Assembly: GCF_000763055.1 (NCBI RefSeq)
Contig: NZ_KN214134.1
Span: 452,909-516,908, forward strand
Reading direction: 5' to 3'
DNA from: Collinsella sp. 4_8_47FAA
GTDB taxonomy: Bacteria; Actinomycetota; Coriobacteriia; Coriobacteriales; Coriobacteriaceae
Length of the DNA: 64,000 bases
Shown here piece by piece: positions 1 through 64,000 of this stretch (positions within the stretch are counted from its first letter, which is position 1; each line of letters opens with the position of its first letter). The translations under genes were made by a program, and so were the position numbers. The notes under the pieces were generated by a model, which saw nothing but the letters and a program-made list of their open reading frames with translations, did no database searches and was not told where the DNA came from.

Positions 1-425
1 TCGCGCGCTGCGTGTGGGCCGAGGCGGCGCCCTGGGTGGCGTCGGTGTCCGCCAGGGCCGGCGAGGTCTTCGAGCAGGCCGAGGACTCCGCGCTGGCGTT
101 CACGGCCTTCCCCAGGGCGCACTGGGCCAAGCTCCGCACCAACAACGTCCAGGAGCGCGCCAACCGCGAGATCAAGCGCCGCTACAGGGTCGTGCAGTCC
201 TTCCCCTCGAGGGAGTCGATGCTGCGCCTGACGTGCGCGAGCCTCATGGAGACCGAGGGGCAGTGGTCCCAGCAGCGCGTGTTCTCCGAGGCCTCGGCCG
301 CCGAGGGCTTCGCCGAGCCCGCGGACAGGCCGGCCCCGACAGAGGGGAGGCGCCGCGCGCTCGGGCGGCGCGCCAGGGAGATAGTGGACGAGATAGTCGA
401 GAGGCGCGGTCTCAAGAAGGAGTAA
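1..425 (+). mobile_element. IS256-family transposase, C-terminal part (cut by window edge)
   Basis: The reading frame is open from the first bases of the window and ends at 425, so only the C-terminal part (about 140 residues) is visible. It carries the end of an IS256/mutator-type transposase: FPRAHWAKLRTNN, then ERANREIKRRYRVV and FPS..SMLRL, the conserved block around the third catalytic acid of this DDE family, followed by a basic tail. IS256 transposases cut and paste their own insertion sequence. The usual length is near 400 residues, so whether the gene is intact cannot be told from here. A GTG at 12 is inside the frame and is not the real start. Confidence 0.85.
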
Positions 426-703
426 CATCGGGACTTGCAGCGACGGACCTCAGGACGCTCTTACACCACGTCTGCGCGCGCCACCCCCTTTAAAGGGCGT
501 TTGACGGCTTTCAACCTCTTCGAATCGCTCAAATTAGGCAATTTGCTCTCGATTTTGCTGCTACTAAATTGGTGACAGTACTCATATTTGCCACTTTTTG
601 ACCACGAGGTGTTCAGAGGAGCTCTCGAGAAGCATCTAACGCTACAATAGCTACCACGTGGCTGGGTTTTGCCGGCCGAATGTGCGATGTCGTGGGAGGG
701 GAC
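426..703. other. Gap after the transposase: probable IS end and HPr promoter region
   Basis: The first 70 bases probably hold the right end of the IS element; a 12-bp palindrome, ccctttaaaggg, lies at 486-497. The exact terminal repeat cannot be set without the left end. From about 500 the sequence becomes AT-rich. A possible -10 box, TACAAT, lies near 651 ahead of the HPr gene. No gene is supported here. Confidence 0.4.
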
Positions 704-952
704 ATGGTCGAGTTTACAAAGACGATTAAAGATCCGTTGGGATTACATGCCCGCCCGGTTGCGCTGCTCTATGACATCATTGCCAAGCATCGTAGCGACG
801 TGTCAGTCAGCATCGGCGATCGCCACACGGATGGCCGCGATGTCATGGGACTCATGGCTCTCTACGGCGAATGTGGCGAAGATATCGTGTTCCGCGTTTC
901 GGGCGTGGATGAGGCCTCGTGCGTCACGTCGATCAGAAACCTCTCGCTCTAA
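704..952 (+). CDS. ptsH: HPr-like phosphocarrier protein with Asp at position 46
   Basis: This 82-residue protein has the HPr fold signature. HPr carries phosphate from PTS enzyme I to the sugar-specific EIIA proteins in the cytoplasm, through His15. The motif GLHARPV places His at residue 15 exactly. The second signature, where Gram-positive HPr has the regulatory Ser46 in a KSIMGVMSL-like segment, reads RDVMGLMAL here, so residue 46 is Asp. I chose ATG at 704 because a purine-rich ribosome site (gggagggg) ends just upstream. The gene is alone between an IS remnant and a strong terminator. An NPr- or Crh-like regulatory role is possible, but the active His is kept. Confidence 0.85.
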   Translation: MVEFTKTIKDPLGLHARPVALLYDIIAKHRSDVSVSIGDRHTDGRDVMGLMALYGECGEDIVFRVSGVDEASCVTSIRNLSL

Positions 953-961
953 GCATGACAG

Positions 962-997
962 GGCGCGGCAAAGGACAGCTCTTTGCCGCGCCTTTTT
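962..997 (+). terminator. Intrinsic terminator of the HPr gene
   Basis: Twelve-base stem ggcgcggcaaag / ctttgccgcgcc with a 7-base loop, followed by TTTTT. Confidence 0.9.
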
Positions 998-1044
998 GTT
1001 TCATATAGGAAACTTTTTCGAAATCTGAATAGGGACCCTTTCCA

Positions 1045-1098
1045 AAAAGTTAACCACGTGCTAGTTTACTAAAGCGAACATAGACGTGGTTAACTTTT
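1045..1098. promoter_or_regulatory. Perfect 15-bp inverted repeat upstream of the feo operon (candidate metal operator)
   Basis: The arms aaaagttaaccacgt (1045-1059) and acgtggttaactttt (1084-1098) are perfect reverse complements with a 24-base spacer holding ctagtttactaa. The pair lies 42 bases before the first feoA. The preceding 17 bases, tttccaaaaagttaacc (1039-1055), recur exactly at 62758-62774 upstream of a metal ATPase operon. An iron- or manganese-sensing repressor is the natural reading; the protein is not identified. Confidence 0.55.
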
Positions 1099-1140
1099 AT
1101 CGCGTCGATGTTGAGGACGAACTGACGTTAGGAGCCACTC

Positions 1141-1383
1141 ATGTCTTGCGGACCGCAGATGCCGGCCATGCCGCTTTCGATGGTAAAAGCGGGCGAAACC
1201 GTGCGCGTGTCTCGTGTAAAGGGCAATGAGGACATGAAACACCACCTCAAGGACCTCGGCTTTGTCGAGGGTAACGAAATCCACGTGGTGAGCTCGAGTG
1301 GTGCCAATATCATCGTCACGGTGTTGGGCGCACGCTTTGGCATCGATTCCAAGGTTGCCATGCACATCATGACCGTCGGTTAG
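1141..1383 (+). CDS. feoA: FeoA-domain protein (first copy)
   Basis: An 80-residue protein made almost entirely of one FeoA (SH3-like) domain. Visible landmarks are AGETVRVSRVKG near residue 17, the helix HHLKDLGFVEGNEI, and the closing segment LGARFGIDSKVAMHIMTV. FeoA proteins are small cytosolic partners of the ferrous iron transporter FeoB. The N-terminus carries an extra MSCGPQMPAMPLS segment with one cysteine. ATG at 1141 follows a taggagcc ribosome site. It is the first gene of feoA-feoA-feoB, and the second feoA starts 39 bases later. Confidence 0.9.
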   Translation: MSCGPQMPAMPLSMVKAGETVRVSRVKGNEDMKHHLKDLGFVEGNEIHVVSSSGANIIVTVLGARFGIDSKVAMHIMTVG

Positions 1384-1422
1384 TCCGCAGCATTTCATAA
1401 AAACCGAAAGGGGGACAAGAGG

Positions 1423-1644
1423 ATGAAGACGTTGGGTGACGTTAAGGTGGGCGAGAGCTCCACCATCGTCAAGCTTCACGGTGAGGGTGCGCTTCGCCGC
1501 CACCTTATGGACCTGGGGCTCATCAAGGGCACTTCGTTCAAGGTCGTGAAGGTTGCACCGCTCGGTGATCCGGTCGAGATCAACGTGCGCGGCTACGAGC
1601 TTTCCATCCGCAAGGAGGAGGCGGCCGTCGTCGAGGTCCAGTAA
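1423..1644 (+). CDS. feoA: FeoA-domain protein (second copy)
   Basis: A 73-residue FeoA-domain protein: TLGDVKVGESSTIVKL, then RRHLMDLGLIKGTSFKV and the C-terminal block GDPVEINVRGYELSIRKEEA, closer to classical FeoA than the first copy. It probably binds FeoB in the membrane and supports Fe(II) uptake. The start ATG at 1423 follows aaggggga. Two adjacent feoA genes before feoB are common in anaerobic bacteria. The 123 bases to feoB contain a separate palindrome (1673-1692), so feoB may also have its own promoter. Confidence 0.92.
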   Translation: MKTLGDVKVGESSTIVKLHGEGALRRHLMDLGLIKGTSFKVVKVAPLGDPVEINVRGYELSIRKEEAAVVEVQ

Positions 1645-1672
1645 GGGCTCGCGGCGTGTATTTCTGCAGGTA

Positions 1673-1692
1673 AAGTTAGGTATTTCTAACTT
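1673..1692. promoter_or_regulatory. 20-bp palindrome before feoB, DtxR-box-like
   Basis: aagttag (1673-1679), six bases, ctaactt (1686-1692): perfect 7-bp arms. Size and TTAG/CTAA character resemble operators of DtxR/IdeR-type iron regulators. Its position between feoA and feoB suggests separate control of feoB. Confidence 0.5.
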
Positions 1693-1767
1693 AATGCAGC
1701 AACTTTGAAGCACATTATCCAGCCTGCGCGGAGAAAGCAGCACAGGTACACAAGGAAGAAGGATTGA

Positions 1768-4095
1768 ATGGCGGATTCTCAGATCCATGTCGCGCTGGCG
1801 GGCAACCCCAACTGCGGCAAGACCACGCTTTTGAACCTGATCACCGGCGCCAACGGCTACGTTGGCAACTGGCCCGGCGTCACGGTTGAGAAAAAGGAAG
1901 CCAAGCTCCTAAGCGACAAGAACGTTACCATTACGGACCTCCCCGGCATCTACTCGCTTTCCCCCTACAGTCCCGAGGAACAATGCTCGCGCGATTACCT
2001 CATGAGCGGCGAGCCCGATGTTGTCGTCCAGGTTGTCGATGCCACCAACCTCGAGCGCAACCTGTATCTGGCGCTTCAGGTTATCGAGACCGGCCTGCCC
2101 GTGGTCGTCGCCCTCAACATGGCCGACTTGGTCGAGAAGAACGGTGACAAGATCGACACTGACAAGCTGTCCAAGAAGCTCGGCTGCCCGGTCATGATGA
2201 TCTCGGCTCTTAAGAACAAGGGCATCAAGGAGCTGTTCGAGCAGGTTAAGAAGTCCGCTGCTTCCAAGGGCCAGGTGCCGGAGCACAAGTTCGATTCTTC
2301 TATCGAGGACGTTCTGGACCACATCGAGAACAACCTTCCGGCGAGCGTTCCCGCCAACAAGCGCCGCTATTACGCCGTCAAGCTGTTCGAGCGTGATACA
2401 GACGCCTGCAAGCTCATCAACCTCACCAAGGAGAAGGCCGCTCGCGTGGAGCAGCTGGTCGCCCAGTGCGAGCAGGACTGCGACGACGACGCCGAGTCCA
2501 TCATCACCGGCGAGCGCTACGGCGTCATTGCCCACATCATCGACGAGTGCCTCACCAAGGCTCCGGCAAAGATGAGCACCTCCGAGAAGATCGACCGCAT
2601 GGTTACCAACCGTATTCTGGGCCTGCCGATCTTTGTGGTCATCATGTTCTGCGTGTATTACATCGCCGTTTCCACCCTGGGCGGCACGGTGACCGACTTC
2701 ACCAACGACCAGCTCTTCGGTACCGACGGTTGGTACGTGCTCGGTCAGGGCCGCGACGCCTACGACGCGGCCGTCGAGGCTGCGGGCGACAATGCCGACT
2801 CGGTTGATCCGGCGGAGTATGGCCCCTATGTCCCCGGCATCACCACCGTGGTGCACGATGCCCTCGTGGCAGGCGGCACCGAGGACGGTGGCCTGGTCGA
2901 TTCGCTGGTCTGCGACGGCATCGTCGGCGGTTTGGGTGCCATCTTCGGCTTTGTACCGCAGATGTTCCTGCTGTTCGTCATGCTGTCCTTCCTGGAGGAC
3001 TGCGGCTATATGGCCCGCGTCGCCTTCATCATGGACCGCGTGTTCCGTCGCTTTGGCCTGTCCGGTAAGTCCTTTATCCCCATGCTCGTGTCCTCGGGCT
3101 GCGGCGTCCCCGGCGTCATGGCCACCAAGACCATCGAGAACGAGAAGGACCGCCGCATGACGGTCATGACCACCACGTTCATTCCCTGTGGCGCCAAGCT
3201 GCCGATCATCGCCCTGCTCATGGGCTCCATCATCGGCGATTCTTCCACCACCGCCGCGTGGATTAGCCCGCTCTTCTACTTCCTGGGTGTCTTTGCCGTT
3301 ATCGCCTCGGGCCTCATGCTCAAGAAGACCAAGCTCTTCGCCGGTCGCCCGACGCCGTTCGTTATGGAGCTTCCTGCCTACCACTTCCCGGCGATTCGCT
3401 CTTGGGCGCTGCACGTGTGGGAGCGCTGCTGGGCCTTTATCAAGAAGGCCGGCACGGTCATCTTCGCGTCCACCGTCGTCGTTTGGTTCCTGTCCAACTT
3501 TGGTAGCTACAACGGTTCCTTTGGCTTCCTGCCTGCGATGGACGGCATCCCCGAGGAGTTTATGGACTACTCCGTGCTCGCTATGTTGGGCAACCTGGTT
3601 GCCTGGATCTTCGCCCCGCTCGGCTTTAGCACCTGGCAGGCTACCGCGCTGACCGTCTCTGGCCTTGTCGCTAAGGAGAACGTCGTCGCCACTGCCGGCT
3701 CGCTGCTGTCCGTTGCCGATGCCGCCGAGACCGACCCGAGCCTGTGGACCGCGTTCGCCGGCATGTTCCCGACCATGGGCGCTTGCGTTGCCTTTGGCGC
3801 GTTCAACCTGCTGTGCGCTCCGTGCTTTGCCGCCATGGGCACCATCCGCAACCAGATGGACTCCGGCAAATGGACCGCGATTGCCATCGGTTACGAGTGC
3901 GCCTTCGCTTGGGTCATCGGCCTGTTCATCAACCAGTTCTACAACCTGCTTGTTCTTGGGCAGTTTGGTATCTGGACGATTGTGGCCATCGTGCTGTTGG
4001 TTGCGATGCTCTTCCAGATTTTCCGCCCCATGCCCAAACATGCATGGACCGATGAGGACGAGACCAACGCTGCTTCCGCCGCAGTTTCCGCTTAA
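1768..4095 (+). CDS. feoB: Ferrous iron transport protein B (FeoB)
   Basis: A 775-residue membrane GTPase that imports Fe(II). The N-terminal G domain is clear: G1 AGNPNCGKTT (11-20), G2 GVTV (37-40), G3 DLPG (57-60), G4 NMAD (117-120). A helical spacer region follows to about residue 270, then the polytopic membrane part with the two gate regions, including the CGVPG motif around residue 448. The loop after the first membrane helix is long, roughly residues 300-375. ATG at 1768 follows aaggaagaagg. A rho-independent terminator and a Cys-rich partner gene follow. All GTPase motifs are intact. Confidence 0.97.
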   Translation: MADSQIHVALAGNPNCGKTTLLNLITGANGYVGNWPGVTVEKKEAKLLSDKNVTITDLPGIYSLSPYSPEEQCSRDYLMSGEPDVVVQVVDATNLERNLYLALQVIETGLPVVVALNMADLVEKNGDKIDTDKLSKKLGCPVMMISALKNKGIKELFEQVKKSAASKGQVPEHKFDSSIEDVLDHIENNLPASVPANKRRYYAVKLFERDTDACKLINLTKEKAARVEQLVAQCEQDCDDDAESIITGERYGVIAHIIDECLTKAPAKMSTSEKIDRMVTNRILGLPIFVVIMFCVYYIAVSTLGGTVTDFTNDQLFGTDGWYVLGQGRDAYDAAVEAAGDNADSVDPAEYGPYVPGITTVVHDALVAGGTEDGGLVDSLVCDGIVGGLGAIFGFVPQMFLLFVMLSFLEDCGYMARVAFIMDRVFRRFGLSGKSFIPMLVSSGCGVPGVMATKTIENEKDRRMTVMTTTFIPCGAKLPIIALLMGSIIGDSSTTAAWISPLFYFLGVFAVIASGLMLKKTKLFAGRPTPFVMELPAYHFPAIRSWALHVWERCWAFIKKAGTVIFASTVVVWFLSNFGSYNGSFGFLPAMDGIPEEFMDYSVLAMLGNLVAWIFAPLGFSTWQATALTVSGLVAKENVVATAGSLLSVADAAETDPSLWTAFAGMFPTMGACVAFGAFNLLCAPCFAAMGTIRNQMDSGKWTAIAIGYECAFAWVIGLFINQFYNLLVLGQFGIWTIVAIVLLVAMLFQIFRPMPKHAWTDEDETNAASAAVSA

Positions 4096-4123
4096 GTCCG
4101 AATAAGGATCAACCCCTTTCCAC

Positions 4124-4157
4124 GAGCCCGGGTGTCCCAGCGACACTCGGGCTTTTT
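4124..4157 (+). terminator. Intrinsic terminator after feoB
   Basis: Stem agcccgggtgtc / gacactcgggct (one G-U pair), 5-base loop, then TTTTT. Confidence 0.85.
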
Positions 4158-4270
4158 GGTGGGGGAGATGTGGCGTTTCCGCAGATAAAACCGACCAAAA
4201 TAAACCTGTCCCTTTTTGGTAGGTGGAGAATGGGGTAAAGTAAGTGATGGCTAACTAGAGGAGGCTTGCT

Positions 4271-4471
4271 ATGGCACCTATCGATATTGTTGTACTGGCT
4301 GTAATCGGTATTGCGTTTGTTGCCGTGTGCGTGCGCATCTACCGCAAGGGCACCTGCGCCGACTGCGCTCAGGGTGGCGTTTGCACGGGGCATTGTTCTA
4401 ACAAAAAGACGTGCGCCGCGCTTAAGGGCGTAGACAAAATCGCCGAAGACTTGGGCCGCGGTATCAAGTAA
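4271..4471 (+). CDS. FeoB-associated Cys-rich membrane protein
   Basis: A 66-residue protein. One N-terminal membrane helix (about residues 4-24, IDIVVLAVIGIAFVAVCVRI) is followed by a cytosolic tail with a cysteine cluster, CADC-x4-CTGHC-x5-C. This is the layout of the small FeoB-associated Cys-rich membrane proteins (a FeoC-like group), thought to help FeoB or handle iron. A gaggagg ribosome site precedes ATG at 4271. It sits after the feoB terminator, so it may have its own transcription or depend on readthrough. Confidence 0.85.
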   Translation: MAPIDIVVLAVIGIAFVAVCVRIYRKGTCADCAQGGVCTGHCSNKKTCAALKGVDKIAEDLGRGIK

Positions 4472-4486
4472 GGCCCAGACATCCAA

Positions 4487-4520
4487 GTGCCCCGCGGGTA
4501 TCCGTCCGCGGGGCACTTTG
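4487..4520 (+). terminator. Terminator after the Feo partner gene
   Basis: Perfect 11-bp stem gtgccccgcgg / ccgcggggcac with an 8-base loop and a short T run. Confidence 0.8.
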
Positions 4521-4575
4521 CGTATTTGGACGCGAGCGCGGCGAGTTGAAGAGTATTTTTGGGTATCGTTAAATC

Positions 4576-4647
4576 AGTTGCGGTGAAATACGGACTGTTT
4601 TGGCTGTCAAAGGCCTCATCTACTCCGTATTCCACCGCAACTTTTTG
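4576..4647. repeat. Intergenic palindrome, family A, copy 1
   Basis: Arms agttgcggtgaaatacgga (4576-4594) and tccgtattccaccgcaact (4624-4642), one wobble, with a loop of about 29 bases and a T run. Nearly the same element occurs at 12993-13059 and a variant at 25526-25592. This copy lies 15 bases past the end of kdpE and could end transcription from both sides. Confidence 0.85.
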
Positions 4648-4657
4648 TGGGGTGGAG

Positions 4658-5362
4658 CTAGAGACGCTGCATGCGGTACCCGACGCCCATGTGTGTCTGA
4701 ATCATCTTGGGGTGAGAGGGGTCTGTCTCGATCTTCTTGCGCAGGGTGCGCATGAACACGCGCAAGCTCGCCAGATCGCTGTCCCAGCTCGTGCCCCATA
4801 TCTCGCGGGTGATGAAGGTGTGGGTGAGCACCTTGTCGACGTTTTTTGCCAGAAGGACGAGCAATTTGTACTCGGTTGGCGTGAGCGAGAGCTCGCGTCC
4901 GTCTTTCGTCGCGTATCCCGCGGCGTAGTCGATATGCAGCGGACCGTTGTCGAACGTGCTCGCTTCTGTCGACTCGCTCAACGTCATCGAGGAGCGCCTC
5001 AAATTCGCACGGACGCGCGCGAGCAACTCATCCACAGAAAAGGGCTTGGTGAGGTAGTCGTCTGCCCCTGAGTCAAGTGCTGCAATCTTGTCGGAATCTT
5101 CGGTGCGCGCCGAAATGACGATAATGGGGACTGCCGACCAGCTTCGGATCTTCGTGATGACCTCGATACCGTCAATGTCGGGAAGGCCGAGGTCGAGCAT
5201 GATGAGGCTGGGGCCGTGCGACACCGCATCCATGATGGCGGCCTGGCCGTCGCAAACCTTGCTCACGACATAGCCGTGGAGGTCAAGCGCGGTCGAAACG
5301 AGGTTTTGAACGGTCGGGTCATCTTCGACCAGGAGGATGCGTGGCTTAGCGGCATTATTCAT
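4658..5362 (-). CDS. kdpE: KdpE response regulator
   Basis: A 234-residue OmpR/PhoB-type response regulator that switches on kdpFABC when KdpD signals low potassium or osmotic stress. The receiver domain (about 1-120) has VEDDPTV near residue 15, phospho-acceptor Asp in LIMLDLGLPDIDG and Lys in LTKPF. The winged-helix DNA-binding domain follows, with LTPTEYKLLVLLA and the end RVFMRTLRKKIE...GVGYRM. I place the start at ATG 5362, because the frame upstream is antisense of kdpD. The start overlaps the kdpD stop by 8 bases, so the two are translationally coupled. Confidence 0.95.
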   Translation of the reverse strand: MNNAAKPRILLVEDDPTVQNLVSTALDLHGYVVSKVCDGQAAIMDAVSHGPSLIMLDLGLPDIDGIEVITKIRSWSAVPIIVISARTEDSDKIAALDSGADDYLTKPFSVDELLARVRANLRRSSMTLSESTEASTFDNGPLHIDYAAGYATKDGRELSLTPTEYKLLVLLAKNVDKVLTHTFITREIWGTSWDSDLASLRVFMRTLRKKIETDPSHPKMIQTHMGVGYRMQRL

Positions 5363-8090
5363 GAATCTCGATCTCCTCGGTGGGCAGGGTAAAACGGAAG
5401 ACGGCCCCATGGGGGTGGTTGTCGCGAACTTCGATGACGCCGCCATGCGCCTCCACGATGGAGCGGCAGAGCGACAGCCCAAGGCCGATGCTTCGACGCG
5501 AATCCACGGGCCGCGTATTGCTTGAGGTGAAGAAGCGCTCAAAGATATGAGGCTTGTCGCAGTCTGCCACACCCGGCCCATCGTCTGCGACGTCCACCAC
5601 GACGAACGCACCCTCGCGACGTGCGCTGATGGTGACAGTCGAGTCCTCGGGTGTGTATTTGAAGGCGTTCATGATGAGATTCGTAAGCACTTGCATGATG
5701 AGATGGACGTCGATGCGCACCAGCAGGATGTCGTCAGTGTGCTCGATGGTGACGGTACGTCCATGCGATGCTTGGGCGACATGGCTGAGGGCGGCCTCGA
5801 TGACCTCGTCGATGAGCTCGGATGTTAAGTTGAGGCGAATGGTGCCGTCCTCGACGCGTGTGATGGCGAGGAGGTTCTCCACGGTATCGATAAGCCAGAG
5901 GGAATCATCGTAGATGGCATCGGCAAGATCGCAGCGCTGTTCGAGGCTGAGCTTCTCGTCGCTCTTCCGAAGGATTGCCGCAGATCCGGATATAGCCGTG
6001 AGGGGTGTCCTCAAATCGTGGCCGATGGAGCGCAAAAGGTTGGCGCGCAGCTGCTCGTTTTTCGCCAAGACCGCAGCCTCTTCGCGCTCTTGCGCCGCCC
6101 GGTCGCTTTCGAGCGCCAAGGCGCATTCACCTACGATAGATAGGACGATCGAATGCTCGAAGGCTTCGATCTCGCGCCCCTCCAGGGCGATGCCGATGAC
6201 ACCGAATACCTTGTCGCCGGTGCGAACCGCGAGGTAGAGACAGTGTGCCTCAGGCAGGGTCCGCGTGCTTGCGCCCGCGCGCTTGTTGTTGGTGTAGGTC
6301 CAGGTTGCAACGGCGCGCTCGTAGTCGGTGAGCAGCGACGCGGATCGGTTTTCGGTGCCAGCGGACTCATAGAGCGCTTTGCCGAGCGTGCCGTGTTCGG
6401 CGGTGTAGAAGACCACGTCGAGTTTTAGCAGTTTGATGAGTTGGTTCATGGCGACGCGGGCGCACTCCTCCGCGCTATGGGCTTGCTGCAAGAGCTGGTT
6501 CGTTTCGAGGAGTACGCGCGTTTTGAATGCGTTCTCGGCGGAGGTACGGGCGTTGTCGGCGATGCGCGCAGTTAACTCGCCGGCGACCATAGCGGTAGCG
6601 AACATGATGCCGAATGTGACCAGATAGCTTCGGTCGTAGCTGGCGAGCGAAAACAGAGGCGTGACGAAGCAGAAGTTGTAAAGCACTACAGAGAGCACGC
6701 TCGATACGATCGTGCAGATACGCCCCGTCGTGGTGACGGCGGTCAGCAGGGCCGTGAGGATATAGAGGGATATGATGCTGGAATCGGCAAATCCCAGATG
6801 GCGGAAAGCCGTGCCGATCGCCGTGGCGACAAGAGAGAGGGCCAGCGTGCGAAGCACGTTTCGGCTGTTGGGCGGCTGCAGGGCGAGCGTACGGCGGCGT
6901 CCTTTGGGCCGGGAGGGCGGAGTCGACTGGTCTGGAATGATGTAAATGTCGAGGTTCGGGGCGAATGTTATGAGCTGTTCTACGAGAGATTTGCGGCCAA
7001 AGAGGGCCTGACGGACGCTGCTGCGCTCGCCCGTGCGCCCCATGACGATCTTCGAAATACCCGACAGGCGCGCGAACTCGGAGATCTGAAACGCGATGTC
7101 GTCGCCATAGACGGTTTCCATATGTGCTCCGAGCTGCTCGGCTAGGGCGATATTGGCTGCAAGCTTGGTACGCTCATTATCGCTCATGGCTTGCGTGTGC
7201 GGGCTCTCTACGAACAGGGCGACGAGCTCGCTGCGAAACGCTTTCGCCATGCGCGCGGCGGCACGGACGATGCGGGGATTGGTCGGCGCCGGGGAGACAC
7301 AGACTAAGATACGCTCCCTGGTGTAGTAGTCACGGTTTCCCAGCACGCGTGCGGCGTCTGTGAGGTGGCCGGTGCGATCGGCGCAGCGGCGCAGCGCGAT
7401 TTCTCGGAGTGCGGTGAGGTTCTCGACGGTAAAAAAATGCTGTTGCGCTCGGGCGGCTTGCGCGGGACGGTAGACGAGGCCGGCGCGAAGGCGCTCAAGT
7501 AGGTCTTCGGGCTCTATGTCGACGAGCTCGACCTGGTCGGCATCATCGAAGATACGGTCGGGGATTCGTTCGCTCACGACAACGCCGGTGATGGATGCAA
7601 CCATGTCGTTTAGGCTCTCGATATGCTGAACGTTCACGGTCGTATAGACGTCGATGCCCGCATGTAGAAGTTCCTCGACGTCTCGATAGCGTTTGTCGTG
7701 GCGAGACCCCGGCGCATTCGTATGGGCGAGCTCGTCGACGAGGATGAGCTGAGGGGCGCGTTCGATAGCCGCATCTAGATCGAACTCGCTGAGCGCAATG
7801 CCGTTGTGCTCGATGAGTTTACAGGGCACGTTCTCAAGCCCTTGTGCAAGATGGGCAGTTGCCGGACGTTCGTGCGGCTCGATGTATCCCGCGACGACGT
7901 CGACACCTCGCCGCTTGGCGGCGTGGGCGGCTTGAAGCATCGCATAGGTTTTGCCTGTGCCAGCAGCGTAGCCAAAGAAAATCTTGAGGTGTCCCCGGCT
8001 GGTTCGAGTGTCATCGGCGACCCCGTCTTTCTCAATTGCCTTGAGGATGAGGTCTGGATTGACGCGAGTGTCCGATGCGTCGCGCTGCAT
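5355..8090 (-). CDS. kdpD: KdpD sensor histidine kinase
   Basis: A 911-residue membrane sensor kinase that phosphorylates KdpE. Order of parts: the KdpD N-domain with Walker A GYAAGTGKT (residues 40-48); a universal-stress-like domain around 250-370; the DUF4118 membrane region (about 420-520) with several helices; a GAF-like region; then HisKA with SIGHDLRTPLT (His near 695) and the ATPase domain with an N box (NLIMNAFKY) and G boxes (DDGPG, GLGLSL). The frame is open further upstream to 8186; I chose ATG 8090 because agaaagg lies 8 bases before it. The length matches the family. Confidence 0.95.
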   Translation of the reverse strand: MQRDASDTRVNPDLILKAIEKDGVADDTRTSRGHLKIFFGYAAGTGKTYAMLQAAHAAKRRGVDVVAGYIEPHERPATAHLAQGLENVPCKLIEHNGIALSEFDLDAAIERAPQLILVDELAHTNAPGSRHDKRYRDVEELLHAGIDVYTTVNVQHIESLNDMVASITGVVVSERIPDRIFDDADQVELVDIEPEDLLERLRAGLVYRPAQAARAQQHFFTVENLTALREIALRRCADRTGHLTDAARVLGNRDYYTRERILVCVSPAPTNPRIVRAAARMAKAFRSELVALFVESPHTQAMSDNERTKLAANIALAEQLGAHMETVYGDDIAFQISEFARLSGISKIVMGRTGERSSVRQALFGRKSLVEQLITFAPNLDIYIIPDQSTPPSRPKGRRRTLALQPPNSRNVLRTLALSLVATAIGTAFRHLGFADSSIISLYILTALLTAVTTTGRICTIVSSVLSVVLYNFCFVTPLFSLASYDRSYLVTFGIMFATAMVAGELTARIADNARTSAENAFKTRVLLETNQLLQQAHSAEECARVAMNQLIKLLKLDVVFYTAEHGTLGKALYESAGTENRSASLLTDYERAVATWTYTNNKRAGASTRTLPEAHCLYLAVRTGDKVFGVIGIALEGREIEAFEHSIVLSIVGECALALESDRAAQEREEAAVLAKNEQLRANLLRSIGHDLRTPLTAISGSAAILRKSDEKLSLEQRCDLADAIYDDSLWLIDTVENLLAITRVEDGTIRLNLTSELIDEVIEAALSHVAQASHGRTVTIEHTDDILLVRIDVHLIMQVLTNLIMNAFKYTPEDSTVTISARREGAFVVVDVADDGPGVADCDKPHIFERFFTSSNTRPVDSRRSIGLGLSLCRSIVEAHGGVIEVRDNHPHGAVFRFTLPTEEIEIHE

Positions 8091-8201
8091 AGCGTAGCCT
8101 TTCTGAAGCGTTGTCCATGCGTGCATACGCGGTGAAGACACCACTGTATGCTCGCGAGGTCGAGTATAGGCGCACTGCAGCTGCAATAGTGCTTTCTACC
8201 T

Positions 8202-8254
8202 GCATCTTTACGGCATCTTAAGGACGTGAGCCCCGGCCCTCACGCCTCTTTAAT
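8202..8254 (+). promoter_or_regulatory. Candidate KdpE site and promoter of kdpFABC
   Basis: The heptamer gcatctt occurs at 8202-8208 and again at 8213-8219, an 11-base period typical of tandem OmpR-family sites. A possible -10 box TTTAAT lies at 8249-8254. The region separates kdpD from kdpF. The assignment to KdpE is inference from position and spacing. Confidence 0.4.
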
Positions 8255-8334
8255 CCCTAGAAGCGTTTACTGTCCCCAGACGCTTGCGAGGGCAGGCGTC
8301 CGAGACATCGGACCGCGTGTGAAAGGGGCGGTAA

Positions 8335-8421
8335 ATGGACATCCTCATTCCCATCATCGGAGTCGTCTGCATTGGACTTCTTATCTATTACATCTACATT
8401 CTGATGAGGAGTGATTCGTAA
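8335..8421 (+). CDS. kdpF: KdpF small membrane subunit
   Basis: A 28-residue peptide starting MDILIPIIGVV and ending LMRSDS, essentially one hydrophobic helix. Such a peptide, directly before kdpA, is KdpF, which stabilises the K+-transporting KdpFABC ATPase in the membrane. An aaaggggcgg ribosome site lies upstream, and the stop is 3 bases before the kdpA start. It is too short for most gene finders and is supported by position, ribosome site and hydrophobicity rather than by conserved motifs. Confidence 0.8.
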   Translation: MDILIPIIGVVCIGLLIYYIYILMRSDS

Positions 8422-8424
8422 ACT

Positions 8425-10248
8425 ATGGACGCTGCGATTCAGTACATCTTGTACTTTGCCGTACTCGTCGTCCTGGCCGTTCCGCTCGGTCGGTTCATGG
8501 CCCATATCATGGATGGTGAGCATACGTTCCTGTCGCCTGTGATTGCTCCTGTGGAGCGTGGCGTCTATCGTCTGCTTCGCATCGACGCGGCAGAACAGAT
8601 GGGGTGTAGGCGCTATCTGGCGAGCGTGCTGGTCTTTTCGGGGATCGGCCTCGTGACTCTTGTGGCACTCCAGGCGCTTCAGTCCTTCTTGCCAGGCAAT
8701 CCCCAGCACCTGCCGGGTGTGTCATGGGACCTGTCGTTCAATACGGCTGCTTCCTTCATAACCAACACCAACTGGCAGTCCTACTCCGGTGAGACCACCC
8801 TGTCCTACCTTGTGCAGTTCATGGGTCTCACCGTGCAGAACTTCTTGTCCGCCGGCACCGGTATCGCGGTCATGTTCGCGCTGATCCGCGGCTTCCGTCA
8901 GGTCAAGGAGCAGGGTCTGGGTTCCTTCTGGGTCGACCTCACCCGCACCGTCCTGTATGTGCTCATCCCGCTGAACCTCGTGTTCGGCATCTGCCTGGCT
9001 GCCGGTGGCGTCATCTCCAACTTCCAGCCGGCTCAGAAGGCTGAGCTCGTAGAACCCGTCGCTGTTCAGCCTAATGCAGACGGCGGCTGGAGCGTCATCG
9101 ACGGCGCCCAGATCGAGGGCGACACGGTCAAGGTCGACGGCAAGGTTGTCGAGGGCGCGCGCGTGGTCACCGAGCAGTTCCTGCCCCAGGGTCCCGCGGC
9201 TCCTCAGGTCGCCATCAAGCAGTCCGGCACCAACGGCGGCGGCTTCTTCGGCGTGAACTCCGCCCATCCGTATGAGAACCCCAGTGCCTTCACCAACATC
9301 ATCGAGATGACCAGCCTGCTGCTGATCCCGGCCGCCTGTTGCTTCGCTTTCGGTATCGGCGTCAAGAACACCAAGCAGGGCAAGGCCATCTTTGCCGCCA
9401 TGTTCATCCTGCTGGTGATCTTCACCGGCATCATCGCCGTCAACGAGCATGCGGGCACCCCGCAGCTGGCCGATGGCGGAGCGGTCAATATCGAGATGAC
9501 CGACGGCCAGGCCGGCGGCAATATGGAGGGCAAGGAGAGCCGTTTCGGTATCGCCTCCTCTTCTACCTGGTCCGCTTTCACGACGGCTGCTTCCAACGGC
9601 TCGGTTAACTCCATGCACGACTCCTACACCCCGCTGGGCGGTTTTGTCCAGATGCTCCAGATTGCTCTGGGCGAGGTCGTCTTCGGCGGCGTGGGCTGCG
9701 GCCTGTACGGCATGATCGGCTTCGCCATCCTCACAGTGTTCATCGCCGGCCTCATGGTCGGACGCACGCCTGAGTTCCTGGGCAAGAAGATCGAGCCGGG
9801 CGAGATGCGCTGGGCAGTTGTCCTGTGCTTGGCAACTCCGTTTGCCATTCTGGTGTGCTCGGCCATCGCCTGCATGGTGCCCGGTCTTGCCGACCAGCTC
9901 AACAATGGTGGCGTGCACGGCTTCTCCGAGGCGCTGTATGCCTTCACCTCATGCGGCGGCAACAACGGCTCGGCGTTTGCAGGCATGAACTGCAACATTC
10001 CCTGGATCAACGTCATGCTCGGCCTCGAGATGCTGTTCGCCCGCTTCATGCCCATCATCGGTACGCTGGCTATCGCCGGCTCGCTGGCCAAGAAGGGCAA
10101 GGTCGCCGAGAGCGCCGGTACCCTGTCTACCACCAACGGCATGTTCGTATTCCTGCTCGTGTTCATCGTTCTGCTGATCGGTGCCCTGAGCTTCTTCCCG
10201 GCCCTGGCGCTTGGCCCCGTTGCCGAGTTCTTCCAGATGATTGCGTAA
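8425..10248 (+). CDS. kdpA: Potassium-transporting ATPase subunit A (KdpA)
   Basis: A 607-residue polytopic subunit that forms the K+ selectivity filter of KdpFABC. The family's conserved filter and loop motifs are visible: [10 protein letters not shown] near residue 112, [19 protein letters not shown] near 270, and a third [13 protein letters not shown] near 510. A periplasmic insert around 205-265 is longer than in E. coli KdpA (557 residues), which accounts for most of the extra length. It follows kdpF by 3 bases and is followed after 16 bases by kdpB, in one operon. Confidence 0.97.
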
Positions 10249-10264
10249 AGGAGGGCGCAGATTT

Positions 10265-12326
10265 ATGACTATGCAAAAAGACATGATGGGCCGCGCGGTC
10301 CGCGACTCGTTTGCCAAGCTGGATCCTCGCGTCCAGATTCAAAACCCGGTCATGTTCCTGGTGTGGCTTTCCGCCGTCATGACCTCCGTCCTGGCCGTCG
10401 CTTCCATTTTCGGTGTGCAGGACGCGGGTGTGCCCACCTACTATGTGGTCGCCATCGCGGTCATCCTGTGGCTTACCGACCTGTTCTCGAACTTCGCCGA
10501 GGCGCTTGCCGAGGGCCGCGGTAAGGCCCAGGCCGATTCCCTGCGTGCGGCCAAAAAGGATGTCGAGGCCCATCGCATCGAGTCCGTTGAGGACAAGGAG
10601 CACTTCACCGTCGTTCCCGGCACCGAGCTCACGCGCGGCGACCTGGTGATCGTACGCGCCGGCGAGCAGATTCCCGGCGACGGCGACGTCATCGAGGGCG
10701 CTGCTTCCGTTGACGAGTCCGCCATCACCGGCGAGTCCGCCCCCGTGGTCCGCGAGGCCGGCGGCGACCGCTCTGCCGTTACCGGCGGTACCACGGTACT
10801 GTCCGACTGGATCATCGTCAAGATCTCCAGTGAGCCCGGCCAGAGCTTCCTGGACAAGATGATCGCGATGGTCGAGGGTGCCGCGCGCAAGAAGACCCCT
10901 AACGAGATCGCTCTGGAGATCTTCCTGGTGGCCCTCTCCATCGTCTTTATCCTGGTCACGCTGGCCCTGTATTGTTACTCCTGCTTCTCGGTCGGTCTTA
11001 ACGACATGGACAACCCCACGGCCGTGACCACGCTCGTGGCGCTGCTCGTGTGCCTGGCTCCTACTACCATCGGCGCCCTTCTTTCCGCCATCGGCATCGC
11101 CGGCATGAGCCGTCTGAACGAGGCCAACGTGCTGGCCATGTCCGGCCGCGCCATCGAGGCCGCCGGCGACGTCGACATCCTCATGCTCGACAAGACCGGC
11201 ACCATCACCCTGGGTAACCGCCAAGCCGCCGAGTTCATCCCGGTCGACGGCATCGATCCCGCGGAGCTGGCCGATGCCGCCCAGCTTTCCTCGCTGGCCG
11301 ACGACGACCCCCGAAGGCCGTTCCATCGTCGTGCTCGCCAAGGAGCAGTTCGGTCTGCGCGGCCGCACACTCGAGGATAAGGGTATGGAGTTCATCCCCT
11401 TCACCGCGGCGACCCGCATGTCCGGTGTGAACTACGAGGGCAATGAGATCCGCAAGGGCGCTGCCGATTCCGTGCGCACCTATGTGGAGGCAGCCGGCGG
11501 CGTGTTCTCCCAGGAGTGCGACGAGGCCGTCGAGCGCATCGCCAAGGCCGGCGGCACCCCGCTGGTCGTGACCAAGAATTGCCGCGTGCTGGGCGTTGTG
11601 TACCTCAAGGACATCATCAAGTCCGGCGTTAAGGAGAAGTTCGCCGACCTGCGCAAGATGGGCATCAAGACCATCATGGTGACGGGCGACAACCCGCTCA
11701 CCGCCGCGGCAATCGCCGCCGAGGCCGGCGTTGACGACTTCCTGGCCGAGGCCACCCCTGAGGGCAAGCTCGAGAAGATCCGCGAGTTCCAGCGTGAGGG
11801 CCACCTGGTCGCCATGACCGGCGACGGCACCAACGACGCGCCGGCGCTGGCGCAGGCGGATGTCGCCGTGGCCATGAACACGGGAACCCAGGCTGCCAAG
11901 GAGGCCGGCAACATGGTCGACCTCGACTCCAGCCCCACCAAGCTCATCGATATCGTGCGTATCGGCAAGCAACTGCTCATGACCCGCGGCTCGCTCACGA
12001 CCTTCTCGGTCGCCAACGACGTCGCCAAGTATTTCGCCATCATCCCGGCGCTATTCTCGCCGATCTACCCCGGGTTGGACGCCCTCAACATCCTGGGGCT
12101 CACCAGCCCGTTGACTGCCGTGCTGTCCGCCATTATCTACAACGCGCTGGTCATCGTCGCGCTGATTCCTGCCGCCCTGAAAGGTGTGAAGTACCGCGAG
12201 CTTTCGTCCGGCCAGCTGCTGACCCACAACCTGCTGGTGTGGGGTCTGGGCGGTATCGTGGCGCCGTTCGTATTCATCAAGATTATCGACATGCTGCTGG
12301 CCTTGTTCGGCATTGGCATGATGTAG
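10265..12326 (+). pseudogene. kdpB: Potassium-transporting ATPase subunit B (kdpB), interrupted by one frameshift
   Basis: KdpB is the P-type ATPase subunit of the K+ pump. Two frames together give the whole 687-residue protein. The first (10265-11380) has TGESAPV and the phosphorylation motif DKTGT (about residue 307), and is collinear with KdpB up to SSLADD. The second frame resumes at TPEGRSIVV (from about 11307) and holds [14 protein letters not shown] and the C-terminal membrane helices to 12326. One extra base in the gacgacgaccccc stretch (11300-11312) breaks the frame. Flanking kdpF, A and C are intact. A sequencing error, a recent mutation or, less likely, ribosomal slippage could explain it. 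The start is ATG 10265. Confidence 0.9.
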
Positions 12327-12338
12327 ACGGAGGTTTGT

Positions 12339-12929
12339 ATGTTCAAAGGTGTTGCATCGCGCGCACTGGGCGTGTTCGCGCTGTTTACCGTTGTCTGCGG
12401 CCTGGGGTACACGCTTGTGGTGACCGGCGTCGCGCAGCTTGCGTTTCCGTACCAGGCGAACGGATCGCTTATTACGGTCGACGACAAGGTTGTGGGTTCC
12501 GAGCTCATCGGCCAGAACTTCGATGACGAAGCCCACATGTGGGGTCGTATCCAGAACGTGTCAATTGTCGAAGGCGAAGACGGCGAGCTCATGGCGTATG
12601 GTGCCCCGTCCAACCTGTCCCCGGCGAGTGAGGAGTATCGGCAGCTTGTGGACGCACGCGTGAAGAAGATCCGCGCCGCCAACCCCGATGCCGATATGGA
12701 CGCTGTGCCCGTCGACCTGGTGACGTGCTCGGGGTCCGGCCTCGACCCGGAGATCTCTCCGGATGCCGCCGAGTACCAGGTCCCGCGCCTTGCCAAGGCC
12801 ACGGGCAAAAGTGAGGACGAGGTGCGCGACATCATCGCCGCGTGCACCAAGGGCCGTTTCCTCGGCGTGTTCGGCGAGCCCACGGTCAACGTGCTCAAGG
12901 TGAACCTTATGCTGGACGGCGCGCTGTAG
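12339..12929 (+). CDS. kdpC: Potassium-transporting ATPase subunit C (KdpC)
   Basis: A 196-residue subunit with one N-terminal membrane helix (about residues 8-35, including FALFTVVCGLGYTLVVTGVAQ) and an extracytoplasmic domain. The family segments are visible: GSELIGQNF (residues 53-61), SGSGLDPEISPDAAEYQVPRLA near 130-150, and GEPTVNVLKVNLMLD at the end. KdpC helps K+ enter the KdpA filter. It starts 12 bases after kdpB with ATG at 12339 (acggaggtttgt before it). It is intact despite the upstream frameshift. Confidence 0.95.
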   Translation: MFKGVASRALGVFALFTVVCGLGYTLVVTGVAQLAFPYQANGSLITVDDKVVGSELIGQNFDDEAHMWGRIQNVSIVEGEDGELMAYGAPSNLSPASEEYRQLVDARVKKIRAANPDADMDAVPVDLVTCSGSGLDPEISPDAAEYQVPRLAKATGKSEDEVRDIIAACTKGRFLGVFGEPTVNVLKVNLMLDGAL

Positions 12930-12992
12930 GTGAGGGAGTGGCGGATGAGGGCATGACTGGCTATCTGAGCCCTCAATTCCACCCCGCCCATC

Positions 12993-13065
12993 AGTTGCGG
13001 TGAAATACGGACTGTCTTGGCTGTCAAAAGCCTCACCTACTCCGTATTCCACCGCAACTTTTTTG
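12993..13065. repeat. Intergenic palindrome, family A, copy 2
   Basis: Same element as 4576-4642: agttgcggtgaaatacgga (12993-13011) and tccgtattccaccgcaact (13041-13059), with near-identical loop sequence and a following T run. It lies after the kdp operon in the same orientation as copy 1. Confidence 0.85.
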
Positions 13066-13177
13066 TGAGGGTCGGGATTGAAGGTGGGGAGTGCGAGCGG
13101 GTACGGACGCGGCGGTTGCTGATACGATAAGTACGTTAGCAACTGCCGCCGAGCGGCTCAAACGAAAGGAACCCTGT

Positions 13178-15127
13178 ATGGAGTCATCCGCCTATCCGAT
13201 GCTCTTTAGCCCGATCAAGGTCGGTACGACCGAGGTCAAGAACCGCGTCTTTATGCCGCCGGTGTCCACGAACCTGGCCGATCATGGCTATGTGACCGAC
13301 GACTTGGTCGATCATTACCGTGCCCGTGCCAAGGGCGGCGTGGGCCTCATCATTACCGAGGTCGTGACAGTCGAGCCCACCTATACCTATCTGCCGGGTG
13401 ACATGTGCTGCTACGACGACACGTTTATCCCTGGCTGGGAAAAGCTCGCCGCGGCCGTCCACGAGTATGGCTGCAAGATCATGCCGCAGCTCTTCCACCC
13501 CGCCTACATGGCCTTTAACATTCCGGGCACGCCTCGCCTGATCGCTCCGTCCTTTGTGGGCCCGTCTTACGCCCGCGAGGCACCGCGCCCCATTACGGTC
13601 GATGAGATCCACGAGCTCACGCACCAGTTTGGCGACGCCGCCGTGCGTATGCAGAAGGCCGGTGTCGATGGCGTCGAGGTCCATGCGGCGCACGCCCACG
13701 GCATGCTCGGCGGTTTCTTGACCCCGCTCTATAACAAGCGTACCGATGAGTACGGCGGCTCGCTCGACGCCCGTATGCGCTTCCTGCTCGAGGTCATCGC
13801 CGAGATTCGCGAGCGCTGCGGCAAGGACTTTATCATCGACGTCCGTATCTCGGGCGACGAGTACACCGATGGCGGCCTGACCCTCAACGACATGATCTAC
13901 GTCTCGCGTCGCCTGGAGAAGGCCGGCGTCGACATGATTCATGTGTCGGGTGGTACCACCATCAAGCGCGGCTCCGCAATTCCCGCCGCCGGTACTCAGC
14001 AGGCCTCGCACGCCGCCTGCTCGCGCGAGATCAAAAAGCACGTCAACATTCCCGTTGCCACGGTCGGCCGCATTAACGAGGCATGGATTGCCGAGGAACT
14101 GATCGAGGACGGTGCTGCCGACATCTGCATGATGGGCCGCGCCAATCTGTGCGATGCCGAGTTCTGCAACAAGGCAGCCGCCGGCAACGCCGACGACATC
14201 CGCCCCTGCATTGGCTGCCTGCGCTGCCTGAACGGCATTATGTTTGGCAAGCGCATCTCCTGCACCGTCAACCCCGATGTTGAGCGCGACGAGGCCGGTT
14301 ACGAGCCTGCCGCCGAGGCCAAGAACGTACTGGTTGTGGGCGCTGGTCCTGCGGGCATGGAGGCAGCCTACATTGCCGCCAAGCGCGGCCACAACGTGGT
14401 GCTCGTGGATAAGCAGGACGAGCCGGGCGGCGAGATGCGCATCGCAGCCGTTCCGCCGGCAAAGCAGGAACTCACCCGTGTGATCAAGTATCAGTATCGT
14501 CGTCTGGCCGAGGCCGGCGTGAAGTGCGTATTTGGCACCGAGCTTACTGCCGAGGACATTCAGCGTGACTACGCCGGCTACGAGGTCGTCCTGGCCTATG
14601 GCGCCGAGCCCATCGCCCCGGCCTTCATGCAGGGATTTAAGCAGGTCATGACGGCTGACGACCTGTTGGGCGGCAAGGCTTTCCCGGGCAAGAAGATTGT
14701 CATCGTGGGCGGCGGCACCGTCGGTTGCGAGACGGCCGACTACCTGGCCCCGTTGGTCAACGATCTGTCGCCGGCCAATCGCGACGTCACCGTCATCGAG
14801 ATGACCAAGACGCTCGCCGCCAACGAGGGCGGCGCCGGTCGCGCGGTGCTCATCACGCGCATGCTCTCCAAGGGCGTTCACGTGCTGACCGAGGCCAAGG
14901 TGACCGAGATTACCGAGGATGCCATCAGCTACGAAAAGGACGGCGAGATCCACACCATCGCCGATGCCGATACGCTGGTACTTGCCATGGGCTATCGTCC
15001 CAATACCAAGTTGGCCGACGACCTTGCTGCAGCCGGCGTTACCACCCACGTGTTGGGCGATGCCAACAAGTGCGGCAACATCCGCGACGCCATCGGCGAT
15101 GGCTACAAGGTTGCTTGCGAGCTCTAG
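13178..15127 (+). CDS. NADH:flavin oxidoreductase, enoate / 2,4-dienoyl-CoA reductase type
   Basis: A 649-residue two-part flavoenzyme. The N-terminal Old Yellow Enzyme-like FMN barrel (about 1-340) has NRVFMPPVSTN and HAAHAHGML...YNKRTDEYGGSL. The middle has a 4Fe-4S cluster motif, CIGCLRC with a later Cys (about 345-365). The C-terminal part is a FAD/NAD(P) dinucleotide-binding fold, VVGAGPAGMEAAY (about 390) and IVGGGTVGCETADYLA. Such enzymes reduce activated C=C bonds in anaerobes (enoates, dienoyl-CoA, bile-acid and drug substrates). The substrate is not predictable. ATG 13178 follows gaaagga. It stands alone. Confidence 0.85.
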   Translation: MESSAYPMLFSPIKVGTTEVKNRVFMPPVSTNLADHGYVTDDLVDHYRARAKGGVGLIITEVVTVEPTYTYLPGDMCCYDDTFIPGWEKLAAAVHEYGCKIMPQLFHPAYMAFNIPGTPRLIAPSFVGPSYAREAPRPITVDEIHELTHQFGDAAVRMQKAGVDGVEVHAAHAHGMLGGFLTPLYNKRTDEYGGSLDARMRFLLEVIAEIRERCGKDFIIDVRISGDEYTDGGLTLNDMIYVSRRLEKAGVDMIHVSGGTTIKRGSAIPAAGTQQASHAACSREIKKHVNIPVATVGRINEAWIAEELIEDGAADICMMGRANLCDAEFCNKAAAGNADDIRPCIGCLRCLNGIMFGKRISCTVNPDVERDEAGYEPAAEAKNVLVVGAGPAGMEAAYIAAKRGHNVVLVDKQDEPGGEMRIAAVPPAKQELTRVIKYQYRRLAEAGVKCVFGTELTAEDIQRDYAGYEVVLAYGAEPIAPAFMQGFKQVMTADDLLGGKAFPGKKIVIVGGGTVGCETADYLAPLVNDLSPANRDVTVIEMTKTLAANEGGAGRAVLITRMLSKGVHVLTEAKVTEITEDAISYEKDGEIHTIADADTLVLAMGYRPNTKLADDLAAAGVTTHVLGDANKCGNIRDAIGDGYKVACEL

Positions 15128-15158
15128 TCAACCCCTTTGCACCATTCGATTGCAAAAA

Positions 15159-15201
15159 GCGGCGGCTGCCCTGTGTGTTGGGCAGCCGCCGCCTGCGTTT
15201 T
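15159..15201 (+). terminator. Terminator of the flavoenzyme gene
   Basis: Perfect 12-bp stem gcggcggctgcc / ggcagccgccgc, 10-base loop, then a T-rich tail. Confidence 0.85.
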
Positions 15202-15226
15202 GCCAAAGAAAGATTATTGTCGGGCC

Positions 15227-15600
15227 CTAAATGCCTTTTGTTTCTGCTCCCTCCGCAATCATGTTGCGGTTATACACCAGGTGCAGATACATCGCGTCGT
15301 GCGCGGCGGTGGGATCGCGCGAGGCGATGGCGTCGGCCACATCGCGGTGCGTGCGGATAGTTTCCTCGACGAGCTTTTTGCCGGTCACGTCGATAAAGAG
15401 GGGGACGGATGCCTTGAGCACGCCCATCAGGCGGGGAACGACGAGGTTTCCGGAGCTCTCGGCAATGGCATTGTGGAACGCGGTGTCGGCGGTGGAGTAA
15501 TCCTCACCGGCCTCGGCCAGGCGCTCGGATTCGTCGCAGAGCTCTTTGATACAGACGACCTGGTCGTTGGTTGCGTGCTCGGCCGCCATGCGTGCTATCT
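15227..15600 (-). pseudogene. GntR/FadR-family regulator remnant (FCD ligand domain only)
   Basis: The minus strand encodes most of an FCD domain, the effector-binding part of FadR-type GntR regulators: RMAAEHATND, then STADTAFHNAIAESSGN, and THRDVADAIASRDPTAAHDAMYLHL near the end. The winged-helix DNA-binding half is absent. Upstream of about 15600 this frame runs into antisense of a gntP fragment, so its first 40 residues are not part of the family. The gene appears cut by a deletion that also removed the 5' part of the divergent permease. Confidence 0.8.
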
Positions 15601-15602
15601 GC

Positions 15603-15767
15603 GGCGGTGCCACGGCCCTCTCGCACGTCAACGATGCCGGTTTTTGGATGTGCTCCTCGTTCCTGGAGATTGACGAGAAAACCACCCTCAAGTCCTGGAC
15701 CATTATGGAGACGCTCATCGGCCTTTCGGGTCTTGCCTGCGCCCTGGTGATTTCGTTCTTCGCCTAG
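15603..15767 (+). pseudogene. GntP-family gluconate permease remnant (last ~54 residues)
   Basis: From 15603 the plus strand encodes GGATALSHVNDAGFW, then LKSWTIMETLIGLSGLACALV, the last segment of a GntP-type gluconate:H+ symporter; the SHVNDAGFW signature is characteristic of that C-terminus. Everything before it is missing. It abuts the broken FCD regulator. With the dehydratase downstream, this was probably a sugar-acid uptake and breakdown locus. Confidence 0.75.
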
Positions 15768-15831
15768 TTCGCGTAGCTAAGCATCTTTTGCCGAGTGCAT
15801 CGCTCGGTACCCATTTACACCTGATTCATTA

Positions 15832-15850
15832 ACCAACGATTGGTACAACC
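15832..15850. promoter_or_regulatory. Candidate GntR-type operator before the dehydratase gene
   Basis: accaacgattggt (15832-15844) is a dyad with five-base arms, and it overlaps ttggtacaacc, which resembles GT-n-AC operators of FadR-type regulators. It lies 26 bases before the dehydratase start. The local regulator is broken; the intact FCD regulator at 24819-25511 could act instead. Confidence 0.35.
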
Positions 15851-15875
15851 GTTCAAATCAAAAGAGGAGAGCATC

Positions 15876-17654
15876 ATGGACGAGAAGACCAAGGCACAGA
15901 TTCAGCAGGAGGCAGCCGACCTGGTTGCCAAGCTGCAGCCGCGTTCCGGCAAGTTTCGCACCATCAGCCCCGAGATGGACCCGCTGCGTCTGGGCTCTGG
16001 CTGGTCCATCGAGGATCTGGACAAGCCGCAGGTCATTATCGAGTCGACGTTCGGCGACTCGCACCCGGGTTCTGCCGGCCTGTTTGAGCTGGTCGAGGAG
16101 GTCCGTGCTGGCGTTGCCGAGGCTGGCGGTCACGGTGCCCGTTACTTCTGCACCGATATCTGCGATGGCGAGGCACAGGGCCACGACGGCATCAACTACT
16201 CGCTGCCCAGCCGCGACATGATCGCCAACATGATCGAGATCCATGCCAAGGCCACCCCGTTCGACGCCGGTGTCTTTGTCGCCAGCTGCGATAAGGGCCT
16301 GCCTGCGAACCTCATGGCCATGGGCCGCATCAACATCCCCTCCATCGTCGTTACCGGCGGTGTCATGGATGCCGGTCCCGATTTGTTGACCCTGGAACAG
16401 CTCGGCGCGATTTCTGCCCGCTACGAGCGCGGCGAGATCTCCCGCGAGGAGCTTGAGTTTGCCAAGCACAACGCATGCCCCAGCTGCGGTGCCTGCTCGT
16501 TTATGGGCACCGCGTCGACCATGCAGGTTACCGCCGAGGCCCTGGGCCTTATGCTCCCCGGCACGGCCCTGCTGCCCGCAACCAGCTCCGATCTGCGTGA
16601 GTTTGCGCGCGAGGCCGGCCGTCAGTCCGTGTGGCTCTCCGAACACAACCTGTGCCCGCGCGACATCGTGACCAAGGAGTCCTTCGAGAACCTCATTATG
16701 GTCCACGGTGCCATTTCGGGCTCCACCAACTCGCTGCTGCATATCCCCGCGATTGCCCGCGAGTTTGGCATCGAGATGTCCGCCGACGACTTCGATCGCC
16801 TGCACCGTGGCGCCCACTACCTGCTCAACGTTCGCCCCGCAGGTGAGTGGCCGGCGCAGTTCTTCTACTATGCGGGCGGCGTGCCGCGCATCATGGAGGA
16901 GATCAAGTCGATGCTCCACCTCGATGTCATGACCGTCACCGGCAAGACCCTCGGCGAAAACCTCGAGGACCTTAAGAACAACGGTTACTACGAGAAGTGC
17001 GGCCGCTACCTGGAGAAGTGGAACCTCAAGCGCGAGGACATCATTCGCCCGTTTGACCAGGCCTTTGGTACCGACGGCTCCATCGCCATCCTCCACGGCA
17101 ACCTTGCTCCCGAGGGCGCCGTCGTCAAGCACACGGTTGTTCCGCGCGAGATGTTCCAGGCCACGCTTAAGGCGCGTCCGTTCGACTGCGAGGAGGACGC
17201 TATCCACGCCGTCCTGACGCACGAGGTCAAGCCCGGCGACGCCGTCATCATTCGCTATGAGGGCCCCAAGGGTTCCGGTATGCCCGAGATGTTCTACACC
17301 ACCGAGGCTATCGCCAGCGATCCCGAGCTGGGTGCGAGCATTGCCCTTATCACCGATGGCCGCTTCTCCGGCGCCTCCAAGGGCCCGGCTATCGGTCACG
17401 TTTCGCCCGAGGCTGCCGTGGGCGGCCCGATTGCCCTGATCGAGGAGGGCGACCTTATCCAGATCAACATCCCCGAGCGCTCGCTGTCTATTGTGGGCAT
17501 CGCCGGCAAGGAGATGGAGCCGGCCGAGATCGATGCCGTCCTGGCCGAGCGCCGAGCCGCTTGGAAGCCCAAGGCTAATCGCTATACCTCCGGCACGCTC
17601 AAGTTCTTTACCGAGCATGCAGTTTCCGCCATTCAGGGTGGCTACATGGAGTAG
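15876..17654 (+). CDS. IlvD/Edd-family dehydratase (sugar-acid dehydratase likely)
   Basis: A 592-residue Fe-S dehydratase of the IlvD/Edd family, which removes water from dihydroxy acids. Motifs are FGDSHPGSAG (about 59-68), DICDGEAQGHDGINYSLPSRD, the cluster cysteines in ASCDKGLPANLMAMG and CPSCGACSFMGTAST, and GRFSGASKGPAIGHVSPEA near the C-terminus. The family contains IlvD (branched amino acids), phosphogluconate dehydratase and aldonate dehydratases. Context, a gntP remnant, an FCD regulator remnant and KDG kinase and KDPG aldolase elsewhere in the window, favours a sugar-acid substrate. ATG 15876 follows agaggaga. No ilv genes are adjacent. Confidence 0.8.
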   Translation: MDEKTKAQIQQEAADLVAKLQPRSGKFRTISPEMDPLRLGSGWSIEDLDKPQVIIESTFGDSHPGSAGLFELVEEVRAGVAEAGGHGARYFCTDICDGEAQGHDGINYSLPSRDMIANMIEIHAKATPFDAGVFVASCDKGLPANLMAMGRINIPSIVVTGGVMDAGPDLLTLEQLGAISARYERGEISREELEFAKHNACPSCGACSFMGTASTMQVTAEALGLMLPGTALLPATSSDLREFAREAGRQSVWLSEHNLCPRDIVTKESFENLIMVHGAISGSTNSLLHIPAIAREFGIEMSADDFDRLHRGAHYLLNVRPAGEWPAQFFYYAGGVPRIMEEIKSMLHLDVMTVTGKTLGENLEDLKNNGYYEKCGRYLEKWNLKREDIIRPFDQAFGTDGSIAILHGNLAPEGAVVKHTVVPREMFQATLKARPFDCEEDAIHAVLTHEVKPGDAVIIRYEGPKGSGMPEMFYTTEAIASDPELGASIALITDGRFSGASKGPAIGHVSPEAAVGGPIALIEEGDLIQINIPERSLSIVGIAGKEMEPAEIDAVLAERRAAWKPKANRYTSGTLKFFTEHAVSAIQGGYME

Positions 17655-17781
17655 CGCCCATGCGCATCAAATATCTCCTCTCATAGATGTGCGGCACAAA
17701 GAGCCCCGAGCCACGTCACCGGGGCGCGTTGTTCAGCGCCGCCGGGGCGCTCCACTCAAACGACAAGAGACGTCTTACGCA

Positions 17782-17830
17782 AGCGCCCGCGTCCGTGGAT
17801 AAAACCACGGGCGTGGGCGCTTCGCTTTAT
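17782..17830. terminator. Bidirectional terminator hairpin
   Basis: Perfect 17-bp stem from 17782-17798 and 17805-17821 (agcgcccgcg... / ...cgtgggcgct) with a 6-base loop, between convergent genes; a T-rich tail follows on the plus side. Confidence 0.8.
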
Positions 17831-17841
17831 TCCCAGCCGCT

Positions 17842-18183
17842 TTATTCCCAGCCCTTCCACACGTCAGGCTCGTAGCCAACGGTTGCCTGGCGGCCGTTGC
17901 GAACGATGGGCTCACGAAGAATCTGCTGGTTATCGAGCACCTTTTCGAATTTCTGGTCGGCAGCAAGATACTGTACGAGCGCAACCGTGTCGGCATCTTT
18001 CGCCTTTGGATCGATCACAGCGTCGATCCCGCCGACGGCGCGCGCCACGCTTTCGAGCTCGCCTTTGCTCATCCCCTTTTCCTTCAAGTCGATGAACTGG
18101 AACTTCACACGACGTTCCTTGAAATAGCGCTGCGCCTTCTTAGTATCGAAGCTTTTCTTCGTGCCGAATATCTGGATGTTCAT
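17842..18183 (-). CDS. ArsC/Spx-like thioredoxin-fold protein without cysteine
   Basis: A 113-residue protein with the fold of the ArsC/Spx/YffB group: N-terminal strand MNIQIFGTKKSFDTKKAQRYF, then VKFQFIDLKEKGMSKGEL, and the closing IVRNGRQATVGYEPDVW. The group normally has a catalytic Cys right after the first strand (as in GIKNCDT or CSTCRKA). Here the place reads KKSFDTKKA, and the protein has no cysteine at all, so redox or arsenate reductase activity is unlikely. An Spx-like role in binding RNA polymerase or another partner is possible but unproven. It is convergent with the dehydratase gene. Confidence 0.75.
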   Translation of the reverse strand: MNIQIFGTKKSFDTKKAQRYFKERRVKFQFIDLKEKGMSKGELESVARAVGGIDAVIDPKAKDADTVALVQYLAADQKFEKVLDNQQILREPIVRNGRQATVGYEPDVWKGWE

Positions 18184-18467
18184 ACGTACCGCCTTCGCTC
18201 AATTCTCGTCCGTCCATGATGCGACAAGGGAGCCGAGCAAAAACAGAGCAGGCGGAGATGGAGGAGGACGGCGACCGACCGTCGGCAAGAGTCGGCCGGA
18301 TCGGACTGGCGCCCAGTGCGCGCCGGCGACACGCTCACAGCTGCACACATAGCCGATGTACAAGCTCGCCGCGGCGTTCCCTCGCCCCGCGGTGTGGCGA
18401 TAGAGAAGCACGCCACCCGTCAACGATGGCGCCTCGGTGAAGAAAATCAACGTCTGGGTTACATCCC
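18184..18467. other. Stretch without a recognisable gene
   Basis: About 280 bases of GC-rich DNA. Short frames on both strands lack ribosome sites and family motifs. I see no repeat or hairpin of note. Confidence 0.5.
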
Positions 18468-18496
18468 TTGAAAGGGGCGAAGTCGGCTGCTAAAAT
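18468..18496 (+). promoter_or_regulatory. Strong sigma-70-type promoter before the leader ORF and exporter
   Basis: TTGAAA (18468-18473), exactly 17 bases, TAAAAT (18491-18496). The predicted start site near 18503 leaves only about five bases before the ATG at 18508. Confidence 0.7.
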
Positions 18497-18507
18497 ACCT
18501 CCCCGCT

Positions 18508-18621
18508 ATGAAGGATTTGACCAAAGCATACATCGCAATTCGGCGGCCCCTGGTATACGGGGCCTCTCCTGTTGTTCCCCAAGTGCGCTCTGAGCAGCCG
18601 CTTTCTTCCTGTCGTATCTGA
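18508..18621 (+). CDS. Possible 37-residue leader peptide before the MFS exporter
   Basis: A 37-codon frame begins about 5 bases after the predicted transcription start, so it would be read almost leaderless. It encodes MKDLTKAY, then AIRRPLVYGASPVVP and a polar tail. Within it, ggcccc/ggggcc can pair (18535-18554). After its stop at 18621, tgcacg/cgtgca can form another hairpin before the exporter's ribosome site near 18693. Such arrangements occur where a stalled ribosome controls a drug-resistance gene. I do not recognise the peptide; it could also be a chance frame. Confidence 0.4.
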   Translation: MKDLTKAYIAIRRPLVYGASPVVPQVRSEQPLSSCRI

Positions 18622-18703
18622 TGCACGCATAGCACGTGCATGTTATTTCGCCCGTGGGCCGACGCGCCTTCGGCGAAGAATCGAATAGATACGAAGGAAG
18701 CTT

Positions 18704-20143
18704 ATGTCTGATAATTGTACGGTCGCGCCCGCCAATGGGCGCATTACCGGTACCCAGATCCGCATCGTCGCGGTCGTCGTCCTGGGTGCCTTCTTGGCGC
18801 TACTGAACCAAACGGTGATGTCGCCTGCGCTGCCGGTCATCATGTCCGATTTCGCCATCGATGCCTCGACTGCCCAGTGGATCATGTCCATATACCCGCT
18901 GGTGAGCGGCATCATGGTCCCCGTTTCGGCGTTCCTTATCGACAAGTTCAGCACCCGCGCGCTATTCTTCGGGGCGACGCTGGTGTTCGCGCTGGGCACG
19001 CTGCTGTGCGCCGCAGCCCCTGATTTCCTGTTCCTCATCATCGGTCGCGTGTTGCAAGCGGCGGGCTCAGGCGTGCTCATGCCGCTTGTCTCGGTGGTTC
19101 CCATGCTGGTGTTCCCCGTCGAGAAACGAGGAACGGCTATGGGCATGGCGGGCATCGTCATGTCGGCGGGTCCCGCGGTCGGCCCCGTCGTAGGCGGTGC
19201 GGTGATCGACACGTACGGCTGGCGCACCATGATCGGCGCCATCGTCCCCCTCGCAATTCTCGTGCTGGTGCTGGGCGTGTTCATGCTGAAAAACGTGGGC
19301 GAGCTGAAGAACCCCAAGCTCGACCTGCCCTCGGTCGTCCTCTCCACCATCGCCTTCGGCGGACTTCTCTACGGGTTCTCGAGCGCCTCGTCGATGGGTT
19401 GGGGCAACCCCGTGGTGCTCGGCTCGATCGTCGCGGGTGTCGTGTGCTTGGTGCTGTTCGTCGTACGCCAGGGCAAAATCGAGGACCCGCTGCTTCAACT
19501 GGGCACGCTCAAGACGCGCGAGTTCCGCGTGGCCGCCATCATCGTCACGCTCATCAACGCCGCATGCCTGGTCACCAACACGCTGTTGCCGTTGCTGCTG
19601 CAAACCTCGCTTGGCGCTTCGGCCTTCGAAACCGGCATGGCCATGCTTCCCGCCGCGGCGGTGGGCATCATCATCAGCCCTATCTCCGGCGTGGTGTTCG
19701 ACAAGTTCGGTCCGCGTGCCATCTCGATCGTCGGCCTGGCCCTCATGACCGGCGCCCTGTTCCTGCTCTCGCTTTCGACGGTAAACACGCCCATCTTGGT
19801 GGTTGCGCTGTTCTGCATGCTGCAGTCCGCCGGCCAGTCGCTCGCGAACATGCCGGTGAACACATGGGGTGTCAATGCCTTGAAAAATGACATGATCGCC
19901 CACGGCAACGCCATCGCGAACACCGGCCGCCAGGTCGCCGGCGGTTTGTGCACGGCGCTCATCATCACGGTCATGACAAGCGTCACCGCGTCGGCCGGCG
20001 TCGATGCGAGCATTCAAGTAGCCACCGCCGTGGGCGCGGGCGTCGCTTACAAGGTGTGCGCGGCAATCGGCCTCGTTTCCCTTATCTGCGCCATATTCAG
20101 CGTGCGCACCAAGAAAACCGCACCGAAAACGAAGGAGGCATAA
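18704..20143 (+). CDS. MFS multidrug exporter, DHA2 (EmrB/QacA) type
   Basis: A 479-residue transporter with about 14 predicted membrane helices, typical of the 14-helix DHA2 drug:H+ antiporters. Motifs are LNQTVMSPALPVI in helix 1, QWIMSIYPLVSGIMVPVSAFLIDKFSTR (motif A region) and GPAVGPVVGGAVIDTYGWRTM (motif C, helix 5). It probably pumps toxic organic compounds out of the cell. ATG 18704 follows gaagga. A strong promoter and a possible leader peptide precede it, and a CBS-domain gene follows after 3 bases, so they form an operon. The substrate is unknown. Confidence 0.9.
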   Translation: MSDNCTVAPANGRITGTQIRIVAVVVLGAFLALLNQTVMSPALPVIMSDFAIDASTAQWIMSIYPLVSGIMVPVSAFLIDKFSTRALFFGATLVFALGTLLCAAAPDFLFLIIGRVLQAAGSGVLMPLVSVVPMLVFPVEKRGTAMGMAGIVMSAGPAVGPVVGGAVIDTYGWRTMIGAIVPLAILVLVLGVFMLKNVGELKNPKLDLPSVVLSTIAFGGLLYGFSSASSMGWGNPVVLGSIVAGVVCLVLFVVRQGKIEDPLLQLGTLKTREFRVAAIIVTLINAACLVTNTLLPLLLQTSLGASAFETGMAMLPAAAVGIIISPISGVVFDKFGPRAISIVGLALMTGALFLLSLSTVNTPILVVALFCMLQSAGQSLANMPVNTWGVNALKNDMIAHGNAIANTGRQVAGGLCTALIITVMTSVTASAGVDASIQVATAVGAGVAYKVCAAIGLVSLICAIFSVRTKKTAPKTKEA

Positions 20144-20146
20144 GCG

Positions 20147-20653
20147 ATGTCCGAGATTCTGTCCGAGCGCATCCCGCTCGAGCTCGAGGGGACGCCCGTT
20201 TCGAGCATCATGATTGAAGAGCCGTTCACCTGCACGCAGGATTGCACGATTTCCGACGTGGTGCGCATGCTCGCCGAAAACGAGGTGAGCAGCATGCCCG
20301 TAATCGATGAGCGCAACCAGGTGGTCGGGTTCATCTCCGACGGCGATGTCATGGGAGCCATCGCGCAGCATCGCGCTCACACCATCTTCACGGGCGGCGA
20401 CGCGTCCATGCTGTACTTCGACGATCAGAGCCTTGAGCAGCGCATCGAAGACCTGAAGGATCGCTGCGTCATGGATTTCGCGACGCGCCAGGTAGTGTGT
20501 GCCCGTCCCGAGCAGAGCATCGCCCGCGTCGCCGCGCTGCTGGCGAAGAAGAAGTTCAAGAAGCTTCCTGTGGTTGATGACGAGGGCAAACTCGTGGGGG
20601 TCATCCGCCGCTCCGCCATCACCAAATACATCTTCGGCATCCTTTTCCAATAG
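20147..20653 (+). CDS. Protein with two CBS domains
   Basis: A 168-residue cytosolic protein with two CBS domains: first SSIMIEEPFTCTQDCTISDVVRMLAENEVSSMPVIDE.. GFISDGDVM (about 18-70), second CVMDFATRQVVCARPEQSIARVAALLAKKKFKKLPVVDDEGKLVGVIRR (about 105-160). A CBS pair usually binds adenine nucleotides and senses energy or second messengers. It starts 3 bases after the exporter stop, with the ribosome site inside the exporter's 3' end, so the two are translated together. A role in controlling the exporter is inference. Confidence 0.85.
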   Translation: MSEILSERIPLELEGTPVSSIMIEEPFTCTQDCTISDVVRMLAENEVSSMPVIDERNQVVGFISDGDVMGAIAQHRAHTIFTGGDASMLYFDDQSLEQRIEDLKDRCVMDFATRQVVCARPEQSIARVAALLAKKKFKKLPVVDDEGKLVGVIRRSAITKYIFGILFQ

Positions 20654-20827
20654 GGGCAGGTCGCACTTGAGGCGAACATCTCGAGGCATCGAGCCAGCAA
20701 CTGGACCAGACAACCTTGATACGCACACGCTTTCCCTCGATGCTTCGGTAAGGGGAGCTGCGAAAATCGCAGCACGGGTGATCGGCGCCGCGCCCCCGAA
20801 GGCAAAAGCGAACACGGGAGCGATACG

Positions 20828-21136
20828 ATGGGAAAAGTCCTGGACGAAGATTTGGTTTATGAGATTCTCTCCGTCGTGGCAGAGATTCCGGCGGGATGCG
20901 TCGCCTCGTACGGTCAGATAGCGCGCCTCATCGGCAGGGAGAAAAACTCTCGCCTGGTCGGAGCGGTGCTGAGCGAGGCGGATCGCTACGGCGATTATCC
21001 CTGCCACCGCGTCGTCAACCACGCGGGACGCCTCGCGCCAAACTTCCCCGACCAGCGAGCACTACTGACGGAGGAAGGAGTCGCCTTCCGAGACAACGGC
21101 TGCGTCGACATGAAAAAGCACCAGTGGAACGAGTAG
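20828..21136 (+). CDS. MGMT-like / alkyltransferase-like DNA-binding protein
   Basis: A 102-residue protein equivalent to the C-terminal DNA-binding domain of O6-alkylguanine-DNA alkyltransferase: VASYGQIARLIG (about 26-37), the SRLVGAVL helix, and PCHRVVNHAGRLAP with the acceptor-type Cys in PCHRV, then LLTEEGVAF. Stand-alone proteins of this size are usually alkyltransferase-like proteins that flag lesions for excision repair; many have Trp in place of the Cys, but here the Cys is kept. ATG 20828 is preceded by a gggagcg segment. It follows the CBS gene at 174 bases. Confidence 0.8.
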   Translation: MGKVLDEDLVYEILSVVAEIPAGCVASYGQIARLIGREKNSRLVGAVLSEADRYGDYPCHRVVNHAGRLAPNFPDQRALLTEEGVAFRDNGCVDMKKHQWNE

Positions 21137-21349
21137 CCAGGCAGCGTAGCGTCGAAAGGAGCGACGCCACGGGGAACGACCTGCGCCCCGCCGCCGGACA
21201 ACCTATGGCAAAGTGACACGTCCCACAAAGAGCGGCGCACCAGTACGAGACACGACCGCGACGTAAAAAGACCCTATGATACTCGTAAGCATCTATCTGA
21301 TTGCCCGCCTCGAGGTACCCAAAGAACGAGAGATGCCGAAACCCCTAGA

Positions 21350-21386
21350 CAAAGAAAAAGGTCGGGAGCTTTTATGCTTCCGACCT
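21350..21386 (-). terminator. Minus-strand terminator next to the tRNA remnant
   Basis: On the minus strand aggtcggaagc, a 6-base loop, gctcccgacct, then TTTTTC. Arms lie at 21376-21386 and 21359-21369 with one wobble pair. It would have ended transcription of the tRNA. Confidence 0.8.
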
Positions 21387-21395
21387 GAAGTTTCA

Positions 21396-21446
21396 TGGTC
21401 GCGGGGGGGGCGGATTTGAACCACCGACCTTCGGGTTATGAGGTCG
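21396..21446 (-). pseudogene. 3' half of a tRNA-Met (CAT anticodon): attachment-site remnant
   Basis: The minus strand reads ctCATaacccgaaggtc, then the T arm ggtgg-ttcaaat-ccgcc, a C-rich acceptor strand and a 3' CCA at 21396-21398. The D arm and 5' acceptor strand are missing: the upstream sequence has no D loop and no partner for the acceptor. The acceptor carries about two extra C in an 8-base run. Together with the integrase remnant nearby, this is the tRNA 3' fragment left by a tRNA-integrating element. Confidence 0.7.
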
Positions 21447-21471
21447 CTACGACGTTGTTTCATTCAGACAT

Positions 21472-21650
21472 TTCGACCTAAATTGAAGTCAATATAACTC
21501 CAGGTCATTTGATGTTTTCATAGATTTACGAAAGAAAAGTACGCGGAATAATTCGACCCAAATTCGACCCACAACGAGCTTGAAAGCGGTCAGGCGGAGC
21601 ATTACCCTTGGGGTGTGACCCCACGCAGGGCCCACCACCAAGGGTAATGC
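21472..21650. repeat. Integrase-side repeats and hairpin
   Basis: The motif TTCGACCYAAATT occurs at 21472-21484 and 21552-21564, with a third partial copy (ttcgaccca) at 21563-21571. A hairpin, gcattaccctt (21599-21609) / aagggtaatgc (21640-21650), follows. The repeats could be arm-type integrase sites; this is inference from position. No gene lies between 21137 and 21723. Confidence 0.4.
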
Positions 21651-21723
21651 CCACCCGCCCCAGCCCTTTGCGCCATTCCGCGCAACCGAGCGCGATTCTC
21701 AGGCACTTCAGGCAAGGAACACG

Positions 21724-22624
21724 ATGAACGACCGACCTCTCGTCATAGGCAAAGGAACGAAGCAACGCCGCGACAAATACACGTGGCGCTACCGTCACAG
21801 CCTCGGCAAGGATCCGATCACGGGCAAATACCGCTATTCGCCGTGGCAGACCATACATACCACCAAAAGCCGAGAGGTCGACGCCGCGCTCGAAGCCTAC
21901 AAGGCAGAACTCAACAGCGGCACCTACGTCCAAAAATCGAGGGACACCGTCGGCTCGTACGCAAAAAAGTTCCACGACAACCGCGAAGGAACCATCACGC
22001 CGCTCGCCTACTCGACATCCTACTCAATCGAGAACCGGACGCGCACATCACATGCGTGATGCTCATGCTCGACACCGACATGAGAAGGGCAGAAGCCCTC
22101 GGGATGACGTGGTCCGATGTCTCCGTCGAGAACAGAAGCATCCTCATTGAGCAGCAGTTCGCGGCCGATCGAAGCGTTCGCTCGCCCAAAAGCAAGAAAA
22201 GCGTGCGGAGGATCTCGATAAGCGAGACGCTGACGTCGTATCTCGAATTCTGGAAAAAGGAGCAGGCCCGCGAAATGGAAGCCTTCGGCCTGGAACAAGT
22301 CAAAGGCACTCCGCTCGTCCACTCATTCGAACGAACGAAAGACAGGCATCCCCAAGTCAACTTCATGGACCTGAATGGGTTTTCGCGCTGGTCCAGAAAC
22401 TTCAGCGTCGAGAACGGGTTCGACAAGTTCGAAGGCGTTCGAACATACCATTATGTGAAGGAAACTGTCGACGGGGAAACGATTTCGAAGCGTTATGAGC
22501 ATAAAGAGTGGCTCGAATTGAGGGATTACCTCAGGAAGCATCCCAAGGTTCGCGAGGCGAGGCATATCAGCACATATGAGAGCGAGCACCTTCCTTACGG
22601 ATATTCGGGCCTATCGAGCCACAC
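21724..22624 (+). pseudogene. Tyrosine recombinase (integrase) remnant, deleted and frameshifted
   Basis: The first frame (21724-22059) encodes an integrase N-terminus: KYTWRYRHSLGKDPITGKYRYSPWQTI and KSREVDAALEAYKAEL, an arm-binding domain. It is joined near 22000-22056 to another frame beginning LLNREPDAH and MLMLDTDMRRAEALGMTWSDV, the start of the catalytic domain with its first Arg. The core-binding domain between them is missing. The later catalytic HxLR and Tyr blocks are absent: after about 22440 the frame reads RTYHYVKETVDGETISKRY, unlike integrases. The gene is dead; it marks the former mobile element at the tRNA-Met site. Confidence 0.75.
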
Positions 22625-22680
22625 CGCTACTGCCGCTACTGCCGCTACTGCCCGCCAGCTTCCGAACCAGCGGGCGGTAG
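22625..22680. repeat. Triplicated 9-mer and hairpin in the element remnant
   Basis: The unit cgctactgc is repeated three times in tandem near 22625-22651 and runs into a stem gctactgcccgc / gcgggcggtagc (one wobble) around 22644-22681. Confidence 0.6.
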
Positions 22681-22750
22681 CAGCACCCCGAACATCTCGC
22701 CGACAGCGCAGAGAGTCGTCGACCTGGCGGCCAAGGCCGACATCGAGGAC

Positions 22751-22993
22751 GTGATGCTGTGCGACCTGCCCGGCGTCCTGTCCTTCCTAGGGCTGCCACC
22801 TGAGACGGAGATGCCGCCGGGCAACAAGGGGAAGACGAAGCTCAAGAAGCTCTACAGGAAGGTGGCGCCGAACAAGGCATACCACTCCGGCGAGCGCGCC
22901 AAGGATTTGATCTCGCACCTCGACATGGCAGAGATCAGGGCATCGGCGCCCGTCCCGCTCGGAGAGATAGACAGAGCGGTCGTAAGCGGCTGA
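22751..22993 (+). CDS. Unrecognised fragment in the element remnant
   Basis: A frame, open from about 22625 through the repeat, has sensible coding character from about 22685: STPNISPTAQRVVDLAAKAD, then VMLCDLPGVLSFLGLPPE, KTKLKKLYRKVAPN and a C-terminus ending GEIDRAVVSG. It looks like a helical, charged protein tail, possibly the 3' end of a larger gene fused to the repeats. I do not recognise a family. GTG 22751 is given only as the first start-like codon; there is no good ribosome site. A terminator follows 31 bases after the stop. Confidence 0.35.
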   Translation: MMLCDLPGVLSFLGLPPETEMPPGNKGKTKLKKLYRKVAPNKAYHSGERAKDLISHLDMAEIRASAPVPLGEIDRAVVSG

Positions 22994-23023
22994 TGTAACT
23001 TCTGACACCCTAGAACTTACATC

Positions 23024-23054
23024 GAGCCCCGATTTTTGAGCTCGGGGCTCTTTT
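23024..23054 (+). terminator. Terminator closing the element remnant
   Basis: Stem gagccccga / tcggggctc (23024-23032, 23042-23050) followed by TTTT. Confidence 0.8.
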
Positions 23055-23073
23055 CGTCTAGATTGGGGACGCA

Positions 23074-23207
23074 TGGCCGGACGAAAACAATTTGCGTTTG
23101 GTAATAAGCGTACGAAAGCGCAATTTATGTCTTAATTCCGTACGCAAATCAAGACGAAAATCGTTTACGTCTGCTTTAAATCCGTACGAAAACGGTTTTC
23201 GTCTTGC
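23074..23207. repeat. Short repeats with gtacg and acgaaaa cores
   Basis: The pentamer gtacg occurs at least three times (around 23109, 23140, 23187) and acgaaaa-type blocks at least four times; two of these face each other, aagacgaaaatcg and cggttttcgtctt, and can pair around 23151-23207. The stretch is AT-rich against its surroundings and ends at the stop of the ATPase gene. Function unknown. Confidence 0.45.
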
Positions 23208-23223
23208 AGGGCAGTTGCCGTTT

Positions 23224-24315
23224 CTACAGTTCAACTTCCAGTTCGGCTTTGTGCTCGTAGAGGTAGTCGCGCATGTAGGGGATGGCAAATGAGACCTTGC
23301 CGTACGAGGGAGCCTCGATAATCGATTCTCTTAACAGGCGGCTGCGGACGGAACTCACCTGTTGAGGCGTTTTGTTTAGGGCATCGGCAACCATGCTGGT
23401 CGAGCTCGTCTGCCCCAAAGATGCCATGCTCAGCAGATAAGCGATGCACGTGGGCGGAATGCACTGTAGCGCGGGCTCAATCACCATGGCACAGAAGCGT
23501 TCGCGTGCCGTTGCAATGCCGCGCTCGGCTTCTTCTTCTCCAATAATCGCTGTATGTGCGCGTCTCGCCAACTGCCATGCGTAGTATCCAACGAGTTGGA
23601 TCATGAAAGGATAACCTTGCGTTGCCTCGGCAAGTTGGCCGGCAATACCTGGCTGCAACTCCATGCCAGACGCTTCAATGGTTTCCTCGAGGGAGTACGA
23701 CACTTCGGTTACTGCCACAGCCTTCAGGTCAAAGGGGAGGGCACGGCGCAAAAACGTAAGTGTCTTTCCGTTGATGATGCTTTCAATCATCGAAGGCAGC
23801 CCAGCAAAAACAAAGGCGATATCAAGGTCTTCGCCGATAACCTGCTGAATCGCAATGGAGAGCGTTCGGACCTCATCGAGCTCTGCGTCTTGAACCTCGT
23901 CGAGAGTGATGAGCAGGCCATTTCCATTCTTGGATATTGTCTGTCTCATGGCGTCGCGTAGCGATGGGCCGATTCGCTCAATATCTATGCTGCCGATGGA
24001 TATGCCAGCTACGGTGGGCTCAAATCTGGCGTGTTTTGCCTGGAATTTGGGCTGCAGCTGTTCGAGAATGCGCTGGCAAAGTCCCTCGGTTGCGACCTCT
24101 TTTATGACCGTCCAGCCACGGCTTTGCGCCAAACGTGAGCACTCGTCAAGGAGGACCGTCTTGCCCGTTCCACGGACGCCGGCTATGCGCATTAGGCGCC
24201 CCGGGGCACCAGGCCCGTTGGTGAGGCCTTCACTGAATTCTTCGAGTACATCTTCGCGGCCGATAATCGTGGGAGGTGTTTTACCTGCTGTGGGCTTAAA
24301 AGGGTTTGTTTGCAT
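23224..24315 (-). CDS. AAA ATPase of the ORC/Cdc6-like (AAA_16) type
   Basis: A 363-residue ATP-binding protein. IIGREDVLEEFSEGL is followed by Walker A GVRGTGKTVLL (about 46-56), Walker B LLITLDEVQD (about 134-143), a sensor segment FVFAGLPS (about 168), and a C-terminal winged helix (about 290-363) with VADALNKTPQQVSSVRSRLL. Proteins of this shape occur alone in many bacteria, often in accessory regions, and their job is unknown; a DNA-binding or defence-related switch is possible. ATG 24315 follows aaaggcgg. Seven 10-bp repeats lie directly upstream. Confidence 0.8.
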   Translation of the reverse strand: MQTNPFKPTAGKTPPTIIGREDVLEEFSEGLTNGPGAPGRLMRIAGVRGTGKTVLLDECSRLAQSRGWTVIKEVATEGLCQRILEQLQPKFQAKHARFEPTVAGISIGSIDIERIGPSLRDAMRQTISKNGNGLLITLDEVQDAELDEVRTLSIAIQQVIGEDLDIAFVFAGLPSMIESIINGKTLTFLRRALPFDLKAVAVTEVSYSLEETIEASGMELQPGIAGQLAEATQGYPFMIQLVGYYAWQLARRAHTAIIGEEEAERGIATARERFCAMVIEPALQCIPPTCIAYLLSMASLGQTSSTSMVADALNKTPQQVSSVRSRLLRESIIEAPSYGKVSFAIPYMRDYLYEHKAELEVEL

Positions 24316-24330
24316 GTGAGCCGCCTTTGC

Positions 24331-24400
24331 TCAAGATATAGCAAGATATAGCAAAGTATAGCAAGATATAGCAAAGTATAGTGAGATATAGCAACGTATA
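24331..24400. repeat. Seven tandem 10-bp repeats upstream of the AAA ATPase gene
   Basis: Seven units in exact 10-base register: tcaagatata, gcaagatata, gcaaagtata, gcaagatata, gcaaagtata, gtgagatata, gcaacgtata. They start 16 bases before the ATPase start codon (minus strand) and reach to 85 bases, so they overlap the expected promoter. The one-turn period puts every TATA on the same face of the helix. Confidence 0.9.
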
Positions 24401-24401
24401 G

Positions 24402-24818
24402 CGCTGTTCGCGGGTTCTTACGGTGGTGCTATTTTCCGAATGCCGCGCGGATAAAGCGCTGGGCGAACAGCTTGTTGGCAACTCACGAGGGCTCGGGGTG
24501 CCAATTTGGGGTGCAGTAGTGCTGCGCCACGAAAAGGGCCTATCTACTACGTTTAAGCCGCAGAGGTCAACCATAGCCGGCTTTTTCGAAAATCGACAAG
24601 CTGTCTACCTGCGGTTTTGTTTTCACGGTTTTCGGTATGGCCGAGGCTATCCATGTTAACGTAGTAGATGGGCCACTTTTGTGGTAAGGGGGCCGATCTG
24701 CGGGCCAGGGTAGCTAAAAGAGCCTCGTCCCAAAAAGACTGATTGGGAGCTGGGGCGTGTCGATGCGATAGTATTGCATGGTGGTATTCGACTAACCGAG
24801 GACTTATCCGAGGGCTTT
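24402..24818. other. Gap with an imperfect long inverted repeat
   Basis: No gene is supported. Around 24531-24555 and 24656-24680 imperfect inverted arms occur (ggcctatctactacgtt against aacgtagtagatgggcc, one mismatch in the core), about 100 bases apart. The gap also holds the promoter region of the GntR gene. Confidence 0.5.
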
Positions 24819-25511
24819 ATGGAACAACACCAGCATTATCAGAGCCTGCAAGACCAGGCGTACAACGCATTGCGCTCCAAGATCATCTATGCCGAGCTCA
24901 AGCCCGGCACGCGCCTTTCGGCGATTGGTCTGGAAAAGGAGACGGGAATCGGGCGCACGCCCATTCGCGAATCCTTTGTGCGCCTGCGTGAGCAGGAGCT
25001 GGTGGAAACGCGTCCCAAAAGCGGCACCTATGTCTCAAAAATCAGCATGGAGCGCGCCGAGAACGCCTGTTTCTTGCGCGAGAAGCTCGAGAGAAGCGTG
25101 CTTATTAAATGCTGTTCGGCTGCTACGTCCGAGCAAAAGCAGCGGCTCGAGCAGATTCTTGCCGAGTCCGAGTCGCTCGACCATAGCGAAACGCGTCGCT
25201 TTTTCGATCTGGACAACCTGTTCCATGAGACGTGTTTTGAGATTGCCGGCCGTCACATGTTGTGGGATTGGATGAAGAGCGTCAACACACATTTTGAGCG
25301 ATACAACTGGTTGCGTATGGTGTCGCAGGACCTGGATTGGGAGCCGATTCGTCGGCAGCATCGCCGGATTCTCGAGGCCATTAAGAGGGGCGATACCGAT
25401 GCGGCGAGCTATCTGGCAGAGACGCACTTGCACCTGATGCCCGAGGAGCAGGGCCCGGTTATCGCCTTGCATCCCGACTATTTTGAGCTGTCCAAAGACT
25501 CGGCCATCTAA
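24819..25511 (+). CDS. GntR-family regulator, FadR/FCD type
   Basis: A 230-residue regulator. The N-terminal winged helix (about 10-75) reads QAYNALRSKIIYAELKPG, then GIGRTPIRESFVRLREQELVETRPKSGTYVS; the C-terminal FCD domain (about 85-215) has LDNLFHETCFEIAG and RRQHRRILEAIKRGDTDAASYLAETHLHL. FCD regulators bind carboxylates such as sugar acids. I chose ATG 24819 because a cgaggg segment precedes it; the frame extends upstream to 24774. It lies next to KDPG aldolase and KDG kinase, so hexuronate or gluconate control is likely. Confidence 0.88.
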   Translation: MEQHQHYQSLQDQAYNALRSKIIYAELKPGTRLSAIGLEKETGIGRTPIRESFVRLREQELVETRPKSGTYVSKISMERAENACFLREKLERSVLIKCCSAATSEQKQRLEQILAESESLDHSETRRFFDLDNLFHETCFEIAGRHMLWDWMKSVNTHFERYNWLRMVSQDLDWEPIRRQHRRILEAIKRGDTDAASYLAETHLHLMPEEQGPVIALHPDYFELSKDSAI

Positions 25512-25525
25512 TCAATCCCCATATA

Positions 25526-25592
25526 AGTTGCGGTGAAATAGGGACTGTTTTGCGGCCTGGGTGGCGCAAACAGTCCCTATTTCACCGCAACT
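25526..25592. repeat. Intergenic palindrome, family A variant, copy 3
   Basis: Arms begin agttgcggtgaaatagggac (from 25526) and end gtccctatttcaccgcaact (to 25592). It pairs over about 28 bases, longer than copies 1 and 2, with a different short loop. Confidence 0.8.
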
Positions 25593-25617
25593 GCGTTGGG
25601 GCGTAACCGGGGCACAA

Positions 25618-25847
25618 AGCTGCGGCGCCGCTTGGAGGAAAAGACCGGAAGCAAGGGTCCATTCCTCCAGACGGCGCCGCAGCTGTTTTGATGGCTCGGT
25701 TTTTGTCGATGTGGCTCAACTGGGCGCGGTTGCCAGCCGAGTAGGCAAAGCGGCTCGGGGGCGTGTCGCTTCCGTCACGTTCTATCAGCATACAAGACGG
25801 TTTTGGTTCTTGTTCGTGACGGAAACGGCGCGCTTCCGAGCCGCTTT
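25618..25847. repeat. Two large hairpins between the GntR and eda genes
   Basis: First: agctgcggcgccg (25618-25630) / cggcgccgcagct (25672-25684), with an inner ggagga/tcctcc and a short T run. Second: aaagcggctcgg (from 25747) / ccgagccgcttt (to 25847), with inner cttccgtcacg/cgtgacggaa arms. They follow the family A copy, giving three hairpins in a row. Confidence 0.75.
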
Positions 25848-25851
25848 AAAA

Positions 25852-25885
25852 GAAAGGGGGCGAGGTTTAGGGCACGCCCCCTTTC
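25852..25885 (-). terminator. Terminator of the kdgK-eda genes
   Basis: gaaagggggcg / cgccccctttc stem (25852-25862, 25875-25885); on the minus strand it is followed by a T run. Confidence 0.8.
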
Positions 25886-25902
25886 ACGATAGAGAGCTAA
25901 AC

Positions 25903-26544
25903 CTAGCCGCGGACCTTCTTGACGACGTCCATGGCCTCGTGGGCGATCTGCTCGACCTTGGAGAAGTCGCCGTCGGCAAACAGGGCCGGCTTGACCATCC
26001 AGGTGCCACCGCAGGCGATGATGGCGGAGGAGCTCAGGTACTCCTCGACGTTGGCGGTGCTCACGCCGCCGGTAGGCATAAAGCGGTGACCGACAAACGG
26101 AGCGGCGAGGGCCTTGATGGTGTTCAGGCCGCCATACTGGGACGCGGGGAAGAACTTGGTGACCTTGAGGCCCAGGTTCTCGGCTGCGGTGACCTCGGAG
26201 GGGGTCACGGTGCCGGGAAGGACGGGCAGGTCGATGTCGATGCAGTGCTTCACGACGTCCTCGTTGTAACCCGGGGAGACGATGAACTTGGCACCGGCGG
26301 CGCGGGCCTGCTCAACCTGCTCGACGGTCAGGACAGTGCCGGCGCCAACGCACATTTCGGGCTCGGCCTCGGCCATAGCGGCGATGCACTCGGCGGCGCA
26401 GGCGGTGCGGAAGGTGACCTCGGCGGACTTCATGCCAGCTGCCATAAGGGCGTGGGCGAGCGGAGCGGCGTCCTCGACCTTGTCGAGCACAACGACCGGC
26501 ACGATGCCCAGGGACTCAAGCGTGGTGTAGAACTGATCGAACAT
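25903..26544 (-). CDS. eda: KDPG/KHG aldolase (2-keto-3-deoxy-6-phosphogluconate aldolase)
   Basis: A 213-residue class I aldolase that splits 2-keto-3-deoxy-6-phosphogluconate into pyruvate and glyceraldehyde 3-phosphate. Residues of the family are visible: Glu and Arg in AEVTFRTACA (about 41-50), the GAGTVL strand, SPGYNEDV, and the Schiff-base Lys in VTKFFPASQYGG (about 128), then FMPTGGVS. ATG 26544 follows cgaaaggaac. It lies downstream of the KDG kinase on the same strand, 253 bases away, which completes KDG to pyruvate plus triose phosphate. Confidence 0.93.
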   Translation of the reverse strand: MFDQFYTTLESLGIVPVVVLDKVEDAAPLAHALMAAGMKSAEVTFRTACAAECIAAMAEAEPEMCVGAGTVLTVEQVEQARAAGAKFIVSPGYNEDVVKHCIDIDLPVLPGTVTPSEVTAAENLGLKVTKFFPASQYGGLNTIKALAAPFVGHRFMPTGGVSTANVEEYLSSSAIIACGGTWMVKPALFADGDFSKVEQIAHEAMDVVKKVRG

Positions 26545-26584
26545 GATGTTCCTTTCGATGTGTGGCGCGCATGGGCGCGTGATT

Positions 26585-26797
26585 GCCAAATGTGCTGGTC
26601 AGGAGCCGATTTTGGATTGGTTATCGGAGGCACTGCTTGGGGTTCAAGCAATTCCAAAACCGGCTGCTCGACCAGTCATGTAGGGAATGCCAGGCAAAAC
26701 CGGAATGGGACTGGTGGTTTTGCCCGGCCGGAGGAATCGGGGAGCGGGCCGCGGGGGTATGGGATTGGAAGGCTGCGGCCCGCGGAATGGAGACGGA
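26585..26797 (-). repeat. Cluster of hairpins between kdgK and eda
   Basis: Three hairpins fill this gap: ctggtc.../...gaccag around 26597-26677, ggcaaaacc / ggttttgcc around 26692-26732, and gcgggccgc / gcggcccgc around 26745-26782. None has a clear T run on the minus strand, so they may set mRNA processing or differential expression rather than simple termination. Confidence 0.55.
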
Positions 26798-27832
26798 CTA
26801 GCGCGCGACGCGGGTGCCACCGTCGGCGGCGGATGCCACGGCTGCAATCTCGCCTGCGGTCACCAAGTTGGAATCGCCCTTGATGGTGAGTTTGAGGATC
26901 GAGGCTGCAATCGCGTAGTTGACGGCGTCCTGCGGGTCAAAGTCGTTGATGAGGGCATGGACGAGGCCGGCGTTGAAAGCGTCGCCGGCGGCAACACCCT
27001 CGAGCACGTGTACGTCGTGAGCAGGGGAGAACCAGTGCTCGCCGCTCTCGGCGTCAAAGAGCATGCCCATCCAGATGGAGCGCTCGACGCAGGAGATGTT
27101 GCGAACGACCGAGGCAACCTTTTCGCAGCCGTATTCGGCGCAGATCTGACGGGCCATCTCGACATAGGTGTCGCGCTCCTCGATGCCATGGGCAAGGGAA
27201 CCAGAGACGCAGGTCATGCCGAGGCCGGCGGGCGCATCCTCGTCGTTGGCGATGCAGATGTCGACGAGCGGCAGGAGTTCCTTCATGGTGGCCTGCGACT
27301 TCTCGGGCGACCACATCTTGCCGCGATAGTTCACGTCGCACACGGTGGTGATGCCCTTGGCGCGGCAGGCGGCGAGCGCATCCTTGCAGGCAGCGGCCAT
27401 CTCATCGGAGACGGCGGGCGTCACGCCGGAGAAGTAGAAGACATCGATGCCCTTGAGGATCTCGTCCCAGTCAAAAATATCGCGCTTGGCCATGTTGATG
27501 GCAGAGTACTTGCGGTCGTAGACGCAGCCGTTGCCGCGCTGCGAGGCACCGACCTCAAAGACGTAGGAGCCAAGACGGTCGCCCTGACGCACGACGCGCG
27601 TGGTGTCGACGCCGTAGGCCTTCAGCGAACGCAGGGCGCACTCGCCCAGACGGTTGGCCGGGACAACGGAGACGTAAGCGGCCTTGTCGCCCTGGTAGGC
27701 CAGGGAAAGCGCAGTGTTGGCCTCGGCGCCGCCGTAGCGGACGTCAAACTCGGTTGCCTGCTCAATACGCAGGTGGTCTTTGGGTGAGAGTCTCATCATG
27801 ATCTCGCCGAAGGTAAGAACCGTTTTACCCAT
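26798..27832 (-). CDS. kdgK: PfkB-family sugar kinase, likely 2-keto-3-deoxygluconate kinase
   Basis: A 344-residue ribokinase-family enzyme. N-terminal TFGEIMMRLSP and the DVRYGGAEANTALSLAYQGDKA segment (about 30-50) fit KDG kinases; the catalytic region reads EGVAAGDAFNAG (about 280-291), where the anion-hole GAGD is AAGD but the catalytic Asp is kept. It should phosphorylate 2-keto-3-deoxygluconate, feeding the neighbouring aldolase. ATG 27832 follows aaaaggagc; the frame runs further upstream into a hairpin. A LacI-type regulator is divergent. Confidence 0.85.
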   Translation of the reverse strand: MGKTVLTFGEIMMRLSPKDHLRIEQATEFDVRYGGAEANTALSLAYQGDKAAYVSVVPANRLGECALRSLKAYGVDTTRVVRQGDRLGSYVFEVGASQRGNGCVYDRKYSAINMAKRDIFDWDEILKGIDVFYFSGVTPAVSDEMAAACKDALAACRAKGITTVCDVNYRGKMWSPEKSQATMKELLPLVDICIANDEDAPAGLGMTCVSGSLAHGIEERDTYVEMARQICAEYGCEKVASVVRNISCVERSIWMGMLFDAESGEHWFSPAHDVHVLEGVAAGDAFNAGLVHALINDFDPQDAVNYAIAASILKLTIKGDSNLVTAGEIAAVASAADGGTRVAR

Positions 27833-27875
27833 GGTCGCGCAGCTCCTTTTACTCGTGCGTACACCTTTGATATGG

Positions 27876-27932
27876 CGTTGGCACGCAGGTGCCAAGACGG
27901 TAGGGTGCGTCTTTGCACCTGCGTGCCAACGC
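27876..27932. repeat. 18-bp perfect hairpin in the kdgK leader
   Basis: gcgttggcacgcaggtgc (27876-27893) and gcacctgcgtgccaacgc (27915-27932), 21-base loop. It lies between the operators and the kdgK start, so it would form in the kdgK mRNA leader. Confidence 0.75.
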
Positions 27933-27937
27933 TCGCC

Positions 27938-27962
27938 GAAATCGGTTTACGAAATCGGTTTC
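27938..27962. promoter_or_regulatory. Two LacI-type operator copies between kdgK and the lacI-type gene
   Basis: gaaatcggttt at 27938-27948 and gaaatcggtttc at 27951-27962, 13 bases apart. Each has the central CG and A/T-rich flanks of LacI-family operators (aaatCGgttt). They probably bind the divergent regulator at 28065. Confidence 0.55.
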
Positions 27963-28064
27963 GTTTCGAGTTGTAGTATACTCACCTACAGCGTTTTGCA
28001 ACCGAGATTTTTAAAAAATGCCTAAAATGGCTCAGACTGCCGACATTGGGAAACGGGGTGCGCT

Positions 28065-29087
28065 ATGGCGCAGATGAGAATCAAGGACATTGCCGCCGAG
28101 GCGGGCGTGAGTCCGGCCACGGTCTCGCGCTATCTCAACAACCGCCCCGGACAAATGACCGAGGAAACCCGTGCTCGCATCGCGGCGGTTATCGAGCGCA
28201 CTGGCTATCGCCCGCGTGCCGCCGCGCGCAATCTGCGCAGCTCGCGCACCAACCTCATCGGTGTGATCCTGGCCGACATCGCCAACCCGTTCTCGAGCGC
28301 CATGCTCGAAGGACTTTCCGCCAGCGCCGCCGCGCGCGGCTGCTCGCTCATGACGGCCATTAGCGGCAACGACCCCGCAAAGGAAGCAGAGTCGCTCACC
28401 AGACTTATCGATGCCGGCGTGGACGGCCTGGTCGTCAACACCTGCGGAGGTAATGACGGGGCGATCGCCGCGGCAGCGGGACGTCTGCCCGTTGTGCTGC
28501 TCGACCGCGATGTTGCCGACGGCGGTGTAGATCTGGTGACATCTAACAACCGTGAGCTGGTCGCCGGGTTGGTAGACGCCCTGGCCGCTGCGGGCAGCGA
28601 GCGCCTATGCCTGCTCACCGAGGCAAGCGACGATAGCCCCGTGCGTCGCGAGCGCGCCGAGGCCTTTGCTGACGAGCTTTCGCGCCGCGGCCTTGCGGGC
28701 GAGGTCGTCACCCTGGCCGACGGTGGCGCCACGGGCGTTGGCCGTTTGGACAAGACCATCCGCGACTACGCGGGCAAAAGGCTCGGCCTTATCGCCGTCA
28801 ACGGCCTGGTTTTCCTGCGTCTGACCGAGGCGCTGGCGCAGCTTGGTCCCTCGCTGCCGGCGGGGCTCAAGATCGCGACGTTTGACGACTACCCCTGGAA
28901 CCATGTGCTCTTTGGCGGCGTCACCACGGCCGCGCAGGACACCCTCACCATTGCCGAGCGCGTAGTCGAGCGCCTTTCCGAGCGCATCGACGTCGTTACC
29001 ACCACCGTGGGCGAGGCCGCAAAGCTGGCGCCCAAACGCATCGAGATCCCCGGCCACATCGAACACCGAGCTTCGACCTCGCGCTAG
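28065..29087 (+). CDS. LacI-family transcriptional regulator
   Basis: A 340-residue repressor. The N-terminal LacI helix-turn-helix reads MRIKDIAAEAGVSPATVSRYLNN (about 4-26) with the hinge RAAARNLRSSRTNLIGVI (about 51-68); the rest is a periplasmic-binding-protein fold, with DGLVVNTCGG and VVLLDRDV. It probably regulates the divergent KDG kinase and aldolase genes through the paired operators between them, with a sugar-acid or phosphate ligand. ATG 28065 is used; it stands alone on its strand before the glutamine synthetase-like gene. Confidence 0.9.
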   Translation: MAQMRIKDIAAEAGVSPATVSRYLNNRPGQMTEETRARIAAVIERTGYRPRAAARNLRSSRTNLIGVILADIANPFSSAMLEGLSASAAARGCSLMTAISGNDPAKEAESLTRLIDAGVDGLVVNTCGGNDGAIAAAAGRLPVVLLDRDVADGGVDLVTSNNRELVAGLVDALAAAGSERLCLLTEASDDSPVRRERAEAFADELSRRGLAGEVVTLADGGATGVGRLDKTIRDYAGKRLGLIAVNGLVFLRLTEALAQLGPSLPAGLKIATFDDYPWNHVLFGGVTTAAQDTLTIAERVVERLSERIDVVTTTVGEAAKLAPKRIEIPGHIEHRASTSR

Positions 29088-29140
29088 TCGCTCGTTCGCA
29101 ACGGCCTGTTCGCGCACGTTTTTTGAGCGCTTGATACGCT

Positions 29141-29156
29141 TTAACCCTGCGGAAAC
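29141..29156 (+). promoter_or_regulatory. GlnR-type box upstream of the glutamine synthetase-like gene
   Basis: TTAAC (29141-29145), six bases, GAAAC (29152-29156), matching the GTnAC-n6-GAAAC pattern of actinobacterial GlnR sites. It lies 66 bases before the start codon; a possible -10 TATAGA is at 29181-29186. A GlnR-like gene is downstream. Confidence 0.5.
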
Positions 29157-29221
29157 ATTTTTCTGCGATAGTATCTGCGATATAGACCAGTCGAAACCCG
29201 CCCGAAAGAAAGGGGAGCGAC

Positions 29222-30559
29222 ATGAACCAGCAGAACATCGATTACGTACTCCGCTCCGTAGAGCAGCGTGACATCCGCTTTGTGCGTCTGTGGTTTGTCG
29301 ACATTCTCGGCCGCCTCAAGAACTTTGCCATTAGCCCCGAGGACCTCGAGGTCGCTTTTGAGGAGGGCATTGGCTTTGACGGCTCGGCCATCGAGGGCTT
29401 TGCTACGCCCGAGGAAGCCGACATGCTCGCATTCCCCGATGCTTCGACCTTCCAGATTCTGCCGTGGCGCCCGAGCCACAACGGCGTCGCCCGCGTGTTC
29501 TGCGATGTGTGCACCCCCGACCGCAAGCCCTTCGCCGGCGATCCGCGCGATGCCCTGCGCCGCATGTTCCGCAAGGCCGAGAAGGCTGGCTACCTGCTCA
29601 ACGTGGGCGCCGAGCTGGAGTATTACTACTTCCCCGACGAGCACACCCCCGAGCCGCTCGACAACGTGGGCTACTTCGATCTTTCGGTGAGCGATGCCGC
29701 CCGCGACCTGCGTCGCAACACGGTCCTCACGCTCGAGAAGATGTCCGTGCCCGTGGAGTACACCTTCCACGCCGCCGGCCGCTCGCAGCACGGCATGAGC
29801 CTGCGCCACGCCGAGGCCCTGAGCATGTCCGACGCCATCACCACGGCCAAACTCATCATTAAGCAGCAAGCTTACGAGAGCGGGTGCCACGCCTCCTTTA
29901 TGCCCAAGCCGTTGGCGGGCGAGGACGGCAGCGCTATGTTCCTGTGCCAGTCGCTATTCGACCACGACGGCAACAACGTCTTTTGGGGCGAGGACGACGA
30001 GAAGTACCACCTCTCCGACGTCGCCAAGCACTATATGGCCGGCATTCTGGCGCATGCCCGCGAGATCAGCGCCATCACCAACCCAACGGTCAACTCGTAC
30101 AAGCGCATCACCACAGGCGGCGACTCCGTGCCGCAGTACGCCACGTGGGGCCTGCGCAACCGCGCGAGCATGGTCCGCATTCCGGTCTACAAGCCCGGCA
30201 AGCAGCTGTCCACGCGCATCGAGCTGCGCAGTCCCGATCCCATGGCCAACCCGTACCTGGTCAACGCCGTCACGCTGGCGGCTGGTCTGGACGGCATTGA
30301 GCGCAAGCTGGAGCTCCCGCCCGAGGCCACGGCCGAGACGCTCAAGCTTACCGACCGCCAGATGGTCGAGGCCGGCTACACGCCGCTGCCGCGCTCGCTC
30401 AAAGAGGCGCTCGACGTGTTTGAGGACTCGCAGTTTATGAAGGATGCCCTCGGCGAGCACATCCACAGCTTCTTCCTTAAAAAGAAGCGCGACGAGTGGC
30501 ATAAGTTTGAGTCTACGATCACCGAGTGGGAGATCAAGCACTACCTGGCGAACTCCTAA
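29222..30559 (+). CDS. Type I glutamine synthetase-like protein with replaced metal ligands
   Basis: A 445-residue protein that aligns along its length with type I glutamine synthetases, best with the actinobacterial GlnA2 group: FDGSAIEGF (about 53), AELEYYYF (131-138), FMPKPLAGEDGSAMF (about 226-240), NPTVNSYKR and RIELRSPDP. Four functional positions differ from active enzymes: the Glu of the HHE motif is Ala184, the Glu of the GQxE motif is Gly191, the GSxMH His is Phe240, and the flap Glu is Asp301. Those residues bind catalytic metals or ammonia, so ordinary ligase activity is doubtful. There is no adenylylation-type extension. ATG 29222 follows gaaaggggagcg; a GlnR-like gene lies 50 bases downstream. 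Confidence 0.85.
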   Translation: MNQQNIDYVLRSVEQRDIRFVRLWFVDILGRLKNFAISPEDLEVAFEEGIGFDGSAIEGFATPEEADMLAFPDASTFQILPWRPSHNGVARVFCDVCTPDRKPFAGDPRDALRRMFRKAEKAGYLLNVGAELEYYYFPDEHTPEPLDNVGYFDLSVSDAARDLRRNTVLTLEKMSVPVEYTFHAAGRSQHGMSLRHAEALSMSDAITTAKLIIKQQAYESGCHASFMPKPLAGEDGSAMFLCQSLFDHDGNNVFWGEDDEKYHLSDVAKHYMAGILAHAREISAITNPTVNSYKRITTGGDSVPQYATWGLRNRASMVRIPVYKPGKQLSTRIELRSPDPMANPYLVNAVTLAAGLDGIERKLELPPEATAETLKLTDRQMVEAGYTPLPRSLKEALDVFEDSQFMKDALGEHIHSFFLKKKRDEWHKFESTITEWEIKHYLANS

Positions 30560-30609
30560 TCGCGCTGACTTGTTCCAGTACGATTGAGCTCATTTCCTTG
30601 GAGGCCGAT

Positions 30610-31272
30610 ATGTCCGAAAAGAGTGCCCTGTTCATGGCGCGCACGACGCGCTTCCACGAGTTTGCCCGCAGCTTGACGACCACCCTGGGTGTCGAGGTGA
30701 GCCTGGCAACCCCCGATTCGCCGACTGCAGCGCACGACTTTGACCTGCTGATTCTCGATTCCGATGGCATCCGCAGCGACCGCATCGATCAGATTGCCAA
30801 GTGGCTTGACGATCGCGGCGGCGTCCCCATGTTGGTGATCGTCGACGATGAGGCGCTCGGCACCCTGCGCCTGCCCAATCACGCGCATGCCGACTTTGTA
30901 TGCCCCACGGCGACGCCCAACGAGCTCAAGGCTCGCGCGCAGCGCCTGATGGGCGAGGAGGAGACCGTTACCGCCGACGATGTGCTCAATATCGATAACC
31001 TCGAGATCAACTTGGCCACCTACCAGGTGACGCTCGATAACGAGCCCATCGACCTGACGCTGATGGAGTACTCGCTGCTGAGCTTTTTGGCGACGCATCC
31101 CAACCGTGCCTACAGCCGCGAGGTGCTGCTGCACCGCGTGTGGGGCTTTGAGTACTGCGGTGGTACGCGCACCGTCGACGTGCACATTCGACGCATCCGC
31201 TCCAAGGTGGGCCCGCAGATCGCGGCACACATCACCACCGTCCGCGGTGTGGGCTATCTGTTTAAGGACTAG
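30610..31272 (+). CDS. glnR: GlnR-like orphan response regulator
   Basis: A 220-residue OmpR-family regulator with no partner kinase nearby. The receiver half (about 1-110) is divergent (LLILDSDGIRSD holds one Asp), as in GlnR, which works without classical phosphorylation. The winged-helix half (about 128-220) has LTLMEYSLLSFLATHPNRAYSR, then VWGFEYCGGTRTVDVHIRR, which is very close to actinobacterial GlnR, the master regulator of nitrogen assimilation. I chose ATG 30610, after a ttggaggcc ribosome site; the frame extends upstream into the previous gene. Confidence 0.8.
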   Translation: MSEKSALFMARTTRFHEFARSLTTTLGVEVSLATPDSPTAAHDFDLLILDSDGIRSDRIDQIAKWLDDRGGVPMLVIVDDEALGTLRLPNHAHADFVCPTATPNELKARAQRLMGEEETVTADDVLNIDNLEINLATYQVTLDNEPIDLTLMEYSLLSFLATHPNRAYSREVLLHRVWGFEYCGGTRTVDVHIRRIRSKVGPQIAAHITTVRGVGYLFKD

Positions 31273-31276
31273 ATTT

Positions 31277-31313
31277 CCACCACAAAGGGGACAGGCACCT
31301 TTGTGGTGGTTTT
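31277..31313. repeat. Intergenic palindrome, family C, copy 1 (terminator-like)
   Basis: ccaccacaaagg (31277-31288) and cctttgtggtgg (31298-31309), loop ggacaggca, then TTTT, directly after glnR. Similar units occur at 46791, 48377, 49331, 58395. Confidence 0.85.
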
Positions 31314-31427
31314 GCCGCATGTGCGGGTTCCTTTCGGGTTTGCAGAAGAACTTAAGCCTTCCTAAAAGATTGCGTTCTCATACACGTGCACCCGCATATT
31401 GGGGTACAACTCAACGTGAACAATGAT

Positions 31428-31455
31428 GGCCCGCCACATGTTTGGCGGGCCTTTG
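31428..31455 (+). promoter_or_regulatory. Hairpin in the htrA leader
   Basis: ggcccgcca / tggcgggcc (31428-31436, 31443-31451) followed by TTTGG, about 25 bases before htrA. It could act as an attenuator or terminate upstream transcripts. Confidence 0.55.
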
Positions 31456-31480
31456 GTTATTTGACGAAAGGATCGCAGCT

Positions 31481-32941
31481 ATGAGCGAGTACGATTCCCA
31501 GCATCCCCAGGATGCGGGCCACGCCGGCGAGACTCAGCAGCAACCGCGCGTACAGGTTGAGTCGACGCCTGCCGACGGCAACATTCCCTACGTGCAGGCC
31601 TACGACACGCAGACCGGCAAGCCGCTCGTCGGTCAGCAGGTCGTGAACAAGCACACGGTGGTCAAGACCAAGACCAAAAAGCTGCCGATCTTTATTACGG
31701 CACTCGCCGGCTGTGCCTGCGGCGCCCTGCTGGTCATCGCGCTCATTATGAGCGGTACGCTCGATATCGGTGGCGGCAAGAATGCCGTGACGGCGGGTAC
31801 TTCGGGTTCGTCGACGCAAAAGATTACGATTGATTCCGAGGACACCACGCTGGCCGAGGCCGTTTCTGCCAAGGCATTGCCCTCCGTGGTTTCCATTACT
31901 GCCACTTCGAGCGGCAGCCAGAATGGCTCGCTTTCGCAGTCTGCCGACGAGTCGGACAGCTCGGGCAGCGTCGGTTCGGGCGTTGTGCTCGATACCGAGG
32001 GCCACATCCTCACCAACAACCACGTGGTCGATGGCTATGACCAGTACGTGGTTACCATGGACGACGGCACCACCTACGAGGCCGAGTTCGTGGGCAACGA
32101 CGCCTCGAGCGACCTGGCCGTCATCAAGCTCAAGGACGCCGACGCCTCCAAGCTTACGCCGATCGAAATTGGCGACTCCTCCAAGCTCAACGTTGGCGAG
32201 TGGGTTATGGCGATCGGCTCGCCGTTCGGCAACGAGCAGTCTGTCTCCACGGGTATCGTGTCGGCGCTCTATCGTTCCACGGCCATGAGCTCTACCAGCG
32301 GTAACACCATCTATGCCAACATGATTCAGACCGATGCCGCCATCAACCCGGGCAACTCCGGCGGCGCGCTCGTCAACGACAACGGTGAGCTGGTGGGCAT
32401 CAACTCGCTCATCGAGAGCTACTCGGGCTCCAGCTCGGGTGTTGGCTTTGCCATTCCGGTCAATTACGCCAAGAACATTGCCGACCAGATCATCGACGGC
32501 AAGACGCCGGTGCATCCGTACATGGGAGCTACGCTTTCGAGCGTCAATGCGCTTAACGCCCGCACCAACAAGCTGAGCACCGATAGCGGCGCGTATGTGG
32601 CGAGCGTCGTTGAGGATGGTCCTGCCGCCAAGGCCGGCATTCAGGAGGGCGACGTCATCACCAAGCTGGGCGACGATGAGATTACGAGCGCCGATGGCCT
32701 GATCATCGCGCTGCGCAGCCACGAGGTGGGCGAGAAGGTCGAGATCACACTCATGCGCGGCAAGGAAGAGAAAAAGGTCACCGTCGAGCTGGGCTCCGAC
32801 GAGGAGTTGCAGAACCAGCAGCAGGACGACAGCTCGACCGACACCGGCAACGGCGGTATTACCGACGAGCAGCTGCGCCAGTACCTGGAGGAGCTGCTGG
32901 GCCAGCAGGGTCAGGGCCAGGGCTACGGCCAGGGCTACTAG
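31481..32941 (+). CDS. htrA: HtrA/DegP-type serine protease (trypsin-like, PDZ)
   Basis: A 486-residue membrane-anchored protease. A cytosolic Gln/Pro-rich N-terminus is followed by a single membrane helix (about 67-88, IFITALAGCACGALLVIALIM). The trypsin domain has the catalytic His in NNHVVD, Asp in SSDLAV and Ser in NPGNSGGAL, then a PDZ domain (about 360-450) with GPAAKAGIQEGDVITKLGD, and a low-complexity tail rich in Gln and Gly. It handles misfolded extracytoplasmic proteins. I chose ATG 31481, after gaaagga; the frame runs upstream to 31442. A terminator follows. Confidence 0.93.
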   Translation: MSEYDSQHPQDAGHAGETQQQPRVQVESTPADGNIPYVQAYDTQTGKPLVGQQVVNKHTVVKTKTKKLPIFITALAGCACGALLVIALIMSGTLDIGGGKNAVTAGTSGSSTQKITIDSEDTTLAEAVSAKALPSVVSITATSSGSQNGSLSQSADESDSSGSVGSGVVLDTEGHILTNNHVVDGYDQYVVTMDDGTTYEAEFVGNDASSDLAVIKLKDADASKLTPIEIGDSSKLNVGEWVMAIGSPFGNEQSVSTGIVSALYRSTAMSSTSGNTIYANMIQTDAAINPGNSGGALVNDNGELVGINSLIESYSGSSSGVGFAIPVNYAKNIADQIIDGKTPVHPYMGATLSSVNALNARTNKLSTDSGAYVASVVEDGPAAKAGIQEGDVITKLGDDEITSADGLIIALRSHEVGEKVEITLMRGKEEKKVTVELGSDEELQNQQQDDSSTDTGNGGITDEQLRQYLEELLGQQGQGQGYGQGY

Positions 32942-32970
32942 CGAGCCGTTTCGCATATGCCGAAGCCAGA

Positions 32971-33006
32971 GGGGCTGTCCCGCCAAGTGTGGGACAGCCC
33001 CTCTTT
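32971..33006 (+). terminator. Terminator of htrA
   Basis: Perfect 11-bp stem ggggctgtccc / gggacagcccc, 9-base loop, then a T-rich tail. Confidence 0.85.
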
Positions 33007-33078
33007 TCTTATTGATCCGTTGGGGACGGAGGAAAACGGATCGCTTGGGGCTGACAAGAGGCCTGGTCCGGAATGGTC

Positions 33079-33281
33079 TGGACAGTTAGTTCAGATACGT
33101 ATAAATCTGGGGCAGCTTGGGATGCGTTTTGAGCAATTTTTGATTGGGATGGGGCTCGAATGGGTGTTTGGAAGGGAGAGCGGGACGTTTACATGGTCTC
33201 GAGGAGCCCAAATTAGTTGAAACAGGGGTGTTCGTGCCTGATTCAGCTCTAGGATTTATACGTATCTGAACTAACTGTCCA
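33079..33281. mobile_element. 203-bp element with 29-bp perfect inverted ends (MITE-like)
   Basis: The left end (33079-33107, starting tggacagttagttcagata) and the right end (33253-33281, ending tctgaactaactgtcca) are perfect reverse complements over 29 bases. The 145-base interior carries no coding frame of note and is unlike its neighbours. This is the shape of a small non-autonomous transposable element. I see no clean target duplication, so insertion by transposition is inferred, not shown. Confidence 0.55.
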
Positions 33282-33356
33282 CCCCGGTCCGGCCGCTGCC
33301 GATTCGGTGCGGTTTGAGACCGCTATTCGGCCCCGTTGCGACCGGTGGTACTCTAG

Positions 33357-35618
<2,262 letters not shown>

Positions 35619-35640
35619 TGCATCGATAATCAAATTAGAA

Positions 35641-35679
35641 AACCTCCCGGAAAGGTTGATACTTTCCGGGAGGTTTTTA
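35641..35679 (+). terminator. Terminator of ligA
   Basis: Perfect 14-bp stem aacctcccggaaag / ctttccgggaggtt, 7-base loop, then TTT. Confidence 0.9.
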
Positions 35680-35724
35680 TTTGGGCGTGGTGGCGGGCAG
35701 CATGATCCGCGTCATGTAGGTTGC
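35677..35724 (-). pseudogene. Gene 3'-end relic A
   Basis: On the minus strand this encodes ATYMTRIMLPATTPK and a stop. A related ending, ATQVTRIAVPVAPAK and a stop, occurs at 37457-37554, with a similar terminator stem on its 3' side. The frame further upstream is not convincing. I cannot name the family; a LacI-type C-terminus is one weak possibility. The two relics bracket the toxin-antitoxin genes in the same orientation. Confidence 0.4.
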
Positions 35725-35835
35725 TGAGGGTGACCCTGCGGAGCGGTGTCGTTCCGGAGCGATAGAAGATTCATACAAAGCAAAGGGGCCCCGCAGTGAG
35801 GTCCCACAACAGGGCTGCCCCATCGTGATGAGTTT

Positions 35836-35867
35836 TATACACTTTAACATTAACATTAACGTGTATA
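35836..35867. promoter_or_regulatory. Inverted repeat in the first toxin-antitoxin promoter
   Basis: tatacac (35836-35842) and gtgtata (35861-35867) frame three attaac-type repeats. Type II antitoxins usually bind such a site and repress their own operon. Confidence 0.6.
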
Positions 35868-35902
35868 CTTAGCAGTAAAGATATATGTTGAGAGGAGCAG
35901 TT

Positions 35903-36295
35903 ATGGTTACCGTCGCGTTTTCGGAACTGCGCCAAAACCTTACGCAGGTGGCCGAAAGGGTTGCCAATGATGGCGAGGAGGTTGTGGTCTTCAAGCGGAG
36001 CAAGCCGTTGTTCAAGATCGTGCCGCTCGACTATGAAAGCCCCGTTGCGGTGGAATATGACGCCGTCCAGGAGCGTGGGGACGCAAAGCCGACGCGCGGC
36101 TCGGACAAGCCCAAGCGCGACGTGGGTACGATGTGGCATCCCAAGATCACCTGGAAGGAGATTCGCGAGATGCTCGCGGAGGATGAGGACTACCAGGAGT
36201 ATCTCGATATCGTGGCTAACATGCCAAAGGGAACGCCGCTCGATACGATGACGGTTGAAGATGAAAAGCGCGTCGCAAGGGAGCGCTACCTATGA
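35903..36295 (+). CDS. Type II antitoxin, Phd/YefM family
   Basis: A 130-residue antitoxin. The first 60 residues are a Phd/YefM DNA-binding domain: VTVAFSELRQNLTQVAERVANDGEEVVVFKRSKPLFKIVPL. A longer charged tail follows, probably the toxin-wrapping part; about 130 residues is long for the family. It should neutralise the PIN toxin encoded next and repress the promoter. I chose ATG 35903 (ribosome site gagaggagcag); ATG 35885 is possible. The stop overlaps the toxin start by four bases (ATGA). Confidence 0.88.
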   Translation: MVTVAFSELRQNLTQVAERVANDGEEVVVFKRSKPLFKIVPLDYESPVAVEYDAVQERGDAKPTRGSDKPKRDVGTMWHPKITWKEIREMLAEDEDYQEYLDIVANMPKGTPLDTMTVEDEKRVARERYL

Positions 36296-36714
36296 GGGCA
36301 TTTCTCGATACCAATTTTCTGCTCGATTGCGTGCTTCCGGGCCGGCCGGAGCACGCAGCGGCGCAAACGATCAAGGGGCTCGTCGACGTGGGGCTTATCG
36401 AGGGCGTTGTTTCGGCCTGCTCTCTCAAGGACGCGTACTACATTCTCACCAAACAGACAGGCGAGGCACGCGCCCGCGAGGTAGTGCGTGACTGCCTTAA
36501 GAGCTACTCGGTAGAGCCTCTCGACCAAGAAGCTTGTTTTACCTCCGCCTATTCCGATGAGCCGGACTTTGAGGACGGCTGTATCCGTGCGATGGCCGAG
36601 CGTGCCGGCGTGGACTTTATTATCACGCGTGACCGCGCCGCTTTTGTGCGCTCGACCATCAAGACCTTCTCGCCTGCAGAGTTCATCCGTGCGTTTCCGA
36701 TTCCGGAGGAGTAA
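36292..36714 (+). CDS. PIN-domain toxin (VapC-like ribonuclease)
   Basis: A 140-residue PIN-domain protein. The catalytic acids are present: FLDTNFLLD at the N-terminus and EPDFEDGCIRAMAERAGVDFIITRD (about 91-115). These cleave RNA, often tRNA, when released from the antitoxin. It is read in the same operon as the Phd-type antitoxin, with an ATGA overlap. It is intact, so the pair is probably functional. Confidence 0.88.
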   Translation: MRAFLDTNFLLDCVLPGRPEHAAAQTIKGLVDVGLIEGVVSACSLKDAYYILTKQTGEARAREVVRDCLKSYSVEPLDQEACFTSAYSDEPDFEDGCIRAMAERAGVDFIITRDRAAFVRSTIKTFSPAEFIRAFPIPEE

Positions 36715-36786
36715 AACCGCCATATCGAGGACTGTCTCCAGTGTGGTAGATCTTCTGTAGCCGACGCTCGTTAGTTGAGCTACACT

Positions 36787-36810
36787 TCATAATTATGTAC
36801 ATAATTATGA
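36787..36810. promoter_or_regulatory. 24-bp perfect palindrome, operator of the second toxin-antitoxin pair
   Basis: From 36787 to 36810 the sequence is its own reverse complement, centred on tgtaca (core ataattatgtacataattat). It lies 12 bases before the antitoxin start. The size fits an autorepressor site. Confidence 0.75.
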
Positions 36811-36822
36811 TTGGAGTTGAAC

Positions 36823-37092
36823 ATGCCCGTTTGCGTTCCAATTAAAGATATGCGGGACACCGCGAAATTCTCGGAGCTCGTTGAAACTACTCCTGGTCCA
36901 GTGACTGTTACAAAAAACGGCTATAGCAAATTTGTTGTACTTCGATCCGAGGACTACGACCTCATGGTTCAGGAACAGGCTAAGGCTCGCCTGATGGCTC
37001 GTATAGCTGTGGCCGAGCGGGAGCGTGCTGCCGGCACGGCGCGTGATGCCTTTGAGGCCCTCGATGACCTTGAGGCAAAATATGGCCTATAA
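36823..37092 (+). CDS. Type II antitoxin, Phd/YefM-RelB-like
   Basis: An 89-residue antitoxin. The N-terminal DNA-binding part reads PIKDMRDTAKFSELVETTPGPVTVTKNGYSKFVVLRSEDYDLM (about 5-47), followed by a helical, charged tail LMARIAVAERERAA. It should bind the palindrome just upstream and the RelE/ParE-type toxin that follows. I chose ATG 36823 after a ggag ribosome site. Its end overlaps the toxin start by 11 bases. Confidence 0.88.
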   Translation: MPVCVPIKDMRDTAKFSELVETTPGPVTVTKNGYSKFVVLRSEDYDLMVQEQAKARLMARIAVAERERAAGTARDAFEALDDLEAKYGL

Positions 37093-37417
37093 CGTCAAGA
37101 TTCTGCCTACAGCTGAACAAGAAGTTGACGATATCGTTGATTATCTATTGGGGCATGGTATTTTTACCGCCCGGCACTTTCCTGATAAATACCGTAGTCA
37201 GCTCCAGCTTCTTCAAAGTGGTGTAGTTGACTACGGCTTATCGAAGTTGCCCGAGCTTGCAGTGCTTGGTTACCATGCTTGCCTCGTTAATTCTTATGTA
37301 ATGCTTTATTACTACGATAACGAGGACGTTGTGATTGCCCATGTTTTTCACCAAAGCCAAGATTATGCCGCATTGGTGATATCTAGAAATCGATTCGAGT
37401 TGCTAGATGATGATTAG
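37082..37417 (+). CDS. RelE/ParE-family toxin
   Basis: A 111-residue toxin. NVKILPTAEQEVDDIVDYLLG (about 4-24) is the first helix region; the closing block is VNSYVMLYYYDNEDVVIAHVFHQSQDY (about 70-96), the ParE/RelE signature, which ends in the common HxxQDY motif. Such toxins poison gyrase (ParE) or cleave mRNA at the ribosome (RelE); the sequence does not decide. I chose ATG 37082, which overlaps the antitoxin. A terminator follows. Confidence 0.88.
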   Translation: MAYNVKILPTAEQEVDDIVDYLLGHGIFTARHFPDKYRSQLQLLQSGVVDYGLSKLPELAVLGYHACLVNSYVMLYYYDNEDVVIAHVFHQSQDYAALVISRNRFELLDDD

Positions 37418-37459
37418 TAAGAACCGCCCGGAAGTATGATGCCTTCCGGGCGGTTCTTA
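37418..37459. terminator. Bidirectional terminator after the second toxin-antitoxin pair
   Basis: Perfect 17-bp stem (37418-37434, 37443-37459; core gaaccgcccgg / ccgggcggttc) with an 8-base loop. It resembles the ligA terminator in its cccggaag/cttccggg core. Confidence 0.8.
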
Positions 37460-37554
37460 CTTTGCTGGGGCAACCGGCACCGCGATCCGCGTCACTTGGG
37501 TCGCCGGGTCGTCGCTGATGATGTCGTCGATAAGGGCGATTTCGCGTCGTCCCG
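37457..37554 (-). pseudogene. Gene 3'-end relic B
   Basis: The minus strand encodes GRREIALIDDIISDD, then PATQVTRIAVPVAPAK and a stop. The last 15 residues match relic A (35677-35724) in A-T-x-x-T-R-I-x-x-P-x-x-x-x-K. It runs up to the stop of the MATE gene, so its 5' part is missing. The family is not recognised. Confidence 0.45.
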
Positions 37555-38901
37555 CTACGCTGCCAACTTGTCAAAAGCCCCGCGCCGGTTGAGCACGGTA
37601 AACGCGACAACACAGATGACGGCCGACAAAATCGATCCGCACGGCGAAGCGATACCCATGGGAAACAGCGTGTCGGAATAGGCGTTCGACAGCAGCCACG
37701 CGCCCGGCACGCGAATGAGCGCCACGGCCAGCACGTTGTGCGCAAAGCCGATGTAGCTCTTGCCGTATGCAGCGAAAAAGCCGCTAAAGCAAATGTGGAT
37801 GCCGGCAAAGATTGCATCGAAAATATAACTGTGCATATAGCCGGTACCGGCCGCGACCACCGCGGGGTCCTTGGCAAAAAAGCCGATAAACGCCGGCGCC
37901 ACTAGCCACATCAGCACCGTAATCAGACAGCCGTACACCACCGAGATGGTCATGGCGTCCTTGAGTACCTGACGAGCGCGGTCGCCCTTGCCCGCGCCGG
38001 CGTTTTGCGCCGTGAGCGCGCTGACGGTGGCGCCCATGGAACTCGGCACAATGAACAAAAAGCTGATCATCTTCTCGACCAGGCCCACGGCAGCGGCGTC
38101 GACCAGGCCACGATGGTTGGCGATGACGGTGATAAACATAAACGCCACCTGGATGCAGCCGTCCTGCACGGCCACGGGCACGCCGATCTTAAGAATACTG
38201 CCGAGCACCTCGGGCTGGGGGCGCAGGTCGCTACGCTTAACGTGGATGTTCGTGCGGCGGCTCTTGAGCCACACAAGCGCGAGGGCAACGCTGGCCGTCT
38301 GCGCGGTCACCGTGCCGAGCGCCGCGCCCACGGGGCCGAGCCCCATGTGGCCGATAAACAGAAAATCGAGCGCGATGTTGATGATGCATGCCACGCCGAT
38401 CACGTACATAGGCGAGCGCGAATCGCCCAGGCCGCGAAAGATGGCCGAGAGGATATTGTACGCGGCGATAAAGGGAATGCCCATAAAGCAGATACGCAGG
38501 TAGGCGGCGGTACCTTCGACTGCCTCGGCCGGCGTGCCAATGAGTGCCACGATTTGCGGGCACAGTGCGAGCAGGACAGCGGCCAGCACCACCGAGACAC
38601 CCATAAAGAGTGTGATGGTGTTGCCGATGGCGGTCTCGGCGCGGTCGAAGCGGCGCGAGCCCACGGCGTGGCCGACGATGACCGTCGTTCCCATGGCCAG
38701 GCCCACGAGCGTCACGGTAATGATATAGAGCGTCTGCGCGCCATTGCCCACGGCGGTGATGCCGGCGGCGCCGCTAAACTGCCCCATCATGTACAGGTCG
38801 GCCATGCCGTAGAGCATCTGCAAAAAGTACGAGAGCATGTAGGGCAGGGCAAAGACCGCGATGGTCTTGAGGACATTGCCGCGTGTGAGGTCGTGTTCCA
38901 T
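37555..38901 (-). CDS. MATE-family efflux pump
   Basis: A 448-residue transporter with about 12 predicted helices in two similar halves: IAVFALPYMLSYFLQMLYGMADLYMMGQFSG at the N-terminus, GVPVAVQDGCIQVAF starting the second half. MATE pumps use Na+ or H+ to expel cationic drugs. It begins at ATG 38901; the ribosome site is weak. Upstream on its strand lies a MerR-style promoter, so it may be drug-induced. The 3' end is close to a gene relic. Confidence 0.9.
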   Translation of the reverse strand: MEHDLTRGNVLKTIAVFALPYMLSYFLQMLYGMADLYMMGQFSGAAGITAVGNGAQTLYIITVTLVGLAMGTTVIVGHAVGSRRFDRAETAIGNTITLFMGVSVVLAAVLLALCPQIVALIGTPAEAVEGTAAYLRICFMGIPFIAAYNILSAIFRGLGDSRSPMYVIGVACIINIALDFLFIGHMGLGPVGAALGTVTAQTASVALALVWLKSRRTNIHVKRSDLRPQPEVLGSILKIGVPVAVQDGCIQVAFMFITVIANHRGLVDAAAVGLVEKMISFLFIVPSSMGATVSALTAQNAGAGKGDRARQVLKDAMTISVVYGCLITVLMWLVAPAFIGFFAKDPAVVAAGTGYMHSYIFDAIFAGIHICFSGFFAAYGKSYIGFAHNVLAVALIRVPGAWLLSNAYSDTLFPMGIASPCGSILSAVICVVAFTVLNRRGAFDKLAA

Positions 38902-38943
38902 GGGCGGGGCACTTTCTGGCTGGGTTCGTTTAGCTACCAGTGT

Positions 38944-38974
38944 AGTGAAAACCCTACAACGATTGTAGAGTCAA
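38944..38974 (-). promoter_or_regulatory. MerR-type promoter of the MATE gene
   Basis: On the minus strand: -35 TTGACT (38974-38969), a 19-base spacer with the dyad ctacaatcgttgtag (38968-38954), -10 TTCACT (38949-38944). A 19-base spacer centred on a dyad is the hallmark of promoters activated by MerR-family regulators. No merR gene is in view nearby. Confidence 0.6.
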
Positions 38975-39011
38975 GGTTTGTGTTGACGCCGAAATGAAAA
39001 AGTCTCGCGCA

Positions 39012-39033
39012 CCATTATTCCGAGTGAATATGG
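39012..39033. promoter_or_regulatory. Second, imperfect copy of the exporter operator
   Basis: ccattattccgagtgaatat at 39012-39031 shares ccattattc with the operator inside the ABC exporter promoter and is itself roughly symmetrical. Confidence 0.35.
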
Positions 39034-39092
39034 ACACACATCACGAGAACTCGCCGCCGGCGCTAACCTTGCAGAAAACGATTTCGGAATAC

Positions 39093-39121
39093 TTGACACC
39101 ATTATTCGGCGCGCAATAATA
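39093..39121 (+). promoter_or_regulatory. Strong promoter with built-in operator for the ABC exporter
   Basis: TTGACA (39093-39098), 17 bases, ATAATA (39116-39121). The dyad attatt-n8-aataat (39101-39106, 39115-39120) fills the spacer, where a MarR- or TetR-type repressor would block polymerase. Confidence 0.6.
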
Positions 39122-39161
39122 CGTGCGTTTGCGAACAACGTTTGATGGGGGTTGAACCTGC

Positions 39162-40991
39162 GTGCGCAATCTCAAAATACTGTTTTCCTATCTAGGGGCA
39201 TACCGTCGCGATGCCATCCTCGGCGTGTTCTTTGTGTCGGTCGAGACGGTGCTCGAGCTGTTTATCCCGGTCATCATGGCCAACATCATCGACGTGGGCG
39301 TGCCTGCGGGTGATATCAACTACATGCTGCTGCAGGGCGCGTACATGTTGGTGTGCGCTGCGCTTTCGCTGGTACTGGGCTTGGGTTATGCCCGCACGTC
39401 CGCCCGCGTTGCCTCGGGCCTAGGCGCTAACCTGCGCGAGGCCGAGTACAAAAAGATTCAGACGCTCGCTTTTGGTAACCTGGACAACTACGACGCCAGC
39501 TCGCTCGTCACCCGCATGACCACGGACATCACCGTTATCCAAAATGCTGTGGGCAACGGCTTTCGCCCTATGGTGCGCGGCCCGGTGACGCTTATCGTCG
39601 GCCTTATCTACGCGCTGATGCTGTCGCGCCCGCTCGCCACCGTCTTTGCGATCATCTTGCCCGTGCTGGCAATCGTACTGGGCGTCATCACCTATCGCGT
39701 CAGTCCGCTCTACCGCCAACTCCAGACCTCGATGGACCACCTCAACGGCGTGGTACAGGAAGACCTCACCGCCGTGCGTGCCGTCAAGGCCTACGTTCGT
39801 ACCGAGCACGAGGAGGCCAAGTTCGACACCGTCAATACCGAGCTCGCCGGCACTGCGACGAAGACCTTTGGCAACGCGGTGCTCAACCTGCCGGTGTTTC
39901 AGCTGTCGATGTACGTGGCTGCGCTCTCCATCCTGTGGATTGGCGGTCGCATGATTCTCGCCGGCAAGCTGGGCGTGGGCTCGCTCACGGGCTTTATGAG
40001 CTACGTCCTGCTGATCATGAATTCGCTCATGATGATTTCCAACGTGTTTTTGCTGCTCACGCGCGCTCTTACGAGTGTGGGCCGTATCGCCGAGGTGCTC
40101 GATGAGGAGCCCTTTATCGCCAACCCCGCGGGAGACCTCGCGATTGCGGCGCCAGCGGACGGCAGTATCGAGTTTCGCGACGTTTCCTTTAAATACCGCG
40201 CGGATGCAGCCGAGGATGTGCTCGAGCATATCGACCTTCGCATCGAGAGCGGCTCGACGGTGGGCATCCTCGGCGGTACGGGATCGGGCAAGAGCTCGCT
40301 TGTGCAGCTGATTGCGCGCCTGTACGACGCTACCGAGGGCGCCGTGCTTGTGGGCGGACGCGACGTGCGCGACTACGACCTCGCGACTCTACGCGACGCT
40401 GTGGGCATTGTGCTGCAAAAGAATGTGCTGTTTACGGGTACCGTGCGCGAGAACCTGCAGTGGGGCAATCCGCAGGCGTCGGACGATGAACTCCTCGCGG
40501 CTTGCCGCGCGGCGTGCGTGGACGAGTTCCTTGATCGCATCGGCGGGCTGGACGGCGAGTTGGGCCAAGGCGGCGCTGGTGTTTCGGGTGGCCAGAAGCA
40601 ACGCCTGTGCATCGCGCGCACGCTGCTCAAGCATCCGCGCGTGCTCATTTTTGATGACTCCACCAGCGCGGTCGATATGGCGACCGACGCAAAGATTCGC
40701 GAGCATATCGCTCGGATTCCCGATGCGACCGTGCTCATCATCGCCCAGCGCATCGCGAGTGTCATGGATGCCGATCGCATTGTGGTGCTGGACGACGGTC
40801 GTGTCCACGGCGTGGGCACGCACGAGGAACTGCTGGCGGGCGACAACATATACCAGGAGATTTACGCCTCGCAGATGGAGTTTGCGGGGAACGCGGACGC
40901 CGGCGATGGCAACGACGGTGGCTGCGCGAATGATCCGTTTTCCTCTGTCGCATGCGGATCACCCTTGGAAGGGGGTGAGCGCCATGCCTAA
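39162..40991 (+). CDS. Heterodimeric ABC exporter, subunit with degenerate ATP site
   Basis: A 609-residue half-transporter: an ABC-type membrane domain (about 1-310, six helices) and an ATPase domain (about 330-580) with Walker A GGTGSGKSS, signature VSGGQKQR and Walker B LIFDDSTSAVD. The catalytic Glu after Walker B is Asp, as in the degenerate site of heterodimeric exporters such as TM287/288 and BmrCD. The Walker B-D loop DDSTSAVD supports that. The start GTG 39162 is read after a ggggg segment. It overlaps the partner gene by 8 bases. It likely exports drugs or lipids. Confidence 0.9.
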   Translation: MRNLKILFSYLGAYRRDAILGVFFVSVETVLELFIPVIMANIIDVGVPAGDINYMLLQGAYMLVCAALSLVLGLGYARTSARVASGLGANLREAEYKKIQTLAFGNLDNYDASSLVTRMTTDITVIQNAVGNGFRPMVRGPVTLIVGLIYALMLSRPLATVFAIILPVLAIVLGVITYRVSPLYRQLQTSMDHLNGVVQEDLTAVRAVKAYVRTEHEEAKFDTVNTELAGTATKTFGNAVLNLPVFQLSMYVAALSILWIGGRMILAGKLGVGSLTGFMSYVLLIMNSLMMISNVFLLLTRALTSVGRIAEVLDEEPFIANPAGDLAIAAPADGSIEFRDVSFKYRADAAEDVLEHIDLRIESGSTVGILGGTGSGKSSLVQLIARLYDATEGAVLVGGRDVRDYDLATLRDAVGIVLQKNVLFTGTVRENLQWGNPQASDDELLAACRAACVDEFLDRIGGLDGELGQGGAGVSGGQKQRLCIARTLLKHPRVLIFDDSTSAVDMATDAKIREHIARIPDATVLIIAQRIASVMDADRIVVLDDGRVHGVGTHEELLAGDNIYQEIYASQMEFAGNADAGDGNDGGCANDPFSSVACGSPLEGGERHA

Positions 40992-42882
40992 GACCGCAGC
41001 CCAAGCACGCCCGGCCGACCTCAAGCGCACTGTGCGTCGCTTGCTCTCCTACATGGGGCATGCCAAGTTCTCGTTGCTCGCGGTGGGCGTGCTCGCCTCC
41101 GTCGCCGCCATCGCGAGCCTCGCCGGCACCTACATGGTGCGCCCCATCGTTAACGGTTTGGCCACGGGCGGGGAGGAACTGCTCGCCAAGCAGGTCATCC
41201 TGACGGCGATCATCTACGCCGCGGGCGTGCTCTCGGCCCTGGGCTACTCACAGATCATGGTGCGCGCGGCCCAACACGTGGTGTCCGATATTCGCCGCGA
41301 CCTGTTCGCGCACATCCAGACGCTGCCGCTCAGTTATTTTGACAGCACGCGCTCGGGCGACATCATGAGTTTTTTCACCAACGACGTCGACACCGTCTCC
41401 GAGGCGCTTAACAACAGCTTTGCCAACGTGATTCAGGCCGCCATTCAGGTTGTGGGCACCACGGCTATGCTCATCATCCTTAACTGGCAGCTCACGATTA
41501 TCACACTCGTGTGCGATGCGGCCATTGTGCTGTATGCGCGCTACTCGGGCGCGCGCTCTAAGCGTTTCTTTGCTGCCCAGCAGGCATCGCTTGGCGACCT
41601 GGACGGATATATCGAAGAGATGGTCTCGGGTCAAAAGGTCATCAAGGTCTTTAACCGTGAGGCGGCGAATGTCGCCGGCTTTGCCTGCCGCAACGACGAG
41701 CTTCGCCGCACCGGCACCGCCGCCGTGAGCTATGCCAACTCCATGGTGCCCATGACTGTCGTGATTGGCTACGTCAACTATGCCATCGTCGCCGTGGCGG
41801 GCGGCATGCTCTGCATCAAGGGGCTCGCCGACGTAGGTGCGCTCGCGAGCTACCTGGTCTTTGTGCGCCAGGCCGCCATGCCCATCAACCAGTTTACGCA
41901 GCTCGGCAACTTCTTGCTCAACGCGTTGGCCGGTGCCGAGCGCCTGTTTGCCGCCATGGACCTTGAGCCCGAGGTGGACGAGGGCTGCGTGGAGCTGGTG
42001 CAGACGGGCGACGCCGCGTGGGCGTGGAAGATTCCCGAGGGCCAGGGCGTGGGCGCGTATGGGCATCTGCATGACGTGGCAGCCGTTGATGAGTCGGGCC
42101 GCGCGGTGGCCGCCGACGGCACCGAGCTCACGTGCGGCTTGGTCCCGCTTGCCGGCGACGTGCGCTTCCATGCCGTGGACTTTTCCTACGTGCCGGGCAC
42201 CCGTGTGCTCACGGATCTCAACCTGTTTGCCAAGCCGGGGCAAAAGATCGCGTTTGTGGGCTCGACGGGCGCCGGCAAGACGACCATTACCAACCTCATC
42301 AACCGCTTCTACGAGGTCGATGACGGCGAGATCACGTACGACGGCATCGACGTCAAGCACATTGCCAAGGCCAGCCTGCGCGGGTCGCTCGGCATTGTGC
42401 TGCAGGACACGCACCTGTTTAGCGGCACCATTGCGCAGAACATCCGCTTTGGCAAGCTCGACGCGACCGACGAGGAGGTGCGCGCCGCTGCCGAGGCCGC
42501 CTGCGCGGATTCGTTTATCCGCCGCCTGCCTAGAGGGTACGACACACCGGTCACGGCCGATGGCGCCAACCTGTCGCAGGGCCAGCGCCAGCTGCTCGCC
42601 ATCGCGCGCGTGGCCGTCGCCGATCCGCCGGTGCTCATCCTGGACGAGGCCACGAGCTCCATTGACACGCGTACCGAAAAGCTCATCGAGCGCGGTATGG
42701 ACCGCATCATGCGCGGTCGCACCACGTTTATGATCGCGCACCGCCTGTCCACTGTCCGCGACGCCGACGCCATCATGGTCCTCGAACACGGCCGCATCAT
42801 CGAGCGCGGCACGCACGAAGAGCTACTCGCCCAGCACGGCGAGTACTGGCAGCTGGCGCATGGCTTAAAAGAGCTGGATTAA
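40984..42882 (+). CDS. Heterodimeric ABC exporter, subunit with canonical ATP site
   Basis: A 632-residue half-transporter and partner of the preceding gene. Its membrane domain ends near residue 320; the ATPase domain has Walker A GSTGAGKTT, signature LSQGQRQL and a canonical Walker B with Glu, LILDEATSSID. Between the membrane and ATPase domains there is an extra stretch of about 55 residues, CVELVQTGDAAWAWKIPEGQ and onward to VPLAGD, longer than in most exporters. ATG 40984 lies within the end of the first gene. The alternation of one degenerate and one intact site is the usual heterodimer arrangement. Confidence 0.92.
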   Translation: MPKTAAQARPADLKRTVRRLLSYMGHAKFSLLAVGVLASVAAIASLAGTYMVRPIVNGLATGGEELLAKQVILTAIIYAAGVLSALGYSQIMVRAAQHVVSDIRRDLFAHIQTLPLSYFDSTRSGDIMSFFTNDVDTVSEALNNSFANVIQAAIQVVGTTAMLIILNWQLTIITLVCDAAIVLYARYSGARSKRFFAAQQASLGDLDGYIEEMVSGQKVIKVFNREAANVAGFACRNDELRRTGTAAVSYANSMVPMTVVIGYVNYAIVAVAGGMLCIKGLADVGALASYLVFVRQAAMPINQFTQLGNFLLNALAGAERLFAAMDLEPEVDEGCVELVQTGDAAWAWKIPEGQGVGAYGHLHDVAAVDESGRAVAADGTELTCGLVPLAGDVRFHAVDFSYVPGTRVLTDLNLFAKPGQKIAFVGSTGAGKTTITNLINRFYEVDDGEITYDGIDVKHIAKASLRGSLGIVLQDTHLFSGTIAQNIRFGKLDATDEEVRAAAEAACADSFIRRLPRGYDTPVTADGANLSQGQRQLLAIARVAVADPPVLILDEATSSIDTRTEKLIERGMDRIMRGRTTFMIAHRLSTVRDADAIMVLEHGRIIERGTHEELLAQHGEYWQLAHGLKELD

Positions 42883-42931
42883 CCCGTTCGAGCACGATAC
42901 TTTGACCCCTCCGTGCCCCTCACCTTGCCTC

Positions 42932-42996
42932 AAACCATCACAACATTCGACGTTTTTCGCCAAAATCGGGAAAAGCATCGAATGTTGTGATGGTTT
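42932..42996. repeat. Intergenic palindrome, family B, copy 1
   Basis: Perfect 19-bp arms, aaaccatcacaacattcga (42932-42950) and tcgaatgttgtgatggttt (42978-42996), interior cgtttttcgccaaaatcggg and onward. Copies also lie at 44174, 48278 and 58444. Confidence 0.9.
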
Positions 42997-43097
42997 TTCT
43001 GCCACTCGACCGGGTGGAATCGCTTTCTTGTGCACGAAGGTGTGCGGACCCGTGAGCAGGGGAATAAGGTTGGTTATCCGACTCCATTGGAGGGCTC

Positions 43098-44135
43098 ATG
43101 GACCTGCCGATCGTCCTGTCCCATAAGACCGCCTGGCTGTACCACAACGTGGCGCGCCCGTCCGAGCCGCTCTCGCGAGCAAGCAGCCTATACGATGAGG
43201 ACTCGCTTGCTAACGAGGCAGAGCCGACTGCGGACCTGCCCAAATTGGGACTCGATGCCAAAGGGCTGAGGGCTTCAACGGCAGTCGGGATCGTTACCGA
43301 CTATCTGGTCTCGATCGGTATTCCACGAGAAGAGCTCGATCATATCGACACGCTCGTCAACTTTGATTTTGAGCGCTCGACGCCGGCTGGATTTAGGTGC
43401 CACGTGTTTGGGGCGCCGGTACCTCCAGGCCATCTTATCGAGGTGGCAGAGGGCCTTCTGGTGGTTGATGAGGCCATGTGCTTTGTCCAAGCGGGTTCGT
43501 GGATGAGTGAGCCCGAGCAGTTGGAATATGGCTACGAAATCTGCGCCCGATACCATTTGAATCATCTGTCGACAGGCGATTATATCGAGATGGGGCAGAG
43601 GTATACCGTTGCCGACTTGATTGCCTATTGCAATGAGAACCGATCTCGTCAGGGGGCTATACACGCGGCCGCCGTGCTCAAGCGCGTGCACGATGGCGCG
43701 CGGTCGCCCATGGAGACGGCCACCGCAATCATGGTCGTAGCAAAGCGTTCCCAGGGAGGGTTGGGATACGCCAAGGTTGAGCTCAACCATCGGGTCGATG
43801 TTCCCAACGAGTTCAAGTATCTCGCAAAGGCCGGGTATTTCGAGATCGACGTATATGCGCCTGCGAGCGGTACGGGGATTGAATACAACGGCTCGGACCA
43901 TCTTGATAAACAGCGCAGCGCGTCGGACGCGGAGCGTATGACCGTGCTGAGCGCGCTGGGCTTTAGGATGATCGTCCTCACCGGGACTCAGTTTGCCCAC
44001 CAGCTGCAATTGCACCGGGCGATGAACGCCATCGCACTCGCTATGGGCCTTAAGTGCGACCGAAGCGAGGTGTTTCAGAAACGTCAAAACGACCTGCGAG
44101 AGTTCGTGATCCGGCACTGGGACGGCAGCCTTTAG
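43098..44135 (+). CDS. Putative DUF559-type (Vsr-like) endonuclease
   Basis: A 345-residue protein. The N-terminal 200 residues are not recognised. The last third has the pattern seen at the end of many actinobacterial AbiEi-like proteins with DUF559 nuclease folds: SPMETATAIMVVAKRS (about 194), ELNHRVDVP, YFEIDVYAP (about 245), GTGIEYNGSDHL (about 257), then a D-x2-R segment and LGFRMIVLT. The ordered E...D...E residues resemble a PD-(D/E)xK active site. ATG 43098 is used with ggagggc upstream. It lies between two copies of the same palindrome family, and its function, perhaps defence, is unproven. Confidence 0.55.
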   Translation: MDLPIVLSHKTAWLYHNVARPSEPLSRASSLYDEDSLANEAEPTADLPKLGLDAKGLRASTAVGIVTDYLVSIGIPREELDHIDTLVNFDFERSTPAGFRCHVFGAPVPPGHLIEVAEGLLVVDEAMCFVQAGSWMSEPEQLEYGYEICARYHLNHLSTGDYIEMGQRYTVADLIAYCNENRSRQGAIHAAAVLKRVHDGARSPMETATAIMVVAKRSQGGLGYAKVELNHRVDVPNEFKYLAKAGYFEIDVYAPASGTGIEYNGSDHLDKQRSASDAERMTVLSALGFRMIVLTGTQFAHQLQLHRAMNAIALAMGLKCDRSEVFQKRQNDLREFVIRHWDGSL

Positions 44136-44173
44136 GGGCGCTTTGGCCCTTCTACGGGGTGCTGTGGGCAGGT

Positions 44174-44236
44174 AAACCATCACAACATTCGACGTTTTTT
44201 GCCAAAAACGGGAAAAGCATCGAATGTTGTGATGGT
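44174..44236. repeat. Intergenic palindrome, family B, copy 2
   Basis: aaaccatcacaacattcga (44174-44192) and tcgaatgttgtgatggt-type right arm (44220-44236), same orientation as copy 1 on the other side of the DUF559-type gene. Confidence 0.85.
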
Positions 44237-44368
44237 CTGTGCTGAGGATGGGCCTAGAAAGTCCGTTTTGCTCGAAGCGACCTGTCCTGTCGTACGGGTG
44301 TCGGCATGATTCTCTCGTGGGGTATTATGTTTTCCGAAGAATAAAACGCCGCGTGAGGGGAGGGCTGC

Positions 44369-45424
44369 GTGGACGGGCGCGTGCAACATGACGGCTTTGG
44401 CCGCGATATCAACTACCTGCGCATTGCCGTTACCGACAAGTGCAATTTCCGCTGCATTTACTGCATGCCGGCCGATGGCGTGGCGCCCCGTGCGCACGAC
44501 GAGCTGCTCAGCGCCGAGGAAATCGCCCGCTTTGTGCGCCTGGTGGCGGGGGAGGGCATTCGCCGCGTGCGCCTGACGGGTGGCGAGCCGCTGGTCAGCC
44601 GCCGTATCATTCCGCTCATTCGCGACATCCGCGCGATTCCGCAGATCGAGGACATCTCGCTTACCACCAATGGCGCCCTGCTGCCCAAGCTGGCACCGCA
44701 GCTCAAAGATGCTGGGCTTAACCGCGTCAACATTTCGCTCGACACACTCGACCCTACGCTCTTTGGAAAGATCACGCGCCTGGGCCGACTCGAGCAGACC
44801 ATGGCTGGCATCGACGCGGCGCTGGCCTGGGGCTTTGAGCCGGTTAAGGTGAACTGCGTTGTGGTGCGCCGGCTCAACCAGGATGTGGCGGCCCTCGCAC
44901 GGCTGACCGTCGACCGCCCCATTCATCTGCGCTTTATCGAATACATGCCCATCGGCGACGAGCGCACGAGCTCGCATTGCGCTGTGGACCCGCATGCGCC
45001 CGCGCTCAATCCCGAGCTGTGGGACGCGAGCGACACCGTGCCGAGTGATGAGTTGCGGGCGCGCATCAATGCCGGGGCCGCCGCGGCGGGACTGGGCGAG
45101 CTCGAGCCGCTCGACATCAACGACGCTCCTGCCGGCGCGGGCCCTGCGCGCTATTGGCACTTTCCGGGCGCGGCGGGGACGGTTGGCTTTATTAGCGCCA
45201 TGTCCAATCATTTTTGTGCGAATTGCAACCGTCTGCGCCTGACGGCCGATGGCAACGTGCGTCCGTGCCTGTTCAGCGATGCCGAGTATTCGGTGCGTGA
45301 GGCGTTGCGCCGTGGTGATGATATGCAGGTACTTTCGATTTGGCGCGATGCCGTGGCCCACAAACCGCAGGAACACGCGATAATTGAGGGCACGCAACGA
45401 TTTATGTCCCAAATCGGAGGATGA
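44369..45424 (+). CDS. moaA: GTP 3',8-cyclase MoaA
   Basis: A 351-residue radical-SAM enzyme for the first step of molybdenum cofactor synthesis. The N-terminal cluster motif is CNFRCIYCM (about 28-36), LTGGEPL follows, and the C-terminal second cluster reads FCANCNRLRL (about 286-295) with a later Cys in VRPCLF. The protein ends in GG, as active MoaA does. The start is GTG 44369 after gaggggagggc. The moaC-mobB gene follows 4 bases later, so the two are one operon. Confidence 0.95.
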   Translation: MDGRVQHDGFGRDINYLRIAVTDKCNFRCIYCMPADGVAPRAHDELLSAEEIARFVRLVAGEGIRRVRLTGGEPLVSRRIIPLIRDIRAIPQIEDISLTTNGALLPKLAPQLKDAGLNRVNISLDTLDPTLFGKITRLGRLEQTMAGIDAALAWGFEPVKVNCVVVRRLNQDVAALARLTVDRPIHLRFIEYMPIGDERTSSHCAVDPHAPALNPELWDASDTVPSDELRARINAGAAAAGLGELEPLDINDAPAGAGPARYWHFPGAAGTVGFISAMSNHFCANCNRLRLTADGNVRPCLFSDAEYSVREALRRGDDMQVLSIWRDAVAHKPQEHAIIEGTQRFMSQIGG

Positions 45425-45428
45425 TCAT

Positions 45429-46733
45429 ATGGCCAAGAGCAGGTACGCCGATGCCACCAAGGCCGCTCGCAGGGCCGCGATGTCTGCCCATAAAGCCACG
45501 GCTGCGGCGAATGCTGGCAGCGCCGACACGTCCGTGCAGCCGTCTGCCAGCGCTGTCGCCGAGCCCGCCCGTGACGCCCGTCGCGATGAGCTGACGCACG
45601 TGGACGCCAAGGGCGAGGTACGCATGGTCGACGTGTCCGACAAGGCCGAGACCCATCGCATTGCCATCGCCGAGGGCACCATCCTCATGCACCCCGAGAC
45701 GCAGGCCATGGTGCTGCAGGACCGCGCCAAAAAGGGCGATGTACTTGCCTGCGCGCGCGTGGCGGGCATCATGGCCATCAAGCGTACGAGCGACATCATT
45801 CCCATGTGCCATCCGTTGCTCATTACCAAGAGCAAGTGCGACATTGCGCCCATCGCTCCGGCGGGGACGCCGGCCGAGGACGTGCCCGAGGGCTGGGCGC
45901 CGGCGCGCGCGGACGGGCAGGTTGGCTTTCACGTGCTGGTTACGGCCGGCGTGACGGGCAAGACGGGTATCGAGATGGAGGCCCTGACCGGCGCGAGTGC
46001 CGCGTGCCTAACGATCTATGACATGTGCAAGGCAGTCGATCGTGGCATGGAGATCGTCGACGTGCGTCTGCTGCACAAGGAGGGCGGCCGCTCGGGTGTG
46101 TGGGATCGCGCAGAGCGTCAGGCTGCTGCTGTTGAGGCCGTGGCCGCTGACGGTGCCGCACCCGCGAACGTACCCGTCGCCGTCGCGCCCGCAGCTCCGG
46201 CACCGGCCGTCCCTGCGATCGCGTTTATCGGCTACCAGAACTCGGGCAAGACCACGCTTGTCGAGAAGGTTATCGCCGAGCTCACCCGCCGCGGCCTGCG
46301 CGTGGGTTCGCTCAAACATCATGGGCATCACGGCTTTGATATCGATGTGCCCGCTAAGGATACGTGGCGCCATCACCAGGCCGGATCCAAGCACGTGGGC
46401 CTCATCTGCGCCACGCGCTGGGCGGAGTACGCCGACACGCGCGAGGAGGACGAGATGCCCGCGCGCGAGCTGCTGTCGCGCTACAACGATGTCGACGTGG
46501 TGATCATCGAGGGCTACAAGACCGAGGGCTTCGACAACATCGTCGTCGCGCGCTCCGGTGTTGACCGTCTGCGCGGCAAGAGCTCGCTCGATCTGGTCGA
46601 TGGTCACACGCTGGCCCTTGCCTGCAACGAGGCTCTGGCGCGCCAGGCATTCGATGCCGGCTTCGCGACCCGAGCCATCAACATCAACGACGCCCGAGCC
46701 ATCTGCGATCTGATTCAGGACCATCTGGCCTAA
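45429..46733 (+). CDS. moaC: Fused MoaC-MobB protein (cyclic pyranopterin synthase and molybdopterin-guanine dinucleotide protein)
   Basis: A 434-residue fusion. After a charged, Ala-rich leader of about 55 residues, the MoaC domain (about 57-220) has MVDVSDKAETHRIAIAEG, IPMCHPLLITK with the catalytic His and GKTGIEMEALTGASAACLTIYDMCKAVD. An Ala/Pro-rich linker follows. The MobB domain (about 257-430) has the P-loop FIGYQNSGKTTLVEKV and SLKHHGHHGFDID. MoaC makes cyclic pyranopterin monophosphate and MobB helps attach GMP to the cofactor. It is coupled to moaA. ATG 45429, with ggagg upstream, is the start. Confidence 0.92.
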   Translation: MAKSRYADATKAARRAAMSAHKATAAANAGSADTSVQPSASAVAEPARDARRDELTHVDAKGEVRMVDVSDKAETHRIAIAEGTILMHPETQAMVLQDRAKKGDVLACARVAGIMAIKRTSDIIPMCHPLLITKSKCDIAPIAPAGTPAEDVPEGWAPARADGQVGFHVLVTAGVTGKTGIEMEALTGASAACLTIYDMCKAVDRGMEIVDVRLLHKEGGRSGVWDRAERQAAAVEAVAADGAAPANVPVAVAPAAPAPAVPAIAFIGYQNSGKTTLVEKVIAELTRRGLRVGSLKHHGHHGFDIDVPAKDTWRHHQAGSKHVGLICATRWAEYADTREEDEMPARELLSRYNDVDVVIIEGYKTEGFDNIVVARSGVDRLRGKSSLDLVDGHTLALACNEALARQAFDAGFATRAININDARAICDLIQDHLA

Positions 46734-46790
46734 AACCTGCCAAAAAAGACAGGTTTATTTTGCCAGGTTTTATCTGGGCAAACGTCATTT

Positions 46791-46828
46791 CCACCACAAA
46801 GGGGCCAGGCACCTTTGTGGTGGTTTTT
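46791..46828. repeat. Intergenic palindrome, family C, copy 2
   Basis: ccaccacaaagg (46791-46802) / cctttgtggtgg (46812-46823), loop ggccaggca, then TTTTT. A smaller stem aaacctg / caggttt lies just before it at about 46734-46758. Confidence 0.85.
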
Positions 46829-46919
46829 GCTTTAGTAGATGTGTGGGACATGCCTTACAATCTACCAAGTAGTTCATGACGGGCGAAAAACGGAGAAAAG
46901 GGGCTTGATGCGTCCTTAA

Positions 46920-46987
46920 TGTTTCATGCGGATAGATTGATTTGACAGACGGCGGCGAATGCCCGCCGCCCGTATTCGTATGAAACA
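46920..46987 (+). promoter_or_regulatory. Nested hairpin in the MFS gene leader
   Basis: Outer arms tgtttcatgcggata (46920-46934) and tattcgtatgaaaca (46973-46987), two mismatches, enclose ggcggc / gccgcc (46951-46956, 46965-46970). The hairpin ends one base before the aaggag ribosome site, so it could affect translation. Confidence 0.5.
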
Positions 46988-46997
46988 AGGAGTCTCC

Positions 46998-48278
46998 GTG
47001 CTCGCCCCTCTTTTCTCAAAGCCTCAATCATCGCTGTCCGTGCAGGCCAAGCGCCTGGTGGCGATGCGCTTTCTCATCTACACCGGTTTTCAGACCAGCT
47101 ACTTTATCGGCGTCATCGGAACGCTCACCTATGCAGACGATGCCTCGGTCGTGGCGACATCGCTGGCCGTCCTGTTTATGAACGTATTCGTGATCCTGGG
47201 ATCCTTTGCGGGTGGCGCGGTGCTCGACGCCTGGGGCCCGCGCCGTCATTTCTTGCTGAGTATCGTCGGCACGCTGGCAACCGGCGCGGCGATCATCGTC
47301 TTTGGCAGCGCGACTGGCATCGTCCTGCTCGGCGCGGTGCTCCTGGGCTTCGTGATGGGGTTCGCCCAGTCCATCGCCACATCCTATCCGGCCTACCTCA
47401 CCGACGATCCTGTCGAGCTCAAAGACATCAACTCCGCCATCGCCATGTTCTCAAACGTGAGCATCATCGTTGGCCCTACGCTGGGCGGCTTTGTCGCGGC
47501 TGCTGCGTCGTCGCGCGCGGTGTTCGTGCTCATGATGATCTTTACCGTGCTGGCACTCGTCGCCGGTTGGGGCTTTAGGCCGCAGACCAGCCATGTCGCC
47601 GGGCATGCGGATGCCGATTCGGCAGAGGAAGGGGAGCGTGCGGGACAAAGCTCCAACCCCAGCACGTCCACCCGCGCAACCTTCGCGACCAGCATCAAGA
47701 CGGTCTTTACCAATAGCGTCCTCGCCCTGCTGTTCTTCATTATCTTTCTTTCGAACTTTGGCTATGGTGCCTTCGATCCACTGGAGTCGTTCTTCTACCG
47801 CGATGTCCTACATGTCGGTGTCGAATGGATGGGCTGGCTCTCGTCGGCCAGCGGTGTTGGCGCGGTGCTGGGCGCCGTCCTCGCGCTCCGCTTGCCGCCG
47901 CACCTGGTCAACCTTAAAACCCTGCTCGTGGCGCTCATGTCCGTGGGCCTGGGAAGTTTGCTCTATGTGGGGACACCGTACGTGGGTGTAGCCCTCGTCG
48001 GCCAGATTGCACTGGGCATAGCTTGGGGCATCGTCAACCCGCTCCACAACACGATCGTGCAAACGACGGCCCCGCTCGAGCAGCTCGGTCGCGTGAACTC
48101 GGTCATGGGCTTTGGCAATATGTTCGCCGGCGTGGCCCCGCTGGCTATTGCCCCGTGGCTGGCGGCGACGTTTGGCGTGCAACAGACGCTCGTGGGGGCG
48201 GGCATGGTCGTGACGGCGGTTCCCGCGGCGATGCTGCTGTTTGGCCGCCGGCATTTCGATCGTTCTGCAAGGCAGTAA
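46998..48278 (+). CDS. MFS transporter (12-helix type)
   Basis: A 426-residue major facilitator protein with about 12 predicted helices and the motif A-like segment GGAVLDAWGPRRHFLL between helices 2 and 3. A loop in the middle (about 208-235) is polar. I chose GTG 46998 because aaggag stands 5 bases before it; ATG 46980 is also in frame. The substrate is unknown. A nested hairpin precedes it and a family B palindrome begins one base after its stop. Confidence 0.8.
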   Translation: MLAPLFSKPQSSLSVQAKRLVAMRFLIYTGFQTSYFIGVIGTLTYADDASVVATSLAVLFMNVFVILGSFAGGAVLDAWGPRRHFLLSIVGTLATGAAIIVFGSATGIVLLGAVLLGFVMGFAQSIATSYPAYLTDDPVELKDINSAIAMFSNVSIIVGPTLGGFVAAAASSRAVFVLMMIFTVLALVAGWGFRPQTSHVAGHADADSAEEGERAGQSSNPSTSTRATFATSIKTVFTNSVLALLFFIIFLSNFGYGAFDPLESFFYRDVLHVGVEWMGWLSSASGVGAVLGAVLALRLPPHLVNLKTLLVALMSVGLGSLLYVGTPYVGVALVGQIALGIAWGIVNPLHNTIVQTTAPLEQLGRVNSVMGFGNMFAGVAPLAIAPWLAATFGVQQTLVGAGMVVTAVPAAMLLFGRRHFDRSARQ

Positions 48279-48341
48279 AACCATCACAACATTCAGCGAA
48301 AATCGCGATTTTGCCGAAAAACGTCGAATGTTGTGATGGTT
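48278..48341. repeat. Intergenic palindrome, family B, copy 3 (opposite orientation)
   Basis: aaccatcacaacattc (48279-48294) and gaatgttgtgatggtt (48326-48341). The interior reads as the reverse complement of copies 1 and 2. Confidence 0.85.
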
Positions 48342-48376
48342 CGCGCCCCGGGTCCGGCCACCCTTCGGGTCCGGTC

Positions 48377-48404
48377 ACCACAAGGGGGGCAGGCACCTTT
48401 GTGG
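48377..48404. repeat. Intergenic palindrome, family C, degenerate copy
   Basis: caccacaaggggggcaggca-type left side and cctttgtggcg right side around 48377-48404; pairing is weak compared with other copies. Confidence 0.6.
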
Positions 48405-48494
48405 CGATTGGGTTCCAACGGCCCGTGCCTTGGTATACCATGTACGCCGTTTGCGAATACACCCCACACCGCCGCACAACCCAGAAAGGCCTTC

Positions 48495-49316
48495 ATGGAC
48501 ACCATCTTCAGCCACATCAAAGCCGTGTTCTGCGATATCGACGGCACGCTGCTCACGAGCCAGCACACGGTGTCCCCGCGCACCGTGGCGGCGATTCGCG
48601 CCCTGCGCGAGCGCGGCGTGCTCTTTGGCCTGTGCACCGGGCGCGACGCCCACGCGACCGAGGCCATGTACAAGCTCTGGGGCATCGAAGGCCTGGTAGA
48701 CGTGATGGTGGGCTGCGGTGGCGCCGAGGTCATCGACCGTGCGCACGACATCAACGAGCTGAGCTATCCGCTGCCGGGCGAGACCATCGCGCGCATCTGC
48801 AAGCACATGGCGGACCTTCCGGCAACGCCCGTCTGCCCCCGAGACGGCGTGTTCTACGTGCCCGAGAGCAACGCGTGCGTCGAGCACCTGTCGCGCGTCG
48901 ATGGCGTGCCCTACCAGGTGGTCGATTTTGCCGAGTTTTTGCGCGAGCCGCAGCCCAAGGTGATGTTTACCATGGCGCCCGAGGTAATGCCGCGGGTGAT
49001 AGAGCGGGCGTCGACGTTTGCCGATGACACTGTTAAGGCAGCGGCCCTGCAGACCACGCAGCGGCTCTACGAGTTCATGGATCCGCGCGTGTCCAAGACG
49101 CGCGGCCTTGTGCGCGTGGCGGAGCTCAACGACATGGAGCTCCAGAACATCTGCGTGTTTGGCGATGCCGACAACGACACCTGCATGGTGGCCGACGCCG
49201 GCGTGGGCGTGGCCATGGCAAACGGCAGCGACGCCACCCGTGCCGCCGCCGACTTTGTAACCGCGAGCAACGACAAAGACGGCATCGCGATCTTTATCGA
49301 GGAACATCTGCTGTAG
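48495..49316 (+). CDS. HAD-superfamily hydrolase, Cof-type phosphatase
   Basis: A 273-residue HAD phosphatase of the Cof/YidA type: nucleophile motif FCDIDGTLLTS (about 10-20), GLCTGRDAHA near 50 (motif II), VRVAELNDMEL and metal-binding GDADNDTCMVADAGVGVAMANGSDATRAAA (about 223-250). It likely removes phosphate from sugar phosphates or flavin and pyridoxal phosphates; the substrate is not predictable. ATG 48495 follows gaaagg. It is monocistronic, followed by a family C palindrome. Confidence 0.88.
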   Translation: MDTIFSHIKAVFCDIDGTLLTSQHTVSPRTVAAIRALRERGVLFGLCTGRDAHATEAMYKLWGIEGLVDVMVGCGGAEVIDRAHDINELSYPLPGETIARICKHMADLPATPVCPRDGVFYVPESNACVEHLSRVDGVPYQVVDFAEFLREPQPKVMFTMAPEVMPRVIERASTFADDTVKAAALQTTQRLYEFMDPRVSKTRGLVRVAELNDMELQNICVFGDADNDTCMVADAGVGVAMANGSDATRAAADFVTASNDKDGIAIFIEEHLL

Positions 49317-49330
49317 CGCAGGGGGGGGAA

Positions 49331-49363
49331 CCGCCACAAAGGGGGCAGGCGCCTTTGTGGCGG
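49331..49363. repeat. Intergenic palindrome, family C, copy with a compensated base pair
   Basis: ccgccacaaagg (49331-49342) / cctttgtggcgg (49352-49363). Compared with other copies, A in the left arm is G and T in the right arm is C, so pairing is kept. Confidence 0.85.
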
Positions 49364-49822
49364 CCTCAGGCGATTTGGGCGAATTGATACCGAAAATCTG
49401 TGTGAAAATTCAGATATGGTTGTCTGAACATTACATTTCTAACCACCGATGAGTTAAAGATATTCCCATCAATTTGGTAGTCTATTCCTCCCGGTTAATG
49501 ACCTACCGTTCACGGTCGATTTTCGACCGTTCACAGGATGCTTGCTCTTGAGCAAAATGTTGTGCAAATAAATAAAATGCTATTAAAAAACTGATAACTA
49601 ACTTAATTACCAGTAGAAACAGATATTTCAGAGCGAATAAACGAAAGCAAATCTGAGTAAATATCAAGAGAATTGAGAACTGGCTACAAAAATGTCGGTT
49701 TTGTTGCTCGGATGTTTAAACAATAGTTACAATAGTATTACTACGCGAGCGCAATTACAGATTGCGCAGATACGTTTGATGGTGAAAGAGCAAGATCGCG
49801 GTCTCTTGGGGAGGAGACATCG
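49364..49822. other. AT-rich upstream region of the pilus locus
   Basis: About 460 bases, clearly AT-richer than the genes around them, without a credible frame. It holds accgttcac twice (about 49507 and 49527), with the second preceded by a ggtcga/tcgacc dyad; a possible promoter, TTGCTC and TACAAT (about 49704-49734); and a hairpin gcgcaat / attgcgc (49749-49767) in the predicted leader. The base composition suggests regulation by a nucleoid protein or acquired DNA. Confidence 0.5.
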
Positions 49823-52800
49823 ATGAAAGCGAATTCAGAAAAAACTAAGCAGAGTAAAAAAGCGACGCGCCGCGTACTGGCAGGCGTTTTGTGCGGAGCC
49901 TCCGTGTTGAGCCTGGTACTGTCGCTCGTCATGCCTCCGATCTCGCAGGCCATTGCCAACGATGTCCAGACAGATTCTGCCGAGGCGACCGTTGCAGACG
50001 CGAGCGCTTTGGGCGAGGACGCCGGTGCAGACGAGAACGTTTTGGGCGAGGAGGCCGGTGCAGGCAATTCCACGGGCAAAGACGCCGAAAACCGGAAAAG
50101 TGACGACGCTGAGGGTGGCGAGGGAGAAGACGCTGCTGCGGCGGATCCGGCTGCCGATGGCGCGGGAGCCGAGAGCGCTGCGCAGCCCGCGGATGATGGA
50201 CAGTCTGTCGATAAGGTCGCTACTGTTGCAAATGAAGGTGAGGTTCCGGGACTTAAAACAGATAAGGATGGGTTCGCGCTGCTGGAGGGAGATAAAGACC
50301 TGTCTACGTACCTTGACCTTCCCGCGGCGAAAAAGCCCGCAAAGCTGCGTCTGACTGCTGATATTAGTTCGAGCGATCCGATCTTAATCAATCACGACAC
50401 TACGATCGACCTTGCGAATCACAAGCTTTATTACAGCAACGGTAACCCTATGCAGGAAACCAAAGAGCCTGTTCGTGCATTTATCACAATTTCAAAGGGC
50501 TATACGCTAACTGTCAAAGGTGAGGCGAATGACTCGAAGACTGAAGCTACCAGTGGTGAACCTGGTCAGCCAGCAGAGATGCAGTTCATTGATGAAAGTG
50601 TTCCACAATCACTTACATACTACGTAACTGAAAGCACGCCTAACGGTTTTGGTACTAGGGAAACGACCTACCAGCACACTGTTGCCAATTTCGGCGCTAT
50701 CGTTGCATGCAAAAAGGGCTATGTAAATCAAGTCATTTCCGTTGAGGATGGGGGCACGCTCAACCTTCAGGGTGGCATGATCACAACGCCTCGTGCCCTG
50801 GGCAACGACGGCCACGTTATTTTCTCTCAGGGCGCTGTTTATATTTCTGGCGGTTACGTCACCAACGGCAACGGCGGTGGCTGGGGCGGTGGCCTGTGCA
50901 TGGCAGCGGGTTCACTCAATATGACCGGCGGCGTGATTGCAGCGAATAAGGCTGCTTCCGGTGGTGGAATTTTTGCCGACAGCGGTGTCACGTTGGATCT
51001 CTCCGGTGGTGTCATCTCGGGCAACGCTACGTATGCCGTTTCTGTCGGCAGGGGCGATACCGCCGACACCGGCGGCTACGGTGGCGGTGTTTATACCAAG
51101 GGTGCAACCGTAACCATCAGTGGTTCTGCCAATATAACTAACAACCGAGTTGAAGCTCAAGTCACTAATCAGGACATTTACAACAACGGTCTCCTCGGTG
51201 GCGGCGGCATTGCATCAACGAGCAGTGATAATAAAAAGGGATCACTGACCATGACGGGCGGTTCTGTTACGGCCAACTACTCCCATGAGGCTGGCGGCGG
51301 AATCTACGCTGGCTTTTGGAGCCAGGCGATTACGTTCAAAATGACGGGCGGTACAATCGCGGGCAACGTGGCGGAGAACGCCGAAGGCGGCGGTCTGCGT
51401 ATCAGCACTGGTACGCACGCGACAATTGACGCTGACGCTGACGGCAAGATATATATCACCAACAACAAGACCATGACGGGCTCTAACTCTGGCGAAGGTC
51501 GCAAGGGCGACTGGGGCGGCGGCGGTATCTTCATTCAGAAGAACGGCAGACTCAACATTCTCAAATCGCTCATCACTGACAATAAGGCCGGCGGCTGGAG
51601 TGGCGGAATTGGTGCGTGCCCTACAGGTGAGACGATCGTCTCGCACTCCGATGGTGCTGCTATCTATAACAATACTGATAACGTTGGTCAAGATGGCACT
51701 CCTTTGAACGAGCCCCATTATTCCGCTGGTGGCGACGGAAAAAAGCAAGACCAGCTGCCTGCATACATCACGGATAATTTCAAGAAGTTCGGCCATAAGG
51801 ATTTCTTCTTGGTACGCGATATGCAAGGCGCGGATAAGACGATTGCCGTTGTTCTTGGCAAGATGCTCGGTGGCGGCTCAGCTGGCTGGCATGGCACCTG
51901 CGATAACAATGAGATCAAAATCGATGCCAACGGCGGTGCCGAGGCTAAGTACATGTTCGGCCTTGAGGCCCATCCTACCGATCAGGCTAAAATTGATGCA
52001 CAGTCAGCGGCTACGACCATCATCAGCGGTAACTACTCTTACACCCACGGCGGCGGCATCATGACCAACGGCGACCTCATCGTCGGTGAGGTTACTTCCC
52101 TGGACGTGTATCCTGCAATCAAGGTCAAGGCTAACAAGGTCCTCATGAAGGACGGCAAACCGCAAGGCCTCACGGGCCACGGCTATAAGTTCAAGCTGTT
52201 GGGTAAAGCCGCCGATTCAGCTGGGGAGCCGTATTGGAATACGGACGGCTCACTTAACGCAAACGGATGCGAGGTGACGTCCGAGGTTACCGTTAATGAA
52301 AGTGGAGAGATCGTCATTGATACGGCTGCGAACTACCAGTCGGGCAATTACGACCTCTACCTTGTTGAAGTCCCTATCAGTGAGGAAGGCACGACCTTTG
52401 ATAAGGCCATTTACAAAATACATATAAAGGTTGGTACGACACCAGTTAATACGACCAGCCTCTTGGGGATCAAGATTAATCGTTATGGAGTTGATAGGAG
52501 CGCTTCCACAGTATCCGTAAAAAAAGAAGGCGCAGCGGACTTCACCGTGTGCGGATCTGACTTCTATAGTTGGAGCGAAGATGCGAACGATAAGACCGTC
52601 TCGACCGTAAAAATCGGCAACGCCTCCAAACCTGCGTTTACGAACGAGCTCGCGCCCTACCAGACCTCGGGCTCTTGGACACCTCAGGTGACCAAGAAGG
52701 TCGACGGCGGCGAGATGAAGAGGTTCAAGTTCGAGCTGTATGCTGAGAATTCCGACAACACGGAGACACCCCCTCAGACCAAATATACTTCTGCTGAGTC

Positions 52801-53233
52801 GAGAAATTCTCAGACAGTAACGTTCGATCCGGTACCAATCGGTCCACTGGGCATCAATGATCTTACCAATGGCAAAGCAACGTTCACCTACTACATCCGT
52901 GAATGCGACGCCAGCAAGGCCGATGGCACCAAACACGAAGGCTACAAGAACGACACCAAGAGGTTCAAGGTCGTGGTAACGGCAACGGACAACGATGACG
53001 GCACGCTGAAATGCACGCCGGTCTACTACGAGGTCGACGCCAACGATAATGTGAGCGCGAATTCAACCCCTAACCCCACCTTCACCAACACCTACTCCAC
53101 CTCTTTGCCCCTTTCTGGTATGTCGGGCGTCACTCTGACGTACCTTGCCGGCGCGGCGGTGCTTTGCGCTGCTGCGGCCTGGATGCACATTCGTCGCAAG
53201 GCGAATGCGAAGGGGGGTAAGCGTCGTGAATAA
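49823..53233 (+). CDS. Large pilus tip / adhesin protein, LPLSG-anchored
   Basis: A 1136-residue surface protein. An N-terminal signal region (basic start, helix about 17-43, VLAGVLCGASVLSLVLSLVM) is followed by an acidic low-complexity stretch (about 45-135). A parallel beta-helix with repeats of the type MTGGVIAANKAASGGGIF (about 300-600) comes next, then isopeptide-type pilin domains (about 880-1090). The C-terminus has LPLSG, a hydrophobic helix and KANAKGGKRRE, the sortase anchor. The beta-helix suggests carbohydrate or mucus binding. ATG 49823 follows ggggaggag. It overlaps the next gene by 8 bases. Confidence 0.85.
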   Translation: MKANSEKTKQSKKATRRVLAGVLCGASVLSLVLSLVMPPISQAIANDVQTDSAEATVADASALGEDAGADENVLGEEAGAGNSTGKDAENRKSDDAEGGEGEDAAAADPAADGAGAESAAQPADDGQSVDKVATVANEGEVPGLKTDKDGFALLEGDKDLSTYLDLPAAKKPAKLRLTADISSSDPILINHDTTIDLANHKLYYSNGNPMQETKEPVRAFITISKGYTLTVKGEANDSKTEATSGEPGQPAEMQFIDESVPQSLTYYVTESTPNGFGTRETTYQHTVANFGAIVACKKGYVNQVISVEDGGTLNLQGGMITTPRALGNDGHVIFSQGAVYISGGYVTNGNGGGWGGGLCMAAGSLNMTGGVIAANKAASGGGIFADSGVTLDLSGGVISGNATYAVSVGRGDTADTGGYGGGVYTKGATVTISGSANITNNRVEAQVTNQDIYNNGLLGGGGIASTSSDNKKGSLTMTGGSVTANYSHEAGGGIYAGFWSQAITFKMTGGTIAGNVAENAEGGGLRISTGTHATIDADADGKIYITNNKTMTGSNSGEGRKGDWGGGGIFIQKNGRLNILKSLITDNKAGGWSGGIGACPTGETIVSHSDGAAIYNNTDNVGQDGTPLNEPHYSAGGDGKKQDQLPAYITDNFKKFGHKDFFLVRDMQGADKTIAVVLGKMLGGGSAGWHGTCDNNEIKIDANGGAEAKYMFGLEAHPTDQAKIDAQSAATTIISGNYSYTHGGGIMTNGDLIVGEVTSLDVYPAIKVKANKVLMKDGKPQGLTGHGYKFKLLGKAADSAGEPYWNTDGSLNANGCEVTSEVTVNESGEIVIDTAANYQSGNYDLYLVEVPISEEGTTFDKAIYKIHIKVGTTPVNTTSLLGIKINRYGVDRSASTVSVKKEGAADFTVCGSDFYSWSEDANDKTVSTVKIGNASKPAFTNELAPYQTSGSWTPQVTKKVDGGEMKRFKFELYAENSDNTETPPQTKYTSAESRNSQTVTFDPVPIGPLGINDLTNGKATFTYYIRECDASKADGTKHEGYKNDTKRFKVVVTATDNDDGTLKCTPVYYEVDANDNVSANSTPNPTFTNTYSTSLPLSGMSGVTLTYLAGAAVLCAAAAWMHIRRKANAKGGKRRE

Positions 53234-54896
53234 GAAAGTTTGCTCCTTCCCAGTCTTGTTTGCGCTGCTTGCCCTCCTGATCGGCACCTGCGCGGTTGTC
53301 TTCCCCGCTTCCGCGCAGGCCGCGCCGACCTCGACCGGTTCCATCACGGTGAGCGGCACCGTGGCGAGCAGCTACGACGCCTACCAGATCTTTAGCGCCA
53401 ACGTCGTCGACGGCGACAGCGACGCCAAGATCGCCACCGATCTCGCCTGGGCAAGCGACGCCGTGCGCGACGCCGCGCTGCCTGTGCTGCACAGCGCCGG
53501 CATGCCCAATTCCCAGACCACCGCGCAGGAAGCTGCCGAGTGGCTCAACGCCGATTCCCACCTTACGAGCGCGCTGAGCGCACAGCTCGCTCGTTCCCTC
53601 CAGAGCTCTGACGCCGAGTCCGTGGCCCTTAACGCGGGCACGGCGGCCGAGCTGCCCTGCGGCTACTGGCTCATCGTCGCCAAAGACGACGCCATCGCCC
53701 GGGGCGAGGCCGGCACCGCGCCGATTATGGCCCTGGTGGGCGGCAGCGCCGTCACCGTCAAGCCCAAGGCGGCGACCCCCAAGGTGTCCAAGCATGTGCT
53801 GGAGGACAGCACCGCCGCCTGGCAGAAGGCCGCCGACGCCACGGTCGCCGACGACCTGTACTGGCGCCTCTCCGCCACGGTCCCGGCCGGGCTCACCGCC
53901 TACGACACCTATACGGTGCGGTTCGTCGACACCATGAGCGCGGGGCTCGACCCCTCCAAGGTGGCCGCGAGCATGCGCGTGTACGTGGCGGCGGGCGCAG
54001 ACGGCGGCTTTGACGCGGTCCAGACCGGCAAGGACGGCCGCGTCGGCACCGAGCCCGCGAAGGGCTGGACCGACATCACGGCCCAGTGCGCCACCAAGGT
54101 AGCGGCCGACGGTAAGACCTTCACCGTGCGCACCGGCGACCTAATCGCCGCGCTCGGCGGGGCCGACACCTTTGCCGCGGGCGCCCGCGTGGTCGCCGTG
54201 TACAATGCGCCGCTCAACAGCGCATGCAACCACGGCATCGCTAAGGGCAACCCCAACGAGGTCTACCTGCGCTACCCGCGCTCTCCCTTTGCCGACCAGT
54301 CCGGCGACGCCGGATTCACCCGCACGCCGAGCGATGATGCGTGCGCCTACACCTGGGATCTCGCGCTCACCAAGCGCGGTAGCGACGGCGACAAGCCGCT
54401 TGCCGGGGCGGTCCTGAGCATCGCCGACGACCGTGGTCGCACGCTGGCCGCCGACGGCACGTGGAATGCGGAGGGCAAGGTCACCGTCACCACGGGCGAG
54501 GACGGCCGCGTGACCGTCTCGGGCGTGGACTCGGGCAAGCTGGAGGTCCGCGAGCTCAAGGCACCCAAGGGCTACGCCGCCTTTGAGGGTACGCGCTCCG
54601 TGACGGTCAAGGCCGAGGGCCTGGACGTCGACCAGGTGGCCGCCGCCAAGCCCAAGCTCACCATTACCGCCGAGTCGCCCCTGCGCGCCGACAGCGCGGA
54701 CGGGTCGACGGGCAGCCTGGAGGCGTCGCTCATCAACACGCCCACCGGCACACCCCCTAGCATTACCACCGGAGGCTTTATGCCCTCGACTGGCGATATG
54801 GCAATGTACGCCGCGGCCGCCGCAGCGGTCGCCGGAGCCGCGCTCATCGTGGTCGCGCTCCTGGTCAAGCGGGGAGGTGGCAGCCATAAAGAGTAG
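53226..54896 (+). CDS. Pilin subunit (isopeptide-forming, MPSTG-type anchor)
   Basis: A 556-residue pilin. The start is GTG 53226, overlapping the adhesin stop by 8 bases, then NKKVCSFPVLFALLAL, an export signal. Domains: an N-terminal pilin domain with YDAYQIFSANVVDGD (about 45), a D2-type isopeptide domain around VSKHVLEDSTAAW and VRFVDTMSAGLDP (about 180-260), and a third, Cna_B-like domain with LEVRELKAPKGYAAF (about 440). The anchor is FMPSTG, not the usual LPxTG, followed by an Ala-rich helix and KRGGGSHKE. It is probably a basal or minor pilin. GC content is higher than in the flanking genes. Confidence 0.85.
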   Translation: MNKKVCSFPVLFALLALLIGTCAVVFPASAQAAPTSTGSITVSGTVASSYDAYQIFSANVVDGDSDAKIATDLAWASDAVRDAALPVLHSAGMPNSQTTAQEAAEWLNADSHLTSALSAQLARSLQSSDAESVALNAGTAAELPCGYWLIVAKDDAIARGEAGTAPIMALVGGSAVTVKPKAATPKVSKHVLEDSTAAWQKAADATVADDLYWRLSATVPAGLTAYDTYTVRFVDTMSAGLDPSKVAASMRVYVAAGADGGFDAVQTGKDGRVGTEPAKGWTDITAQCATKVAADGKTFTVRTGDLIAALGGADTFAAGARVVAVYNAPLNSACNHGIAKGNPNEVYLRYPRSPFADQSGDAGFTRTPSDDACAYTWDLALTKRGSDGDKPLAGAVLSIADDRGRTLAADGTWNAEGKVTVTTGEDGRVTVSGVDSGKLEVRELKAPKGYAAFEGTRSVTVKAEGLDVDQVAAAKPKLTITAESPLRADSADGSTGSLEASLINTPTGTPPSITTGGFMPSTGDMAMYAAAAAAVAGAALIVVALLVKRGGGSHKE

Positions 54897-55004
54897 CTGG
54901 CAGCCCCACAGAGAGCGGGGCGAGACGTAGCGAAGCAGATGCTAAGACACAGACAGACAGATTTAGATCAAACGGACTTCAAGCAGAAAGCAGAGGAAAA
55001 GAAG

Positions 55005-56723
55005 ATGAGCATGAGCAAGAACATCGCACGCCTGGCAGTAACCGCCGGCCTCACGGCAGCGCTGAGCTTCGGCGGCGTGATGGCCCCGGTGACCATGGCG
55101 TTTGCTGAGGGCGCGGCGGCTCCGAATAACAGCATCACCATCAATAAGAACAATGCGAATGGCGATGTGAAGTACAAGGCATACCAGATTTTCAAGGCAA
55201 ATGTCGTGGATGAAGACGACAACAAGGTCGTCTCGAACATTGATTGGGCGAGCGGTGAAGCGAGGAGCGCCGTCCTTGGATATCTTAAAACCGTGCCCAA
55301 CTCTGGTATTGACGAAAACTCTACAGCGCAGGCCGCCGCCAAATATCTGACCGACCATACGGAGGGTACTGGCAAGACGACCGCTATCGAGAACAACAAT
55401 TTGTTTAACGGATTGGCAAAGGCAGTTGAAGGAAGCGTAGGTCAAACGGCGACATCCTTTGCCTCTGACACTGTTTTTGAGCCCAAGGACAACAAGGGCA
55501 ATGCTCTGCAAGGCTACTATCTTTTTGTGACTGATAAAAGTACCTTGGGCACCGAAGAGAAGCCAGAGAAGAATACTGGCACTTCGCCGATCTTTGCTGT
55601 TGTTGGTGGTAAAGGCGTGACCGTTACCGAGAAGACCAGCATTCCAACCGTCGAGAAGCGGGTGCTCGAGGGCGCGAACTGGGGAAAGGTAAGCGACTCG
55701 TATATTGGCGAGGAGGTCGAATATAAACTGACTGGCCACGTTGCCAGTAACATCGCTACGTTCAATAAGTATGAGTATGTATTTCAGGACACGTTGAGCA
55801 AGGGTCTTGAGGTTGTGAAGGACTCCAATGACGCAGCGAAGGATCTCCACGTTTATATTGACAACAAGGGCAAGCAGACCGAGGTCGTGCAAGATGCTAA
55901 TAATGGATATAAGGTGGCTTTAGGGCAAGACAACGCCAATAAGAAGGAAAATCTCACCATTACTTTTAGCAACCTTAAGTCTGTGAAGGATAAAACTGGC
56001 GCAGCGATTAAAGTCGATGCTAATTCCAGCGTGGTCGTAACCTACAAGGCTAAGCTCAACAGTCAAGTCGAATACAAGGCCGACGGCGCCACCAATGAGG
56101 TCAAGCTCGTCTATTCCAACGATCCCATGTCTACCGGCACTGGCACTTCCGAGTCGGATGAAGTCACTGACTACGTCTTTGGTCTCGATGTCACTAAGGC
56201 CGACTCAGATAATACGGACAAGAAGCTCGTTGCCAGCTTTAAGGTCAAAGTGACCAAGGAGGGGGACACCGAAATTCCCAATGGCGGAAAATGGCTGACG
56301 CGGGAAGGTGGGCTCGTCGACGACGCAGGCCATGCCGGAGTGTTTACGACTAATACTGATGGCAAGGTATTTATTCCCGGTCTTGTTGAGGGCACATACG
56401 AGATCACCGAGAGCGAGACGCCTGCAGGTTACAACACCATCGATCCATTTACCATTACGGTGACGCCTACGTATGATGCGACTGGTGCACTGACGAATCT
56501 TAAGGTGGAGTCCAGCTCCAATATGGCAACTGCTAAGACTGAGAAAAGCGTGACCACGACCAAGATCCCAGTCACCATCCAGAACAAGAAGGGCTCTGGC
56601 CTCCCGCTCACCGGTCTTAACGGCGTGACCTTCACTTGGATCGCTGGTGGCGCGGTGCTGTGCATCGGCGTGGCGCACCTCATCCGCAGCCGTAAGCAGG
56701 CTGAGGAGTCCGAGCAGGAGTAA
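55005..56723 (+). CDS. Major pilin subunit, LPLTG-anchored
   Basis: A 572-residue pilin. The signal peptide is NIARLAVTAGLTAALSFGGVMAPVTMAFA (about 5-33). The pilin domain has YKAYQIFKANVVDEDD (about 59), then TSIPTVEKRVLEGANW near 210 with a candidate pilin Lys, a D2 domain with YEYVFQDTLSKGLEV, and a Cna_B-type domain with the E-box-like YEITESETPAGYN (about 465). The C-terminus is LPLTG, a helix and RSRKQAEESEQE. Asn/Lys-rich composition and lower GC distinguish it. ATG 55005 (agagga before it); ATG 55011 is possible. A strong terminator follows, supporting a high-output pilus shaft gene. Confidence 0.88.
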   Translation: MSMSKNIARLAVTAGLTAALSFGGVMAPVTMAFAEGAAAPNNSITINKNNANGDVKYKAYQIFKANVVDEDDNKVVSNIDWASGEARSAVLGYLKTVPNSGIDENSTAQAAAKYLTDHTEGTGKTTAIENNNLFNGLAKAVEGSVGQTATSFASDTVFEPKDNKGNALQGYYLFVTDKSTLGTEEKPEKNTGTSPIFAVVGGKGVTVTEKTSIPTVEKRVLEGANWGKVSDSYIGEEVEYKLTGHVASNIATFNKYEYVFQDTLSKGLEVVKDSNDAAKDLHVYIDNKGKQTEVVQDANNGYKVALGQDNANKKENLTITFSNLKSVKDKTGAAIKVDANSSVVVTYKAKLNSQVEYKADGATNEVKLVYSNDPMSTGTGTSESDEVTDYVFGLDVTKADSDNTDKKLVASFKVKVTKEGDTEIPNGGKWLTREGGLVDDAGHAGVFTTNTDGKVFIPGLVEGTYEITESETPAGYNTIDPFTITVTPTYDATGALTNLKVESSSNMATAKTEKSVTTTKIPVTIQNKKGSGLPLTGLNGVTFTWIAGGAVLCIGVAHLIRSRKQAEESEQE

Positions 56724-56823
56724 CGCTCGCTCACCCATCCCTTTGGCAGGTGGGATGTGTTGGCCATGAGACTTGCGGACACTTTTCTCGTCCATCCACG
56801 TTCTTGCTTTGCCATTCTCTTTT

Positions 56824-56860
56824 CGGGGCAGACTCCGCACTGGAGTCTGCCCCGTTTTTT
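56824..56860 (+). terminator. Terminator after the major pilin
   Basis: Perfect 13-bp stem cggggcagactcc / ggagtctgccccg, 5-base loop, then TTTTTT. The gap 56724-57025 has nothing else I can support. Confidence 0.92.
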
Positions 56861-57025
56861 GGTAGCGCAGCCAGGCTCCATTGCCCGATGGATCGAGCGT
56901 ATGAATATCGAACAGATGTTTGCAATTATTGCGTTTACCAGCCGTGGGTGCATGCACTCGCAGTAAAATACCCTTGCGACGCATCCCGTGCGCGGGCGGC
57001 CGACGACTCAATCGGAGGTCCCCAA

Positions 57026-57358
57026 ATGCTGAAATTCCTTAACGCGCTCGCCGCCCTCGCGGCGGTGGGCACGTTCGTCATCGCGTTTCTTGACTCGTAT
57101 GAGGTTCGGCTTAAGGTCCGTAGGCGCACGCGCGGTGCGGACGGTGGACGGCATTTGCGTCGCAAGCGCAAACAAGAATGCCCGGGGTTCGGAGCCCGGG
57201 CATTTAACAAAACCAGAAAACTAGGCCGCCCGCGCTCTCGTACATTTACGCGGGGTGCGTCGTTTTCTATTGACATTGTATCCCGAATCGCCCAGTCGAT
57301 TCGGGACATTTTGAAAACTCAAATGCTGGCTTATCCTCGACTGGACGGTGCAGTCTAG
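57026..57358 (+). CDS. Small basic membrane protein, unrecognised
   Basis: A frame of 110 codons starts with ATG 57026 after a strong ggaggt ribosome site. The N-terminus is one hydrophobic helix, LNALAALAAVGTFVIAFLDS, followed by a run of Arg and Lys, VRLKVRRRTRG, to about residue 55. A GC-rich hairpin (aatgcccggg / cccgggcatt, 57177-57204) lies inside the frame, and the sequence after it looks less like coding DNA, so the true gene may be shorter or broken. It lies between pilin and sortase. No family recognised. Confidence 0.4.
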   Translation: MLKFLNALAALAAVGTFVIAFLDSYEVRLKVRRRTRGADGGRHLRRKRKQECPGFGARAFNKTRKLGRPRSRTFTRGASFSIDIVSRIAQSIRDILKTQMLAYPRLDGAV

Positions 57359-57436
57359 CTGCGTTGTCCGGCGCGGAAGCTCGCTAATCGGCTATTATTT
57401 GTTTAGACAACCTGAGCTGTAGAGGAGTGACCGGCG

Positions 57437-58381
57437 ATGGTGCAGGGCGCCAAACATATGAAGAGCAATAACGCCGCGGACAACGGCGGCTCAAGCCCTC
57501 AGCCCAAACCTCAGTCCAAGCCCAAGTCCAAGCGCCGCCGCAAGCGGCTGCCGCGCTGGGCCGACCGGCTCATCACCATCGTCATTATCCTTATTGGCGT
57601 GGGCCTTATGACCTGGCCGTGGATCTTGGACCGGCTCGAGGCCTCGGGCGTGTTCAACCAGATCAGCACCGTGTCCAGCACCGTGGACGCGCTATCTGCC
57701 GAGGAGCGCGAGCGCATCCTGCTCCAGGCGCGCTCCTTTAACGAGCAGCTGGCGGGCGAGGCCACCGAGCTCCCTGCCGACCAGATTGAGCCCTACGCCC
57801 AGCAACTCATCTTTGACCGCGACCCCATGATGAGCTGGGTCGAGATCCCCTCCATCGACGTGAGCATGCCCATCTACCACGGTACGAGCGAAGAAGTCCT
57901 TATGGCGGGCGTCGGCCACCTGGAGGGCACGAGCCTGCCGGTGGGCGGCACCTCGACGCATTGCGTGCTCACCGCGCACTCGGGCATGCGTAACCTGAGC
58001 ATGTTCGATGACATCCACTCGCTGGAGCCCGGCGACCTGGTACTGCTGCACACCATGAACAAGACGCTCGCCTACAAGATGGTGGACTCCGAGGTGGTGC
58101 TGCCCGAGGAGATGGAGTCGCTGACCATCGAGCCCGGTGCCGACAAGGTGACGCTCGTCACCTGCACGCCCTACGGCGTGAACGACCATCGCCTGCTGGT
58201 GCATTGCGTGCGCACCAAGTACAACAAGAAGGACGTCGACAAGCAAAAGTCGCTGGCCGGCCGCCACTGGGGCAAGCGCGAGTTTGCCGTGCTCATTGTG
58301 GTCGTGGCCATTGTGCTGTTACTGCTGGACATCGTGATCCACGCGGTCCGTAAGCGCCGCAAGGCCAAGGCCTCGGCATAA
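57437..58381 (+). CDS. srtC: Class C sortase (pilus polymerising)
   Basis: A 314-residue sortase that joins pilin subunits and attaches the pilus. After a Lys/Pro-rich start, the first membrane helix is about 45-65 (LITIVIILIGVGLMTWPWIL). The catalytic residues are His in TAHSGM (about 179), Cys in TLVTCTPYG (about 241) and Arg in HRLLVHC (about 250). A second C-terminal membrane helix (about 282-304, VLIVVVAIVLLLLDIVIHAV) and basic tail mark class C. I chose ATG 57437 (gaggag upstream). It lies downstream of the three pilus genes, separately from their terminator. Confidence 0.92.
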   Translation: MVQGAKHMKSNNAADNGGSSPQPKPQSKPKSKRRRKRLPRWADRLITIVIILIGVGLMTWPWILDRLEASGVFNQISTVSSTVDALSAEERERILLQARSFNEQLAGEATELPADQIEPYAQQLIFDRDPMMSWVEIPSIDVSMPIYHGTSEEVLMAGVGHLEGTSLPVGGTSTHCVLTAHSGMRNLSMFDDIHSLEPGDLVLLHTMNKTLAYKMVDSEVVLPEEMESLTIEPGADKVTLVTCTPYGVNDHRLLVHCVRTKYNKKDVDKQKSLAGRHWGKREFAVLIVVVAIVLLLLDIVIHAVRKRRKAKASA

Positions 58382-58394
58382 GACATCGTCCAGA

Positions 58395-58428
58395 ACCACC
58401 ACAATGGGGACAGGCACCTTTGGGGTGG
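58395..58428. repeat. Intergenic palindrome, family C, imperfect copy
   Basis: accaccacaatggggacagg and cacctttggggtggt around 58395-58429; the arms carry two mismatches. Confidence 0.65.
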
Positions 58429-58443
58429 TCGGGGGCTTCCAAG

Positions 58444-58580
58444 CCATCACAACATTCGATGAAAATCTCGATTATGGCGAAAAACGTCGAATGTTGTGAT
58501 GGTTTTCGTTGTGGGCGGGATGCTTCTCGTTGTGGGCGACGCGGTTTTCGCTATGGACGGTGCGGTTTCGCTGCAGAACT
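58444..58580. repeat. Intergenic palindrome, family B, copy 4, plus degenerate tandem repeats
   Basis: ccatcacaacattcga (58444-58459) and tcgaatgttgtgatgg (58487-58502), oriented like copy 3. After it, three to four degenerate units of about 22 bases with the core ttcgttgtgggcg run to about 58580. The whole gap 58382-58708 has no gene. Confidence 0.75.
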
Positions 58581-58708
58581 GCCAGCCCGCCGCCTGCCAG
58601 ACCGCCGTCCTCGTTACGTTTTCGCTGCATTTGGGTAAAGCGCCTGCTCCAAGCCGGCGTTGCCTTGTATACTAGAGCGGTTTATCTGTTATGCGGAAGG
58701 GAGCGCCT

Positions 58709-59020
58709 ATGGCACTCAGCGAGAAAGACGTGCGCGGCATCGCCGAGTACGCAAAGATCGCACTGACCGATGACGAGCTCGCCCAGATGACGTCCTACAT
58801 GAACGACGCCGTCCAGATGCTCGAGCCCGTCTTGCAATATGACTTGCCCGACGTGGAGCCCACGTTCCATCCCATCGGAAGCCTGTCCAACGTGATGGGC
58901 GATGACCTGCGCGAGCCCGAGCGCGACCTGCCGCTCGACGTCGCGCTCGAAAACGCCGGCAGCGCGCGCGACCGCTACTTCCGCGTGCCGTCCATTTTGG
59001 GAGAGGGGGAGAGCGAGTAA
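58709..59020 (+). CDS. gatC: Asp-tRNA(Asn)/Glu-tRNA(Gln) amidotransferase subunit C
   Basis: A 103-residue subunit that stabilises GatA and GatB in the transamidosome that makes Gln-tRNA(Gln) and Asn-tRNA(Asn). ALSEKDVRGIAEYAKIALTDDEL (about 2-24), then MTSYMNDAVQMLEPVLQYDLPDVEPTFHPI (about 28-57) are typical. I chose ATG 58709 after ggaaggga. It is the first gene of gatCAB: its stop shares the bases TAATG with the gatA start. Confidence 0.93.
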   Translation: MALSEKDVRGIAEYAKIALTDDELAQMTSYMNDAVQMLEPVLQYDLPDVEPTFHPIGSLSNVMGDDLREPERDLPLDVALENAGSARDRYFRVPSILGEGESE

Positions 59021-60534
59021 TGGCGCAGAGCTTCGATTCCCTTACCGCCGCCCGGATCGCCGCGGGCGTTGTTGCCGGCGACTTTACCGCTACCGAGGTG
59101 GCCCAGGCTTCCCTTGCCGCCATCGAGGCGCGCGAGGGCGGGGTCCAGGCATTCCTGCAGGTGGCGCCCGAGCTTGCGCTCGAGGCCGCTGCGCGCGTGG
59201 ATGCCGACCGTGCCGCAGGCAAGCCGCTGCCCCCGCTCGCGGGCGTGCCGCTGGCCATTAAGGACAACATGAACCTCGTGGGCACGCGCACCACCTGCGC
59301 TTCCCGCATGCTCGAGAACTACCAGAGCGTCTACACCGCCACCTGCGTCCAGCGCATGCTCGATGCCGGCTGCCTGCCCATGGGCAAGGCCAACATGGAC
59401 GAGTTTGCCTTTGGCAGCTCCACCGAGAGTTCGGCGTTCCACCGCACCAACAACCCCTGGGATACCGAGCGCGTGCCCGGCGGCTCCTCGGGCGGCTCCG
59501 CTGCCGCCGTCGCCGCGGGCGAGGTCGCGCTCTCGCTGGGCTCGGACACCGGCGGCTCCATTCGCCAGCCGGCGTCGCTGTGCGGCGTGGTGGGCTTTAA
59601 GCCCACGTATGGTGCCGTGAGCCGTTACGGCGTGGTCGCCTTTGGCTCGTCGCTCGACCAGGTGGGCCCCTTTGGCCGCACGGTCGAGGATGTCGCGCTG
59701 GCCATGAATGCGCTTACCGGCGCGGGCCACGATCCGTACGACTGCACCAGCCAGGATTGCGCCGTCGACTTTACCGAGCATCTCAACGACAGCATCGAGG
59801 GCAAGCGCGTGGGCATCATCCCCGCGTTTATGGAGGCCGATGGTCTGACGCCCGAGGTCAAGGCTGCTGTTCAGCGCGCCGCCCAGGAGCTGCAGAACCA
59901 GGGCGCCGAGCTGGTCGAGGTCGACCTGCCGCACCTGGACGCCGCTATCGCCGCCTACTACGTCATCGGCCCGGCCGAGGCGTTCTCCAACCTGGCCCGC
60001 TTCGACGGCATTCGCTGCGGCTACCAGGAGGAGGGCTGCGCCAACCTGTCCGACCAGAGCTCGCTTTCGCGCGCCCACGGCTTTGGCGCCGAGGCCAAGC
60101 GCCGTCAGATGCTCGGCGCCTACCTGCTGAGCTCGGGCGTGTACGACAAGTACTACTACGCTGCGCAAAAGGCCCGCACGCTCATCACGCAGGACTACGA
60201 CGCCGCGTATGCCAAGGTGGACACCATCCTCATGCCCGCCTCGCCGCGCACGGCTTTTAAGTTTGGCGAGATCAGCGACCCCACGCAGATGTACCTCTCC
60301 GACCTGTACACCATCTCGCTCAACATTTGCGGCAACGGTGGTATCTCGGTGCCGCTGGGCCTGGGCGAGGATACTCAGCTGCCCGTTTCTGCCCAGCTGG
60401 TGGGTCCGGCCTTTAAGGACCGTCAGCTGCTCACGTTTGCCCGCGCCCTGGAGCGCGGCTTTGCCGATGCCGCCACGGGTGCGCCCGCGCTTTCCGTCGC
60501 GCCCGATTTTGCCGGGAAGGGAGGCGAGCTGTAA
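59020..60534 (+). CDS. gatA: Asp/Glu-tRNA amidotransferase subunit A
   Basis: A 504-residue amidase subunit. The amidase triad is present: Lys in LAIKDNMNL (about 81-89), the cis-Ser in GGSIRQPAS (about 176) and the nucleophile Ser in GGSSGGSAAAVAAGEVALSLGSDTGGS (about 153-180). It liberates ammonia from glutamine for the GatB subunit. The start ATG 59020 overlaps the gatC stop and the end overlaps the gatB start by one base, so translation is coupled across all three genes. Confidence 0.97.
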   Translation: MAQSFDSLTAARIAAGVVAGDFTATEVAQASLAAIEAREGGVQAFLQVAPELALEAAARVDADRAAGKPLPPLAGVPLAIKDNMNLVGTRTTCASRMLENYQSVYTATCVQRMLDAGCLPMGKANMDEFAFGSSTESSAFHRTNNPWDTERVPGGSSGGSAAAVAAGEVALSLGSDTGGSIRQPASLCGVVGFKPTYGAVSRYGVVAFGSSLDQVGPFGRTVEDVALAMNALTGAGHDPYDCTSQDCAVDFTEHLNDSIEGKRVGIIPAFMEADGLTPEVKAAVQRAAQELQNQGAELVEVDLPHLDAAIAAYYVIGPAEAFSNLARFDGIRCGYQEEGCANLSDQSSLSRAHGFGAEAKRRQMLGAYLLSSGVYDKYYYAAQKARTLITQDYDAAYAKVDTILMPASPRTAFKFGEISDPTQMYLSDLYTISLNICGNGGISVPLGLGEDTQLPVSAQLVGPAFKDRQLLTFARALERGFADAATGAPALSVAPDFAGKGGEL

Positions 60535-62210
60535 TGAAGGAGCTTTCCGAGGTCCTGCAGGATTGGGAGGCCGTGATCGGCCTGGAGATCCATACCGAGC
60601 TCACCGCACTCGATACTAAGATGTTTTGCAACTGCAAGCTCAGCCACGATGACGAGCCCAACGCCAACGTGTGCCCGGTGTGCCTGGGCCTGCCCGGCGC
60701 CCTGCCGGTGCCCAACAAGCGCGCCATCGAGAGCATCGTCAAGGCCGGTCTCGCCACCAACTGCGAGATCCAGCGCCACTCGATGTTCTACCGCAAGCAC
60801 TACTTCTATCCCGATATGGCCAAGAACTTCCAGACCACGCAGGGTCCGGTCGCCTTTTCCATGTACGGTCACCTGGATCTGGACGTGACCGGTCGCGGTG
60901 CCGCCGAGCGCCCCGACTGCGCGTTTGGTGAGGCCGAGGCCCAGAGCCTGGCGAGCGCCTCGGCCAACGCCGAGGGCCTGTCCACATCCATGACGTCGAC
61001 CATGCGCGAGGGCAACCAGCGTGCCGGCCACCTGGCCAGCTATGATGCGTCCAACCTGCAGATGCCCGAGCGCCGCGAGGACGGTTCCTACACGGTGCCC
61101 ATTCGCATCCTGCGCATCCATATGGAGGAGGACGCCGCCAAGATGGTGCACGTGGGCGGCGCCGAGGGCCGCATTACCGCCGCGGCCGAGTCGCTCGTCG
61201 ACTACAACCGCTGCGGCACGCCTTTGATTGAGCTCGTGACTGAGCCCGACCTGCGTACGCCCGAGGAGGCTCGCCTGTTTATGGAGAAGCTCCGTCGCAT
61301 TTTTGTGACGCTGGGCATTTCGGACTGCTCCATGGAGAAGGGTTCCATGCGCTGCGACGGCAACGTGTCGCTGCGCCGCCGCGGCGAGACCAAACTGGGC
61401 ACCAAGACCGAGCTTAAGAACCTCAACTCGTTTAAGAGCCTGCATGACGGCCTTGCCTACGAGATTTGCCGCCAGGCCGAGGTGCTCGAGGAGGGCGGCA
61501 TCATCTACCAGGAGACCCGTCACTGGGAGCCCAGCCGCAAGCGCACCGTGGTCATGCGTGTGAAGGAAACGGCAGACGACTACCGCCTGTTCCCCGATCC
61601 CGACCTAGCGCCGTTCGACCTGGACGACGAGTTCATCGACCGCTGCCGTGGCGAGATTCCCGAGCTGCCCGATGCCAAGCGCGCCCGTTTTGAGACCGAC
61701 TTTGGCATTAAGGCGGCCGACGCCGAGCAGATTGCCGGCGACCCCGAGTTTGCCGAGTTCTTTGAGGCTGCCGCTGCCGGCATGGCTGGCAAGGAGGCCC
61801 AGACGGTCGCAAACCTGCTGGTGAACGAGATGATCGCCTACCTTAAGGGCGCGGGCGTCTCGCTGACCGAGTCCGGCATCGCGCCGGCTCAGGTGGCGGC
61901 ACTCGCCAAGCTGCTGGCGACCGATGCCATCAGCTCCAATCAAGCGCACGAGGTCTTTGAGGCCATGGCTCAGACCGGCGACGATCCCAACAAGATTGTC
62001 GACAAGCGCGGCATGCGTCAGGTGAGCGATGCCGGCGCGCTGCAGCCGATCGTGGACGAGGTGCTGGCAAACTGTGCCGATCAGGCTCAGCAGTATCGTG
62101 ACGGCAACCAGAAGGTCATCGGCTTTTTGGTGGGTCAGTGCATGAAGGCGAGCCGCGGCAAGGGCAACCCGAAGCTCTTCAACGAGTTGCTGAGAACGTC
62201 GCTCTCGTAA
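60534..62210 (+). CDS. gatB: Asp/Glu-tRNA amidotransferase subunit B
   Basis: A 558-residue subunit that binds tRNA and does the kinase and transamidation steps. AVIGLEIHTEL (about 13-23) and CPVCLGLPGALPVPNKRAIE (about 44-63), later LIELVTEPDLRTPEEA and KNLNSFKSL are conserved GatB/E features. The C-terminal YqeY-like domain is visible around residues 410-558. ATG 60534 overlaps the gatA stop. A large inverted repeat follows its end directly. Confidence 0.97.
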   Translation: MKELSEVLQDWEAVIGLEIHTELTALDTKMFCNCKLSHDDEPNANVCPVCLGLPGALPVPNKRAIESIVKAGLATNCEIQRHSMFYRKHYFYPDMAKNFQTTQGPVAFSMYGHLDLDVTGRGAAERPDCAFGEAEAQSLASASANAEGLSTSMTSTMREGNQRAGHLASYDASNLQMPERREDGSYTVPIRILRIHMEEDAAKMVHVGGAEGRITAAAESLVDYNRCGTPLIELVTEPDLRTPEEARLFMEKLRRIFVTLGISDCSMEKGSMRCDGNVSLRRRGETKLGTKTELKNLNSFKSLHDGLAYEICRQAEVLEEGGIIYQETRHWEPSRKRTVVMRVKETADDYRLFPDPDLAPFDLDDEFIDRCRGEIPELPDAKRARFETDFGIKAADAEQIAGDPEFAEFFEAAAAGMAGKEAQTVANLLVNEMIAYLKGAGVSLTESGIAPAQVAALAKLLATDAISSNQAHEVFEAMAQTGDDPNKIVDKRGMRQVSDAGALQPIVDEVLANCADQAQQYRDGNQKVIGFLVGQCMKASRGKGNPKLFNELLRTSLS

Positions 62211-62213
62211 GCG

Positions 62214-62349
62214 GGAACCGAGGGGCCGGGCGCAGGGCCTTGCCTCTCAATTTCGGACAGTCCTGACTCACGACGGAGGCGCCACTGGCGCCTCCTGTTC
62301 GTGCGGAACTCATTGAGAGGCAAGGCCCCGCGCCCGGCCCCTCGGTTCC
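62214..62349. repeat. 136-bp element with 38-base inverted ends after gatB
   Basis: The arms 62214-62251 (start ggaaccgaggggccgggcgc) and 62312-62349 (end gcccggcccctcggttcc) match at 37 of 38 positions. The interior carries a second stem, ggaggcgcc / ggcgcctcc (62275-62295). It starts 4 bases past the gatB stop, so it probably ends the operon; its size and near-perfect arms also fit a small mobile element. Confidence 0.8.
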
Positions 62350-62398
62350 GTGACGACTCGGCCGTTCGGGTCAGGTAAGCTGAATTGAATAGAGTGAA

Positions 62399-62466
62399 TG
62401 GGCGCGCCGTTGGCGTGCCCATTTTTGTGCGGGTGACAAAGAGACTGTCCCTTTGTCACATTTTTT
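62399..62466 (+). terminator. Two terminator-like hairpins
   Basis: gggcgcgcc-gtt-ggcgtgccc then ATTTTT (62399-62426), followed by gtgacaaag / ctttgtcac (62433-62441, 62451-62459) then a T run. The second resembles family C in size and loop (actgtcc). From 62467 to 62756 I see no gene: a frame at 62507-62782 has no ribosome site or family. Confidence 0.6.
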
Positions 62467-62757
62467 CGGAGCTGTGGAAATCGAAGGTTAATACTTTTCC
62501 CGAGAAGTGAACGACCTTATTTGGACCCCTGTAGCATCGACACTTTTTGGGCTCTGTTTCCTGCGGATTTGTCGAGTTTTTCCTGCGGTTTTGCTGGCGA
62601 AAAATGCAGATGTTTCGGGGGTCCGATTTTGCTCGTTCACTTCGCGGAAAAGTATTAGACCTCGATTCGTCGGGTCGGGGGAGAGCCTTTCATGGATGCC
62701 GGAGATGTACGTTGCGGCAGACGGATCGCCAGAAGTCGGCTGTTCCGTGCCTCAAGA

Positions 62758-62844
62758 TTTCCAAAAAGTTAACCTTTGTTGAACTTAATAGTTAGATAAA
62801 CTAAACTATTTTCTAAAAGTGTGCTCGAGTAAACTTGTTTACTC
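62758..62844. promoter_or_regulatory. Candidate metal-regulator sites before the DUF6110/P-type ATPase genes
   Basis: Three elements in 87 bases: tttccaaaaagttaacc (62758-62774), identical to 1039-1055 before feoA; aatagtt-n10-aactatt (62787-62810); and cgagtaaac-tt-gtttactcg (62825-62844), a near-perfect 20-bp palindrome. Position and sharing with feo suggest one metal-sensing repressor, not identified here. Confidence 0.5.
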
Positions 62845-62894
62845 GGGTGCTGAGGCACTGTGCCGCGTCCAATGCGGCAAAAGGGAGAGACATC

Positions 62895-63140
62895 ATGAAG
62901 AAGTCCACGTTCAACACCCTGCTTGTTGGTGGCGGTTTTCTGCTCGGTACGGCTGGCATCAAGCTGCTCACCAGCGCTCCGGTAAAGAACGCCTGCGTGC
63001 AGGGTATCGCGTGCGGCATGCGCATCAAGAACGGCTACCAGGACATGGTCGAGCAGGCCAAGGCTAATGTCGACGACATGGTTGCCGAGGCTGCTTACAT
63101 CACCCAGAGCGAGGCCGCCGCGGACAACGCAGCCGAGTAG
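62895..63140 (+). CDS. DUF6110-like small protein
   Basis: An 81-residue protein. The start MKKSTFNTLLVGGGFLLGTAGIKLLTS has a short hydrophobic segment, then PVKNACVQGIACGMRIKNGYQDM with two cysteines, and an acidic, Ala-rich end. This resembles the DUF6110 family (recalled from memory), small proteins often placed before metal P-type ATPases. A partner or metal-handling role is inference. I chose ATG 62895, with aagggaga upstream; the frame starts earlier at 62835. It is 18 bases before the ATPase gene. Confidence 0.65.
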   Translation: MKKSTFNTLLVGGGFLLGTAGIKLLTSAPVKNACVQGIACGMRIKNGYQDMVEQAKANVDDMVAEAAYITQSEAAADNAAE

Positions 63141-63158
63141 CGCTCCCAGGCACAAACT

Positions 63159-64000
63159 ATGAGATTCTCGATTATCAGCGAGATCCCCGGCAGGACCCGC
63201 CTCCAGTTGGCGGGTCCTGTGCCAGAGAGCGATCTCGATGCGCTTTTAAAGCTCAGCGGCGACATCGACGGCGTGCGCAAGGTGCGCGTCTACGGCCGCA
63301 TTGGCCAGATGGCGCTCGAATACGACGAGCCGCACCGCGATGCCGTGCTGGCCGCCGTCGGTGCGCTTGACGCTCAGGCCATTGCCGACGCAAAGACGGG
63401 TTACGTGATGCAGCTTGAGCCACGCAAGCACAAGCTCGTCATGGATCTCGCCACACTTATCGGCGCCCACTACGCGCGCCGCTGGTTTCTGCCTACGCCG
63501 CTGCGTGCGGTGTTTGTCGTGGCCGGTTACATGGCATTTTTGCGCGCTGCCCTTCATGAGCTGGCGCAGCCGCGCCTGACCGTTCCTGTGCTCGACGCTT
63601 CGGCCATCGGCATTTCGTTCGTCAAGCGTGATGTCGACACCGCGGGCCAGACAATGTTCCTGCTCAACGTGGGCGAGCTGCTCGAGGACTACACCCGCGC
63701 CATGAGCGAAAACGAGCTCATCAACTCGCTGCTCGATGTGCCCGACAAGGCGCAAAAGGTCGTCGGCGACACCGAGGTAAGTGTTGCCGCGACCGAGCTT
63801 GAGCCCGGCGATCTGGTCGCCGTGCGCACCGGCATGTCCATTTGCATCGACGGTGTTGTCGAGCAGGGGAGCGCTATGGTCAACCAGGCGACCCTGACCG
63901 GCGAGCCGCTGGCCGTCGAGCGCAGCGTGGGCGACGACGTGTTCGCCGGAACCGTCGTGGAAGACGGCAGCATCTTGGTGCGCGTGCGCGCCAATACGGC
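63159..64000 (+). CDS. Heavy-metal P-type ATPase, N-terminal part (cut by window edge)
   Basis: The frame is open from ATG 63159 to the window end (280 codons). It starts with a small HMA-like domain, SIISEIPGRTRLQLAG (about 4-19), then VRKVRVYGRIGQMALEYD, with no CxxC metal motif. One membrane region is around residues 95-150. The actuator domain follows, with ELEPGDLVAVRTGMSICIDG and the motif TLTGEPLAVERSVGDDVFAGT (about 245-265). TGE is the dephosphorylation signature of P-type pumps. Metal specificity (Mn, Zn, Cu or Fe) cannot be read, as the CPx/SPC helix lies beyond the edge. Confidence 0.85.
   Translation, partial: MRFSIISEIPGRTRLQLAGPVPESDLDALLKLSGDIDGVRKVRVYGRIGQMALEYDEPHRDAVLAAVGALDAQAIADAKTGYVMQLEPRKHKLVMDLATLIGAHYARRWFLPTPLRAVFVVAGYMAFLRAALHELAQPRLTVPVLDASAIGISFVKRDVDTAGQTMFLLNVGELLEDYTRAMSENELINSLLDVPDKAQKVVGDTEVSVAATELEPGDLVAVRTGMSICIDGVVEQGSAMVNQATLTGEPLAVERSVGDDVFAGTVVEDGSILVRVRANT

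Follow-up and report, generated by a model that had tools for sequence, protein, structure and literature searches.

The window considered here is the whole stretch of DNA that was analysed, 64,000 nucleotides of Collinsella sp. 4_8_47FAA (contig NZ_KN214134.1, positions 452,909 to 516,908), and the locus lies between an ABC transporter pair and moaA, where two palindromes of one family (termed pal1) enclose a single gene. The features are as follows, in window coordinates.

42933..42995 (+), left pal1 palindrome, 63 nt
43098..44135 (+), gene for a 345-aa predicted nuclease with an N-terminal AbiEi-like region, module 1 (residues 53-115), a helix-turn-helix (HTH) module (156-200) and a Vsr/EDxHD-type nuclease domain (202-318)
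43254..43442 (+), module 1 (residues 53-115), with two allelic types that track the outer palindrome arm
43563..43697 (+), module 2 (residues 156-200, helices 171-180 and 187-194), with a divergent type in genome G009 only that tracks the inner palindrome arm
43698..44132 (+), nuclease domain, 90-95% identical at the DNA level in all allele types
44175..44237 (+), right pal1 palindrome, 63 nt, in direct orientation
48279..48341 (-), solo pal1 copy directly after the MFS gene
58442..58504 (-), solo pal1 copy between sortase and gatA

The earlier note described a DUF559-type gene between two same-orientation palindromes with identical 19-base arms, and this observation is confirmed. The two copies (also given as 42932-42994 and 44174-44236) are 97% identical with a spacing of 1242, and the arm AAACCATCACAACATTCGA is exact in three of the four arms, with one mismatch in the fourth. 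Eight arm matches occur in the window against 0.01 expected in shuffled sequence, and the single-stranded hairpins fold far better than shuffles (z = -9.0 and -8.3). The family is small, with only five copies in the genome, four of them within the window. In 71 distinct pal1 sequences, pairs 1-18 are almost always complementary, with double changes at several pairs, whereas position 19/45 is a C.A mismatch in 56 of 71, which reads T.G on the other strand and breaks the symmetry of the stem. Vsr enzymes nick T.G mismatches (PMC12907096), although any relevance of this here is speculation. Rfam returned only weak miRNA models below their gathering cut-offs, which were taken as chance, and a promoter and terminator scan was uninformative, with no intrinsic terminator-like site found.

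The window protein matches DUF559 (PF04480) and MTES_1575 only weakly (E 0.09 and 0.0046, below the curated cut-offs; for DUF559, 13.1 bits against a cut-off of 20.6). However, 22 of 31 relatives hit DUF559, the best at 1.5e-6, indicating a relationship at fold level only. The AlphaFold model (pLDDT 88, pTM 0.87) places residues 202-318 on the catalytic domain of the EDxHD homing endonuclease I-Bth0305I (3r3p, Z 10.3 over 96 residues), on a Neisseria endonuclease-like protein (Z 9.9) and on Vsr (1cw0, Z 9.0), while a profile comparison gave a weak hit to 3r3p (E 0.1). In an alignment of 31 relatives, without residue-by-residue superposition on I-Bth0305I, D251, E262, Y263, D277 and R280 are invariant and H268 is nearly so. 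Residues 1-198 resemble the AbiEi antitoxin at a low Z of 5.9, and the fold search says little about residues 1-150 taken alone. The AbiEi-like end named in the earlier note is therefore plausible and the nuclease fold is well supported, but mitoribosomal proteins are among the better fold matches and the Vsr fold also occurs in RNA-binding proteins, so that the fold alone does not decide between DNA and RNA. No transposase family was found in Pfam, NCBIfam or PHROGs; NCBIfam gave no useful family and PHROGs only weak HNH-type hits.

The earlier note also suggested that such a gene may serve in defence, for which we found no evidence. In favour of an anti-phage nuclease carried on a cassette are the AbiEi-like and restriction-nuclease-like folds and the variable presence of the gene. 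However, three family members gave no PADLOC match at E up to 1, there are no defence neighbours, the gene stands alone, and two of 18 copies are disrupted. We regard this reading as very unlikely. Phage records match only the transporter part.

Of 43 genomes of the genus (individual genomes are given below as G numbers), 18 carry an orthologue 85-98% identical, and closely related contigs are labelled Collinsella aerofaciens or Collinsella sp. Every orthologue lies at the same place between two pal1 palindromes, normally 1240-1242 apart and intact in nearly all cases; in G012 one half of the left copy is cut off at a contig end, beside an IS-like end. G030 has the same flanks with exactly one palindrome at the junction and no gene, as expected after recombination of the two copies or before insertion, whereas G005 and G020 have neither gene nor palindrome. 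The gene is disrupted in G004 (frame broken) and in G006 (stop) (L035/L114 and L030), while both palindromes persist. The ABC transporter pair upstream of the cassette (window 39162-42882) is absent or replaced by MATE-like sequence in G005, G010, G020, G031, G033 and G034, while the cassette with about 40 bases of left flank remains in those that carry it, less clearly in G034. The alternative set in advance, a fixed core gene with palindromes varying independently, does not hold, as the gene is missing in G005, G020 and G030 and the palindromes vary with the gene.

The pattern goes beyond this locus. Eleven of twelve lineages of this nuclease clade, across several Coriobacteriia genera, are flanked by a palindrome pair (one of them weak), usually with their own arm sequence. 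Paralogues 35-42% identical have matched pairs of 56-78-nt palindromic segments with different arms. In a prospective test we searched 396 genomes of the class and examined six newly found clade members from other genera, of which L246, L248, L249 and L250 have clear pairs, L247 a weak one with only weakly matched outer arms, and L251, from another family of the order, none. Most of the DUF559-type relatives tested outside the clade have no comparable pair. It could be argued that generic intergenic repeats, terminators or REP-like, merely happen to flank the gene, since the palindromes lie in intergenic regions and a second palindrome family (CCACAAAGGNGCCTGNCCCCTTTGTGG), occurring five times in the window (31280, 46794, 48378, 49334 and 58399), flanks unrelated genes, namely the MFS and HAD genes in several relatives. 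However, pair scores of 48-58 stand far above those of 110 of 134 control genes, which scored under 14, and the high scorers other than this gene were due to that second family. This explanation is largely refuted by the clade-wide pairing and by the co-variation described below.

At a second, paralogous locus (tRNA-Ser/UPF0126), all allelic states of a related cassette, termed L002-type, were observed. It occurs in + orientation (G000, G001, G004, G008 and G009 by inspection; G005 by gene and palindromes), in - orientation (G006, G007 and G034), as a solo palindrome (G012, G020, G025 and G031) and as an empty site with a few bases of the right arm left (G002, G003, G010, G011, G018, G023, G030 and G033). 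G034 (-), G031 (solo) and G023 (none) share flanks and thereby present three states in a comparable background. The three gene haplotypes are 84-88% identical, although upstream flanks are 90-95% and downstream flanks 97-98% identical, so cassettes have been exchanged independently of their surroundings. The proposal of the earlier note that the cassette moves or is lost by recombination between its palindromes is supported by these states and by the G030 allele, the predicted state without the cassette and with one palindrome left, and with the defence idea unsupported, its interpretation held only in part.

Palindrome arms co-vary with two protein modules among the orthologues of the window gene. 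Residues 53-115 are of type b in G009, G011 and G012 (89-91% identical to each other, 73-77% to G000), and residues 156-200, comprising the HTH helices, are of type b only in G009 (65-67%), while the nuclease domain is 90-95% identical throughout. The outer arm CCATCACAA becomes CCGTCCCAA in G009 and G012 (both copies) and in G011 (left copy only), and the inner arm changes only in G009, in both copies; besides the G009 type, the palindromes include CCATCACAACATTCGA and CCGTCCCAACATTCGA. The other pal1 copies of G009 keep the usual arms, and its own type occurs only in the cassette pair. Given that gene and palindromes are physically linked, part of this co-variation could be hitch-hiking, which may explain G011; however, the right palindrome is separated from the modules by the constant nuclease segment, and linkage alone explains G009 and G012 poorly. 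A second, independent case in the L002 family involves the same protein segment. Across distant lineages, on the other hand, arm similarity showed no clear relation to module similarity. The order is colinear, with the N-terminal module matching the outer arm, the HTH the inner arm and the nuclease presumably lying over the centre. Enzymes of the I-Bth0305I type are reported to dimerise on a target of nearly 60 bp (PMC3943268), and these palindromes are 63 bp.

Given these results, we contend, with a probability of roughly 0.58, that the palindrome-gene-palindrome unit is a compact, homing-like selfish cassette accompanied by REPtron-like dispersed solo palindromes. In this view, the N-terminal domains of the Vsr/EDxHD-fold nuclease would recognise the flanking palindrome, probably as a dimer with one protein per half site, and a solo palindrome would be the empty target, where a nick or cut would let a cassette-bearing copy be copied in using the shared flanks. 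Cutting or annealing between the two flanking copies would remove the gene and leave one palindrome, or flip the cassette when the copies recombine in inverted register. Comparison of genomes establishes the lineage-specific pairing, the concerted change of palindromes with two protein modules, the allelic states and the independent exchange of cassettes; recognition is thereby strongly suggested, but direct binding, cleavage, the nuclease driving movement and the direction of gain are inferred. No gain into a known empty site was caught among the genomes compared, and loss explains many states. Intact palindromes also remain on both sides of the gene, and self-cutting must therefore be tolerated or structure-dependent, unlike in classical homing genes. 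A more far-reaching possibility, which remains tentative, is a new class of mobile element in which a chromosomal Vsr/EDxHD nuclease travels with a duplicated 63-70-bp palindrome unique to its lineage, reads it through two exchangeable modules, and cuts solo palindromes, possibly as extruded hairpins with the conserved T.G mismatch, to insert, invert or excise its own cassette.

Autoregulation with passive recombination remains a main rival, although we consider it unlikely. The palindromes would then be operators or RNA hairpins by which the protein controls its own expression, and loss, inversion and solo states would arise from RecA-type recombination between the duplicates. AbiEi-like antitoxins bind operator repeats, one palindrome lies in the upstream region at a fixed distance in orthologues, and the mitoribosomal fold matches would be compatible with this. 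However, autoregulation does not require a matched downstream copy, solo copies at unrelated genes or a gene-less solo allele, and the distance to the start codon varies from about -94 to -300.

A REPtron-like system, in which the nuclease maintains or mobilises the small palindromes while its own gene is only inherited or lost at fixed sites, as proposed for RAYT genes and REP repeats, is placed ahead of autoregulation and of defence, but is also unlikely. As in REPtrons, where genes are flanked by REPs (PMC3733652), the gene is flanked by palindromes that also occur as dispersed, low-copy solo copies, and the palindrome family is particular to the gene lineage. Each family has its own dispersed copies: pal2, a further palindrome family, has 2-10 matches per genome in 22 genomes, and the family of G013 has six sites in G013 and none in six other genomes. 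In contrast to REPtrons, the catalytic domain has a predicted Vsr/EDxHD fold instead of that of an HUH Y1 transposase, the palindromes are 63-70 nt rather than 20-40, copy number is low (2-10), and the cassette itself is lost, inverted or, by inference, gained. Cassettes are found in two orientations and as divergent haplotypes at one locus, and no dispersal is seen for the palindrome type of G009.

The unit works most like EDxHD homing endonucleases, sharing with I-Bth0305I the predicted catalytic fold, a multi-domain N-terminal putative DNA-binding region, a long putative target and presence/absence alleles, but the gene is not inside an intron and does not interrupt its site; it lies between two intact copies of a palindromic site on a bacterial chromosome rather than in a phage, and its N-terminal region is AbiEi-like. 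The C-terminal domain belongs to the broad DUF559/REase_MTES_1575 fold family, within which the flanking pair is confined to one clade. As with integron gene cassettes and attC, a gene with an imperfect palindrome is lost leaving one site and a conserved unpaired position breaks the stem symmetry, but no tyrosine integrase was seen in the immediate neighbourhood, the cassette encodes a predicted nuclease and the palindrome differs per gene lineage. As in type I restriction HsdS target-recognition domains, two putative DNA-reading segments vary independently while the rest is constant, but here they are fused to a nuclease without a methylase or motor subunit. No description of DUF559 or Vsr-like genes between cognate palindromes was found in the literature searched, which did not extend to subscription papers and is not proof of absence. 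DUF559-type Vsr-like proteins are abundant in Actinobacteria and are annotated by Pfam as of unknown function, whereas in this clade the probable recognition site is attached to the gene as a pair, and natural module swaps already separate outer-arm from inner-arm recognition. This makes target specificity and mobility directly testable, and would add a homing-like element with intact duplicated target sites to the known selfish elements of gut bacteria.

Other variation was observed around these palindromes. The pilin-like/sortase block between the two solo pal1 copies (window 48279-58504) is highly variable between species and is missing in G020 and G025; its loss in G020 by recombination between the palindromes pal3 and pal4 was rejected because 68 nt on the HAD side are kept. 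In G001, an IS256-like element (L048, 5732-7305) sits in the loop of the palindrome after the MFS position with an 8-bp duplication, ATAGAAAT, and similar ends lie inside the left palindrome of G012 and next to the right one of G023. Pairs of pal2 palindromes also bound completely different cargo at one locus beside a tRNA-dihydrouridine-synthase-like gene (L199, L202-L208), including, as named from reading the sequences, an IS256-like transposase, a 428-aa gene, a 170-aa gene, a multi-gene block with Sir2- and macrodomain-like ORFs, small ORFs of 88-146 aa and IS110-like genes.
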